Source: an uncultured Bacillota bacterium (lineage in GTDB: Bacteria; Bacillota; Clostridia; Oscillospirales; Oscillospiraceae). From it: a stretch of 42,598 nucleotides of DNA. The stretch spans positions 1 to 42,598 of the forward strand of contig CANSXE010000009.1 of assembly GCA_947650875.1 (NCBI GenBank), written 5' to 3'. The first letter of the stretch is position 1; each line of letters begins with the position of its first letter. A program made the position numbers and the translations under genes. Shown one piece after another: positions 1 through 42,598 of the stretch. The notes under the pieces were generated by a model. It was not told the DNA's origin. It searched no databases and saw only the letters and a program-made list of their open reading frames with translations.

Positions 1-820
1 CCAGCATCACATTGTACAGCACCACGCTGCCCACCACCACCATGGCCCCCACCAGAGCAACAGGGCCGATCATCTCGTGGTAGAACACCGCTACCAGAAT
101 GGGGTTGAGCACCGGCTCGATGCCGGAGACCAGGCTGGCGGTAACAGGCGGGGTGGTTTTCAGGCCTTCCACCATCAAAATATAGGCCAGGGCCACCTGG
201 AACACTCCCAGCACCAGCAGGGCGACGAAGATGTTCCCGGAAAAGTCCGTCTCGTACCCCAGAAATGGCAGGCCCACCACCGCGCTGATGACGTCGCCCC
301 AGAAGACGGAGGAGATGGGGTCGCTGTCGGGCATGTCGTTCATCAGGAACACGCCGGCGTAGGATATCCCGGACAGCAGGGCCAACACATTGCCCAGCAT
401 CCCCCCTGCCGACAAGCTGTCGATGAAAAACAGCAGCACGCCCCCCAGCACCAGCCCGCAGGCCAGCATATCCAGCCGTTGGGGCCGTTTGCCGAAAAAG
501 AGGACCGAGAACAAAATCACAAAGATGGGCGCGGTAAACTGGAGCACAATGGCATTTCCAGCGGTTGTTAGCTTGTTGGCAATGGAAAAAAGGATGTTAG
601 TGCCGCAGACGGCCAGTGCCCCCACCAGCACCCACAGGTTCATTTTAGGCCTGTGGCCGGTCAGTTTAAGATACAGTCCGATCACCACCAGGGCGACGGC
701 GGTGCGGCCGCCGTTGATTGCCATGCCGCCCCAGGGGATCAGCTTGATGAACAGTCCCCCGATGCTGTACAGCACAGCGGCCAGGAACACACACAGGGTT
801 CCCCTTTGACGCGCTGACAA
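1..820 (-). CDS. EamA/DMT-family membrane transporter (C-terminus cut by window edge)
   Basis: About 273 codons are visible and the frame runs off the window at base 1. The protein is very hydrophobic, with a series of membrane segments, and has the two-repeat look of EamA (DMT) transporters. These usually have ten helices and export amino acids or other small metabolites; internal phrases such as GNAIVLQFTAPIFVILFS and SLVSGIEPVLNPILVAVFYH are typical. I chose the TTG at 820 because AAGGAAG sits about seven bases upstream; a GTG at 829 is in frame but overlaps that site. The gene lies just behind a T-box leader, so it is expected to be switched on when one tRNA is uncharged, which makes an amino acid or a related precursor the likely substrate. 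Family call firm; substrate inferred. Confidence 0.85.
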   Translation of the reverse strand, partial: MSARQRGTLCVFLAAVLYSIGGLFIKLIPWGGMAINGGRTAVALVVIGLYLKLTGHRPKMNLWVLVGALAVCGTNILFSIANKLTTAGNAIVLQFTAPIFVILFSVLFFGKRPQRLDMLACGLVLGGVLLFFIDSLSAGGMLGNVLALLSGISYAGVFLMNDMPDSDPISSVFWGDVISAVVGLPFLGYETDFSGNIFVALLVLGVFQVALAYILMVEGLKTTPPVTASLVSGIEPVLNPILVAVFYHEMIGPVALVGAMVVVGSVVLYNVML

Positions 821-837
821 AACAATCACTTCCTTAC

Positions 838-871
838 AAAAAGCCCCCTGCCCGGAAACCGGACAGAGGGC
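838..871 (-). terminator. Intrinsic terminator of the T-box leader
   Basis: Read on the minus strand, a 13-bp GC-rich stem (GCCCTCTGTCCGG, loop TTT, CCGGGCAGGGGGC) is followed by a run of five T and lies 18 bases before the TTG start of the EamA gene. It is the terminator that competes with the T-box antiterminator. Confidence 0.85.
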
Positions 872-1102
872 GTAATCACGCGGTACCACCTCTGGTTCGC
901 CCGTCCCTCGCGGGACGAGCCTTATGGAGCCTGAAGCTCCAGCGCGGTAACGGGCGCGGCCCGGCCTGTCCCCTACTGCGCCTGCGCGGTTCGGGCGGCT
1001 GCTCCAAGGGGTATTCACAGGGCGCTCCCCTCCCCTGTTCCACCAAACCAGGGGCTCTCTGTGCGGGAAATCGCAGTGTGACTTGTCCTTTTCGTCGCAG
1101 TA
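843..1102 (-). promoter_or_regulatory. T-box riboswitch leader, probable tyrosine specifier
   Basis: On the minus strand the leader holds the T-box core GGTGGTACCGCG (plus coordinates 879-890) just before the terminator. Further upstream are an AGAGAG/GGTGG stem I tip and a purine-rich GACGAAAAGGACAAGT segment that can form the loop opposite the specifier. The specifier strand reads GTGAATACCCC at 1008-1018. Pairing GTG with CAC and CCTT with AAGG leaves AATACC in the loop, so the triplet after GAA is TAC (Tyr). AAT (Asn) or ACC (Thr) cannot be fully ruled out by eye. Known T-boxes let transcription proceed when the matching tRNA is uncharged. Confidence 0.85.
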
Positions 1103-1108
1103 GTCATT

Positions 1109-1137
1109 ACTCTACCACAGTTTTGTGCCTTTGTCAA
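1109..1137 (-). promoter_or_regulatory. Sigma-A promoter of the T-box/EamA transcript
   Basis: On the minus strand TTGACA (1132-1137), 17 bases, then TAGAGT (1109-1114). It stands directly upstream of the T-box stem I. Confidence 0.75.
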
Positions 1138-1151
1138 TCGGAAAAAGACAT

Positions 1152-1619
1152 TTAGGTAAAGAACCGGTTCAGGCCAAAGCACACTCTTTTTTCGTCAATA
1201 AGCGCTCGAAGTCTCTCTAGTCGCTGGACAAGTCTCTGCCTTTTCTTGTCAAAATCCTGATCGTCGTAATCCACAAAGGAAGCCCATTCATCCACACTGC
1301 CGCTGATATCGGCATAAAGATACTGGCAGAAGTCGATCATGCTGGTATGGGAAAGGTATTCAAACACCTTATCCTTGTTCTCTTTGACGGGGCCGCTCCC
1401 CTCATGTTCATAGAAAATATAGCTGTTCCAATAGCTTACAACGCATAGCATTCTTCCCGGCTCCAGGTTTCCGTGGACGCAAAAGGGACACAGCGTCTCC
1501 AGCCCGTGAACCGCCTGTTCCACCCATTCGATCCCAACATCAGTCAGGTAGCTCAGGCCGTATACAGATGTACCCTCCAGGCTGAAATCCGACCAGCCAG
1601 CTTGGGGTTTTGTCAGCAT
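1152..1619 (-). CDS. Hypothetical protein, 155 aa
   Basis: I do not recognise a family. The start is well supported: GGAGGG lies eight bases before the ATG. The product is soluble, with no signal peptide or membrane segment. It has aromatic-rich stretches (SYWNSYIFYEHE), two cysteines close together (CPFC, about residues 44-47), an acidic segment around 114-124 (VDYDDQDFD) and a basic, probably helical C-terminal third (KKRQRLVQRLERLRALIDEKR). Small soluble acidic proteins of this style, next to another orphan gene, are common among polymorphic-toxin immunity proteins, but no toxin is visible nearby. That role is only a guess. Confidence 0.6.
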   Translation of the reverse strand: MLTKPQAGWSDFSLEGTSVYGLSYLTDVGIEWVEQAVHGLETLCPFCVHGNLEPGRMLCVVSYWNSYIFYEHEGSGPVKENKDKVFEYLSHTSMIDFCQYLYADISGSVDEWASFVDYDDQDFDKKRQRLVQRLERLRALIDEKRVCFGLNRFFT

Positions 1620-1658
1620 TTTATCACCCTCCAGAACAAATCAGTGTTTAAGGCTTGT

Positions 1659-1988
1659 TTAAAACGGCGCATAATCCAGCCAATCTAAAGGCGCTTTATT
1701 CTGAAACGGCCGCTTCCAGTAGACCTCATTTTTCTGCGCCCGCAACAGCAGTTCCTTTTTCCGTCTCAACAATTCTCTGTCCATTCTGGAAATATATATC
1801 GCGGCGCCGATCTGGCAGTCCGAGCCGTCATAATCCTCATTCAGCAGGAAATCGAATAAAAGCTCAGCTAAACGATCATCGCTTCGATATCCTGCCATGA
1901 ACTCGTCAATATACTGTTTAAAACCACGGACACAGCTGTATATCATGTATCCCTGCAAAATTTCTTTATTCCAGATTCCGCTTTCCAT
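1659..1988 (-). CDS. Hypothetical protein, 109 aa, possibly 5'-truncated
   Basis: I do not recognise a family. The only ATG in frame (1988) has no good ribosome site. The frame stays open upstream for about 28 more codons into the end of the neighbouring gene and reads protein-like (YIYFKNVEELKACCP) but contains no start codon. This suggests that the original 5' end was lost when the DHFR-fold gene came to lie here. The visible part has an aromatic-rich N-terminal helix region, an acidic middle (NEDYDGSDCQIG) and a basic helix (RMDRELLRRKKELLLRAQK). The 155-aa unknown gene follows 39 bases downstream on the same strand, and the pair may once have formed a unit. Confidence 0.45.
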   Translation of the reverse strand: MESGIWNKEILQGYMIYSCVRGFKQYIDEFMAGYRSDDRLAELLFDFLLNEDYDGSDCQIGAAIYISRMDRELLRRKKELLLRAQKNEVYWKRPFQNKAPLDWLDYAPF

Positions 1989-2040
1989 TGGACAGCACGC
2001 TTTTAGTTCCTCTACATTTTTGAAATATATATATGGCCTA

Positions 2041-2565
2041 TCAGCCCCTTTGATCGTTTCGGCTGTAAATCAGCTCCGCGAACTGCCCATACCGCTTCAC
2101 CTCATCCAGACGGAACCGCATCTGTCCCTCCTTCTGAGTAAACAGCGGTATCCCCTCCCCCAGCAGGACGGGGGCGACCTGGACAATCAGATGGTCCACC
2201 ATGTCCCGCTCCAGCAGCGGGGCCAGGATGGTATTCCCGCCGATGATCCAGATATTTTTATCCGGCCCCAGCCCCGCCACAAACTCCGCGACTTCTCCCC
2301 TCACCGGGATAAACCCCTCCTGGGGCAAGCTGTCGGCGTGGGTGAAGACATAGTTCTCCGTGGTGGGGTAAAAACTGGCGGCGTTCTCCAGCTGGGCGAT
2401 CTCCTCAAAGGTCCGCCTGCCCATGATGGCAACATCCATCCCCTGGTAGAAGCGGTCGCAGTCCGTCTCCTCCGGGCTGCCCGTCTCGTGGAGCCAGGAC
2501 AGCCCGTGGTTTTTGTCGGCCAGATAGCCGTCCAGGGTGATACAGCCGTAGAAAAATACGCTCAT
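2041..2565 (-). CDS. Dihydrofolate reductase-fold protein (RibD C-terminal domain type)
   Basis: 174 aa. The N-terminus (FYGCITLDGYLADKNHGLSWL), the segment MGRRTFEE near residue 50 and WIIGGNTILAPLLE near residue 108 are hallmarks of the RibD_C/DHFR-fold family (YwjB/YyaP-like). It is probably an NADPH-dependent reductase of a small heterocyclic substrate. This is not classical FolA: the family is a side branch whose substrates are mostly unknown. It starts 20 bases after the ABM-like gene, with AGGAGAG before the ATG, so the two are likely co-transcribed. Confidence 0.8.
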   Translation of the reverse strand: MSVFFYGCITLDGYLADKNHGLSWLHETGSPEETDCDRFYQGMDVAIMGRRTFEEIAQLENAASFYPTTENYVFTHADSLPQEGFIPVRGEVAEFVAGLGPDKNIWIIGGNTILAPLLERDMVDHLIVQVAPVLLGEGIPLFTQKEGQMRFRLDEVKRYGQFAELIYSRNDQRG

Positions 2566-2585
2566 GATCTCTCCTTTCGCGTGTG

Positions 2586-2933
2586 TTACACGATATCCTC
2601 ACCCAGCAAAATTTTGGGCATTGTGGTTAAGCAGCGATTCCATCTTTTGTAAAACAGCTCCAGACCAAGCTTTGAAACGCGAGCGTGGGCTTCTTCGTCC
2701 TCAAGGGTCCAGTGCAGAATGTAGGTGACCTTGCCCACCCATTTTGTCAGACGAATGGGCGGTTTTCCCTCTTTGACGGCGTTAAAGCTCTCTTGCCGGT
2801 GCGTGCGTTTGATGTACTTCACATCAATCACTCCGGGCTGTGAACGATAGAAGGCGGCAACCTCTTTCATTAAAGCTTCAATTTCATCCTGTTTATCAAT
2901 TTTTGCCTCATAGATACAAATTTCGTGAAACAT
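2586..2933 (-). CDS. ABM-like dimeric alpha-beta barrel protein
   Basis: 115 aa. The opening strand (HEICIYEAKIDKQDEIEALM), a following PGVIDVKYIKR strand and a basic central segment fit the ferredoxin-like half-barrel of antibiotic biosynthesis monooxygenase (ABM/YgiN-like) proteins, which act as dimers in the cytoplasm on quinones, haem or polyketides. No catalytic residue can be assigned, so the substrate is open. It lies between malic enzyme (58 bases upstream) and the DHFR-fold reductase, and a shared transcript is plausible. The family call rests on overall pattern and is moderate. Confidence 0.55.
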   Translation of the reverse strand: MFHEICIYEAKIDKQDEIEALMKEVAAFYRSQPGVIDVKYIKRTHRQESFNAVKEGKPPIRLTKWVGKVTYILHWTLEDEEAHARVSKLGLELFYKRWNRCLTTMPKILLGEDIV

Positions 2934-2991
2934 TCCAGCACCACCCTTGTTTCGTCTTTTTCACTGGGCCGATTGACGTGTCCTCTTTCCA

Positions 2992-4164
2992 TTAAATCCT
3001 CGCCACGCCGGACTTCCGTGCGGCCTCGGCCACCGCCTTGGCCACGGCGGGCCCCACCCGAGGGTCGAAGGCATGGGGGATGATGTAGTTCTCCGTGAGT
3101 TCCTCCTCAGAAATCAGCCCGGCCAGGGCCTGGGCAGCGGCCAGCTTCATCTCCTCGTTGATGTCGCTGGCCCGGACGTCCAGCGTCCCCCGGAACACGC
3201 CAGGGAAGGCCAGCACGTTGTTGATCTGGTTGGGGTAGTCGCTGCGGCCGGTGGAGATTACCTTGGCCCCGCCCGCCTTGGCGTCATCGGGGAAAATTTC
3301 CGGGGTGGGGTTGGCGCAGGCAAAGACGATAGCGTCTTTATTCATAGTTTTTACCATCTCGGTCGTGACGGTGCCAGGAGCGGACACGCCAATGAACACA
3401 TCAGCCCCCACCAGGGCATCGGCCAGGGAACCGGTCCGTCTCTCCAGGTTGGTGACCTGTGCCATCTCCTCTTTGATCCAGTTCAAGCCCTCACGCCCGG
3501 CGTAGATAGTCCCCTTGCGGTCACACATGGTAATATGCCGGAAGCCGGCAGACAGCAGCAGCTTGACAATAGAGACGGCGGCAGCCCCGGCGCCGGAGGT
3601 AACCACCCTGACTGCATCTCTTTTCTTCCCCACCACCTTCAGCGCGTTGGTCAGCCCGGCGAGGGTGATGATGGCGGTGCCGTGCTGGTCGTCATGGAAG
3701 ATGGGGATATCGCATTTCTCCTTCAGCTTCCGCTCGATCTCAAAGCACCGGGGGGCGGCGATATCCTCCAGATTAATGCCTCCGAAGGAACCGGAGATGT
3801 TATAAACCGTCTGAACGAACTCATCCACGTCCTTGGTTTTCACGCATAGGGGAAACGCATCCACCCCGCCGAAGGATTTGAACAGAACGCATTTGCCCTC
3901 CATTACAGGCATACCGGCTTCGGGGCCAATGTCACCCAGGCCCAGAACGGCGGAACCGTCGGTGATGACGGCCACTAGGTTGTGCCGTCGAGTGAGCTCA
4001 TAGCTCCTGTCGATGTCCTCCTGAATGGCCAGACAGGGCTGGGCCACGCCGGGAGTGTAGGCGAGAGACAGGGAATCCTTGTCATTGGCGAGCACGGTGG
4101 CCACTACCTCGATTTTGCCCTTCCATTCGCCGTGCAGACGCAGACTTTCTTTTGCATAATCCAT
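2992..4164 (-). CDS. Malic enzyme (malate dehydrogenase, oxaloacetate-decarboxylating)
   Basis: 390 aa, the usual length of short bacterial malic enzymes. It converts malate plus NAD(P)+ to pyruvate, CO2 and NAD(P)H in the cytoplasm. Visible motifs: AYTPGVA (catalytic Tyr36), EGKCVLFKSFGG with the catalytic Lys at 91, NLEDIAAPRCFEIE (metal ligands, 131-144), FHDDQHGTAI (157-165), and a Rossmann turn GAGAAA (191-196). A second nucleotide-site signature, CANPTPEI, lies near residue 285. It has its own promoter and a GGGAG ribosome site. NAD versus NADP preference cannot be read from the sequence. It is divergent from the NSS transporter gene. Confidence 0.95.
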   Translation of the reverse strand: MDYAKESLRLHGEWKGKIEVVATVLANDKDSLSLAYTPGVAQPCLAIQEDIDRSYELTRRHNLVAVITDGSAVLGLGDIGPEAGMPVMEGKCVLFKSFGGVDAFPLCVKTKDVDEFVQTVYNISGSFGGINLEDIAAPRCFEIERKLKEKCDIPIFHDDQHGTAIITLAGLTNALKVVGKKRDAVRVVTSGAGAAAVSIVKLLLSAGFRHITMCDRKGTIYAGREGLNWIKEEMAQVTNLERRTGSLADALVGADVFIGVSAPGTVTTEMVKTMNKDAIVFACANPTPEIFPDDAKAGGAKVISTGRSDYPNQINNVLAFPGVFRGTLDVRASDINEEMKLAAAQALAGLISEEELTENYIIPHAFDPRVGPAVAKAVAEAARKSGVARI

Positions 4165-4212
4165 ATATATTTCTCCCTTTCTTCTGAACTGAGTATAGTT
4201 TTCGCTGATCTT

Positions 4213-4240
4213 ATTATACTAAACTCTGGAAAAAGTGCAA
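4213..4240 (-). promoter_or_regulatory. Sigma-A promoter of malic enzyme
   Basis: Minus strand: TTGCAC (4235-4240), 16 bases, perfect TATAAT (4213-4218), about 50 bases before the malic enzyme ATG. Confidence 0.7.
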
Positions 4241-4322
4241 TGGGCACTTGGATTTTATGCGTTTTCTCGGCTTTTTCCTCACAAATCCCCGCTTTTTTGG
4301 CCCGATTTTATCACTTTCACCG

Positions 4323-4351
4323 TTGACGGAGACGGATATTTCTGGTAAAAT
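4323..4351 (+). promoter_or_regulatory. Sigma-A promoter of the NSS transporter
   Basis: TTGACG (4323-4328), 17 bases, TAAAAT (4346-4351). The ATG at 4402 follows an AGGAGG site. Confidence 0.75.
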
Positions 4352-4401
4352 GTCGTTTAACTGGCATTTCAGTGTGAATAAATTGTAAACAGGAGGAAAT
4401 T

Positions 4402-5844
4402 ATGGAACAACATCATCACAGAGGAGAATGGGGCAGCAACCTGGGCTTCCTCATGGCTGCCGTGGGCTCCGCAGTGGGCCTGGGCAACATCTGGGGCTTT
4501 CCCTATAAAATGGGAGACAATGGCGGGTTCGCCTTTTTGGTTATCTATCTGATCCTGGCTGCCACAGTGGGCTTCAGCATTATGCTCTGCGAGCTGGCCA
4601 TCGGCCGGCGGGCAGGCCGCAGCGTTCTGGTGAGCTATCAGCAGGCCGCCGGTCCCATGGGCACCTTCCTGGGCTTTTTGGCCATGCTCTCCCCCTTCCT
4701 GATTCTCAGCTTCTACACCGTGCTGGGCGCCTACTGCATCGAGTATATGTCCCTGAACATGGCCGACCTGGCCTTTAGCGTAGCGGCTGCGGCCGGCATG
4801 TCCGGCGGCGACTCCTTTGCCGCCGTGCGCTCCAACCAGTTTGGCGCTGTGGCGTTCACCTTCATCTTTATCTTCATCTGCTTCCTTATCATCCGGGGCG
4901 GCATCAAGGACGGCATCGAGAAGTTTAACAAAATCGGTATGCCCGCCCTGTTCATTATGCTGGTTATCGTGATTGTCCGGGCCGTCACTCTGCCCGGAGC
5001 CGGCGAGGGCCTGTCCTTTATGTTCGCCCCCGACCTGACCCCGCTCACCAGCCTGAAGGGCTTCCTCGGCGTGCTCTCCGCCGCCGGCGGGCAGATGTTC
5101 TTCTCCCTGTCCCTGGCCATGGGCATCACCGTCACCTACGGCTCCTACCTGAGCAAGAAGGAGAGCCTGGTGAAAAACTCCCTGATTATCATTATCTCTG
5201 ACACCATTGTGGCAGTCATGGCCGGTATGGCCGTTCTGCCCGCCGCCTTTGCCCTTGGCGGCCCCGACTCCGCCAAGGCGGGCCCCGCCCTGCTGTTCAT
5301 CACCCTTCAGGACGTGTTCAACGCCATGGGTCCCACCGGTCCCCTGTTTGGTGTGCTGTTCTATCTGCTGGTCATCCTGGCAGCCATCACCTCTGCTATC
5401 GCTCTGCTGGAGGTTCTGGTCACCTTCCTGTCTGATCGCATCGCTTTGAAGGGCCATACCCCCAAGCGGGCCAAGCTGGTTACCATTGTCTGCCTGGTCG
5501 TCTTTGCCGAGGCCGCACTGGTGGCCGCCGACGGCCTGGGCGCCAACGGCCTGTGGATTCCCTTCAACGAGACCGGCCGCCCCCTGGGCGCCTCCTGGCT
5601 GGACTTTATGGACTTTATCTCTGAGGGCGTGGCTATGCCTTTAGGCGCTCTGCTCATGTCCGTTGTGATTGGCTGGTTCGTCCGTCCCAAGCTGATCCGG
5701 GACGAGGTGGAGCTGGAGGGCCACAAAATGAGCAAGGGCCTGTATTCCTTCTTCGTTGCCTGCATCTGTGTGATCGCCCCCTTGGGCATGGCCTTCATCC
5801 TCTATGGCCAGCTCCAGAGCTTCTTCACCATCCCCCCCACCTGA
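4402..5844 (+). CDS. Sodium-dependent NSS-family amino-acid transporter
   Basis: 480 aa integral membrane protein. The N-terminus carries the family signature (SAVGLGNIWGFPYKMGDNGG, residues 24-43), which forms the unwound TM1 that binds Na+ and substrate in LeuT/MhsT-like transporters. About eleven or twelve hydrophobic segments follow, plus a short cytoplasmic tail. The family imports amino acids or amines by symport with Na+. MhsT and TnaT prefer large hydrophobic residues, but the substrate here cannot be read from sequence. It is a single-gene transcription unit: own promoter, AGGAGG site, and a strong terminator directly behind. Confidence 0.95.
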   Translation: MEQHHHRGEWGSNLGFLMAAVGSAVGLGNIWGFPYKMGDNGGFAFLVIYLILAATVGFSIMLCELAIGRRAGRSVLVSYQQAAGPMGTFLGFLAMLSPFLILSFYTVLGAYCIEYMSLNMADLAFSVAAAAGMSGGDSFAAVRSNQFGAVAFTFIFIFICFLIIRGGIKDGIEKFNKIGMPALFIMLVIVIVRAVTLPGAGEGLSFMFAPDLTPLTSLKGFLGVLSAAGGQMFFSLSLAMGITVTYGSYLSKKESLVKNSLIIIISDTIVAVMAGMAVLPAAFALGGPDSAKAGPALLFITLQDVFNAMGPTGPLFGVLFYLLVILAAITSAIALLEVLVTFLSDRIALKGHTPKRAKLVTIVCLVVFAEAALVAADGLGANGLWIPFNETGRPLGASWLDFMDFISEGVAMPLGALLMSVVIGWFVRPKLIRDEVELEGHKMSKGLYSFFVACICVIAPLGMAFILYGQLQSFFTIPPT

Positions 5845-5856
5845 CACAGAACGAGA

Positions 5857-5890
5857 CAGGGCGCACAGCAAAGCTGTGCGCCCTGTTTTT
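5857..5890. terminator. Terminator between NSS transporter and the converging methyltransferase gene
   Basis: A perfect 13-bp stem (CAGGGCGCACAGC / GCTGTGCGCCCTG) with an AAA loop and five T on the plus strand. The converging gene ends at 5895, so the hairpin may serve both sides, although the minus strand has no clear T-run. Confidence 0.9.
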
Positions 5891-5894
5891 GTCT

Positions 5895-6416
5895 TCAAAA
5901 ATACCGTCTGACTTCCCGCATATACTGCACATACGCCTGACCAAACTGCTGGATACACCAGGTCTCCTCCCCCAGAATCAGCCAGTGGCCCGATATCTGG
6001 AAGGCGGCCACTGCTCCAAACAGCACCGGAGAGCGGGTAAGGAGAATGCAGCCTATAAAGTACACAAAATAGGCCACATACATAGGGTTGCGGGAAAACC
6101 GGTACAGCCCGGCACGGTTCATGCCGTCCTCTCCTGGAGAAGCGAAGCAGAACATGGCGGCTGTCAGCAGGACAATCCCCCCGACATAGACTGCCGCACC
6201 CAGGTAAAACAGACCGTCCAGCGTCCATTTTACGGACAGGAAGGGGGAAACCAGAAAAATTGCCGCTGTGGACAGCTGATAGACGGCATAGACCGCTTGG
6301 TTCTCTTGAAACTGGGGCGGATAGTGGGCGGCACGGACAGCCGCGCCGCCGTCCAGCAGGGCCAGCAGCCCAAACCGGATCAGAAGAAAAGGAATCAGCA
6401 GGACGAGCCCCATCAC
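5895..6416 (-). CDS. Isoprenylcysteine carboxyl methyltransferase (ICMT/PEMT)-like membrane protein
   Basis: 173 aa with four or five membrane segments. The C-terminal half has the ICMT/PEMT pattern: GLYRFSRNPMYVAYFVYF (about 104-121), then an EE pair (GEETWCIQQFGQAYVQYMR), known in this fold for binding S-adenosylmethionine and the membrane substrate. Bacterial members methylate lipids or small hydrophobic molecules; the substrate here is unknown. It is translationally coupled to recN by an ATGA overlap and is the last gene of the long minus-strand block, with no obvious tie to DNA repair. Confidence 0.8.
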   Translation of the reverse strand: MMGLVLLIPFLLIRFGLLALLDGGAAVRAAHYPPQFQENQAVYAVYQLSTAAIFLVSPFLSVKWTLDGLFYLGAAVYVGGIVLLTAAMFCFASPGEDGMNRAGLYRFSRNPMYVAYFVYFIGCILLTRSPVLFGAVAAFQISGHWLILGEETWCIQQFGQAYVQYMREVRRYF

Positions 6417-8107
6417 GCTTTCTTCCGTTTCTTCCGGTAGCTCTCCGCCTGAGCCAGCAGCTCGGAGGCGCTGGCCCGCAGGGAGTCGGTGACAGCGGCC
6501 CCGCCGATGAGACGGGCCAGCTCATCCACCCGCCCCTCCTGCTCCAGCCGGGCTACGTTGGTAAAGGTGCGGCCCTTCTTCTCCCCCTTCTCCACCGAGA
6601 AGTGGGTGTCCGCCATAGCGGCGATCTGGGGCAGATGGGTGACGCACAGCACCTGCTTGCGCCGGGCCACGTCGGCCATCTTCTCGGCCACCTTCTGGGC
6701 CGCCCGGCCGGACACGCCGGTATCCACCTCGTCGAAGACCAGGCTACCGATGCCGTCGTCCTCGGCCAGCACGTTTTTCAGGGCCAGCATGATCCGGGCC
6801 AGCTCGCCGCCGGATGCCACCTTCTGGATGGGCTTCAGCGCTTCTCCCAGGTTGGCGGACATGAGGAACTGCACCTGGTCCATTCCTGTCTCGTCCATCC
6901 CGTCCTGGCCGGGACTGGGGGCAAATTCGGCCACAAACTGCACCTTGGGCATGTCCAGCTGGCGCAGCTCCTCCTGCACCCGCTTCTGGAGGTTGTCCGC
7001 CGCCTTTTTCCGGGCCTTGGACAGGGCCTCTCCCCGCTTCCGGGTCTCTTTCCGGACCTTGTCCAGCTCCTTTTCCAGCTTCTGGATGGTGTCGTCGGCG
7101 TCCTGGATTTGCTCCAGCTCCGCCTTGCATTTCTCCAAATAGTCCAGCATGTCGGTCACGGTGGGGCCGTATTTCTTTTTCAGGCGGTAGATCACGTCCA
7201 GCCGACTCTCCAGCTGGTCCAGCTCCTCCGGCGAGAAGTCAAATTGATCGGCAAAATCCCGAAGGGTCTCCGCTGCGTCGTCGGCGGCGTAACGCAGGCT
7301 GGTGAGCTTCTCCCCCAGCTCTTCCAGCTGAGGACTCAGCCGGGTGACCGAACGGATGGTCCCCTCCGCTTCGCTGATGAGGTCGCAGGCCCCCTGACTG
7401 TCATCTCCGCCGGACAAGGCAAACATGGCCTCCTGAATGGCTTCCATCAGCTTACCGGAGCTGCGCAGAAGCTGCTTTCTGGCGTCCAGCTCCTCGTCCT
7501 CGCCGGGACGCAGCTCGGCACGCTCCAGCTCCTTGATCTGGTATTCCAGGGTGTCCACCCGGCGGGAGCGCTCCGCTTCATCCATTTCCAGCGCGGCGAT
7601 TCGCTTCCGAAGCTCGGACATGGAGCGGTAGTCTGACTGATAGCCCTCCAATAGCGGCCCCGTTTTTCCAAAGCTGTCCAGGTATCCCAGATGACAGTCC
7701 GGGTCCAGCAGCTGCTGCCCGTCGTGCTGGCCATGGATGTTGAGCAGCTGCCGCCCCAGCTCCCGAAGCTGGGCCACCGTCAGCGGCCGTCCGTTCACCC
7801 GGCAGACATTGCGGCCATCTCCCTGAATTTCGCGCTGAAGCATCAGTTCCTCTTCAGTCTGAAATCCATTGTCCTCCAGCCACTGTAAAGGTAAATCGCC
7901 TGTAAAAACCGCATTCACCAGCGCAGACTTGGCCCCGGTCCGAATCAGCTCCCGGCTGGTCCGCTCTCCCAGGACAGCGCTGATGGCGTCGATTACAATG
8001 GACTTGCCCGCGCCCGTCTCACCGGTAAGCACGTTAAAGCCGCCGTCAAAGCTGATATCCGCCGATTCAATAATGGCAATATTTTCAATATGAAGCAGGG
8101 AAAGCAT
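6413..8107 (-). CDS. recN: DNA repair protein RecN
   Basis: 564 aa, normal length. An SMC-like ATPase that acts early in double-strand break repair. Walker A is GETGAGKS (29-36). A long middle section rich in Glu, Arg and Leu forms the coiled coil (about 150-370). The C-terminal half has the ABC signature ASGGELARIMLALK and the Walker B stretch LVFDEVDTGVSG. It follows argR by 21 bases, and its stop overlaps the next start. Linkage to argR, nadK and tlyA is typical of Firmicutes. Confidence 0.97.
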   Translation of the reverse strand: MLSLLHIENIAIIESADISFDGGFNVLTGETGAGKSIVIDAISAVLGERTSRELIRTGAKSALVNAVFTGDLPLQWLEDNGFQTEEELMLQREIQGDGRNVCRVNGRPLTVAQLRELGRQLLNIHGQHDGQQLLDPDCHLGYLDSFGKTGPLLEGYQSDYRSMSELRKRIAALEMDEAERSRRVDTLEYQIKELERAELRPGEDEELDARKQLLRSSGKLMEAIQEAMFALSGGDDSQGACDLISEAEGTIRSVTRLSPQLEELGEKLTSLRYAADDAAETLRDFADQFDFSPEELDQLESRLDVIYRLKKKYGPTVTDMLDYLEKCKAELEQIQDADDTIQKLEKELDKVRKETRKRGEALSKARKKAADNLQKRVQEELRQLDMPKVQFVAEFAPSPGQDGMDETGMDQVQFLMSANLGEALKPIQKVASGGELARIMLALKNVLAEDDGIGSLVFDEVDTGVSGRAAQKVAEKMADVARRKQVLCVTHLPQIAAMADTHFSVEKGEKKGRTFTNVARLEQEGRVDELARLIGGAAVTDSLRASASELLAQAESYRKKRKKA

Positions 8108-8128
8108 ATATTTTCCCTCCTGTTCTGT

Positions 8129-8581
8129 CTAATTTAGAAGTTTATGAACCTCGCTGTTGAACTGCTGCGCCAAAAAATTGTCACGCATAATCAAAATACC
8201 GGTATCATCTCCGGCCAAACTGCCTACCATGCCGTCGATGTCCATGGCGTCTAAAGCAGAACATGCGGCGGAAGCCAGGCCGGGCATCGTACGAACCACC
8301 ACAATGTTCTGCGCTACATCTATGGAAAGAACCCCCTCCTTAAAAATATTGCGAAGCCGGGCATCTGTGGTAGAAGACATCTTGCGCTCCGAAATGGCAT
8401 ACCGATATTCACCGGAACTGGTAAGCTCCTTAACCAGGCGCAGCTCTTTGATATCCCGGGAAATGGTCGCCTGGGTTGTTGTAAACCCCCGGGAGCGCAA
8501 TTCCTCCAAAAGCTGTTCCTGCGTGTCAATATCCTTAGTCTGTACAATATTTAAAATCTCACTTTGCCGCACATTCTTCAT
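8129..8581 (-). CDS. argR: Arginine repressor ArgR
   Basis: 150 aa, standard size. The N-terminal winged helix (about 1-70) contains the conserved TTTQATISRDIKELRL recognition region. The C-terminal oligomerisation and arginine-binding domain has the GSLAGDDTGILI segment with the two Asp residues that contact arginine in known ArgR hexamers. It represses arginine biosynthesis and activates catabolism in relatives. Its ATG overlaps the nadK stop (ATGA), so the two are translationally coupled. No arginine genes lie in this window. Confidence 0.97.
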   Translation of the reverse strand: MKNVRQSEILNIVQTKDIDTQEQLLEELRSRGFTTTQATISRDIKELRLVKELTSSGEYRYAISERKMSSTTDARLRNIFKEGVLSIDVAQNIVVVRTMPGLASAACSALDAMDIDGMVGSLAGDDTGILIMRDNFLAQQFNSEVHKLLN

Positions 8582-9450
8582 TGACTCAGCCCTCCCAGTT
8601 TCTGGTTAATGATCTGATAAAAGCTGCGGTCAGCCAGCCGGACCAGTTGGGTAGCTCGCTGAGAACAACCAATTTCCACCCGGTCACCCCCTGTCAACCG
8701 GACCGCTTTTCCACCGTCTACTGACAAGTATAAATACTTTCTATTCCCTCTGGGGAGCTGGACTGTAACCACCCGTTCAGGGGCCAGCACCATAGCACGG
8801 ACCGCCAGCTGGTGGGCACAGACCGGAGTGACAATAATGCTTTTTGAGGTAGGCTCCACAATAGGTCCCCCTGCTGACATGGAGTAGGCCGTGGAGCCGG
8901 TTGGCGTGGCAATAATTACGCCATCCCCTGTAATGGAAGTTACCTTTACACGATCTGCCAGCACCTCCATTTCGGCCACCCTGGCCATAGAGCCCTTGGA
9001 AATGACCGCATCATTAAGGGCAATATCCTGGCTGATAAGCCTGTCCCCCCGGAGCACCTTTACATCCAGCATCATACGCTCCTCGATGGTGTACATTCCG
9101 TGGGCCAGAGGGGCCAACAGAGGTAGTTCACTCCGTTCCAGCTCTGCCATAAAGCCCACGCTGCCCAAATTGATACCCAGAATCGGCACCTTGTGGAGCG
9201 TAGCATCCCGAGCAGCGTGGAGAATGGTGCCGTCCCCGCCAAAGCAGATGAGCAGGTCTGCGGTAGGCAGCTCCTTCTCCAGCAGTGGGAGGGGCAGTTG
9301 TCGGGGCAGGTCCAGTCTGTCCCCCTTTTTCGGTTGGAAAGGCAGGCACATCACCGTCTGAGCGCCGGCGTGCTCCAATATCCGCCTGGCTTCCAGCGCC
9401 ACCCGCAGTCCCTTGTCACGGTAAGGGTTGGAGCTAAGCACAATTTTCAT
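8578..9450 (-). CDS. nadK: NAD kinase
   Basis: 290 aa. Phosphorylates NAD+ to NADP+. The catalytic GGDGT motif is at 71-75, followed by LHAAR and GINLGSVGFMAE. The second conserved block, TGDGVIIATPTGSTAYSMSA (about 174-193), builds the nucleotide pocket. Both ends overlap their neighbours by ATGA, with tlyA upstream and argR downstream. Cytoplasmic enzyme, sole visible source of NADP in the window. Confidence 0.96.
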   Translation of the reverse strand: MKIVLSSNPYRDKGLRVALEARRILEHAGAQTVMCLPFQPKKGDRLDLPRQLPLPLLEKELPTADLLICFGGDGTILHAARDATLHKVPILGINLGSVGFMAELERSELPLLAPLAHGMYTIEERMMLDVKVLRGDRLISQDIALNDAVISKGSMARVAEMEVLADRVKVTSITGDGVIIATPTGSTAYSMSAGGPIVEPTSKSIIVTPVCAHQLAVRAMVLAPERVVTVQLPRGNRKYLYLSVDGGKAVRLTGGDRVEIGCSQRATQLVRLADRSFYQIINQKLGGLSQ

Positions 9451-10259
9451 GGCCCCTCCTCCTTCCAGGCGCTGTGGGACTGTGCTACAAGAGCGCTCAG
9501 ATCCCCCTCATAGGCGGGACCCTCCCCAACTTGAAGATATCCCAAGTACTCAATGTTCCCCTCCGGGCCCTTAATCGGTGAAAAGGTAATATCCTTTACA
9601 GAAAATCCGGCGCCCACAGCGTGGACGAGAAAATGCTCCAGCACCTCCAGATGGACGGCCGGGTCCCGGACCACTCCCTTTTTGCCCACCTTGTCCTTCC
9701 CGGCTTCAAACTGTGGCTTGACTAGGCAGACCGATTCCCCCCCTTCACCCATCAGCGGACGCAGGGCGGGCAAAATCAGACTCAAAGAAATAAAAGAGAC
9801 ATCCACAGAGAAAAAGTCCAAGGGTTCCGGGATATGTTCCGCTGTGAGATATCGGGCGTTAGTACGCTCCATACATATCACCTGGGGATGGGTGCGCAGC
9901 TTCCAATCCAGCTGATTATAGCCCACATCCACAGCATACACCAGTTTCGCTCCATTTTGAAGCATGCAGTCGGTAAAACCGCCGGTAGAAGCGCCAATAT
10001 CGGCGCAAATTTTATCTTGCAGATCAATGGGCCACAGGGACATAGCCTTCTCCAGCTTCAAGCCACCCCGGCTCACATAGCGCAGAGGGTGCTTGGTTCG
10101 CACCTCAACGGTATCATCTTCCCCCAGACCGGCTCCAGCCTTCAGCTGCTTCTGTCCATTGACATAGACCTCCCCAGCCATAATAAGGGCCTGGGCCTTC
10201 TGTCGGCTCTCCGCCAGGCCCAGCTCGGTCATTGCAACGTCAAGTCTCCGTTTGGCCAC
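9447..10259 (-). CDS. tlyA: TlyA-family rRNA methyltransferase
   Basis: 270 aa from the GTG at 10259, preceded by GGAGGTG; an upstream ATG at 10301 would add 14 unlikely residues. An S4 RNA-binding domain (about 1-60, KRRLDVAMTELGLAESRQKA) is followed by an FtsJ-like Rossmann domain with the SAM-binding motif CADIGASTGGFTDCML. The family 2'-O-methylates 16S and 23S rRNA and was once called hemolysin A. The start lies inside the end of dxs, with a 20-base overlap, and the stop overlaps nadK. Order dxs-tlyA-nadK-argR-recN is a classic clostridial and bacillar arrangement. Confidence 0.92.
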   Translation of the reverse strand: MAKRRLDVAMTELGLAESRQKAQALIMAGEVYVNGQKQLKAGAGLGEDDTVEVRTKHPLRYVSRGGLKLEKAMSLWPIDLQDKICADIGASTGGFTDCMLQNGAKLVYAVDVGYNQLDWKLRTHPQVICMERTNARYLTAEHIPEPLDFFSVDVSFISLSLILPALRPLMGEGGESVCLVKPQFEAGKDKVGKKGVVRDPAVHLEVLEHFLVHAVGAGFSVKDITFSPIKGPEGNIEYLGYLQVGEGPAYEGDLSALVAQSHSAWKEEGP

Positions 10260-12102
10260 GGCCCAACACCTCCAGTGCTTTTTCACAGATCCCCTCTCCA
10301 TTCAGAGCCAGATCCCGCTTCAGCAGGACTGACGACCCATGGGGGACAAAACCGTCGCCACAATTGACCAGGGCCATCCTGGCCGGCAGGCCAGCCACCT
10401 CCAGCCGGGCAGCCAGCCGCTGGCCTACACTGCCCCGAGCTGCCTGCTCCTCTGCCACCAGAAGGGCCCCCGTCTTACGGACAGACAGCTCTATCACTTC
10501 TGGTACAAGAGGTGTAAGCTGATTTAACTTTACAACCTCCGCCTGGATGCCCTGCCGTTCCAAAAGGTTAGCAGCCTCCAGAACATCGTTAATCTCCGTA
10601 CCATAGGCCACCAGTGTAATGTCATTTCCCTGGCGCAGGATTGCTGCCGGCTCCTCTCCACTGGTACCCATGTACCGTCCTTCACTCCCGCGGGGGTAGC
10701 GCACTGCCACCGGACCCTCCATGCGGAAGAGTGCACGCTCCAGCATCACCTCCAGCTCGGCAAAGCTGGCAGGGGCCAAAACTGTCATATTGGGTATGGA
10801 ATCCAGGTAAGCCACATCGAAAACGCCGTGGTGGGTCTCGCCGTCGTCCCCTACCAAACCGGCCCGGTCCACCCCCAGCACTACGTGCAGGTTGTCAATG
10901 GCCGTGTCGTGGAGGAGCATATCATAGGCTCGCTGCAAAAAGGTGGAATACACCGCAAAGACAGGAATTGCCCCCTGCTTGGCCATGCCGGCAGCCATTG
11001 CGGCAGCGCAGCCCTCGGCGATACCCACATCAAAAAAGCGGTCGGGAAACCGCTGGGCAAATTTCTCCAGGCCGGTCCCTCCGGTCATGGCGGCGGTAAT
11101 GGCACATACCCGCCTGTCCTGCCCTGCCAGCCTTGCGAGGGTCCGGCCGAAGACGGCAGAAAAATTTTCACCCGGCTCCCGTTTCAGCTTGCCGGTAAGC
11201 GGATCAAAGGGAGCCACACCATGAAATGTGTCCTGGTTCTCTTCCGCAGGGGCAAAGCCTTTTCCCTTTACAGTCTTGACATGGAGCAGCACTGGCTCAT
11301 CAATGTCCTTGGCATACCGCAAAATTTTGGTCAGAAAGGGCAAATTGTGCCCATCCACCGGACCCAGATAGCGAAATCCCATATTTTCAAACATGCTGCA
11401 TGGCAACAGAGACTGTTTCAGCGCCTGTTTGACCTGATGGGTCACCTTATACACCGCGCGGCCCAGGGAGGTAGCGTTCATAATACGGCGGTAGTGCTTT
11501 TTAAAGGTAAGATACTGGGGCTTTAGGCGCTGTCTGGCCAGGTGGTCGGCTACTCCGCCCACATTGGGGGTGATGGACATACCATTGTCGTTGAGGATCA
11601 CCAAAATCTGCTGGCCGCACTTCCCCGCATTAGACAGCCCCTCATAGGCCAGACCACCGGTGAGGGCGCCATCACCGATGAGGGTAATCACCTTGTAGTC
11701 CTCTTCCAGTATAGTTCGGGCCCGGGCCATCCCCAAGGCCACAGCCACAGAATTGGAGGCATGGCCCGCAATAAATGCGTCGTGAACACTCTCAGCCGGT
11801 TTGGGGAAACCGGCCACTCCTCCGTACTGACGCAGGGTGGACAAGGACCGTCCGGTTAGAATTTTGTGGGTGTAGCACTGGTGCCCCACATCGAAGACCA
11901 GCCGGTCTACCGAGGTGTCAAACACTCGATGGAGGGCCACTGTCAGCTCCACCGCCCCCAGGTTGGAGGCCAGATGGCCGCCGGTTTTGGATACATCCTC
12001 CACCAGCTCCCGGCGCAGCCGGGCACACAGCTCCTCCCCCTGCTGATCGGTCAGCTCAGAGAGGATGGGGTTGTATTGTGTTTTTGCTGTGGGTACAGTC
12101 AA
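10240..12102 (-). CDS. dxs: 1-deoxy-D-xylulose-5-phosphate synthase
   Basis: 620 aa. First enzyme of the MEP isoprenoid pathway: pyruvate plus glyceraldehyde-3-phosphate give DXP, using thiamine diphosphate. Visible parts are the DVGHQCYTHKILTGR segment near residue 72, the ThDP motif GDGALTGGLAYEGLSNAG (about 145-162), the transketolase central domain with LGVDRAGLVGDDGETHHG (about 420-437), and a C-terminal domain ending near PHGSS. The start is TTG with GGGGGAGG a few bases upstream. It follows ispA, so two isoprenoid steps are co-expressed. Confidence 0.97.
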   Translation of the reverse strand: MTVPTAKTQYNPILSELTDQQGEELCARLRRELVEDVSKTGGHLASNLGAVELTVALHRVFDTSVDRLVFDVGHQCYTHKILTGRSLSTLRQYGGVAGFPKPAESVHDAFIAGHASNSVAVALGMARARTILEEDYKVITLIGDGALTGGLAYEGLSNAGKCGQQILVILNDNGMSITPNVGGVADHLARQRLKPQYLTFKKHYRRIMNATSLGRAVYKVTHQVKQALKQSLLPCSMFENMGFRYLGPVDGHNLPFLTKILRYAKDIDEPVLLHVKTVKGKGFAPAEENQDTFHGVAPFDPLTGKLKREPGENFSAVFGRTLARLAGQDRRVCAITAAMTGGTGLEKFAQRFPDRFFDVGIAEGCAAAMAAGMAKQGAIPVFAVYSTFLQRAYDMLLHDTAIDNLHVVLGVDRAGLVGDDGETHHGVFDVAYLDSIPNMTVLAPASFAELEVMLERALFRMEGPVAVRYPRGSEGRYMGTSGEEPAAILRQGNDITLVAYGTEINDVLEAANLLERQGIQAEVVKLNQLTPLVPEVIELSVRKTGALLVAEEQAARGSVGQRLAARLEVAGLPARMALVNCGDGFVPHGSSVLLKRDLALNGEGICEKALEVLGRGQTET

Positions 12103-12126
12103 GACGCGATTCCTCCCCCAGTTGGG

Positions 12127-13005
12127 TTATTTTGTCCGCTGGGCCAGGGATTGGGCCAGCCAAATGTGGAACGCAGGTTCTGCAAAGCCGTTAATGGCTT
12201 CAATGGCCTGTGAAGTCAGTTCCCCCACCAGGCCGGCACAGCCCTCCAGGCCTAAGGCAGTGACAAAAGTGCTCTTCTCGTTGACCTGGTCGGACCCCAC
12301 CGGCTTGCCAAGCTCCTCAAAAGAACTGATGACGTCCAGCATGTCATCCCGAATCTGGAACGCCCTGCCCAGTGCCTGGGCGTAGTCCCGCACATGAGTT
12401 CGCTGTTCATCACTGCCTCCGGCGGCGATGCAGCCCAACTCAACAGCTGCGGCGATGAGCGCTCCGGTCTTCAAGCTTTGGAGCAGCTCCAACTCCCTTC
12501 GATTCAGGGCACGGCCTTCACCGGCCATATCCAGCGCCTGCCCTCCCACCATTCCGGCAGAGCCGGCGGCATGGGACAGACACTCCACCGCCGCCACAAT
12601 CCGGTCAGCGGGCAGCCTGGCCTGGGTCAGCTGCCCGAAGGCGGCAGTAAGGAGCGCATCCCCTGCCAGAATGGCGGTGGCTTCCCCGTAGACAATGTGG
12701 TTGGTGGGCCGGCCCCGGCGCAAATCGTCGTTGTCCATAGCGGGCAGATCATCATGGATCAAGGAATAGGTGTGAATCATCTCCACCGCGCAGGCAAAAG
12801 GCAGGGCCGACTCCATCTCTCCACCGCACAGGCGGCAGGTCTCCAAGGTGAGGATGGGACGGATGCGTTTACCCCCCGCCAGCAGGGAGTACTCCATCGC
12901 TTCCTGTAAATCGGCGTAACGTGGCTCCGCAGCAAAGGCTTTTTTCAGATAATCCTCAATCAGGGCCCGGTCCCGGGTCATTCTATCTGTAAAGTTATTT
13001 TCCAT
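12127..13005 (-). CDS. ispA: Geranyl/farnesyl diphosphate synthase
   Basis: 292 aa trans-prenyltransferase. It condenses isopentenyl diphosphate with allylic diphosphates to make GPP/FPP for undecaprenyl phosphate and quinones. The first aspartate-rich motif DDLPAMDNDDLRRGRPTNH starts near residue 84, and the second, QIRDDMLDV, lies near 217. GGKRIRPILTLE near 48 is the isopentenyl diphosphate site. Its ATG starts one base after the xseB stop, so translation is tightly coupled. Confidence 0.95.
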   Translation of the reverse strand: MENNFTDRMTRDRALIEDYLKKAFAAEPRYADLQEAMEYSLLAGGKRIRPILTLETCRLCGGEMESALPFACAVEMIHTYSLIHDDLPAMDNDDLRRGRPTNHIVYGEATAILAGDALLTAAFGQLTQARLPADRIVAAVECLSHAAGSAGMVGGQALDMAGEGRALNRRELELLQSLKTGALIAAAVELGCIAAGGSDEQRTHVRDYAQALGRAFQIRDDMLDVISSFEELGKPVGSDQVNEKSTFVTALGLEGCAGLVGELTSQAIEAINGFAEPAFHIWLAQSLAQRTK

Positions 13006-13006
13006 G

Positions 13007-13243
13007 TCAGTCCTTGCCCTGAAAGGGCTCCTCTATCATTTCTCCGTCTTTTCCGGCTGTGAGCAGCGTTACCTTCTGCTCTGCCGCATCCAGCTGTCTG
13101 GTACACTCCCGCAGCAGCCTGGCTCCCTCCTCAAAGAGGGTCATAGCCTTCTCCAGAGGGGCGTCCCCACGCTCCAGAAGGGACACAATCTCTTCCAGGC
13201 GGGCCATGGAGCTTTCAAAATCCAATTTCTTTTTTGCGGCCAT
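13007..13243 (-). CDS. xseB: Exodeoxyribonuclease VII small subunit
   Basis: 78 aa, normal for XseB. The conserved core FESSMARLEEIVSLLERGDAPLEKAMTLFEEG forms the helical hairpin that binds the large subunit. ExoVII degrades single-stranded DNA. It lies 16 bases behind xseA and just ahead of ispA, with a GGGAG ribosome site. Confidence 0.95.
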   Translation of the reverse strand: MAAKKKLDFESSMARLEEIVSLLERGDAPLEKAMTLFEEGARLLRECTRQLDAAEQKVTLLTAGKDGEMIEEPFQGKD

Positions 13244-13259
13244 TTGTGTTCTCCCTTTC

Positions 13260-14519
13260 TTACAGTACCCGGCAATCTATACTGCCGTCCGATAAGGTCA
13301 ATTCCAGCTTGTCACCAGACGCCACATCCTCTGTGGAAACCACGGCCTTTCCGTCTCCACGCCGGGCGATGGCATAGCCCCGGCCCAGTACCTTCAAGGG
13401 GCTCAGGGCATCCAAAGAAGCAGCCAGGGCGTTAAGCCGCTCCCGGCACTGTGTAACGGTTCGGGCCGCGCTGCCGGGAAAGGCAGCCGACAGCCGGCTC
13501 AGCCGCTCCCGCTGCCCCGCCGAGGAGCTGCGCAGGCCATGGGCCAGGCGGCTGCTTTGAAAATCCAGCAGCAGGCGCTTCTCCCGAAAATAGGAGCCGG
13601 GCTCTGTCATAGGCCGGCTGGCGGCCAGACGGTCCAGCGTCTGGCGATACCGGCTCAGCCGGACAGATATGGTGCGCTCCAGCCGCTCTCCGTTCCCCAG
13701 AAGGGAGACATAAACCTCATTCTGGTCAGGCACTGCCAGCTCTGCGGCGTTAGAGGGAGTAGCCGCCCGCAGGTCGGCCACAAAATCGGCAATTGTTACA
13801 TCAGGCTCATGGCCCACAGCGGAGATAACCGGGATCCCTGAAGCGTAGATGGCCTGGGCTACCACCTCCTCGTTAAAGGCCCACAGGTCCTCCATAGAGC
13901 CGCCCCCCCGGCCGGTGATAATCAAGTCGGCTGCGCCGTTCCAGTTTGCCCACTGAATGGCAGCGGCAATTTCCTGGGGGGCCTCCATCCCCTGGACACG
14001 AACCGGAATGACCTTAATTTCCGCTAACGGCCAGCGGGCCCCTAAAATGCGGATCATATCCCGCACTGCTGCCCCAACCGGTGAGGTAATAAGGGCAATT
14101 TTCCTGGGAAATACTGGAATTTCTTTCTTGCGAGCCGGGTCGAAGAGTCCCTCCCGCGCCAGCTTCTCCTTCAACTGCTCGAAGGCCAGAGCCAGATCCC
14201 CCACTCCCTCGGGGGTGAGCCGGGCGCAGTACATCTGGTACTGACCGTCCCGGGGAAAAACGGTTACCCGGCCGGCAGCGATCACCTGCATCCCATTTTC
14301 CGGCCGGAACCGCAGGGACTGGGCGTCGCTGCGGAACATAACGCACCGCAGGGCCCCCTCCCCGTCCTTCAAGGTAAAATAGTGGTGCCCAGAGGGGTAC
14401 ATCTTGTAGTTGGACAGCTCCCCCCGCACCAGCAGCCGGGAGAGCAGATGGTCCCGGTCCATCATGCTTTTCAGATACTGTCCCACCTGGCTGGGGCTCA
14501 GAATGGCATCCTCTCTCAT
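13260..14519 (-). CDS. xseA: Exodeoxyribonuclease VII large subunit
   Basis: 419 aa from the ATG at 14519, which overlaps the stop of the upstream TsaD-like gene (ATGA). The frame is open further upstream, but those 67 residues are out-of-frame reading of the neighbour. An N-terminal OB fold (about 5-100; SPSQVGQYLKSMMDRD, SGHHYFTLKD) is followed by the catalytic domain (ITSPVGAAVRDMIRIL; GRGGGSMEDLWAFNEE; SAVGHEPDVTIADFVADLRA), then a coiled-coil region and a small C-terminal beta domain (VLGRGYAIA). Works with XseB on single-stranded DNA. Confidence 0.96.
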   Translation of the reverse strand: MREDAILSPSQVGQYLKSMMDRDHLLSRLLVRGELSNYKMYPSGHHYFTLKDGEGALRCVMFRSDAQSLRFRPENGMQVIAAGRVTVFPRDGQYQMYCARLTPEGVGDLALAFEQLKEKLAREGLFDPARKKEIPVFPRKIALITSPVGAAVRDMIRILGARWPLAEIKVIPVRVQGMEAPQEIAAAIQWANWNGAADLIITGRGGGSMEDLWAFNEEVVAQAIYASGIPVISAVGHEPDVTIADFVADLRAATPSNAAELAVPDQNEVYVSLLGNGERLERTISVRLSRYRQTLDRLAASRPMTEPGSYFREKRLLLDFQSSRLAHGLRSSSAGQRERLSRLSAAFPGSAARTVTQCRERLNALAASLDALSPLKVLGRGYAIARRGDGKAVVSTEDVASGDKLELTLSDGSIDCRVL

Positions 14520-15451
14520 GACCGCTCCCCCGCTTTCAGCGCCCGCCAGGTGAGAACCGCCGTCCCCATGGCGTTGTCGGTGGAATACCGGGGCTCGGCA
14601 AAAATGGCCCCACAGAGCTTGGTCAGTCCCGATCGCAGTTGGGAATTGGAGGCCACGCCCCCGGAGCACAGCACCGGCAGGCCGGGGTAACGCCGCTGGG
14701 CCTCCTGGGTGGCGCGCCACACCACGTTGGAAACCGCGTCGATGGCAAAGCGGGCGATGTTCGCCGGTTTTTCCCCCTCCTCCGCCAGGGCCTTCACCTG
14801 GTTCTCCATCCCGGACAGAGAAAATGTAAGGTCTTTTAGCTTTACCCTTGGCTCATAGCAGGCGTCTGCCTGGGCATACAGCCCATCCAGGGCCTTCCCC
14901 GCCGGGAATTGCAGACCAAGCAGTACACCGGTGCGGTCGATAAGCTGTCCGGCGGACAGATCACTGGTGCCGCCGATGATTTCGGCGGTGACAGAGGTCC
15001 CCTCCGGCCTTACCAACAGCAGCTCGGTGGTCCCTCCCGACAGGTGCCAGGCCAGAAAGGGGGCACTGAGGAGGTCCAGCCGCCCGGCGGACCAGGCGGC
15101 GGCGGCCAGGTGTCCCTGCTGGTGGGAGTGGGTATAGAACGGGACGCCCAGGGCGGCGGCGATCCCCCGGCCCTGGCTCTCCCCCGCCAAAAAGCAGGGC
15201 ATATAGGAGCCCTCTACCGCCCTGGGCCGGGTGGAGACCCCTACAGCTTGGATGTCCGGCTCCTCCCTCATCAGCTCCTCCAACAGCCCCGGCAGCTGCT
15301 TCACATGCTGAAACAGAGCGTCGCTCTGCCGCAGGCCCAGCTCGCCGGGACGTACCTCCAACAGGCGACCGAGATTCACCCCCGTCTCCCCGTCAAAGAG
15401 GGCCACGGAGGTGGTGTAGTTGCTGGTGTCCAGCCCCAGAACAGACATCAC
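14516..15451 (-). CDS. TsaD/Kae1-family ASKHA protein (paralogue type)
   Basis: 311 aa, somewhat shorter than true TsaD (about 340). It keeps the family landmarks: LGLDTSNYTTSVAL at the start, the H-x-x-x-H pair His110/His114 (HSHQQGHLAAA), LSGGTTELLLV (TsaD has SGGHT), a glycine-rich SGGVASNSQLR, and STDNAMGTA with Asp292. In TsaD these His and Asp residues bind the catalytic iron for t6A37 tRNA modification. Because Clostridia commonly carry a canonical tsaD elsewhere, and the GGHT motif is altered, I treat this as a paralogue (often labelled peptidase M22). It is coupled to nusB and xseA by ATGA-type overlaps. Confidence 0.8.
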   Translation of the reverse strand: MMSVLGLDTSNYTTSVALFDGETGVNLGRLLEVRPGELGLRQSDALFQHVKQLPGLLEELMREEPDIQAVGVSTRPRAVEGSYMPCFLAGESQGRGIAAALGVPFYTHSHQQGHLAAAAWSAGRLDLLSAPFLAWHLSGGTTELLLVRPEGTSVTAEIIGGTSDLSAGQLIDRTGVLLGLQFPAGKALDGLYAQADACYEPRVKLKDLTFSLSGMENQVKALAEEGEKPANIARFAIDAVSNVVWRATQEAQRRYPGLPVLCSGGVASNSQLRSGLTKLCGAIFAEPRYSTDNAMGTAVLTWRALKAGERS

Positions 15452-15939
15452 GTCTCCTCCTCCGGGACCTTCTTCTCCGGCTTGGGCGGGGTATCCTCAA
15501 ACTCCGTGCGGACAAAGGTGCCCAAAATGCCGTTGACGAAGGATACCACGTCCGCCGGCTCGTACCGCTTGGCGATCTCCACCGCCTCATTGATGGCGGC
15601 GGCGTTGGGGATATCGGGCATGTAGAGCACTTCATACATGGCGGTGCGCATCACAGCCGCCGCCATACGGGGGATGCGCGCAAAGGACCAGCCCACCGAG
15701 TAGCGGCCGATACAGTCGTCCAGCTCCGGCCCGTGGGCGAACACCCCCTGGACCAGCTCCCGTATGTAACGCTCCTGTTTCTCGTTGGGGAACTGCTCGT
15801 ACAGGGGCAGCTCCTCCGCCAGCTCCCGGAACCGCTCGTGGGTCAGTTCGGCGTCCAGCACCTCCTGGGCGCTGCGGGTATCGAAGCCCAGGGTGAAAAT
15901 GATATGAATGGCAATCTCTCTCGCACTGCTTCTTGTCAT
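15448..15939 (-). CDS. nusB: Transcription antitermination protein NusB
   Basis: 163 aa. All-helical NusB fold: SAREIAIHIIFTLGFD at the start, YIRELVQGVFAHGPELD in the middle, and the conserved AAINEAVEIAKRYEPADVVSFVNGILG near 115-142. With NusE (S10) it binds boxA RNA in rRNA leaders and suppresses termination. The C-terminus has a short charged tail. It is first in the long minus-strand block, with AGGAGG eight bases before the ATG. Confidence 0.93.
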   Translation of the reverse strand: MTRSSAREIAIHIIFTLGFDTRSAQEVLDAELTHERFRELAEELPLYEQFPNEKQERYIRELVQGVFAHGPELDDCIGRYSVGWSFARIPRMAAAVMRTAMYEVLYMPDIPNAAAINEAVEIAKRYEPADVVSFVNGILGTFVRTEFEDTPPKPEKKVPEEET

Positions 15940-15981
15940 CAGTACAGCCTCCTAATACAGGTCCATAAACTTTCCTAGAGT

Positions 15982-16010
15982 ATTATATACATGAATATAC
16001 AAAAAGAAAA
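15982..16010 (-). promoter_or_regulatory. Candidate promoter of the nusB-recN block
   Basis: Minus strand: TTTTCT (16005-16010), 17 bases, perfect TATAAT (15982-15987), about 40 bases before nusB. The -35 box is weak. Confidence 0.5.
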
Positions 16011-16077
16011 GCCCCATTTTAAAAAACTTCGCTTAAAATCCTTTGGGCCTGCAAATGCGGGTTCTGAGGGAGAACAG

Positions 16078-16144
16078 CAGGGACGCTTTACACGTCCCTG
16101 TTTTCTGATATAAAAATCAGGGACGCCAAAAAGGCATCCCTGAT
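16078..16144 (-). terminator. Terminator of the SleB-like gene plus a second related hairpin
   Basis: Directly after the SleB-like gene on the minus strand lies a stem ATCAGGGATGCC / GGCGTCCCTGAT (16116-16144) with a T-rich loop and TTTTTA behind it: a good intrinsic terminator. A second hairpin built from the same AGGGACG word lies at 16078-16100 and has TTTTCTG behind it on the plus strand. Confidence 0.8.
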
Positions 16145-16148
16145 CTGT

Positions 16149-17162
16149 TTAGCCGTAGAACTTGTGTCCACCGATAGTGGCGATGTGCCGCTTGTTCCGG
16201 GCGGCCCAGCTGTTTACGCCGGAGTCGAAGAACAGAGCCCCCTTAGTCTCCTCCACCACGCCGCCGTCCATTACCAGCTTGGCGGCAATAGTGCTCTTTT
16301 CCGAGGGCTCCGTGGCAGCCAGCACCCCGGACTTGTAGGTGCTGAACTGGTTTTTCTGGGCCAGCACACCCTCCACTGTGTCAGGGAAAACGGGGTCAGC
16401 CACCCGGTTGAGTACCACATTCCCCACAGCCATTCTGCCCTCCATAGGCTGATTGCCGCTCTCACGGTGGATCACCCTGGAAAGCCAAAACAGGTCGTCC
16501 TGGTTGTAAAAGGCATCACCGCTGAGGATAGCGCCGGAACCGCTGGTAACAGCAGTCAGGCCGGTAGCGGAGTCATAACTCACAGCGGCATCAAAGGCCT
16601 TGGCGATTGTCCGCAGGGGGACGATTACCTGGTTTGCCGGGGAAAGCTGTACCAGTTCAGGCGTATAGAGATACCGGCCGTTGGCCACCACATAGAGCTG
16701 GCCCACCTCGGCGGTCAGCGTCAGCTGATCGGTGACAACCATCGCGGTGGAGCCGTCCCAGGTAATCTGGGCATTGGGGGCCAGCTGACGGGCCATCACA
16801 GACAGGGACACATAGGTAATCCCCTTCTGCATCTCCTTATTCAGCTCCAGGGGAGCCGGCTGGCCATTGATGAGCAGGCTGGGGTCCCCCGCCGGCACAA
16901 CAACAGGGGGCTCTCCCTCACCGGGGGTTTGCTCCTGAGAGGAGTTCTCGCCCTCTGCGGGGTTTTCCCCAGAGGTCTCGTCCTCCGCCTGTTCGGAATT
17001 ATCGTCGGGTAATTGCGCTTCAGTCTCAAGCGCCGCGTCGGTAGAAACGGTGCTCTCCTCCTCTGGCACGAGGGCGGCTGACGGGTCAGGATTGGCGGCA
17101 GCGCCCATCAGGAGGAGCATGGCAAAGACGCTGAGCATAACGGAAATTAGCTTTCGCTTCAT
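16149..17162 (-). CDS. Secreted SleB-like cell-wall hydrolase with a stalk (copper amine oxidase N-like) domain
   Basis: 337 aa from the ATG at 17162 (GGAG eight bases before); a GTG nine bases upstream overlaps that site. Signal peptide: MKRK, a hydrophobic stretch, then cleavage near AANPD. Residues about 30-90 are a disordered linker rich in Glu, Ser, Pro and Thr. Residues about 92-200 (PSLLINGQPAPL, ITYVSLSVMARQLAPN, QVIVPLRTIAKAFDA) match the stalk domain of clostridial surface proteins. The C-terminal domain (about 215-337: FWLSRVIHRESGNQPMEG, MAVGNVVLNRV, and a GHKFYG end) is Hydrolase_2/SleB, a lytic transglycosylase-type enzyme of spore cortex germination or wall turnover. Monocistronic, with a terminator behind it. 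Confidence 0.9.
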   Translation of the reverse strand: MKRKLISVMLSVFAMLLLMGAAANPDPSAALVPEEESTVSTDAALETEAQLPDDNSEQAEDETSGENPAEGENSSQEQTPGEGEPPVVVPAGDPSLLINGQPAPLELNKEMQKGITYVSLSVMARQLAPNAQITWDGSTAMVVTDQLTLTAEVGQLYVVANGRYLYTPELVQLSPANQVIVPLRTIAKAFDAAVSYDSATGLTAVTSGSGAILSGDAFYNQDDLFWLSRVIHRESGNQPMEGRMAVGNVVLNRVADPVFPDTVEGVLAQKNQFSTYKSGVLAATEPSEKSTIAAKLVMDGGVVEETKGALFFDSGVNSWAARNKRHIATIGGHKFYG

Positions 17163-17196
17163 TGTCTGCACTCCTTTTGGATTGAAGTTATGTCAA

Positions 17197-17270
17197 AATT
17201 ATGACAACCACGGCCCTAATTATGACAACCAAAAGCAACCCCTGTTACTTTTGTAACCACATTGTAACCA
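17197..17270 (-). promoter_or_regulatory. Direct-repeat array upstream of the SleB-like gene
   Basis: AATTATGACAACCA occurs exactly twice, at 17197-17210 and 17218-17231, a 21-base period (two helical turns). The related word TTGTAACCA occurs twice at 17251-17259 and 17262-17270, an 11-base period. All four copies end in AACCA and face the same way. The array begins 34 bases before the start codon, the place for a transcription-factor binding region. No clear sigma-A -10 box is visible. Confidence 0.5.
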
Positions 17271-17443
17271 ATTCCGAAATGCAAAGCAAGGGCAAAATTG
17301 ACTAGAAATGACCGATTGATATTGTATAAGTTGTTATAAATTCATAAGAATAACAATATTTTCTTCATTTTCATTCCACTTGTCCCAAAAAATTACAGAA
17401 ACTCTGTATCCAAAATGAACCCGCTGTCCAGAACAGAAGATGC
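17271..17443. other. AT-rich stretch without recognisable features
   Basis: No reading frame, RNA gene or convincing promoter is seen between the repeat array and the SLH pseudogene fragment. Confidence 0.5.
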
Positions 17444-17725
17444 TCAATTTTTAAATCCAATACCCCAGTCAGGACCACCCATATAACGGGTGTTGTGGAT
17501 CACCTGATAGGACCAGCCCTTAATCCCACTGGCGGTTGGAGTACCGTCCGTTTTCATCTGTATCGTTGAAATGCAGCTCCTTGTTGGCGAAGACAGGACT
17601 GCTGGAGCATAACCGCCAGTTGTTCACGGGTGATGGGGATCATTGGATCAAAATGTACCGTTTCCATAGCCGCCCACAGTGCCCTGACTGGCAACCCAGC
17701 GGACAGTCTCGGTGTACCACCGCAT
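17444..17725 (-). pseudogene. Remnant of an S-layer-homology (SLH) protein gene
   Basis: On the minus strand, three frames together spell a decayed SLH domain: WYTETVRWVASQGTVGGYGN in one frame, then after a stop PITREQLAVMLQQS in another, then FANKELHFNDTDENGRYSN up to a TAA at 17520. The order and wording are those of SLH modules, which anchor proteins to cell-wall polymers. A further stretch, KGWSYQVIHNTRYMGGPDWG, continues in a shifted frame to a stop at 17444 and may be the tail of the same protein. No intact start exists, and at least two frameshifts are needed. Confidence 0.7.
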
Positions 17726-17844
17726 CTAATCACATCATACTTTAAAGTGACGTACGAGCTCCTTAAATCTGCTTTGTGACACCTGTGATATGTAATTGCA
17801 GACAGTTTTAAGGTTTGATTTTAATGCAATTCTGCCAAGAATGG

Positions 17845-17884
17845 ATAAAACCTACGTATAACTATCGTTAAACGCAGGTTTTAT
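17845..17884 (-). terminator. Probable terminator of tRNA-Leu
   Basis: Imperfect inverted repeat ATAAAACCT ... AGGTTTTAT with internal pairing, ten bases downstream of the tRNA on the minus strand; the stem ends in GGTTTTAT. Confidence 0.5.
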
Positions 17885-17893
17885 CTACAATGG

Positions 17894-17978
17894 TGCCGGT
17901 GGGGGGACTCGAACCCCCACGCCATCGCTGGCGGCGGATTTTGAATCCGCTACGTCTACCAATTCCATCACACCGGCA
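17894..17978 (-). tRNA. tRNA-Leu (anticodon CAA)
   Basis: 85 nt class II tRNA on the minus strand. The acceptor stem TGCCGGT pairs with ACCGGCA. The anticodon stem GCGGA / TCCGC encloses loop TTCAAAA, giving anticodon CAA (reads UUG). There is a variable arm (GCCAGCGATGGC region) and a T-arm GGGGG-TTCGAGT-CCCCC. CCA is not encoded. Confidence 0.97.
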
Positions 17979-17990
17979 AATATAATATGC

Positions 17991-18019
17991 ATTATACACG
18001 ATATTGCTCTACTTGGCAA
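17991..18019 (-). promoter_or_regulatory. Promoter of tRNA-Leu
   Basis: Minus strand: TTGCCA (18014-18019), 17 bases, TATAAT (17991-17996), twelve bases before the tRNA 5' end. A second possible site, TTGACA followed by TATAAA, lies a little further upstream. Confidence 0.7.
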
Positions 18020-18095
18020 GTACAAATTTATATATGATCTGCAACGAAAATGTCAAGGGTTAAATACAGAAAAATCTAAAATTGTTATTTGTGCA

Positions 18096-18358
18096 TTATT
18101 TATACAGTTCCATCCCCTCAACCCCCGCCTTCTGAGTAAGCTCCATCAGCACCCGCCCGACATACCTTCCATCAAGGATGCCATTCACCCATCGCTAGAT
18201 CTCCAGCATACCGTCCTCCGTTATCTCAGTGACATCTGTCCCCTTTGGGACCTTCCGCCGAATCATGCAGTTTCTGTTCTCGTTGTCCCCTCGTTCAAAT
18301 GCGCTGTATGGATGGCAATAGTATGTGTGGGTCCGCTCCCCATCCCCAGTCACAGCCT
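18096..18358 (-). pseudogene. 3' remnant of an IS30-family transposase
   Basis: The minus-strand reading contains THTYYCHPYSAFERG, then DNENRNCMIRRKVPKGTDV, the IS30 C-terminal catalytic region (the E of ERG-x-NEN is the last residue of the DDE triad), up to a TAA at 18096. An in-frame TAG interrupts it after GMLEI, and no 5' two-thirds is present. It is one of several element scars in a row. Confidence 0.75.
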
Positions 18359-18400
18359 GTTTCATCTCGCGGTATCAAACAAAGCAAGGTCGGCACTGTG

Positions 18401-18783
18401 CTACTGCTTGAATTGCTCCCGCTTGGCCGGGGCAGCCTTGTCCAATTTCTGGCGGACGGGCTTGTACTTCTGATACTGCGCCCACATCTCCAATCGTTCA
18501 TTCAGAACAGCCAACCGGCGCTCCGCCTTTACAATTTTGCCGCGCAAATCATAATAGCCGCTGTTCATGTCGGAAACCTTTTCGTAAAGTTCCGGCATGG
18601 ACGAAATACCGTTTGCCTGCAAGAAATTGAAAAGAGCAACATTTTCTTTGAGGGCCTTGACCTTGGCATATTGGGAAGTCAGGGCGGTGTCCTGTCTCTC
18701 TTGGAAATGCCCTTTTGCTCCATCTGGCTTGCGTTTAGCCCCATGTGGATGGTGGGGATTTTATCAAAGCTTGGTGTACCACC
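18401..18783 (-). pseudogene. C-terminal remnant of a MobA/MobL-type relaxase
   Basis: Minus strand. DKIPTIHMGLNASQMEQKGI is the conserved stretch of MobA/L relaxases just after the nicking domain. After a frameshift the reading continues LTSQYAKVKALKENVALFNF, then SSMPELYEKVSDMNSGYYDL and a basic coiled-coil end (KIVKAERRLAVLNERL ... KREQFKQ, stop at 18401). The last 73 codons from an internal ATG at 18622 are intact, with no sign of a functional gene. The nicking domain itself is missing. It belonged to a mobilisable or conjugative element. Confidence 0.75.
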
Positions 18784-18877
18784 TAATCTGCTTGCCGCGA
18801 ATGTCCTGCTCTAAACAGGCCGTAAAGCGGAAAGATACCGTCTTGTCGTTCTTTTTGTTCTCTTTGATACTTGCCAT
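18764..18877 (-). pseudogene. 5' stub of a tyrosine site-specific integrase
   Basis: Starts at ATG 18877 with a good AAGAAAGG site and reads MASIKENKKNDKTVSFRFTA, then CLEQDIRGKQIRWYT, the standard N-terminus of Firmicutes ICE and phage integrases. After 37 codons it hits a stop, where the sequence passes into relaxase coding sequence in another frame. This is a deletion junction. A matching integrase C-terminus lies at 23025-23123. Confidence 0.75.
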
Positions 18878-19261
18878 TGATAACACCTTTCTTTCTGGTG
18901 TATCAAGGGTTTTCGGTACTGCTCTTTTAAGGCTGTGCGCTTTTTGCCTTTTTGTGTCCCTCTAACTATTGATTCTGAAAATAAGAAAAGCCTTGTATCC
19001 CTTGGGACACAAGACTTTCGGGGGTGGTACGAGTGTTCATAGCGACAGTCCCGCAAACCCGCATGAAATCAAGGTTTTTCGGCAACAGGCAGACACATTT
19101 CACTAATTGAACATATCCCTGATAGGGGCGTTAGTGTGACAATTAGCGCTTTCCCAATGCCAACTCGTAACTGCCTATTTTCTCAATACGTTATTATCAA
19201 TAGCTTTAAGAAAGGGGTGATGGCAACTCGCTATTCCAAAGGATTCTATTTATGTTAGGCG
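18878..19261. other. Non-coding spacer with one inverted repeat
   Basis: No gene is seen. A 10-bp near-perfect hairpin (CTTGTATCCC / GGGACACAAG, loop TT) lies at 18992-19013, upstream of the integrase stub, and may be a terminator or part of the element's end region. The rest is AT-rich. Confidence 0.4.
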
Positions 19262-20173
19262 TCAAGTTTCATCGTGATTAGCTGTTTGCTTTTGTATGCT
19301 TAATTGTGAAAATGTATATGTTTCAATTAAGTACAAAATGTTAGAAAACGCAAGAACATTAAATTCGTTTCCTAAATTATCTCTCAATAAAAAAAGTAGC
19401 CAAGGTAAATAATCACTATGCAATGGAGTTGGGAAAATAAATCCGTTTTTGAGGAAAATATTTTTCAACTCAGTGTCAAGTTTCATGGTATTGTCTTTAT
19501 CATCACGTATAAAAGATGTTACAATAGCCAAAGCGCTAAAAAGTGCCAACGTTTCATTTGCCAAATATACTATTCGCTTATGTTCGTTATTATCTATCTC
19601 TGCATTACTTTCAAAAGGCTTTGCATTGAGAATTGCCCCAGCAATACATGCCGCTACCTTATGCCTATCAATTCGCGGAGGTTTTTTTGATATATCATCA
19701 GTACTTGATGTATCAAAAAGCATATGCATTTCCTTGCATCTTTTTCGAAGCCTATCATATTCAAACGATATATACTGTTTTTTCTTTTCGTTAAAAACAA
19801 CTTCCCCATCGCATGTATTTATAATATCCTGAGCCGCATTACTGATTTGTATCCACAACTGGTCAAATTTCTTTTCAGTCATACACTTACCCTGCCTATC
19901 TATAACCCAAATGTTAGGAGCAAATACTTGATTCAAAAAAGGTCCAATCTCAAAATCTTGGGGAGAAAAAGTAACGGCCTCAATATCAATTTCATCATTT
20001 GTATCTCTTTGTGCGATATCAGTATCATATGAACCATCAAGCAATGATGATAAATATTTTCTTTCTAATATCAAGCCTTTTCTTCGGTAACCTCGAAGCT
20101 TTAAATAAAAATAGTAAAAAACAGAAAAAGTAATAGCTATAAGCGGTATATAAGCAAAAGAAGAAATCCCCAT
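19262..20173 (-). CDS. Unknown membrane-anchored protein, 303 aa
   Basis: I do not recognise a family. I take the ATG at 20173, with GAGGG seven bases upstream; an earlier ATG at 20203 overlaps the previous gene. One N-terminal membrane segment (FAYIPLIAITFSVFYYFYL, about 5-23) is followed by a basic stretch (KLRGYRRKG), so the bulk should be cytoplasmic. The middle is charged (KKPPRIDRHKVAACIAGAIL near 165-184, a possible small helical core), and the end is rich in Leu, Phe and Trp (YLPWLLFLLRDNLG). Base composition is far more AT-rich than the housekeeping genes. It overlaps no gene and starts eleven bases after the 155-aa membrane gene, forming a two-gene unit inside the mobile-element scar region. 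Confidence 0.7.
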   Translation of the reverse strand: MGISSFAYIPLIAITFSVFYYFYLKLRGYRRKGLILERKYLSSLLDGSYDTDIAQRDTNDEIDIEAVTFSPQDFEIGPFLNQVFAPNIWVIDRQGKCMTEKKFDQLWIQISNAAQDIINTCDGEVVFNEKKKQYISFEYDRLRKRCKEMHMLFDTSSTDDISKKPPRIDRHKVAACIAGAILNAKPFESNAEIDNNEHKRIVYLANETLALFSALAIVTSFIRDDKDNTMKLDTELKNIFLKNGFIFPTPLHSDYLPWLLFLLRDNLGNEFNVLAFSNILYLIETYTFSQLSIQKQTANHDET

Positions 20174-20183
20174 TATTTGTCCC

Positions 20184-20651
20184 TCACTTTGAATAAAAAC
20201 CATCAGCTAAAGAATAATTTTTCCTTACAGCATGAATTACCGTGAGCCTACAAGCTAAAAAAACAGGAACTGATGTAACAATCAAGCCAGCGTAGTTGAC
20301 AATATCTGTCATATCCGTTTTGGGAGCAAATAAAAGGCCATGTGTCGGAGACTGAGCATAAAGATGCATTGATTCATTTGTGCCTTCGAGCGTAAAAGAG
20401 AAAAGACCCAAATACTCACTGAGGGATAAAAATACGCCCCCCAGCCCAACTATTAGTAGTGTTACAAAAGAAATCTTAATCAAAAAAGATTTTTCCCTAT
20501 CTGGTTCATTATACACAGACATTGATTCCAACAGTATTGAGGCGGCAAACAAGAACATGGCAGACATCAACGCTTTAATGTCCATGGTTGTTACAGTCAA
20601 AGCCAAAAAAGTAAAGAGATTGATAGCGGCAGTAAACATTTGTTGCCACAT
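20184..20651 (-). CDS. Unknown four-helix membrane protein, 155 aa
   Basis: I do not recognise a family. GGAGGGG lies eight bases before the ATG. Hydrophobic segments occur at about 8-23, 28-44, 58-78 and 117-137; between the third and fourth is an outward loop of about 35 residues, and the C-terminus is short and basic. It is the first gene of an AT-rich pair. An AT-rich region with TATAAT boxes lies upstream at about 20715-20745, but no -35 partner is convincing. Membrane pair genes of this kind in scarred regions can be defence, immunity or superinfection functions; that is speculation. Confidence 0.7.
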   Translation of the reverse strand: MWQQMFTAAINLFTFLALTVTTMDIKALMSAMFLFAASILLESMSVYNEPDREKSFLIKISFVTLLIVGLGGVFLSLSEYLGLFSFTLEGTNESMHLYAQSPTHGLLFAPKTDMTDIVNYAGLIVTSVPVFLACRLTVIHAVRKNYSLADGFYSK

Positions 20652-20804
20652 ATTGGAATCCCCTCCATAATATCACTTCATCCCCCAAAAGAAAGTCGAA
20701 AATGTGATAATTTTTTCATATAATTATAACATATTATAACTGCATTGGGAATACCTTTTTCAACATTTTTTGACAAATATTTTGTGAGAACCGGTAAAGT
20801 TCAA

Positions 20805-21240
20805 TTTTGTGCTGGAAGGAAAGTCCTGTTACTGGATGTAGATCCCCGGGACGATTTGACCAAGATGCTATGCCAGCGCAAGCCCTACGACACGTCCCAG
20901 ATCCCTACTAACGTTATAAACGACGTTGTAGCCGGACGATGCCCCGCGATTGCCTGGAGATTATGAACCACCTTGAGGGCTTTGACTTTGTTCCGGGAAA
21001 CCGCAGTCTGTCCGCCGTTAATGTGGGGCTGGCGAAGGTGATAAACCGGGAAACGGTGCCATAGCTGTATGTGGACAGCGTAAAGCGGGACCATGACTAT
21101 GTTCTGCTGGATTGCCACCATGCTGGTCAACAATGCCCAGTCAACATCAGGCTGTACGTTTACCCCCGTTTAAGCAGGTCATCTGGCAGAAGAGGACATA
21201 GCGGAACTGATGGCTGGGGTACAGAATTTCATCCTAAAAG
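20805..21240 (+). pseudogene. Decayed ParA/Soj-family ATPase gene
   Basis: The plus strand spells KVLLLDVDPRDDLTKMLCQR (ParA Walker A' follow-on and DxDP motif), NVINDVVAGR, then after a frameshift LEIMNHLEGFDFVPGNRSL, SAVNVGLAKVINRETV, a stop, and VDSVKRDHDYVLLDC (Walker B region). This order is that of ParA ATPases of conjugative elements. The N-terminal Walker A is missing, and several stops and shifts are present. The tail after about 21130 is scrambled. Confidence 0.75.
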
Positions 21241-22500
21241 TACAGTTCAACTATATTGGAAACAAGCTTGCCGCAAGGTAGCGTCTCGCATAACCCATCC
21301 CCTTTGTTATAATCCGTACAAAGGAGATGAGTATAAATGCCAAAACAATATCCAAAAGAATTTAAGAAACAAGTTACCGCTATCTGTGCCACAGGTGTTC
21401 CACTTGCAACAATCAGTGAAAAGTATCGCATATCCCTCAATACCCTCTACCGATGGCGCAAAGAGTATCAGCAGGCAGACGATTCGGGCACTATAAAAGA
21501 TTACTCCACACTCAGCCGTCAGCACGAACGTCAAAGCCACGTCCTACAAATCATTCGGCTTTCCAATATCATTGATGATGTGCCCCGCCGCAAGCGCCTT
21601 GAAATTTTGGCAAGGCTGCATAAAGAATTTGAGCAATACAGCGTTCATGAGTTGTGTGAAGCGTTAAACATTTCCCGAGGAACATTTTACAACCACATTT
21701 TTCGCAGAGCTGATCGAACAGAATATTTGCAGAGACAGCAGGAACTCATGTTACAAGTACAGCGAATTTTTGATGACAGCCAACAGCGTTTCGGGGCTGA
21801 AAAGATACGAATCATACTGGCTGAAAACGGAATCTGCGTAGGGAAGAAGCACATTAGGCAGATCATGCAGGAGCTTGGACTGACTAGCATCCGCGAAAAC
21901 GCTAAAAGCAGCTATCGTAGTCGACAAGAATATTTGAAACGCAATTTGGTCAATCAGGAATTCAGTGTGACGCGTCCCAATGAGACATGGGCCAGTGACA
22001 TCACATATTTCAAGATCAAGGGCTATGCGGTATATCTATGTGTCATTATCGATTTATTTTCCCGCATGGTGGTTGGACACCGAGTTTCCCGTAAATGTAG
22101 TACTCATTTGGTGACAGCAACATTCAAAGATGCGTTCCGAGCACGGGGTAACCCCACAGATTTGACTTTTCATAGCGACCGTGGAGGGCAGTATACCTCT
22201 GACACCTTTTTTAAGCTGCTTCAGCAGGGCGGCGTCAAGCAATCCTTCTCCCGCTCTGGCCGCCCCTGTGACAATGCAGTGGCCGAGACATTCTTTGCTT
22301 CATTTAAGCGGGAAGAAGCGTACCGAAGGGATTATTCCTCTGAGGCGGATTTTCGAAAAAGCGTAGACGAATATGTGTGTTTCTATAATGAGCAACGGCC
22401 CCATCAGACACTGGCTTACAAGTCCCCGGTACGATTTGAGGAACTTTATGGACAGAAAAAGACACAGGCTTATGAGAAAACCTGTGTCTAAAAGACGAGC
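21241..22500 (+). mobile_element. IS3-family insertion sequence (ends approximate)
   Basis: A complete transposase gene sits between a ruined ParA gene and tRNA-Pro, which marks an insertion sequence. I could not find convincing terminal inverted repeats or a target duplication, so the limits given are only the gene plus its short flanks. A hairpin (GACACAGG / CCTGTGTC, 22461-22488) overlaps the last codons of the transposase and may terminate its transcript. Confidence 0.65.
21337..22491 (+). CDS. IS3-family transposase, single open frame
   Basis: 384 aa. The N-terminal part (about 1-90) is the OrfA-type helix-turn-helix (YPKEFKKQVTAICATGVP, SLNTLYRWRKEY). It is followed by the OrfB-type HTH_21 region (RRFGAEKIR-like: QQRFGAEKIRIILAENGI) and the rve integrase core. 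The catalytic D-D-E is visible: SDITYF, HSDRGGQYTS, and the E of NAVAETFFASFKREE, plus the usual YNEQRPHQTLAYKSP end. Most IS3 members split OrfA and OrfB and join them by a -1 frameshift; here both lie in one intact frame. AAAGGAG precedes the ATG by six bases. It looks functional. Confidence 0.93.
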   Translation: MPKQYPKEFKKQVTAICATGVPLATISEKYRISLNTLYRWRKEYQQADDSGTIKDYSTLSRQHERQSHVLQIIRLSNIIDDVPRRKRLEILARLHKEFEQYSVHELCEALNISRGTFYNHIFRRADRTEYLQRQQELMLQVQRIFDDSQQRFGAEKIRIILAENGICVGKKHIRQIMQELGLTSIRENAKSSYRSRQEYLKRNLVNQEFSVTRPNETWASDITYFKIKGYAVYLCVIIDLFSRMVVGHRVSRKCSTHLVTATFKDAFRARGNPTDLTFHSDRGGQYTSDTFFKLLQQGGVKQSFSRSGRPCDNAVAETFFASFKREEAYRRDYSSEADFRKSVDEYVCFYNEQRPHQTLAYKSPVRFEELYGQKKTQAYEKTCV

Positions 22501-22596
22501 CTGGATAAATATTTTTTTGTGGCTTTTTCTCTTTTTCAGAAATGCATCGCAGATTGTCTTTTCCAAAAGTCAAGTCATTGCAACGGTTTGAGAGCA

Positions 22597-22643
22597 AAGC
22601 GGAGCCACTTTTCGATAAAAAAGTTCGAAAAGCAGCTCCGCTT
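22597..22643 (-). terminator. Large hairpin behind tRNA-Pro
   Basis: Nine-bp outer stem AAGCGGAGC / GCTCCGCTT with further internal pairing (CTTTTCGA / TCGAAAAG), five bases behind the tRNA-Pro CCA on the minus strand. The following T-run is weak (TTTGC), so it is a probable rather than certain terminator. Confidence 0.55.
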
Positions 22644-22647
22644 CACA

Positions 22648-22724
22648 TGGTCCGAGTGGCGGGATTTGAACCCACGGCCTCTTGGACCCGAACCAAGCGC
22701 GATACCAAGCTTCGCCACACCCGG
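22648..22724 (-). tRNA. tRNA-Pro (anticodon CGG), CCA encoded
   Basis: 77 nt on the minus strand. The acceptor stem CCGGGTG pairs with CACTCGG (one G-T pair), with discriminator A and encoded CCA. D-arm GCGA ... TCGC. The anticodon stem CTTGG / CCAAG encloses loop TTCGGGT, anticodon CGG (reads CCG). T-arm GTGGG-TTCAAAT-CCCGC. Confidence 0.95.
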
Positions 22725-22795
22725 AAATTTGATGATTACCTGCTTTTTTGTCAACAAAACTAAAAAGCGATTAGAATCATCTTAATTTCTTTAAA

Positions 22796-22824
22796 ATGAT
22801 ATCAGAAATAAATGTATTTGTCAA
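22796..22824 (-). promoter_or_regulatory. Promoter of tRNA-Pro
   Basis: Minus strand: perfect TTGACA (22819-22824), 17 bases, TATCAT (22796-22801), about 70 bases before the tRNA. Confidence 0.65.
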
Positions 22825-22893
22825 CCCTTTAAACAAGCCGTTTTGCCCGTAGTTTCAGCATGTTCAGTCCATCTTTTGTCTTTTAAATAAAAG

Positions 22894-22963
22894 ACCCTGG
22901 CATAACTCGGCACAGCTTTGCCTTTATATAGGTAATAAATATAAGAAACACTGTGGCCAGGGT
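22894..22963. repeat. Bipartite imperfect stem-loop in a gene-free stretch
   Basis: ACCCTGG (22894-22900) and CACAG (22911-22915) are matched in reverse order by CTGTG (22951-22955) and CCAGGGT (22957-22963); CTTTATAT and ATATAAG pair inside. The surrounding 22825-23020 holds no gene. Its role is unknown. Confidence 0.5.
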
Positions 22964-23024
22964 TTGGAGTTAAAAGTTGTGAAATTTGGAGCGTTAAAAT
23001 TGCCCTGACCCTTTGTTTGACCTT

Positions 23025-23123
23025 TTACAGACTGAAAACTCTTTTGATAAACTGTTCCATACGGTCAGCACTGGCCCGCTTCATCTGTTCCATCACATGC
23101 CCATAGGAGCCATGTTGCTGTGG
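23025..23123 (-). pseudogene. C-terminal remnant of a tyrosine integrase
   Basis: Minus strand reads YGHVMEQMKRASADRMEQFI, then KRVFSL and a TAA at 23025: the end of a tyrosine recombinase, with the active-site tyrosine context (YGH). Upstream coding sequence is absent. The other end of a like integrase is the stub at 18764-18877, so the stretch between may be the eroded body of one element. Confidence 0.7.
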
Positions 23124-23173
23124 CAAATAAAAACAGCTCCACGTTGCAAGACTGCGATACCTCAACCAAGTCA

Positions 23174-23239
23174 ATCAAAATTGTTGATGTCTCACATAAA
23201 TTTTATTTGTTTGTGCGGCAAATATCTTGGTGATAAACT
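23174..23239 (+). promoter_or_regulatory. LysR-type regulated promoter, copy A (upstream of lysR)
   Basis: ATC-N9-GAT (23174-23188; a T-N11-A LysR box), 22 bases, TTGTGC (-35, 23211-23216), 17 bases, TAAACT (-10, 23234-23239). The whole stretch 23170-23243 is 84 percent identical (62 of 74, no gaps) to 27060-27133. The transcript would reach lysR after about 160 bases. Confidence 0.7.
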
Positions 23240-23404
23240 ACAATTGGAGATAAATAAGTACGTTTCTTTTTGATTAAATTCTCAGGCCTTAAGCAAACAA
23301 TAAAGAACGGCCGATAGAGAAAGCGGCGGAATTTACACAGCTTTTTTCTTTACCATATACGGTTGATTGCTCTTGGAGCGGCTTGAGTAGAAAGGATAGG
23401 TGCT

Positions 23405-24298
23405 ATGGAAATACGGAATCTGCTCACCTTTATCGAAGTGGCGAATTTACAGAATTTTACGCAGGCCAGTAAGGTATTGGGCTATTCTCAGTCCAATATC
23501 AGTGCACAAATTCGTCAGCTGGAGGAGGAACTGGGCGTTGTGCTGTTCGAGCGGATGGCTCGCGGCGTCCACCTGACCCAATATGGTCAGGAACTGCTGC
23601 CCATTGCCCGGGATGTGGTGGCGTTATCCAACCAGATGGGCCGCTTTGCCCAGACGGAGTCAGAGATTGAAGGAGTCTTGAGGGTAGGAGTTGTGGAATC
23701 CATTTTTCATACCTGTTTTGAGTCTTTGATCATCAGCTATGCGAGACGTTTCCCAAAGATAAAATTGGACCTGACGGTGGATGGGACTATGCGGCTCCAA
23801 GAACTGATACAGAAAAATCAACTGGACGTGGCCTGTATCATCAATGATCTGCTTCCCCAATCCCAGTGGAACCGATTTTACGATCAGAAGGTTAAAATTC
23901 TCCTTGTGGCGCGGCGGGAACATCCGTTGGTAAAAAAAGGGAGTATAGAGCTGTCGGAGCTTAGCCAGGAGAAGTGCATTATGATGGAAAACTCATCTCC
24001 CTATGTGGCGCATTTTTATCACCTTCTGGCTATGGAGGGCGTATGTATTGATCCCTTTTTGACCCTTCAAAGCGCTCATATGGCACGGCAACTGATTCGG
24101 CAGGAGAATTATGTGTCCTTTCTTCCGGAGTACACAGTCCAGGATCTGATCCAGCAAAATGTGCTCTGTGAGCTGAAGACCCCCGGCTATGAGCAGTGGC
24201 AGAGTATCCAGCTGATTTCTCACCTCAACAAAGTGGAGACCCGCCCCCTGCTGGGCTATGTGGAGGAAGCTAAGATAGCACTGAATCGGCTCCTGTGA
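23405..24298 (+). CDS. LysR-family transcriptional regulator
   Basis: 297 aa, standard LTTR size. The N-terminal winged helix-turn-helix is clear (LLTFIEVANLQNFTQASKVL; SQSNISAQIRQLEEELG; LFERMARGVHLTQYG), followed by a linker helix and a periplasmic-binding-like effector domain (about 88-297) with EGVLRVGVVESI at its start. The family binds T-N11-A boxes and activates with a small-molecule coinducer. It lies upstream of, and in the same direction as, the cdsB-aminotransferase-asd-aspartokinase genes, and identically spaced LTTR-like boxes occur before its own promoter and two of theirs, so it probably controls them and itself. The coinducer is unknown; an amino acid is a reasonable guess. 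Confidence 0.93.
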   Translation: MEIRNLLTFIEVANLQNFTQASKVLGYSQSNISAQIRQLEEELGVVLFERMARGVHLTQYGQELLPIARDVVALSNQMGRFAQTESEIEGVLRVGVVESIFHTCFESLIISYARRFPKIKLDLTVDGTMRLQELIQKNQLDVACIINDLLPQSQWNRFYDQKVKILLVARREHPLVKKGSIELSELSQEKCIMMENSSPYVAHFYHLLAMEGVCIDPFLTLQSAHMARQLIRQENYVSFLPEYTVQDLIQQNVLCELKTPGYEQWQSIQLISHLNKVETRPLLGYVEEAKIALNRLL

Positions 24299-24307
24299 GA
24301 GCACATC

Positions 24308-24374
24308 ATCATTTTTTTAGATTGCTCTTATTAATTCTATTCGTTTGTGCTTTCCATTTCAGAGAGTATATAAT
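24308..24374 (+). promoter_or_regulatory. LysR-type regulated promoter, copy B (upstream of cdsB)
   Basis: ATC-N9-GAT (24308-24322), 22 bases, TTGTGC (-35, 24345-24350), 18 bases, perfect TATAAT (24369-24374). The 22 bases ending in TTGTGC (24329-24350) match copy C at 19 positions. Outside this the sequence differs from copies A and C, so the shared parts are likely under selection. Confidence 0.7.
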
Positions 24375-24428
24375 TCAGGCACAGCAATAGATGGTACACT
24401 GTTTAGAAGCGAAGGAGGAATCAACTGT

Positions 24429-25709
24429 ATGGAACAGACAAACCCCAAATATGCGGCCTATATCCAGATACTTCGGGAAGAACTCGTCCCCGCGATGGGC
24501 TGCACCGAGCCCATTGCCATCGCCTACGGCGCAGCCAAAGGGCGAGAGGTGCTGGGGAAGCTGCCTGATCAGATCACCGTGGAAGCCAGCGGCAACATCA
24601 TCAAAAATGTCAAAAGTGTGGTGGTCCCTAACACCGGCGGGCTTCGCGGTATTGAGGCGGCGGCCGCTGCCGGTGCGGTGGCCGGTCAGGCCGGCCTGCT
24701 GTTAGAGGTCATCTCTCAGGTCACTCCGGAGGAGCAGGGGGAGATACGCGCCTATATGCGGGAACACCCTGTTCAAGTGGAATTCCTGGATAGCGGTCTG
24801 GTTTTTGATATTCAAATTACGCTTCGCGGCGGAGAAGATGTGGCCAGGGTCCGCATCGCCAACTATCACACCAACGTCATTCACATTGAGCGGAACGGAG
24901 AAGTGCTGCTGGATTTGCCCGTGGAGACGGATGACGAGAGCGGATTGACCGACCGCTCCCTGCTTACCATGATAGATATCTACGACTTTGCTCGAACGGT
25001 TGACCTTGATGATGTGCGGGAAATTATCGGCCGTCAGATTGAATATAACATGGAAATCTCTCAGGAGGGACTGACCCACAGCTATGGGGCCAATATTGGC
25101 CAGGTGATTCGGGCCAATTCTCACCCGAATGACAGTTTTGCCAGGGCCAAGTCTGCGGCGGCGGCCGGATCGGATGCCCGAATGGGGGGATGCGAGCTGC
25201 CCGTTATCATCAATTCAGGCAGCGGCAACCAGGGGATGACCGCCTCTGTCCCTGTCATCGTCTACGGCCGGGACATCGGCGCGAGCGAGGACAGGCTGTA
25301 CCGGGCGCTGGTCCTGTCCAACCTGATTACGATCCATCAAAAGACCCGCATCGGACGGCTATCCGCCTACTGCGGCGCGGTGAGTGCCGGCGCGGCGGCT
25401 GGAGCGGGCATCGCATATCTGGACGGCGGAGGGTATGACGAGGTTATACATACCGTGGTCAACGCTCTTGCCATCGTATCCGGGATGATCTGTGATGGCG
25501 CCAAAGCCTCATGCGCGGGGAAAATTGCCGCAGCCATTGACGCCGGAATTCTGGGTTATCTCATGTATCGGAACGGCCAGCAGTTCTACGGCGGGGACGG
25601 CATCCTCTCCACAACGGTGGAGACCACCCTGGTCAATGTGGGGCGCCTGGGTAAGGTGGGAATGCGCTCAACTGACAAAGAGATTTTGAAGATTATGCTG
25701 GGTCAGTGA
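24429..25709 (+). CDS. L-cysteine desulfidase / UPF0597 (CdsB, CyuA-type) family protein
   Basis: 426 aa from the ATG at 24429, with AAGGAGG ten bases upstream. COG3681 family: PAMGCTEPIAIAYGAAKGRE near the N-terminus, SGSGNQGMTASVPVIVYG in the middle, AYCGAVSAGAAAGAGIAYLD and GMICDGAKASCAGKIAAAID near the end. Cys25, 315, 355 and 362 are the conserved cysteine positions; in the archaeal enzyme such cysteines hold a [4Fe-4S] cluster that splits L-cysteine to pyruvate, ammonia and sulfide. Bacterial relatives may act on serine, threonine or other beta-substituted amino acids. It is first gene behind copy B of the LysR promoter and 14 bases before an aminotransferase gene. Confidence 0.9.
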   Translation: MEQTNPKYAAYIQILREELVPAMGCTEPIAIAYGAAKGREVLGKLPDQITVEASGNIIKNVKSVVVPNTGGLRGIEAAAAAGAVAGQAGLLLEVISQVTPEEQGEIRAYMREHPVQVEFLDSGLVFDIQITLRGGEDVARVRIANYHTNVIHIERNGEVLLDLPVETDDESGLTDRSLLTMIDIYDFARTVDLDDVREIIGRQIEYNMEISQEGLTHSYGANIGQVIRANSHPNDSFARAKSAAAAGSDARMGGCELPVIINSGSGNQGMTASVPVIVYGRDIGASEDRLYRALVLSNLITIHQKTRIGRLSAYCGAVSAGAAAGAGIAYLDGGGYDEVIHTVVNALAIVSGMICDGAKASCAGKIAAAIDAGILGYLMYRNGQQFYGGDGILSTTVETTLVNVGRLGKVGMRSTDKEILKIMLGQ

Positions 25710-25723
25710 AAGGAGTAACAGGT

Positions 25724-26995
25724 ATGCCGTACCGAGATCTCAGTTGTAATGAGCTGAAAAAAGAGTATCAAAAAGTGAAAGCCGAGTTTGAGGGCTGGCG
25801 GACGAAGGGGCTGTCCCTGAACATGGCCCGGGGCAAGCCTGGCAAAGAGCAGTTGGATATGGTCTCCGACATTTTGACCGTACTGGCAAAGCCTGAAGAC
25901 TGTGTAGACGGCACGCTGGATGCACGCAACTACGGAGAGATCAGAGGCGTCCCCAGTTCGCGGGTGCTCTTTGCGGATATTTTGGGCTGCCGTCCGGAGC
26001 AGGTCTTTGTGGGGGGCAACGCCAGCCTTCAGCTGATGTATGACACGATTGCCAAAGCTTACACCCACGGCTTACCCCACTCCTCCAGGCCCTGGTGTAA
26101 AGAGGAGAAGATAAAGTGGCTGTGCCCTGCCCCCGGCTATGATCGCCATTTTAGGATCACCGAGAGCTTTGGCTTTGAGCTGATCACTGTCCCCATGAAA
26201 GAGACCGGCCCGGATATGGATTTTGTCGAAAAGCTGGTTGCCGAACCGGCAGTCAAAGGCATGTGGACCGTGCCAAAATACTCTAATCCTGAGGGTATTA
26301 TTTATTCCAAGGAGACTATCCACAGGCTGGCGGCGCTGAAACCCGCCGCTCCCGATTTCATGCTCATGTGGGACAACGCTTACTGTATCCACGAATTCGA
26401 GGGGGAATATGTTCCCTTCCCTGATATTCTGTCACTGTGTGAAGCGGAGGGGAACGGAGACATGGTGTTTGAATTCGCCTCTACCTCTAAGATCACCTTG
26501 CCCGGTGCAGGTGTGGCTTGCTTTGCCTGCAGTGAGACCAACATGGCCCATATGATCTCTGTTATGGACGCCCAGGTCATCAGTTTCGACAAGGTGAACC
26601 AGCTGCGCCATGTTAAGTATCTCAAAAACAAGGCCCATGCCCTGGAGCTCATGAAAAAGCATGCCGCCATTCTGGCCCCCAAATTCCAGACGGTGCTCCA
26701 AATCCTTTCCAGGGAGCTGGGCAATTTGGAAATTGTCTCCTGGAGTCATCCCAAGGGCGGCTACTTCATATCCCTGAACACTGCGCCCGGTTTAGCCAAA
26801 CGCACCCTGACCTTGTGCCGGCAGGCCGGCGTTACCATGACGGATGCGGGAGCCACCTTCCCGTATGGCCAAGACCCCCAGGACAGTAATATCAGGATCG
26901 CCCCCTCTCTGCCTCCGATTGGAGAGCTGGAGCAGGCTATGACCGTTTTTTGCTGCTGCCTAAAACTGGCGGCACTGGAGACTCTAAGGAATTGA
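25724..26995 (+). CDS. PLP-dependent aminotransferase, aspartate aminotransferase AspAT4-like
   Basis: 423 aa, start at 25724 behind AAAGGAG. Large-family fold type I enzyme: N-terminal arm LSLNMARGKPGKEQLDMVSD, YSNPEGIIYSKETIHRLA, MLMWDNAYCIHEFEG with the cofactor-binding Asp and Tyr, and FASTSKITLPGAGVA with the PLP lysine at 256. The wording fits the Asp_aminotransf (PF12897, AspC4/YhdR-neighbour) group, which transfers amino groups between aspartate or alanine and 2-oxo acids. It would link oxaloacetate to aspartate for the downstream aspartokinase, or recycle pyruvate from the desulfidase. The specific substrate is inferred, not visible. Confidence 0.9.
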   Translation: MPYRDLSCNELKKEYQKVKAEFEGWRTKGLSLNMARGKPGKEQLDMVSDILTVLAKPEDCVDGTLDARNYGEIRGVPSSRVLFADILGCRPEQVFVGGNASLQLMYDTIAKAYTHGLPHSSRPWCKEEKIKWLCPAPGYDRHFRITESFGFELITVPMKETGPDMDFVEKLVAEPAVKGMWTVPKYSNPEGIIYSKETIHRLAALKPAAPDFMLMWDNAYCIHEFEGEYVPFPDILSLCEAEGNGDMVFEFASTSKITLPGAGVACFACSETNMAHMISVMDAQVISFDKVNQLRHVKYLKNKAHALELMKKHAAILAPKFQTVLQILSRELGNLEIVSWSHPKGGYFISLNTAPGLAKRTLTLCRQAGVTMTDAGATFPYGQDPQDSNIRIAPSLPPIGELEQAMTVFCCCLKLAALETLRN

Positions 26996-27011
26996 ATATG
27001 CGTTTCACTCC

Positions 27012-27043
27012 AAGGAGGGGCAGCGGTATCGCTGCCCCTCCTT
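27012..27043. terminator. Strong hairpin between aminotransferase and asd, no T-run
   Basis: Perfect 14-bp stem AAGGAGGGGCAGCG / CGCTGCCCCTCCTT with loop GTAT, 17 bases behind the aminotransferase stop. It lacks the T-run of a classic intrinsic terminator, so it may pause, stabilise an mRNA end or partly terminate. The following LysR promoter copy suggests a transcript boundary here. Confidence 0.5.
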
Positions 27044-27063
27044 GCCATTGGGAGAAAAAGTCA

Positions 27064-27129
27064 ATCAAAAATATTGATGACTTGCATAAATTCTATTTGT
27101 TTGTGCCGGGAACACTTTGGTGATAAACT
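27064..27129 (+). promoter_or_regulatory. LysR-type regulated promoter, copy C (upstream of asd)
   Basis: ATC-N9-GAT (27064-27078), 22 bases, TTGTGC (-35, 27101-27106), 17 bases, TAAACT (-10, 27124-27129), leaving about 40 bases to the asd ATG. See copy A for the 74-base alignment. Confidence 0.7.
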
Positions 27130-27173
27130 ACAAATATAGAACGATTAAAGTCTGCTATAAAGGAGACATTGAT

Positions 27174-28187
27174 ATGAAAAATCTTTGTATTGCTATTTTA
27201 GGCGCCACCGGTGCTGTCGGGACCGAGATGCTCAATGCGCTGAATGAGCGGGGCATCCCCTGTGACAGCCTGCGTCTCTTGGCCGCCCCCGTAGAAGCGG
27301 GAAAAAAAATCCTTTTCCGGGACCGTGAGCTGACAGTGGAGGGGGCATCGGAAAACTCCTTCCAGGGAGTGGATATCCTGCTGGTTGCTGCGGCCAACGA
27401 AATCAGCGAGCGTTTTTCCCCCCTCGCGGTTCAGCAGGGCGCCATTGTCATCGACAACAGCTCGGCCTACCGCCTGGACCCCAAGGTGCCCCTGGTGGTC
27501 CCCGAGGTGAACCCACAGGACATCGAGACCCACAGCGGGATTATCGCCAACCCCAACTGCTCCACCATCATCGCCATGGTGGCCGTCAATCCGCTGTACC
27601 GCAGGCATCGGGTCAGGCGGATGACCGTCTCCACCTATCAGGCGGTCTCCGGCGCAGGTATCCGGGGTCTCCAGGAGCTGGAGCGGCAGGTGGCCGCCTA
27701 CCTCAGGGGTGAAGCGCTGGAGCATGAGACTTTTCAGCACCAGATCGCCTTCAATGTGATCCCCCACATCGAATCCTTCCTGGAAAACGGGTATACCAAG
27801 GAGGAGATGAAGATGCACAATGAGGGGCGCAAAATCCTCCATGACGATCAGCTCACCGTCACCTGCACCTGTGCCAGAGTTCCTGTATTCCGCAGCCACT
27901 CCGAAGCCATCCAGCTGATGTTTGACGAGGAGGTGGACGTGGAGGAGGCCCGGGAGCTGCTTCGGACCGCCCCGGGGGTCAAGCTTATGGACGACCCGGC
28001 GCACAACGTCTACCCCATGCCTGTGGACACCTCCAACCAGGACCTGGTGTATGTGGGCCGTATCCGCCGGGACCTGGCAGACAGGCACATGCTGAATCTG
28101 TGGTGCTGCGGCGATCAGATTCGCAAGGGCGCTGCGGTAAACGCCATTCAGATCACACAGCTGGTCATCCAAAAGTATTTTGCCTGA
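27174..28187 (+). CDS. asd: Aspartate-semialdehyde dehydrogenase
   Basis: 337 aa from the ATG at 27174 behind AAAGGAG. NADPH-dependent reduction of aspartyl-4-phosphate to aspartate semialdehyde. The Rossmann turn GATGAVG is at 10-16, the catalytic cysteine is Cys129 in NPNCSTI, followed by STYQAVSGAG (about 161-170), the IPHIESFLENGYTKEEMKM segment (substrate and metal region), and RVPVFRSHSEAI (catalytic His region). Canonical length. It is separately promoted by LysR copy C and sits 33 bases ahead of aspartokinase, so the pair makes aspartate semialdehyde together. Confidence 0.95.
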   Translation: MKNLCIAILGATGAVGTEMLNALNERGIPCDSLRLLAAPVEAGKKILFRDRELTVEGASENSFQGVDILLVAAANEISERFSPLAVQQGAIVIDNSSAYRLDPKVPLVVPEVNPQDIETHSGIIANPNCSTIIAMVAVNPLYRRHRVRRMTVSTYQAVSGAGIRGLQELERQVAAYLRGEALEHETFQHQIAFNVIPHIESFLENGYTKEEMKMHNEGRKILHDDQLTVTCTCARVPVFRSHSEAIQLMFDEEVDVEEARELLRTAPGVKLMDDPAHNVYPMPVDTSNQDLVYVGRIRRDLADRHMLNLWCCGDQIRKGAAVNAIQITQLVIQKYFA

Positions 28188-28220
28188 TTTTTCCCGGGCA
28201 GAAAGCGGAGAATGGAAGCA

Positions 28221-29345
28221 ATGAAAAGGATTGTATTAAAATTTGGAGGGACCTCGGTGGCGGATGAGAGCTCCAGGCAGGCCGCCACCGCCATCATCCG
28301 GGAGACCAGGGAGGAGTGCGAAAAGCTCATCGTCGTGGTCTCCGCCATGGGCCGCAAGGGCGCCCCTTACGCCACCGATACCCTGCTCCAGGTATACGGG
28401 GAGGGGCAGGAGCTGCCCAAAAACCGGGAACAGGATATGATCTACGCCTGCGGAGAGATCATTTCCGGCTCCATACTGTCCCACGAGCTGAACACACAGG
28501 GGATCAGGAGCGTATTCCTCACCGGCGGACAGGCCGGGATAGAGACGGACGACCACTACTCCGAGGCCAATATCCTCACAGTACATACTGACAACCTGGA
28601 GCGGTGGCTGGCAAAGGGCTATGTGGTCATTGTGGCCGGCGGCCAGGGCATGACGGCTGGAGGCGATATCACGGCCATCGGCCGGGGGGGCAGCGACACC
28701 ACCGCCTGCGTGATTGGCTACTACACCGGCGCGGACCAGGTGCGCATCTACACCGATGTGGACGGCATATACACCGGCGACCCCCGGATCATCAAAAGAG
28801 CCCGGAAGATTCCCTACCTCAGCTACGGCCAGTGTCATCGGCTGGCCTCCTACGGCGCCAAGGTCATCCACCCCCGGGCGGTGGCCTACTCGGAACGGGG
28901 CCGCCGGAACGTGCTCAGCGTCCGGTCCACATTTGTCAGAGGACCTGGCACCCGCATCGGCGACTATGAGAGCAAATGGAGCGGGATCACCGCCTCCAGA
29001 AATCTGCTGACTTTGACCACTCCGCCGGAGAGACGGGAGGAGCTCCTCCAGACACTAAAAAAATATGGCGCGGAGCCCCGCTATGCGCTCTCCGACGAAA
29101 ACGGCTTCCACTGCGGTGTGGATAGAAGCTTAATGGGCATGGAGGGTATCCCGGAGGGGCAGCTCAGGGATGTGATCTTTGCGGTGGGTCCGTCGGCCAC
29201 ACCGGAGAATATATCCGGAAAGCTCTGCGACGGCTGGGACGGAGAGGTGCTGCGGCTGTCGGAGGACAGCGTGGCCGTTACTGTGGCCCAAGCGCTCTAC
29301 GAGCGGCAGATCAATCTGCTTCATGACGGTATATGCCTAATTTGA
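28221..29345 (+). CDS. Aspartokinase, short C-terminal form
   Basis: 374 aa from the ATG at 28221 (GGAG ten bases upstream); an ATG at 28212 is also in frame. Phosphorylates aspartate. KFGGTSVAD (7-15), VVVSAMGRKGAPYATD, IGRGGSDTTAC and YTDVDGIYTGDPRII form the kinase core (1-about 240), with YLSYGQCHRLASYGAKVIHP. The remaining 130 residues are shorter and less conserved than the tandem ACT domains of the usual lysine- or threonine-sensitive enzymes (about 400-450 aa), so feedback control may be altered. The pairing with asd in a LysR unit suggests an isoform dedicated to one product rather than the general supply. Confidence 0.93.
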   Translation: MKRIVLKFGGTSVADESSRQAATAIIRETREECEKLIVVVSAMGRKGAPYATDTLLQVYGEGQELPKNREQDMIYACGEIISGSILSHELNTQGIRSVFLTGGQAGIETDDHYSEANILTVHTDNLERWLAKGYVVIVAGGQGMTAGGDITAIGRGGSDTTACVIGYYTGADQVRIYTDVDGIYTGDPRIIKRARKIPYLSYGQCHRLASYGAKVIHPRAVAYSERGRRNVLSVRSTFVRGPGTRIGDYESKWSGITASRNLLTLTTPPERREELLQTLKKYGAEPRYALSDENGFHCGVDRSLMGMEGIPEGQLRDVIFAVGPSATPENISGKLCDGWDGEVLRLSEDSVAVTVAQALYERQINLLHDGICLI

Positions 29346-29366
29346 ATCGAGTAGGAGGAATATCTT

Positions 29367-29759
29367 ATGGTGAACCCTCAAATTAACCAAACAGAGCCCT
29401 TTTTGATCAACCTGATCCCGGAACGGACCGATTTCCCCGTCCCCTCCCAGACCGCCGCAGAGAATTGCCGGTACATGAAGCTGAAGCTGGGCGCCATGCC
29501 CTTCCTGATCCCCTCTCTGACACAGGACAGCACGGTCCTCCGCGTGAACTGCCGTTTACTGTACGGAAAAAGCTGGCAGGAGAGGATGATCTCCTCTCCC
29601 GATACCCTCTCCCGCCTGCTGCTGGAGGAGTTCCGCCTGGCCGTAGCCCCCGAGGGCGGAGCGTCAGACGCCTTTCAGATCTCCGGGGCCGTATCGGAGG
29701 AAAACATGCACGCCGGACTGGGACGGCTGGAGAGACTGATGAGCGATATCATTCAATAA
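29367..29759 (+). CDS. Unknown protein, 130 aa, possible aminotransferase small-domain relic
   Basis: Good AGGAGG site before the ATG, 21 bases after aspartokinase, so it is probably expressed with it. No catalytic motif is visible and there is no signal peptide. The second half (VLRVNCRLLYGKSWQERM, SRLLLEEFRLAVAPEGGA, then SEENMHAGLGRLERLMSDI) resembles by eye the C-terminal small domain of fold-type I PLP aminotransferases or PatB/MalY C-S lyases, which lacks the PLP lysine on its own. The likeness is only in pattern. It could be a detached domain, a remnant with a lucky start, or an unrelated family. Confidence 0.6.
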   Translation: MVNPQINQTEPFLINLIPERTDFPVPSQTAAENCRYMKLKLGAMPFLIPSLTQDSTVLRVNCRLLYGKSWQERMISSPDTLSRLLLEEFRLAVAPEGGASDAFQISGAVSEENMHAGLGRLERLMSDIIQ

Positions 29760-29769
29760 CAGAACAACT

Positions 29770-29798
29770 TTGACAAATGCTCGACAAGGAGGTATGAT
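29770..29798 (+). promoter_or_regulatory. Independent sigma-A promoter for the last two operon genes
   Basis: Perfect TTGACA (29770-29775), 17 bases, TATGAT (29793-29798). It lies between the 130-aa gene and the ATC-hydrolase-like gene, with no LysR box before it, so these genes can be expressed without the regulator. Confidence 0.75.
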
Positions 29799-29888
29799 AA
29801 AATTGGGGAGAAAGTTGTCTGCCCCACAAACAGCCCCCGGGTGCCCGCCAAAATTTACCGCAGCAGAAATGAGAAAGGAAGGTTTATT

Positions 29889-30446
29889 ATGAGTGAAGCC
29901 GGAAAAAAACGTATCCAGGCGTATATGGACAGCCTGAAGCTGGACCAGCCAGTGAGTGTGGAGGAGTTCCACCAGGCTGTGAAGAGTGCCTACAAGGATC
30001 GGAGCACACAGATCTATTTCATCTGGAAGAAACTGAAGGAACTCTATCCCGAGGTCGACGCCAACCGGGTAATCCGTGAGGGCTCATGGGACTTCGGTCT
30101 GTGGCAGGGACAGAAGATTGCCGATAAGCTGGGCGCGGAAAATATCGGCCCTGTGGAGGCCGTCCTGGGCCAGACCTCCAAGGGCGGCGTGCTTACCTTC
30201 GAGCAGGAGCTGCTGGAGCTGGAGGATGACCGGGCGGTCAAGATGTTCCACTGCTGTCCCCACGCTGAGGCGCTGGCCGAACTGGGCGAGAGCCCGGAGA
30301 CCATCAAGATGTTCTGCCGGGACATGCTGGGCCACTGCGACTATGCCATCTGCGCCCCCTTCCCCAATGTAGACATCGACTTCCCCACCACGGTGGCCGA
30401 CGGGGAGGGCCATGGCTGCGCCATGACCATCACCAGAAAAAAATAA
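29889..30446 (+). CDS. ATC-hydrolase-like (PF14196 type) protein
   Basis: 185 aa from the ATG at 29889 behind AAAGGAAGG; an upstream in-frame ATG at 29841 lacks a site. The C-terminal pattern FHCCPHAEALAELG ... MFCRDMLGHCDYAI ... VDIDFPTTVADGEGHGCAM is that of the L-2-amino-thiazoline-4-carboxylate hydrolase family, which has paired His/Cys positions and a Gly-His-Gly-Cys end. The family includes an L-cysteine-forming hydrolase, but many members are uncharacterised, and catalytic residues are not settled here. The N-terminal half is helical and charged. It is transcribed from its own promoter with nhaC. The family call is by recognition of pattern only. Confidence 0.6.
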   Translation: MSEAGKKRIQAYMDSLKLDQPVSVEEFHQAVKSAYKDRSTQIYFIWKKLKELYPEVDANRVIREGSWDFGLWQGQKIADKLGAENIGPVEAVLGQTSKGGVLTFEQELLELEDDRAVKMFHCCPHAEALAELGESPETIKMFCRDMLGHCDYAICAPFPNVDIDFPTTVADGEGHGCAMTITRKK

Positions 30447-30489
30447 CCGGTAAAACAATAGGACGAGAGACATTTGAAAGGAGATACTT

Positions 30490-31923
30490 ATGAACGAAAA
30501 CACGACCAAAACCCAGCCAAAACCGACTCTGTTCCAAGCTGTCCTTCCCCTGCTGGGGCTGCTGGTCTGCCTGGGCGGCGGCTACGCCATACTGAAGCTG
30601 CCCACTCAGGTCTGCCTGCTGGGCGCTGCCGTCATCGCCGGCTTTGTGGCCCTGTGGATCGGGATCGGCTGGGATGACATGCTGGAGGGCATGGTCGAAA
30701 AGGTCACTGCCTCCTTCGGCTCCATCCTGGTCATGATTTGCGTGGGCGCTATGATCGCCAGCTGGATCTTCTCCGGTACCATCCCCATGCTGATCTACTA
30801 CGGCATCAAGCTGATCGACCCCAGGTTCCTGTTCGTTACCGGATTCCTGGTCTGCGCCATCATTTCCACCTTCACCGGTACTTCCTTCGGCTCCGCCGGC
30901 ACTGCCGGCGTGGCGGTCATGGGCGTGGCTATCGGCACCGGCGCTCCCCTGCCCATCGCGGCGGGCGCCGTCATCTCCGGTGCGGTGTTCGGTGACAAAC
31001 TCTCCCCCTTCTCCGACACCACTATGCTGGCCCCCGTGGCCGCTGGCTGCGACCTGTATGACCACATCAAGCACATGATCTATACCACCGGGTCCGCTAC
31101 CATCCTGTCGCTTGTGGTCTACTTTATTGCGGGCTTTACTCTGCCCAAAGAGAGCATGGCCAGCCCCGAGCTGGTCCAGCAGATGCTGAGCACCCTGGAC
31201 ACCATGTTCCACTTCAATCCCATTCTGCTCCTGCCTCCGGTCATCGTACTGGCAGGCGCCTTCTTCCGCAAGCCCACCGTGCCCTGCATGCTGCTGGCTT
31301 CGGTGCTGGGCATCCTGCTGGGGATGATCTTCCAGGGGTTCTCCTTTGCCACCGGTATGACCGCCTTCTACAGCGGCTTCAATGTGTCCATGACCAATTT
31401 CCAGGGCGACGTGATCCCTCAGATCAACACGCTGCTGAACCGGGGCGGCCTGATGGGCATGATGAGCACCATCCTGCTGATCTTCTGCGCTTTTGCCTTT
31501 GGCGGCATCTATTCCAAGAGCGGCTGTGTCTCTGTCATCCTGGAGAAGCTGATGAATGGAATTCGCAGTGTGGGCAGCCTGATCACCTCCACTGTAGCGG
31601 CTACCATTTTCATGAGCCTGGTCACCGGCAGCTCCTACCTGGCCATCCTGGTCCCCGGCGAGATGTTCTCCCCCGCTTTCGACCAGTTCGGCCTTCACCG
31701 GAAGAATCTGTCCCGGACCCTGGAGGACGCCGGCACCTGTGTAGTGCCCCTGGTCCCCTGGGCCGTAGCCGGCACTTACATGGCCAACACCTTGGGCGTG
31801 TCCACCATCCAGTATCTGCCCTGGTCGGTGCTGTGCTACTCCAGCTTCGTCTTCGCCATTATCTTTGGGTTTACAGGGCTGACAATCAAAAAAGCTGACG
31901 GCACACCGCTGCGGAGCAAATAA
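30490..31923 (+). CDS. NhaC-family Na+/H+ antiporter
   Basis: 477 aa, twelve or so hydrophobic segments. The family hallmarks are present: GTSFGSAGTAGVAVMGVA near residue 134, GAVFGDKLSPFSDTTMLAPVA near 165-185 and TGSSYLAILVPGEMF near 380. The group exchanges Na+ for H+, and some members swap organic acids, such as malate and lactate. Here it follows the ATC-hydrolase-like gene by 43 bases with an AAAGGAG site, and closes the unit with a terminator. It may supply the sodium gradient, or transport a substrate or product of the pathway; the second option is inference. Confidence 0.93.
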   Translation: MNENTTKTQPKPTLFQAVLPLLGLLVCLGGGYAILKLPTQVCLLGAAVIAGFVALWIGIGWDDMLEGMVEKVTASFGSILVMICVGAMIASWIFSGTIPMLIYYGIKLIDPRFLFVTGFLVCAIISTFTGTSFGSAGTAGVAVMGVAIGTGAPLPIAAGAVISGAVFGDKLSPFSDTTMLAPVAAGCDLYDHIKHMIYTTGSATILSLVVYFIAGFTLPKESMASPELVQQMLSTLDTMFHFNPILLLPPVIVLAGAFFRKPTVPCMLLASVLGILLGMIFQGFSFATGMTAFYSGFNVSMTNFQGDVIPQINTLLNRGGLMGMMSTILLIFCAFAFGGIYSKSGCVSVILEKLMNGIRSVGSLITSTVAATIFMSLVTGSSYLAILVPGEMFSPAFDQFGLHRKNLSRTLEDAGTCVVPLVPWAVAGTYMANTLGVSTIQYLPWSVLCYSSFVFAIIFGFTGLTIKKADGTPLRSK

Positions 31924-31945
31924 TATATCGTACAGACCTGTTTTT

Positions 31946-31988
31946 AGAGCCGGGACGTTTTTGATATCGACGTCCTGGCTCTTTAATA
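31946..31988 (+). terminator. Terminator behind nhaC
   Basis: Stem AGAGCCGGGACGT / ACGTCCTGGCTCT with an eleven-base loop and a short T-rich tail (TTTAATAAT). Confidence 0.75.
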
Positions 31989-32069
31989 ATATCAGTATCA
32001 TTGTCATTATTCTCACACCGGCTTGGACGCCGGGAGATTGGGACATTCTCAAATTTAATCTTTTGTTCA

Positions 32070-32098
32070 TTGCTTTTTTAGGGAAAAGCGTATATCCT
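32070..32098 (+). promoter_or_regulatory. Candidate promoter of the 595-aa membrane protein
   Basis: TTGCTT (32070-32075), 17 bases, TATCCT (32093-32098), about 55 bases before the TTG start. Both boxes deviate from consensus. Confidence 0.4.
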
Positions 32099-32152
32099 AT
32101 TAAGTAAGATTTCCCTTTCTACGCAAATTTTTGAAAAGAGGAGAATTTTATT

Positions 32153-33940
32153 TTGAAAGAAAAAAAGAATCGAAAGCCCATGGGACGGGGCGGAAGCCTG
32201 CTGGTCAGCCTGCTGATTACGGCGGCGGTGGGCTTTGTGTACTTCTATGTATCACTGCCCGCCATCAACCCCCAATCCGGAGACTTTTACAGCTTTCTGG
32301 CTCTGCTGTGCGTTGTGTACACCGTCAGTATCTTTGCCCTGTCCGTCAAGCCGGCAGACGACTCTGTGGTACGCACCCCCAAGGAGAAACTGAAGGAGTG
32401 GTTTCAGTTTGTCAAAAAGAGCTGTCTGCCTGTGTTAATCCTCTTCGCCGCCATCATTGTGGTGTCCGTTGTGGGGCAAATCATCTCCATGCCTATTTTC
32501 CGGGCCTCTGCATACCGAGAGCTGCTCACCGTCCAGACCGGCGACTTTGCCGCCGACGTGGCGCAGATCTCCTTCAACGAGATTCCCACCCTGGACCGGG
32601 ACTCCGCCAACTATCTGGGTGACCGGCAGATGGGCACCCTCAGCGACATGGTCAGTCAGTTCGAGTACTCCAACGACTCCACCCAAATCAACTACCAGGG
32701 CCGGCCCGTCCGGGTGGCTCCCATCGCATACGCCGACTTGATTAAGTGGTTTACCAACCGGGGAAACGGCCTGCCCGCCTATGTGGTAGTGGACATGGTG
32801 ACGCAGGAGGCCAAGGTAGTGCGGCTGACCGAGGGAATCAAGTATTCATTCTCTGAGCCTCTGAACCGGAATATCATGCGCCACCTGCGGTTCCAGTACC
32901 CCACTATGATGTTCGCCACGCCCGAATTTGAAATCGACGAAAGCGGCCATCCCTGGTGGATTGCTCCCCGGGTGGTCAAGCGCATCGGCCTGTTCGGCGG
33001 GATGGATATCCAGGGCGCCGTGTTGGTGGACGCCGTCACCGGCGAGAGCACCTACCATGAGGAGGTCCCCAACTGGGTAGACACCCTCTATGTCCCCGAC
33101 CTCATCATGCAGCAATATGACTACTACGGCACCCTGGTCCACGGCTTCATCAACTCTGTTCTGGGCCAGCGGGATGTAACCCAGACCACCAGCGGCTATA
33201 ACTATATCGCCATGAATGACGATGTGTACGCCTACACCGGCGTCACCTCCGCCAATGCCGACCAGTCTAACCTGGGTTTTCTGCTGTGCAACATGCGCAC
33301 CAAGGAGACCCACTTCTACACCGCCCCCGGCGCCACCGAATACGCCGCTATGGCCTCTGCCCAGGGCGTGGTCCAGGATCTGGGCTACACCGCCACCTTC
33401 CCCCTGCTGCTGAACATCGCCGGGGAGCCCACCTATTTCATCCCCCTGAAGGACGCCACCAACCTGGTGAAGACCTATGCCATGGTCAATGTGGCTCAGT
33501 ACCAGATTGTGGCCACGGGGACCACCGTATCCGCCTGTGAGCAGAGCTATATCCAGATGCTCCGGGACAAGGGCGTCACCCAGACGGAACAGCTGCCCCA
33601 GACCGAAGCCACGGGCAAGGTCGCTGAGATCAGGACCGCCGTCATCGAGGGCAACTCCTTCTACTTCATCCGCCTGGAGGGCGAACAGGTCTTCTACTCC
33701 CTCTCCGCCGCCCAGAACCGGGAGGTGGTCACCTTGAACATCGGGGACACCGTCACCATCGAGCACGCTGTTCCCGGCGAGAACTCCTCGTCCTCCATTC
33801 TGGACGGTTACACCCTGACCATTCAAAGCCGTTCAAGCAGCCCCCTCAGCAGCTACTACCCACTATTCCCTGAACCCATTAACCCTGCTGATGGTGATTA
33901 TCAAACCTCTCCCGCCCAGCGGGAAAATACTGTCAATTAA
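32153..33940 (+). CDS. Unknown protein with membrane anchor and large extracytoplasmic domain, 595 aa
   Basis: Starts at TTG 32153 with AGAGGAG nine bases upstream. Three membrane segments lie near the N-terminus (about 14-33, 42-60 and 84-105), then about 480 residues that are expected outside the membrane. The outer part is rich in Tyr, Thr and Asp and has repeated strand-like units (YVVVDMVTQEAKVVRL; AVLVDAVTGESTYHEEVPNW; LGFLLCNMRTKETHFY), a texture seen in PepSY-like and other secreted beta-rich domains. I cannot name the family. The C-terminal 150 residues include a region like an OB or beta sandwich (KVAEIRTAVIEGNSFYFIRL). Monocistronic, with promoter and terminator. Confidence 0.8.
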   Translation: MKEKKNRKPMGRGGSLLVSLLITAAVGFVYFYVSLPAINPQSGDFYSFLALLCVVYTVSIFALSVKPADDSVVRTPKEKLKEWFQFVKKSCLPVLILFAAIIVVSVVGQIISMPIFRASAYRELLTVQTGDFAADVAQISFNEIPTLDRDSANYLGDRQMGTLSDMVSQFEYSNDSTQINYQGRPVRVAPIAYADLIKWFTNRGNGLPAYVVVDMVTQEAKVVRLTEGIKYSFSEPLNRNIMRHLRFQYPTMMFATPEFEIDESGHPWWIAPRVVKRIGLFGGMDIQGAVLVDAVTGESTYHEEVPNWVDTLYVPDLIMQQYDYYGTLVHGFINSVLGQRDVTQTTSGYNYIAMNDDVYAYTGVTSANADQSNLGFLLCNMRTKETHFYTAPGATEYAAMASAQGVVQDLGYTATFPLLLNIAGEPTYFIPLKDATNLVKTYAMVNVAQYQIVATGTTVSACEQSYIQMLRDKGVTQTEQLPQTEATGKVAEIRTAVIEGNSFYFIRLEGEQVFYSLSAAQNREVVTLNIGDTVTIEHAVPGENSSSSILDGYTLTIQSRSSSPLSSYYPLFPEPINPADGDYQTSPAQRENTVN

Positions 33941-33949
33941 AGAAACACA

Positions 33950-33985
33950 GGACCGTCCGTATTTTACGGGCGGTCCTATTTTTTT
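33950..33985. terminator. Terminator between the 595-aa gene and the GIY-YIG gene
   Basis: Stem GGACCGTCCGT / ACGGGCGGTCC (one G-T pair), loop ATTTT, then TATTTTTTT on the plus strand. The converging GIY-YIG gene ends inside it at 33976. Confidence 0.85.
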
Positions 33986-34221
33986 GCGATCAAAGCTTCC
34001 TTCTCACGCCTTGTCAGCCGCTTGATCTGGAACTCCCTGCGCAGGGCGGCGGATTTGTCGGGGACCTGTTCCTGATACACCAGCTCCAGAGGTCCTCTCC
34101 CCCGGGTGTATTTCGCCCCCTTCCCCGCCCGGTGGACGGCCAGACGGCGGGGAACGTCATCGGTGATGCCGGTGTACAGCGTACCGTCGCCGCAGCGGAG
34201 AATATAGACATACCAGGACAC
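33976..34221 (-). CDS. GIY-YIG nuclease-family protein (YhbQ-like)
   Basis: 81 aa from the GTG at 34221, with AGGGGGA seven bases before; an ATG at 34248 lacks a ribosome site. The single domain runs from WYVYILRCGDGTLYTGITDD through RRLAVHRAGKGAKYT to LELVYQEQ and a basic end. It has the GIY-YIG core (Y-V-Y-I ... Y-T-G), the conserved Arg and a short C-terminal LTRREK helix. Stand-alone proteins of this YhbQ/YazA-like group are widespread, and their role in DNA metabolism is poorly known. Monocistronic. Confidence 0.88.
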   Translation of the reverse strand: MSWYVYILRCGDGTLYTGITDDVPRRLAVHRAGKGAKYTRGRGPLELVYQEQVPDKSAALRREFQIKRLTRREKEALIAKK

Positions 34222-34309
34222 AGGAAATCCCCCTTTCCCACCTATCATAACATATTATGTCCAAATTGGAAACAATTCCTTTTTTATCCCCTCTCTGTGT
34301 CCAAACCTG

Positions 34310-34338
34310 TTGCCTTTTTCACTCGAAGATGATACAAT
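34310..34338 (+). promoter_or_regulatory. Promoter of trpS
   Basis: TTGCCT (34310-34315), 17 bases, TACAAT (34333-34338). No T-box core was found in the 57-base leader, so trpS is not under T-box control here. Confidence 0.65.
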
Positions 34339-34395
34339 ACAGTGATATTATATGGGCGCCGTTACCGGCGCTCTGGAATAAAGGAGCAACGACAC

Positions 34396-35394
34396 ATGGA
34401 CGAGAAAAAAGTAATGCTCTCCGGCATTCAGCCCAGCGGCGACCTGCACCTGGGCAACTACCTGGGCGCCATCAAGAACTGGGCAGCCCGGGCCGAGGAG
34501 TTTGACTGCTACTATTTCATGGCGGACATGCACACCATCACCGTCCGCCAGACCCCCGCCGACCTGCGCCGCCGCACGCTGGAGCAGCTGGCCCAGTACA
34601 TCGCCTGCGGCCTGGACCCGGAGAAAAACACCCTGTTTATCCAGTCCCACGTCCCCCAGCACGCCGAACTGGGCTGGGTACTCAACTGCTACACCATGTT
34701 CGGTGAGCTCAGCCGTATGACCCAGTTCAAGGACAAGTCCGCCAAGCACAAGGACAACATCAACGGCGGCCTGTTCACCTACCCCGCCCTCATGGCGGCA
34801 GACATTCTCCTCTACCAGCCCGACTTCGTCCCCGTGGGCGAGGACCAGAAACAGCATGTGGAGCTGACCCGGAACATTGTCCAGCGGTTTAACGGTGTCT
34901 ACGGCGATGTGTTCAAGATGCCCAAGCCCTACATCCCCAAGACGGGGGCCCGGGTGATGGGCCTGACCACCCCGGACAGCAAAATGAGCAAGTCCATCCC
35001 CGAGGGCTGCGTCTTCCTCATGGAGAAGCCGGAGGACATCGCCCGCAAGTTCAAGCGGGCCATTACCGACAGCGACACCGAGAATCCCGTCCGCTACGAC
35101 CCCGCCAACAAGCCCGGCGTGGCCAATCTCATGAACATCTACGCCGCCGTCACCGGGAAAACCTTCGACGAGATCGAGACGGAGTTCGCCGGCCAGGGCT
35201 ACGGCAAATTCAAGCCCGCTGTGGGCGATGCCGTGGTGGAGACCCTGCGCCCCATCCGGGAGGAGGCCACCCGCATCCTGGCCGACAAGGCCTACCTGGA
35301 GGGGGTCTATAAGGCCGGCGCGGAAAAGGCCTCCTATGTGGCCAACAAGACCCTGCGCAAGGTGTATAAAAAGGTGGGGTTTGTGGCCCGGTAA
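34396..35394 (+). CDS. trpS: Tryptophanyl-tRNA synthetase
   Basis: 332 aa, normal for the bacterial class I enzyme. SGIQPSGDLHLGNYLGAI carries the HIGH-equivalent HLGN (His18), and KMSKS is at 196-200. VPVGEDQKQHVELTRN (about 149-164) is the tryptophan-site region. The start at 34396 follows AAAGGAG. It is first of three genes; tagO-like follows after 78 bases. Confidence 0.97.
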   Translation: MDEKKVMLSGIQPSGDLHLGNYLGAIKNWAARAEEFDCYYFMADMHTITVRQTPADLRRRTLEQLAQYIACGLDPEKNTLFIQSHVPQHAELGWVLNCYTMFGELSRMTQFKDKSAKHKDNINGGLFTYPALMAADILLYQPDFVPVGEDQKQHVELTRNIVQRFNGVYGDVFKMPKPYIPKTGARVMGLTTPDSKMSKSIPEGCVFLMEKPEDIARKFKRAITDSDTENPVRYDPANKPGVANLMNIYAAVTGKTFDEIETEFAGQGYGKFKPAVGDAVVETLRPIREEATRILADKAYLEGVYKAGAEKASYVANKTLRKVYKKVGFVAR

Positions 35395-35472
35395 ACGCCC
35401 CGTCATGCAGGGCAAGGGCAGAGCCCTGGCCCTGTGTTACGCTAACCCACAGATAAAAAGAGGTCCTCAACT

Positions 35473-36624
35473 ATGACAATCCAACTTCCCGCCGTAGGGA
35501 TGGCCCTGGCCGCCCTTCTCACCGCCGCCCTGGTAGCTGTGATCTCCACGCCAGTGGTCCGTTCCCTGGCTTTCCGGGTGGGGGCGGTGGACATTCCCAA
35601 GGATAACCGCCGGATGCACGACCACCCCATCCCCCGCATGGGTGGCCTGGCCATCTTCTTGGGTTTCATCCTCAGCGTGCTCATCTTCGTGCCCCTCACC
35701 CCTGAACTGCGGGGTATGCTGCTGGGCAGTGTCGTCATTGTGATTCTGGGCATTCTGGACGACATCTTTGCTCTGCCCGCCCTGCCCAAGTTCTTTGTGC
35801 AGATCGGAGCCGCCTTCATCGCCGTGCTGGAGGGCAACCGCATTGAGTTTCTGTCCAACCCCAACCTGTTCAGCAAAGACCTCTTCTGGGAGCTGGGCTG
35901 GCTGGCCATCCCCATCACAGTGCTGTGGATCGTGGGCATCACCAACGCCGTCAACCTGATTGACGGGCTGGACGGCCTGGCCTGCGGAGTATCCACCATC
36001 AGCTCCATGACCATGCTGGTCATCGCCCTCGTCGTGAAAGAGCCCGATGTGGCCATCCTCATGGCCGCCCTGTCCGGAGCCTGCATCGGCTTTCTGCCCT
36101 ACAACCTGAACCCGGCCAAGATTTTCATGGGGGACACTGGCTCCACCTTCCTGGGCTTCATTCTGGCGGTGGTGTCCATCCAGGGGCTGTTTAAGTTCTA
36201 CACCATCATCTCCTTTGCCGTCCCCTTCCTCATGCTGGGCCTGCCCATCTTTGACACCTGCTTTGCCATCCTGCGCCGGGTATCCCACGGCCAGTCCCCT
36301 ATGGCCCCCGACCGGGGCCACATCCACCACCGGCTGATCGACATGGGCTTTACTCAGAAGCAGGCGGTGGCGGTGCTCTATATCATCAGCGCCATCCTGG
36401 GCCTGTCCGCGGTGGTGCTCACCACCATCGGCGTGGTGCGGGCCATGCTGTTCCTGCTGGCCCTGTGCGCCGCCGGCGCTGTGGCAAGCAAGCTCTTTTT
36501 GGATCGGGCCGGCGGCGGCGTACCCTCCCCCTCCTCCGGGGGCAGCCGGGTAGCCAAGCCCCGGCAGAGCCACCCCATGGAGAGCGGAAACTACTTCGGT
36601 GAGGAGGACCAGTCTGACAAATGA
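35473..36624 (+). CDS. Undecaprenyl-phosphate N-acetylglucosaminyl 1-phosphate transferase (TagO/WecA-type)
   Basis: 383 aa polytopic membrane enzyme of the MraY/WecA superfamily. It transfers GlcNAc-1-phosphate from UDP-GlcNAc to undecaprenyl phosphate, the first step of wall teichoic acid or other envelope glycans. About ten membrane segments are seen. Motifs: DNRRMHDHPIPRMGG, GILDDIFALP (DDxxD-like), NAVNLIDGLDGLACG (the NxxNxxDGxDGL signature, about 157-171), FMGDTGSTFLGF, and the HIHHRLIDMG loop (about 277-286) of the family. The cytoplasmic tail is glycine- and serine-rich. The stop overlaps the mnaA start (ATGA). Confidence 0.93.
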   Translation: MTIQLPAVGMALAALLTAALVAVISTPVVRSLAFRVGAVDIPKDNRRMHDHPIPRMGGLAIFLGFILSVLIFVPLTPELRGMLLGSVVIVILGILDDIFALPALPKFFVQIGAAFIAVLEGNRIEFLSNPNLFSKDLFWELGWLAIPITVLWIVGITNAVNLIDGLDGLACGVSTISSMTMLVIALVVKEPDVAILMAALSGACIGFLPYNLNPAKIFMGDTGSTFLGFILAVVSIQGLFKFYTIISFAVPFLMLGLPIFDTCFAILRRVSHGQSPMAPDRGHIHHRLIDMGFTQKQAVAVLYIISAILGLSAVVLTTIGVVRAMLFLLALCAAGAVASKLFLDRAGGGVPSPSSGGSRVAKPRQSHPMESGNYFGEEDQSDK

Positions 36625-37769
36625 AAACCATCAAGGTAATGACCGTCTTCGGCACCCGGCCGGAAGCCATTAAAATGGCCCCCCTGGCCCTGGAGCTGGC
36701 GAGACGCCCGGAATTTGAGGCCACCTGCTGCGTCACCGCCCAGCACCGGGAGATGCTGGACTCTGTGCTGGATATCTTTCATCTAAAGCCCGACTACGAT
36801 CTGAACATTATGGAGCCCCGGCAGACCCTGTCCACCATCACCGCCAAATGCCTGGGCGGCATGGACCAGGTGCTGGAGAAGGCCAGGCCCGACCTGGTGC
36901 TGGTCCACGGCGACACCTCCACCACCTTTGCCGGGGCCCTGGCCGCCTTCTACCACAAAATTCCTGTAGGACATGTGGAGGCCGGGCTGCGCACTTATGA
37001 CAAGTGGTCCCCCTACCCCGAAGAAATGAACCGGAAGCTGGTAGGGTCCATTGCAGACCTGCACTTCTGCCCCACCCCCTCCAACCGGGACAATCTGGCC
37101 CGGGAAAATATCACAAAGGGGGTATTTTTGACAGGTAATACTGTTATCGACGCCCTCCAAACAACGGTTATAAAGGATTTTTCCTTTTCAGAGAAAACTC
37201 TCAATAATTTAGATTATGTCAACCAAAAGGTGATCCTCCTAACCTGCCACCGGCGGGAGAACTACGGCCAGCCCATGACCGATATCATGACCGCCCTGCG
37301 TCGGGTTGCCGACGCCTTTCCGGAGACAGAGCTGGTCTACCCTGTTCACCTGTCTCCCGTGGTCCAGGAAGCGGCTCACAAATATTTGGACAACCACCCC
37401 CGTATCCATCTTATCGCCCCCCTGGCAGTGGATGAGATGCACAACCTTATGGCCCGGTGCCACATGGTCATGACCGACTCCGGCGGTCTTCAGGAGGAGG
37501 CCCCCGCCCTGGGCAAGCCGGTGCTTGTCCTGCGCAGAGAGACGGAGCGTCCCGAGGCGGTGGAAGCCGGCACCGTCCGTCTGGCCGGCGTGGAGGAAGA
37601 GACCATCTTCCACATGGCGTCTCAGCTGCTGTCCGACCCGGTTGAATACAACAAAATGGCCCACGCGGCCAACCCCTACGGAGATGGCCAGGCCTGCCGC
37701 CGCATTGCTGACGCCATCGCCTGGCACTTTGGCCTGCGGGATACGCCGCCGGAGACATTTAGCGCTTAA
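36621..37769 (+). CDS. mnaA: UDP-N-acetylglucosamine 2-epimerase (non-hydrolysing)
   Basis: 382 aa, standard for WecB/MnaA. Interconverts UDP-GlcNAc and UDP-ManNAc, giving the ManNAc used in teichoic-acid linkage units. Visible motifs: FGTRPEAIKMAPL at the N-terminus, VHGDTSTTFAG (about 94-104), VGHVEAGLRTYD with the catalytic Glu, ADLHFCPTP, LLTCHRRENYG (about 207-217) and MTDSGGLQEEAPALGKPVLVL (about 286-306). Co-translated with the tagO-like gene, which supports a common glycan pathway. Confidence 0.95.
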   Translation: MKTIKVMTVFGTRPEAIKMAPLALELARRPEFEATCCVTAQHREMLDSVLDIFHLKPDYDLNIMEPRQTLSTITAKCLGGMDQVLEKARPDLVLVHGDTSTTFAGALAAFYHKIPVGHVEAGLRTYDKWSPYPEEMNRKLVGSIADLHFCPTPSNRDNLARENITKGVFLTGNTVIDALQTTVIKDFSFSEKTLNNLDYVNQKVILLTCHRRENYGQPMTDIMTALRRVADAFPETELVYPVHLSPVVQEAAHKYLDNHPRIHLIAPLAVDEMHNLMARCHMVMTDSGGLQEEAPALGKPVLVLRRETERPEAVEAGTVRLAGVEEETIFHMASQLLSDPVEYNKMAHAANPYGDGQACRRIADAIAWHFGLRDTPPETFSA

Positions 37770-37819
37770 ATACCCTCTCTTTGAGAGAGTTTTGCCAACT
37801 GCACGGAGGTGAGGGACCC

Positions 37820-38575
37820 CTGGAACAAAAAAACCGACTTGTTATTGTCATCGCCATTGTAACCCTCATCGTGGGAGCCATTGTCGCCAGCTTCGGGCGG
37901 GTGATGTTTGTCGCCAATACTCCTGAGGTCATCCTCCCCTCCTCCAGTGCCGGATCGGGGGATATCCCCGGGCTGGGACAGCAGGACTACCAGCGGGTGG
38001 AGGTCACCACTCAGACAGTCACCGACGTGGTGGCGACCTTGGCCCGCCCCGCCAGCTACTACCGTGAGCTGACGGTAGAAACCTTCTGGACCGGGGGCTC
38101 GTCCATCACACAGGTTCAGGTGTGGACAGATGGCGGCTGGTCTCACAGCGTCCAGACTCTGCCCTCCAGGGCGGTACGCCACGACCTCACCGGCGAAAAC
38201 ACCGTCTACTACTGGTACAACGGCGCTCAGGAGTATGCAGCCGCCCCTGCGGACGAAAAGTCCTCCGACCTCGCCCAGCACATCCCCACCTATGAGACTG
38301 TTTTAGCGCTGGAATCCGACGAGATTACCGCCGCCGGTTATGAGCTGAGGGGGGACCTGCCCTGCATCCTGGTTGAGGTGCGGCGGAACGGCTCGGATAT
38401 ACTCCAGCGGTTTTGGATCAGCGTGAACAACGGCTTGCTCGTCTCCGCCGAGAGCGAGCAAAACGGCCAGCTCATTTACCGTATGACGGCCTACTCCCCT
38501 GTTCAGTCTCCATGCCCCACCTCAGCTTCCTTCGCCTTGCCGGACGGAGAGGTTCTGCATACGCTGGGGGAATAA
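37820..38575 (+). CDS. Signal-anchored extracytoplasmic protein of unknown function, 251 aa, apparent CTG start
   Basis: A GGAGGTGAGGG site lies five to ten bases before CTG GAA CAA AAA AAC CGA, giving the natural N-terminus LEQKNRLVIVIAIVTLIVGA. The alternative TTG at 37781 has no ribosome site and yields a charged leader. One uncleaved anchor (about 6-27) is followed by an outside domain of about 210 residues with beta-strand-like stretches (ELTVETFWTGGSSITQVQVW; ILVEVRRNGSDILQRFW; GLLVSAESEQNGQLIY). No family is recognised; the fold resembles lipoprotein-sorting LolA-like domains only in texture. It stands 50 bases after mnaA and may be co-transcribed. Confidence 0.75.
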   Translation: MEQKNRLVIVIAIVTLIVGAIVASFGRVMFVANTPEVILPSSSAGSGDIPGLGQQDYQRVEVTTQTVTDVVATLARPASYYRELTVETFWTGGSSITQVQVWTDGGWSHSVQTLPSRAVRHDLTGENTVYYWYNGAQEYAAAPADEKSSDLAQHIPTYETVLALESDEITAAGYELRGDLPCILVEVRRNGSDILQRFWISVNNGLLVSAESEQNGQLIYRMTAYSPVQSPCPTSASFALPDGEVLHTLGE

Positions 38576-38577
38576 AT

Positions 38578-38883
38578 TCACCCCTCTCTGTCCTCCCCCA
38601 GCCCCATAAGGAGTGTCAGCCCCAGGGCAATCACCAGGTCCAGGTCGTCCCCTTCCGCCATCAGATACAGCATAATAAGCAGCAGCAGGATATCGCCGGT
38701 GTCTATTCTGTCCAGGCGCAGCGTTTTCAGCAAACCGGACAGACTGTCCTTCCCCCCTGACAGGAAGTTGGGAAAGTGGACAGGCAATCCGTTTCTTTGT
38801 CCTGAACTGCGTGGGCGCTCCAGGGGCCGCTCCGGCTCAATGCGGGCATAGGAGGTATCCTCCGGGATGTAGCGGTTATACAC
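38578..38883 (-). CDS. Small protein with acidic tail helix, 101 aa
   Basis: The GTG at 38883 is preceded by AAAGGAGG; a TTG at 38904 is also in frame but has a poorer context. The N-terminal half is charged, with many Arg, Pro and Glu, and is probably unstructured. The C-terminal half (RIDTGDILLLLIMLYLMAEG, then DLDLVIALGLTLLMGLG) is an amphipathic, very leucine-rich hairpin followed by acidic residues. Such small TGDILLLLILL proteins recur in Clostridia and are thought to be linked to sporulation; I know of no proven function. It overlaps the upstream gene by eight bases. Confidence 0.7.
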   Translation of the reverse strand: MYNRYIPEDTSYARIEPERPLERPRSSGQRNGLPVHFPNFLSGGKDSLSGLLKTLRLDRIDTGDILLLLIMLYLMAEGDDLDLVIALGLTLLMGLGEDREG

Positions 38884-39295
38884 CCTCTCCCTCCTTTCCT
38901 CCAAGGGCGCCCAGAGCCGCCCGAATCAGCTTGGTCATCCTGGCGATTTGCAGCGCCCGGTCCAGCCGGGCCTGCTTCTCCTCCCGCAGAAAGGGGCGCA
39001 GGGCATTGAGCAGGGCGGCATTCCGGTCCTCTGTGTTCTGCATCTGCCGGATGACATCCATCCCTATTCGAATCATCCTGGGGTCCACCTGTCCCAGCAG
39101 GGCGGAGAGGTCAGGCATGGATTGAGATGTCTCCTCCGTCACAGGCATGTATGTATTCCCGTCCCCCGGCGGGTCTTCCGGCGCGGGGGACTCCTCCTGC
39201 CGGTCTCCGGACAAAGATCGGGCCAGGGCCATGATCTGGTTCATGGCCGCCTGGTTGCCCAAAATGGAATTTAACTTTTCCTCAAACTCCGCCAC
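38876..39295 (-). CDS. Hypothetical helical protein, 139 aa
   Basis: Start GTG at 39295, eight bases after GGGGG; a GTG at 39304 is adjacent to that site. The N-terminal region, AEFEEKLNSILGNQAAMNQI, is helical, followed by an acidic Pro/Glu-rich linker (about 33-65). The second half (DPRMIRIGMDVIRQMQNTED; ALLNALRPFLREEKQARLD; ARMTKLIRAALGAL) is rich in helices. No family recognised. It is the middle gene of a three-gene minus-strand cluster with two other small helical proteins, likely co-expressed. Confidence 0.7.
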   Translation of the reverse strand: MAEFEEKLNSILGNQAAMNQIMALARSLSGDRQEESPAPEDPPGDGNTYMPVTEETSQSMPDLSALLGQVDPRMIRIGMDVIRQMQNTEDRNAALLNALRPFLREEKQARLDRALQIARMTKLIRAALGALGGKEGEGV

Positions 39296-39347
39296 GGAAG
39301 ACACCCCCTCTATCAGCCCCCCTCTCCGGGGAAGCTATTAGATGTCC

Positions 39348-39587
39348 TTATTTCAATCCCGCCTGCCTGGCCTGACTGTCAATCCGGTCCACCAGCTCGG
39401 CCCCTTCTCTGCTGTGCATCAACTGATCCATCATAGCCATCAGCTGACTGGGGTCCCCTGCTGCGGCCTCCTGAGCCGCTTGCTTGACCTGACCGCTCTG
39501 TCTTTGGAGCAGCTCCATCAGCTTCTGTGCGTCGCTGGACTTGGCCAGCCGGGCAATGGCATCACGATTTTTCTCCGATAATTCCAT
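39348..39587 (-). CDS. Small helical protein, 79 aa
   Basis: The ATG at 39587 follows GGGAGGG. Reads MELSEKNRDAIARLAKSSDA and continues with QKLMELLQRQSGQVKQ and an Ala/Met-rich end, all helix-forming. I do not know the family. It leads the three-gene cluster and ends 52 bases before the next gene. Confidence 0.65.
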   Translation of the reverse strand: MELSEKNRDAIARLAKSSDAQKLMELLQRQSGQVKQAAQEAAAGDPSQLMAMMDQLMHSREGAELVDRIDSQARQAGLK

Positions 39588-39683
39588 TTCTGTCCCTCCC
39601 ATAAAAAGTGAATCGGTCCGGAAGCGGGTCCTGGTTCCGCTAACTATTTCAGTATATGCAAAGAAAGGTCCAGGTGACACTGC

Positions 39684-40142
39684 TTGAAGATTTTGGTCTT
39701 TTCCGACTCTCACCGCTCACTGTCCGGCATGTATGCCGCCATCGATCTCCACCGGCCCCAGCAGGTTATCCACCTGGGCGATATGATAAGCGACGCCGAG
39801 GAGGTGGCCGAGCACTACCCCAAACTCCCCTTCTGCATGGTACCCGGCAACTGTGACGGCTGGATGATCTCCGTTCCGCTCAAGAAGCAGATTACCCTGG
39901 AGGGTAAGTCCATTCTCCTGTCCCACGGACACCGCTGGGAGGTTAAGCGCGGCTACAGCCTGGCCATCGCCGACGCCCGGGCCGTGGGGGCGGACATCCT
40001 GCTCTTCGGCCACACCCACAATCCCCTGTGCGAACAGCTGGAGGACGGTCTCTGGATGATGAATCCCGGTGCCGCCCGGTCCAGCTATGGATTGATTGAA
40101 ATTGAGGACGGGACAATCTCTTGCTCTCTCCACCGCACATAG
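39684..40142 (+). CDS. YfcE/MJ0936-type metallophosphodiesterase
   Basis: 152 aa from TTG 39684, preceded by AGGTGA; compact calcineurin-like fold. Motifs that bind the two metal ions: D8-x-H10 (FSDSHRS), LGDMISD (about 31-37), PGNCD with the Asn, SHGHRW and GHTHNP (about 110-115). The family hydrolyses phosphodiesters such as cyclic nucleotides or model substrates; its real substrate is unknown. It is 46 bases ahead of cardiolipin synthase. Confidence 0.9.
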   Translation: MKILVFSDSHRSLSGMYAAIDLHRPQQVIHLGDMISDAEEVAEHYPKLPFCMVPGNCDGWMISVPLKKQITLEGKSILLSHGHRWEVKRGYSLAIADARAVGADILLFGHTHNPLCEQLEDGLWMMNPGAARSSYGLIEIEDGTISCSLHRT

Positions 40143-40188
40143 GGCAAAACACTTTCTTGGTACGGCTATGTAAAGAAGGTGAATTTCT

Positions 40189-41712
40189 GTGAAAAAGCTG
40201 CTCTATATTCTCCTCCACCGCTCGGTATTTGTGGCGCTGGCCCTGCTGGTTCAAATCGCCACGCTGGCCGTTATGGTGCTCTCTTTCTCTGCCACAGAGG
40301 TTTTCTACTGGTGCTGTATCGCTCTGAGCGTAGCCGCCGCCATCGCCATTGTGGGCAGCCGGATGGAGCCCGGCTATAAAATTGCCTGGCTCCTGTTGGT
40401 TCTGCCCTTCCCCATCTTTGGCGGGGTCTTCTATCTGATGGTCGGGGGCGGTTATGTCCCTGAACGCACCCGGAAACGGATGAAGGGCATGCTGGAAAAG
40501 TCCTTTTTTACCCTGAAGGAGGATTTTAAGGCCGATGATCTCCTTCCTCTGGGAGGTGACGCCGCCGGCCAGGCCAGCTATCTGGAAAGCCGGGCCGCCT
40601 GCCCCGCCTACACCAACACCGAGACCGAATACTTTCCCCTGGGGGACGAGGCCTTCCCCCGAATGCTGGAGGAGCTGGAGAAGGCAAAAAAGTATATCTT
40701 TTTAGAGTATTTCATCATCCAGCCCGGGGTTTTCTGGGACAGCATCTTAGCCATTCTGGAACGGAAAGCTGCCCAGGGGGTAGAGGTCCGGGTACTTTAC
40801 GATGACTTTGGCTGCATGTTCACCCTCCCCCGGGACTATAACGAGGTTCTCACCCGGAAGGGCATTCAGTGCCGGGTATTCAACCGGCTGATGCCGGTGA
40901 TGTCTCTGCGGCTGAACAACCGGGACCACCGAAAGCTGCTCATGATCGACGGCAAGATCGGCTTTACAGGGGGCATCAATCTGGCCGATGAGTATATCAA
41001 TGTCCGGGCGCGGTTTGGCCACTGGAAGGACAGCGCTATCCTTCTGGAGGGGGACGCCGTCTGGTCCATGACGGTGATGTTTCTAACCATGTGGGACTAT
41101 ATCGCCAACTGGAACGAGGATTTTGAGCAGTTCCGCCCCCCCGCCGCCCCGGTGCGGCCCTGGACAGGATACGTTCAGCCTTACACCGATACCCCCCTGG
41201 ACCGTGAAGCAGTGGGCCAGGCGGTTTACCTGAATATGATTGCAAAGGCCAAAAACTATATATATATTACCACCCCTTACCTCATCATCGACGTGGCCAC
41301 CAATACCGCCCTGTGCAACGCCGCCAAATCCGGGGTGGATGTGCGTATTATTACCCCCCACATCCCTGATAAGCGCTATGTCTTTGAGGTCACCCGGGCC
41401 CACTACCCTCCCCTTCTGGAGGCGGGCGTGAAAATCTATGAGTATACCCCTGGCTTTATCCACGCCAAAAACTTTGTGGTAGACGATCGTTTTGCCACTG
41501 TGGGTACCGTCAATCTGGACTACCGCAGCCTGTTTCTTCACTTTGAAGACGGCGTATGGCTGTGTGAAGCACCTTGCATTCGCGACATCCGCCGGGATTT
41601 TGAGGAGACTCTGAAGCGTTCTCAGCCCTATTCCCTGCGCCAGTTTAGGCACTTGAACATCCTTCTTCAGCTCTACCGCAGTATCCTTCGTGTTTTCGCG
41701 CCGCTGATGTAA
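40189..41712 (+). CDS. cls: Cardiolipin synthase
   Basis: 507 aa, GTG start behind AGAAGG. Two N-terminal membrane segments (about 9-30 and 33-52) plus a third near 63-82 anchor it. Two HKD phospholipase D motifs follow: HRKLLMIDG (His247) and HAKNFVVDD (His425). It joins two phosphatidylglycerols to cardiolipin and releases glycerol. Length and layout match the bacterial Cls-A/YwnE-type. A terminator stands directly behind. Confidence 0.95.
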   Translation: MKKLLYILLHRSVFVALALLVQIATLAVMVLSFSATEVFYWCCIALSVAAAIAIVGSRMEPGYKIAWLLLVLPFPIFGGVFYLMVGGGYVPERTRKRMKGMLEKSFFTLKEDFKADDLLPLGGDAAGQASYLESRAACPAYTNTETEYFPLGDEAFPRMLEELEKAKKYIFLEYFIIQPGVFWDSILAILERKAAQGVEVRVLYDDFGCMFTLPRDYNEVLTRKGIQCRVFNRLMPVMSLRLNNRDHRKLLMIDGKIGFTGGINLADEYINVRARFGHWKDSAILLEGDAVWSMTVMFLTMWDYIANWNEDFEQFRPPAAPVRPWTGYVQPYTDTPLDREAVGQAVYLNMIAKAKNYIYITTPYLIIDVATNTALCNAAKSGVDVRIITPHIPDKRYVFEVTRAHYPPLLEAGVKIYEYTPGFIHAKNFVVDDRFATVGTVNLDYRSLFLHFEDGVWLCEAPCIRDIRRDFEETLKRSQPYSLRQFRHLNILLQLYRSILRVFAPLM

Positions 41713-41716
41713 GTAA

Positions 41717-41745
41717 AAGGGCCGCCCTCCGGGCGGCCCCTTTCG
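41717..41745. terminator. Terminator between cls and the converging cysteine-rich gene
   Basis: Nine-bp GC-rich stem GGGCCGCCC / GGGCGGCCC with loop TCC, then CTTTCGCTTT. The converging gene ends at 41748, so it may act for both sides. Confidence 0.85.
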
Positions 41746-41747
41746 CT

Positions 41748-42572
41748 TTAGCGGCAGCAGCAGCTGTTGGCGCTGCTGGTCGTGGTAATCGTGTTGGGCG
41801 GGAAGAACTCGTCTACCGGGAACTGGACCTGACGGAACATATCACAGGGGTCCTCCTGGCAGTGGTCCTCGCCGCAGCTGCAATCCTTGGTGGGGATGCA
41901 GTAGTCATAGGCGGGGATGAGCAGCTGGGTATCCCGCTCCATACGGATGATGGAGAACTGGCCCAGGGTGATGAACAAACGGTGCTGGTCGCCGCCGGTA
42001 ATCAGCTCGTCGCCGAAGCAGGACGCCACCGCCATGGGGATATCCACACAGCCGCAGTCACAGGGACGGCACTCACAGACATCCACCAGCTTCAGGTTCA
42101 GAATCAGCGGGTCCACCGCTTCCACAACTGCGGTAGGCAGATTGGACTGCGGCACACACTGAATCTGCTCCTCACCTCTGGCAGAACTGAAGCTCTTAGA
42201 GCCGCTCTCGCTGCCAAAGAGCACAGCCCGCTTGCTGAACACGGCCAGACCACAGACCTGGACGGGGCGGGCGGCGCCCACAAAGGCGTCGGCGGTGATA
42301 CGGTAGAAATACCGCACATCCACGGTATAGAAGCCCCGGTTAAATGTTACCGGCTCCACATCAATGTACGCGTACAGCAGCTCGGCAGTCCCGGCCTTAA
42401 TAGACTGGGCCCGGTCGATTACCTCCTGGGAGCAGCGGGTGGGGTAAACGCGCAGATCTTCCACACAGTCCTTATCCCGGCACGAATCGAAGATCTTTTT
42501 CGTGTGTATGCACACGGCCTCCCGGATACTGCGATCGTCGCAGACGGGGCCGGGCACGACCTTTTCTGGCAT
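41748..42572 (-). CDS. Cysteine-rich protein, putative spore-associated
   Basis: 274 aa, start behind AGGAGGG. It has about 20 Cys, including CSCGEDHCQEDPC and CECRPCDCGC clusters, and ends SANSCCCR. The N-terminal half (GFYTVDVRYFYRITADAFVG; PVQVCGLAVFSKRAVLFGSE) has regular beta strands. Cysteine-rich insoluble-looking proteins with tail CCC occur among spore coat and exosporium proteins of Clostridia, and the neighbouring cortex hydrolase gene supports a spore-forming host. The role is not proven; I would call it conserved hypothetical, perhaps coat. The upstream promoter is beyond the window. Confidence 0.7.
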   Translation of the reverse strand: MPEKVVPGPVCDDRSIREAVCIHTKKIFDSCRDKDCVEDLRVYPTRCSQEVIDRAQSIKAGTAELLYAYIDVEPVTFNRGFYTVDVRYFYRITADAFVGAARPVQVCGLAVFSKRAVLFGSESGSKSFSSARGEEQIQCVPQSNLPTAVVEAVDPLILNLKLVDVCECRPCDCGCVDIPMAVASCFGDELITGGDQHRLFITLGQFSIIRMERDTQLLIPAYDYCIPTKDCSCGEDHCQEDPCDMFRQVQFPVDEFFPPNTITTTSSANSCCCR

Positions 42573-42598
42573 AGAATTCCCTCCTAGATTTGGATGGT

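Follow-up and report, generated by a model that had tools for sequence, protein, structure and literature searches.

A small and very probable LysR-type regulon of three promoters in an aspartate-pathway gene cluster of an uncultured Oscillospiraceae bacterium

A stretch of 42,598 nucleotides from an uncultured Bacillota bacterium (contig CANSXE010000009.1; hereafter, the window) carries on its forward strand genes for a LysR-type regulator, a serine dehydratase alpha-chain family enzyme, an aminotransferase, aspartate-semialdehyde dehydrogenase (asd), and aspartate kinase, together with three promoter-like sites designated A, B, and C (Table 1). The dehydratase-family enzyme is presumably L-cysteine desulfidase-like. 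The aminotransferase gene is probably in one operon with the dehydratase gene, and the kinase gene is probably in one operon with asd. No ACT domain was found in the kinase by a Pfam search, even at E-values up to 5. The regulator was identified as a LysR-type protein by the domains HTH_1 (72.5 bits; cut-off, 26.6) and LysR_substrate (103.6 bits; cut-off, 28), and the solved structure nearest to it in sequence is that of another LysR protein (7w06; E = 2.4e-22). Among the 25 of 54 NCBIfam matches listed, no model exceeded its own cut-off; the best was phn_lysR (122.9 bits), and CidR, GltC, AlsR, and other LysR models showed nearly full-length similarity at 100 to 115 bits, although the regulator of the window fell far below the cut-off of each.

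Table 1. Genes and sites of the cluster, in positions of the window
Feature	Position	Strand	Details
Site A	23171..23239	+	TCA plus box ATC-N9-GAT at 23174-23188
Site A, second repeat	23196-23210	+	ATAAATTTTATTTGT; centre at +22
Site A, putative promoter	23211-23216; 23234-23239	+	-35 TTGTGC; -10 TAAACT
LysR-type regulator (lysR)	23405..24298	+	297 aa; Pfam HTH_1, LysR_substrate; proposed binder of A, B, and C
Site B	24308..24374	+	Box at 24308-24322; second repeat at 24330-24344
Site B, putative promoter	24345-24350; 24369-24374	+	-35 TTGTGC; 18 bp; -10 TATAAT
Serine dehydratase alpha-chain family enzyme	24429..25709	+	PF03313 (E = 7e-62); proposed target of B
Aspartate aminotransferase type Ic (Rv3722c-like)	25724..26995	+	NF053594 over cut-off
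Site C	27061..27129	+	TCA plus box at 27064-27078; second repeat at 27086-27100; conserved in sister genome G035
Site C, putative promoter	27101-27106; 27124-27129	+	-35 TTGTGC; -10 TAAACT
Aspartate-semialdehyde dehydrogenase (asd)	27174..28187	+	NF011456 and TIGR01296 over cut-off; proposed target of C
Aspartate kinase	28212..29345	+	PF00696 only
Protein without family, 3' of the kinase gene	29367..29759	+	130 aa; counterpart in G035 is 57% identical

The best match of a simple sigma-70 promoter scan of the window was another promoter-like site, at 29770-29798 (11/12). The genes past it, which encode an amino-thiazoline hydrolase-like protein and a NhaC transporter, may therefore lie outside the LysR operon. 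No known RNA element was detected before lysR or asd, and only two tRNAs in the window reached the cut-off. The cluster is accessory. At E ≤1e-60, this kinase was found only in the genome of the window and in the sister genome G035 among 64 genomes of the genus, and at E ≤1e-55 only the genome of the window and G006 contained such a LysR. A second dehydratase gene, 83% identical to that of the cluster, is present in the same genome (G000:C60, L197), and about 16 further genomes within the genus have dehydratase genes 79-86% identical to that of the cluster. Directly to the left of site A lie an IS3 transposase gene and a tRNA gene (21337-22724 region) and a short reading frame on the reverse strand (approximately 23025-23110), which resembles an integrase tail; this would suit a hot spot for mobile elements as the possible location of the cluster.

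The initial annotation of this DNA had described three copies of one spaced motif, and an exact pattern search for ATC-N9-GAT, 22 bases, and TTGTGC located them at 23174-23216, 24308-24350, and 27064-27106, all on the + strand. In the draft genome (2,086,837 bases, or 2.09 Mb, in 154 contigs; 77% complete), these were the only three exact matches, so that none lay outside the window, and the pattern read backwards gave no match. Three matches with one mismatch were all on other contigs. A search with two mismatches gave 5 matches against 3.1 expected by chance; such a search therefore carries no information, whereas the exact matches do. The spacing of 17 or 18 bp claimed between the -35 and -10 sequences was also found, namely 17 bp in A and C and 18 bp in B, as were the 62 ungapped identities over 74 bases between A and C. 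B is identical to A at 31 of 43 positions from the box to TTGTGC and to C at 30 of 43. In addition, A and C share the TCA 5' of the box and 21 of 27 bases past TTGTGC, including TTGGTGATAAACTACAA. Their likeness thus covers more than the two functional pieces and, because it continues through the -10 region, suggests a copied promoter. It had been argued that the parts shared by the copies are the functional ones; the box and the 22 bp are indeed conserved, but the likeness of A and C is probably due in part to duplication.

The putative full recognition box is TCAATC-N9-GATTGA. If transcription starts 7 bp past the -10 sequence, the box lies at about -72 to -58, with its centre at about -65. 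It is a T-N11-A box with 6, 3, and 6 of 7 dyad pairs in A, B, and C, respectively. A second, weaker repeat adjoins the -35 sequence in all three sites, 22 bp from the box centre to centre; in A, B, C, and the site C of G035 its dyad averages 4.5 of 7 pairs, with an equal 4.5 at +20, and its form is T-N11-G, not T-N11-A. At +31, A, B, and C have only 0, 1, and 0 of 7 pairs, respectively (mean of the four window-type copies, 0.25), and hence no third repeat. TTGTGC is a weak -35 sequence, and the sigma-70 scan listed none of A, B, and C.

To compare these sites with those of related regulators, G006 (LysR 43% identical) and the best 80 loci from a scan of 84,980 species genomes were used. Nine of these loci (L010-L018; LysR 40-53% identical) were taken as orthologues; eight are near full length, and L018 is cut at residue 126. 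The remaining 71 loci are 21-44% identical, values of at least 37% spanning only residues 1-145 or less. In a tree of 10 orthologue rows, from which L018 was left out as cut, the orthologous LysRs formed one group (support, 100/99), and the LysR of the window paired with that of L010 (94/96, just below the tool's mark of 95).

In seven relatives (G006, L010-L014, and L016; LysR 43-50% identical), lysR is divergent from the target gene. Their sites were first noticed by eye 5' of lysR and then extracted. All seven read away from lysR as TCA, ATC-N9-GAT (TAT in L012), 22 bp, a -35 sequence, 17 bp, and a -10 sequence. The site is thus conserved with the orthologous regulator at all seven divergent loci; at the three further loci (L015, L017, and L018), the site 5' of lysR is degenerate and points at lysR. 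The -35 sequence is TTTACA in six relatives and TTTTCA in L012, and G035 has TTGTGT. Read in the opposite direction by eye, the box end GATTGA (or nearly so) forms the -35 sequence of lysR in the relatives, with a -10 sequence 17 or 18 bp on.

The site of L010, whose LysR is nearest to that of the window, faces asd, which is also the gene that site C precedes; asd is followed there by genes for an ACT-less kinase and homoserine dehydrogenase. In L011 (PF01053), L012, L014, and L016 (one cluster), the site faces a gene for a gamma-lyase-like PLP enzyme, as does the site of G006, where the enzyme is 77% identical. In L013, a run of N follows the site, and about 3.3 kb away there is a gamma-lyase gene in the same orientation as the site. 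Genes for subunits of 2-oxoacid:ferredoxin oxidoreductase come next in L011, and at least the start of one is present in G006. The genome with the L018 LysR contains a weak model match (E = 0.0019) on another contig before a methionine-gamma-lyase-like gene whose product is 62% identical to the L011 target. In L010, Pfam showed no ACT domain in either the kinase (3631-4791) or the homoserine dehydrogenase (2627-3601). The lack of this domain in both kinases and in the homoserine dehydrogenase suggests freedom from end-product feedback.

A matrix was built from the sites of the seven relatives only, with no sequence of the window. Among all positions of the window on both strands, C (35.1 bits), A (24.8 bits), and B (19.7 bits) ranked first to third, and the next scores were 3.6 (B shifted by 4) and then a background of 2.1. 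The relatives scored 39-52 bits when each was left out in turn, the null reached at most 8.8, and on this scale C, A, and B scored 20.1, 10.8, and 7.2, respectively. The recovery of all three sites by a matrix blind to the window supports in silico the reading of A, B, and C as LysR sites with which the analysis began. The T-N11-A box at the usual recognition position is likewise borne out, since the box, its position, and the exact 22 bp are conserved in the relatives. As for the second conserved piece that had been proposed, the 22-bp spacing is kept, but TTGTGC is not conserved, TTTACA taking its place in relatives.

The repeats of the relatives were then compared with those of known LysR promoters. 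Mean dyad values in the seven relatives peaked at +25 (5.1 of 7 pairs), +31 (4.7), +11 (4.4), and the box (4.1). The dyad at +25, AAAAC-N5-GTTTT, is the highest of all centres and overlaps the second and third repeats. The repeat at +31, 31 bp from the first, reads ATTTG-N5-CAAAT with 4 to 5 of 7 pairs, is by eye T-N11-A in six of the seven, and contains TTTACA, so that it lies over the -35 sequence. The repeat at +22 is better in window-type copies than in the relatives (4.5 versus 3.1 of 7 pairs). The promoters of the window have lost the +31 repeat that is present in the relatives.

In an excerpt of PMC5002191, the OxyR, IlvY, and CynR promoters are described with IR1 at -66, IR2 at -44, and IR3 at about -35, and the GcvA and MetR promoters with IR1 and IR2 only (MetR, ATGAA-N5-TTCAT at -63 and -41); in the model given there, the regulator occupies the first and third repeats when inducer is absent and the first and second when it is present. 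As far as this excerpt goes, the relatives resemble OxyR, IlvY, and CynR promoters in having repeats at 0, weakly at +22, and as T-N11-A at +31 over the -35 sequence, the first overlapping the lysR promoter, and their distances of 31 and 22 bp equal those from IR1 to IR3 and from IR1 to IR2. The window differs from this type in that its promoters have no +31 repeat and its lysR is not divergent: lysR and the three promoters are all on the + strand, whereas the divergent layout of regulator and target is present in the seven relatives. A, B, and C, with a strong first repeat, a weaker second one 22 bp on, and no third, are more like the GcvA and MetR promoters of the same excerpt, although the regulator and the sequence are different and the three promoters stand in tandem in one cluster. 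If the model in the excerpt applies, promoters that have lost the +31 repeat should lack a held-off state and behave like those of GcvA and MetR.

We consider it likely that the LysR encoded at 23405-24298 binds A, B, and C and controls them as promoters, and very probable that they are LysR-type promoters of one small regulon that is new in its details and ordinary in kind. In the proposed switch, a LysR dimer would be anchored on the 15-bp box, centred at about -65, and a second dimer would occupy the weaker repeat, which lies 22 bp further on and adjoins the -35 sequence, and would recruit RNA polymerase to promoters with a poor -35 sequence of their own (TTGTGC). A single regulator would thus co-activate lysR from A, the dehydratase/desulfidase-aminotransferase operon from B, and the asd-aspartate kinase operon from C. 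In the divergent relatives, LysR would block its own promoter by occupying the -35 sequence of lysR, and the third repeat over the target -35 could hold the target off. Self-control, which the initial annotation had expected, is likely, in that the box of the relatives supplies the -35 sequence of lysR and copy A is the best candidate for a lysR promoter in the window. Since lysR is co-directional with the activated promoters and the third repeat is lost, positive feedback would be likelier than self-repression. As a guess, the inducer is an amino acid of the aspartate family, a sulphur amino acid, or the corresponding 2-oxo acid.

The specificity of the sites was examined with a sequence model of the seven relatives (R1), which was run with stricter filters on 64 genomes of the genus. 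Thirty-three matches at E ≤0.039 were taken, with the site C of the window excluded; one was G006, itself in the model, and 32 remained. The exact pattern is confined to the window. Of the 32 matches, 20 lie within 150 bp of the start of a LysR gene, and all 20 read away from that gene. The LysRs behind them are 24-31% identical to that of the window, and many of the 20 sites are near-copies of one another; the remaining 12 matches include the site C of G035. The sites of the window align to R1 over positions 1-42 or 4-42 with E-values of 0.002, 0.046, and 0.054 (14.8-19.3 bits), which are weak owing to the different -35 half. Higher scores, up to 29 bits, were obtained for several sites preceding other LysRs; a site on C21 of the same genome, before another LysR, reaches 16.3 bits, above A and B. 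With an ungapped matrix of box plus 22, the sites of other LysRs reach 21.9 against 18.1, 14.5, and 27.3 for A, B, and C, and the C21 site falls to -13. Nine of the 20 score at least 9 bits over this stretch and 11 score below 4; among the nine, six score at least as high as B, and four or five at least as high as A. About half of these sites thus have exactly this layout, and the others fit it only in part or with gaps. A script confirmed the spacing of 22 and a T-N11-A 15-mer at +31 in four sites before other LysRs (L093, L094, L097, and L100) and in the site before the gamma-lyase gene of the L018 genome (L109). A variable-gap pattern ending in TTTACAAAT gave nine matches in the 64 genomes; all three at 22 bp lie before LysR genes, and the six at 13, 15, 15, 25, 29, and 29 bp, which include two pairs of near-copies, have no LysR match in the locus. 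Small as the numbers are, this agrees with a 22-bp LysR layout. Because such sites also stand before other LysRs, the layout is a LysR signature of wider reach. A site-like sequence was also seen at L133 3097-3158 (G107:C4:100596-100657), without any visible gene to go with it. As G110 has a gamma-lyase gene at seemingly the same place, judged from shared neighbours, the sequence may be a promoter that outlasted its gene.

These observations give some room to the idea that another LysR-family protein encoded in the genome, and not the neighbouring one, acts at the sites. Once G006 is set aside, most of the best model matches in the genus stand before other LysRs, nearly half of those fit the ungapped layout, and scores like those of A and B recur among them, so that A and B are not separable from these sites by score alone. 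The sequence of the sites says only that a LysR is meant; that it is this LysR is indicated by the place of the gene in the cluster and by the shared asd target. The exact sites of the genome, however, are all close to this lysR, the nearest orthologue is directed at asd just as C is, and the only other match resolved in the same genome, C21, fails on the box-plus-22 matrix. A different LysR is thus regarded as quite improbable. Chance likeness of AT-rich promoter regions might be invoked, as AT-rich intergenic sequence inflates matches and two-mismatch matches came at the chance rate. Yet when the local sequence was used to generate a first-order AT-rich null of 2 million positions, none attained the score of A or C on the matrix of the relatives and 0 to 2 attained that of B, depending on matrix length and background. 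Chance was accordingly rejected for A and C and is unlikely for B, and together with the genome-wide uniqueness of the exact motif and the conservation across species this makes it, as an account of the whole, extremely improbable.

Another explanation is that A and C are alike through promoter duplication and B through general LysR features, so that only C, and perhaps B, works and A is a relic. The A/C identity that continues through the -10 sequence and beyond accords with this, as does the position of A, about 160 nt from the lysR start and with an insertion sequence and a tRNA gene as neighbours. Nevertheless, A scores well with the matrix blind to the window, it retains most pairs of the box dyad and 5 of 7 pairs of the +22 repeat, and the sigma-70 scan listed no + promoter between A and lysR; moreover, a copied site is compatible with the function of both copies. 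We therefore consider a relic at A improbable, and the control of all three promoters by the neighbouring LysR remains the preferred reading.

A broader reading is offered only tentatively and would sooner prove wrong than right: this LysR clade would govern a dissimilatory route from aspartate through homoserine to 2-oxobutyrate, and in the window the switch would have been rewired from a self-repressing promoter of the repress-then-induce type to three tandem positive-feedback copies without the repression repeat. The enzymes of the route occur in differing parts per host, namely aminotransferase, ACT-less aspartate kinase, asd, ACT-less homoserine dehydrogenase, gamma-lyase, and 2-oxoacid:ferredoxin oxidoreductase. 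A caveat is that in the genome of the window the homoserine dehydrogenase gene and the best gamma-lyase-family gene are on other contigs (C33 and C17, respectively). Among the matches listed in a search of openly accessible literature on LysR with gamma-lyase, asd, aspartokinase, and cysteine desulfidase, the clade was not found. A LysR clade for which no name was found would thus gain a likely binding site, promoter layout, and targets from sequence alone. Promoters with and without the third repeat would form a natural series for the switching of LysR between repression and activation, and the aspartate-pathway enzymes under one regulator are possibly feedback-free.

The sister genome G035 is 81-86% identical to the cluster in a piece of the dehydratase gene, the aminotransferase gene, asd, and the kinase gene. 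It keeps site C, with spacings of 22 and 17 bp, before an asd that is 86% identical. Its contig ends within the dehydratase gene, so that of the three sites the comparison covers C only, and the search for such a LysR gave no match in G035. Apart from the cluster copies of the window and G035, the genus has 53 other matches to the target of B; 30 of them (29 loci and the copy on C60) were examined with a matrix that also contained A, B, and C, and none had a site. The site as a general feature of the dehydratase/lyase gene family was thus rejected on the 30 cluster-less loci examined. Between the aminotransferase gene and site C, a strong 14- to 15-bp hairpin without a T run lies at 27011-27045 (27005-27060: -33.8 kcal/mol, z = -5.7); it was not seen by eye at this place in G035. 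This hairpin is possibly the 3' end of the transcript from B.
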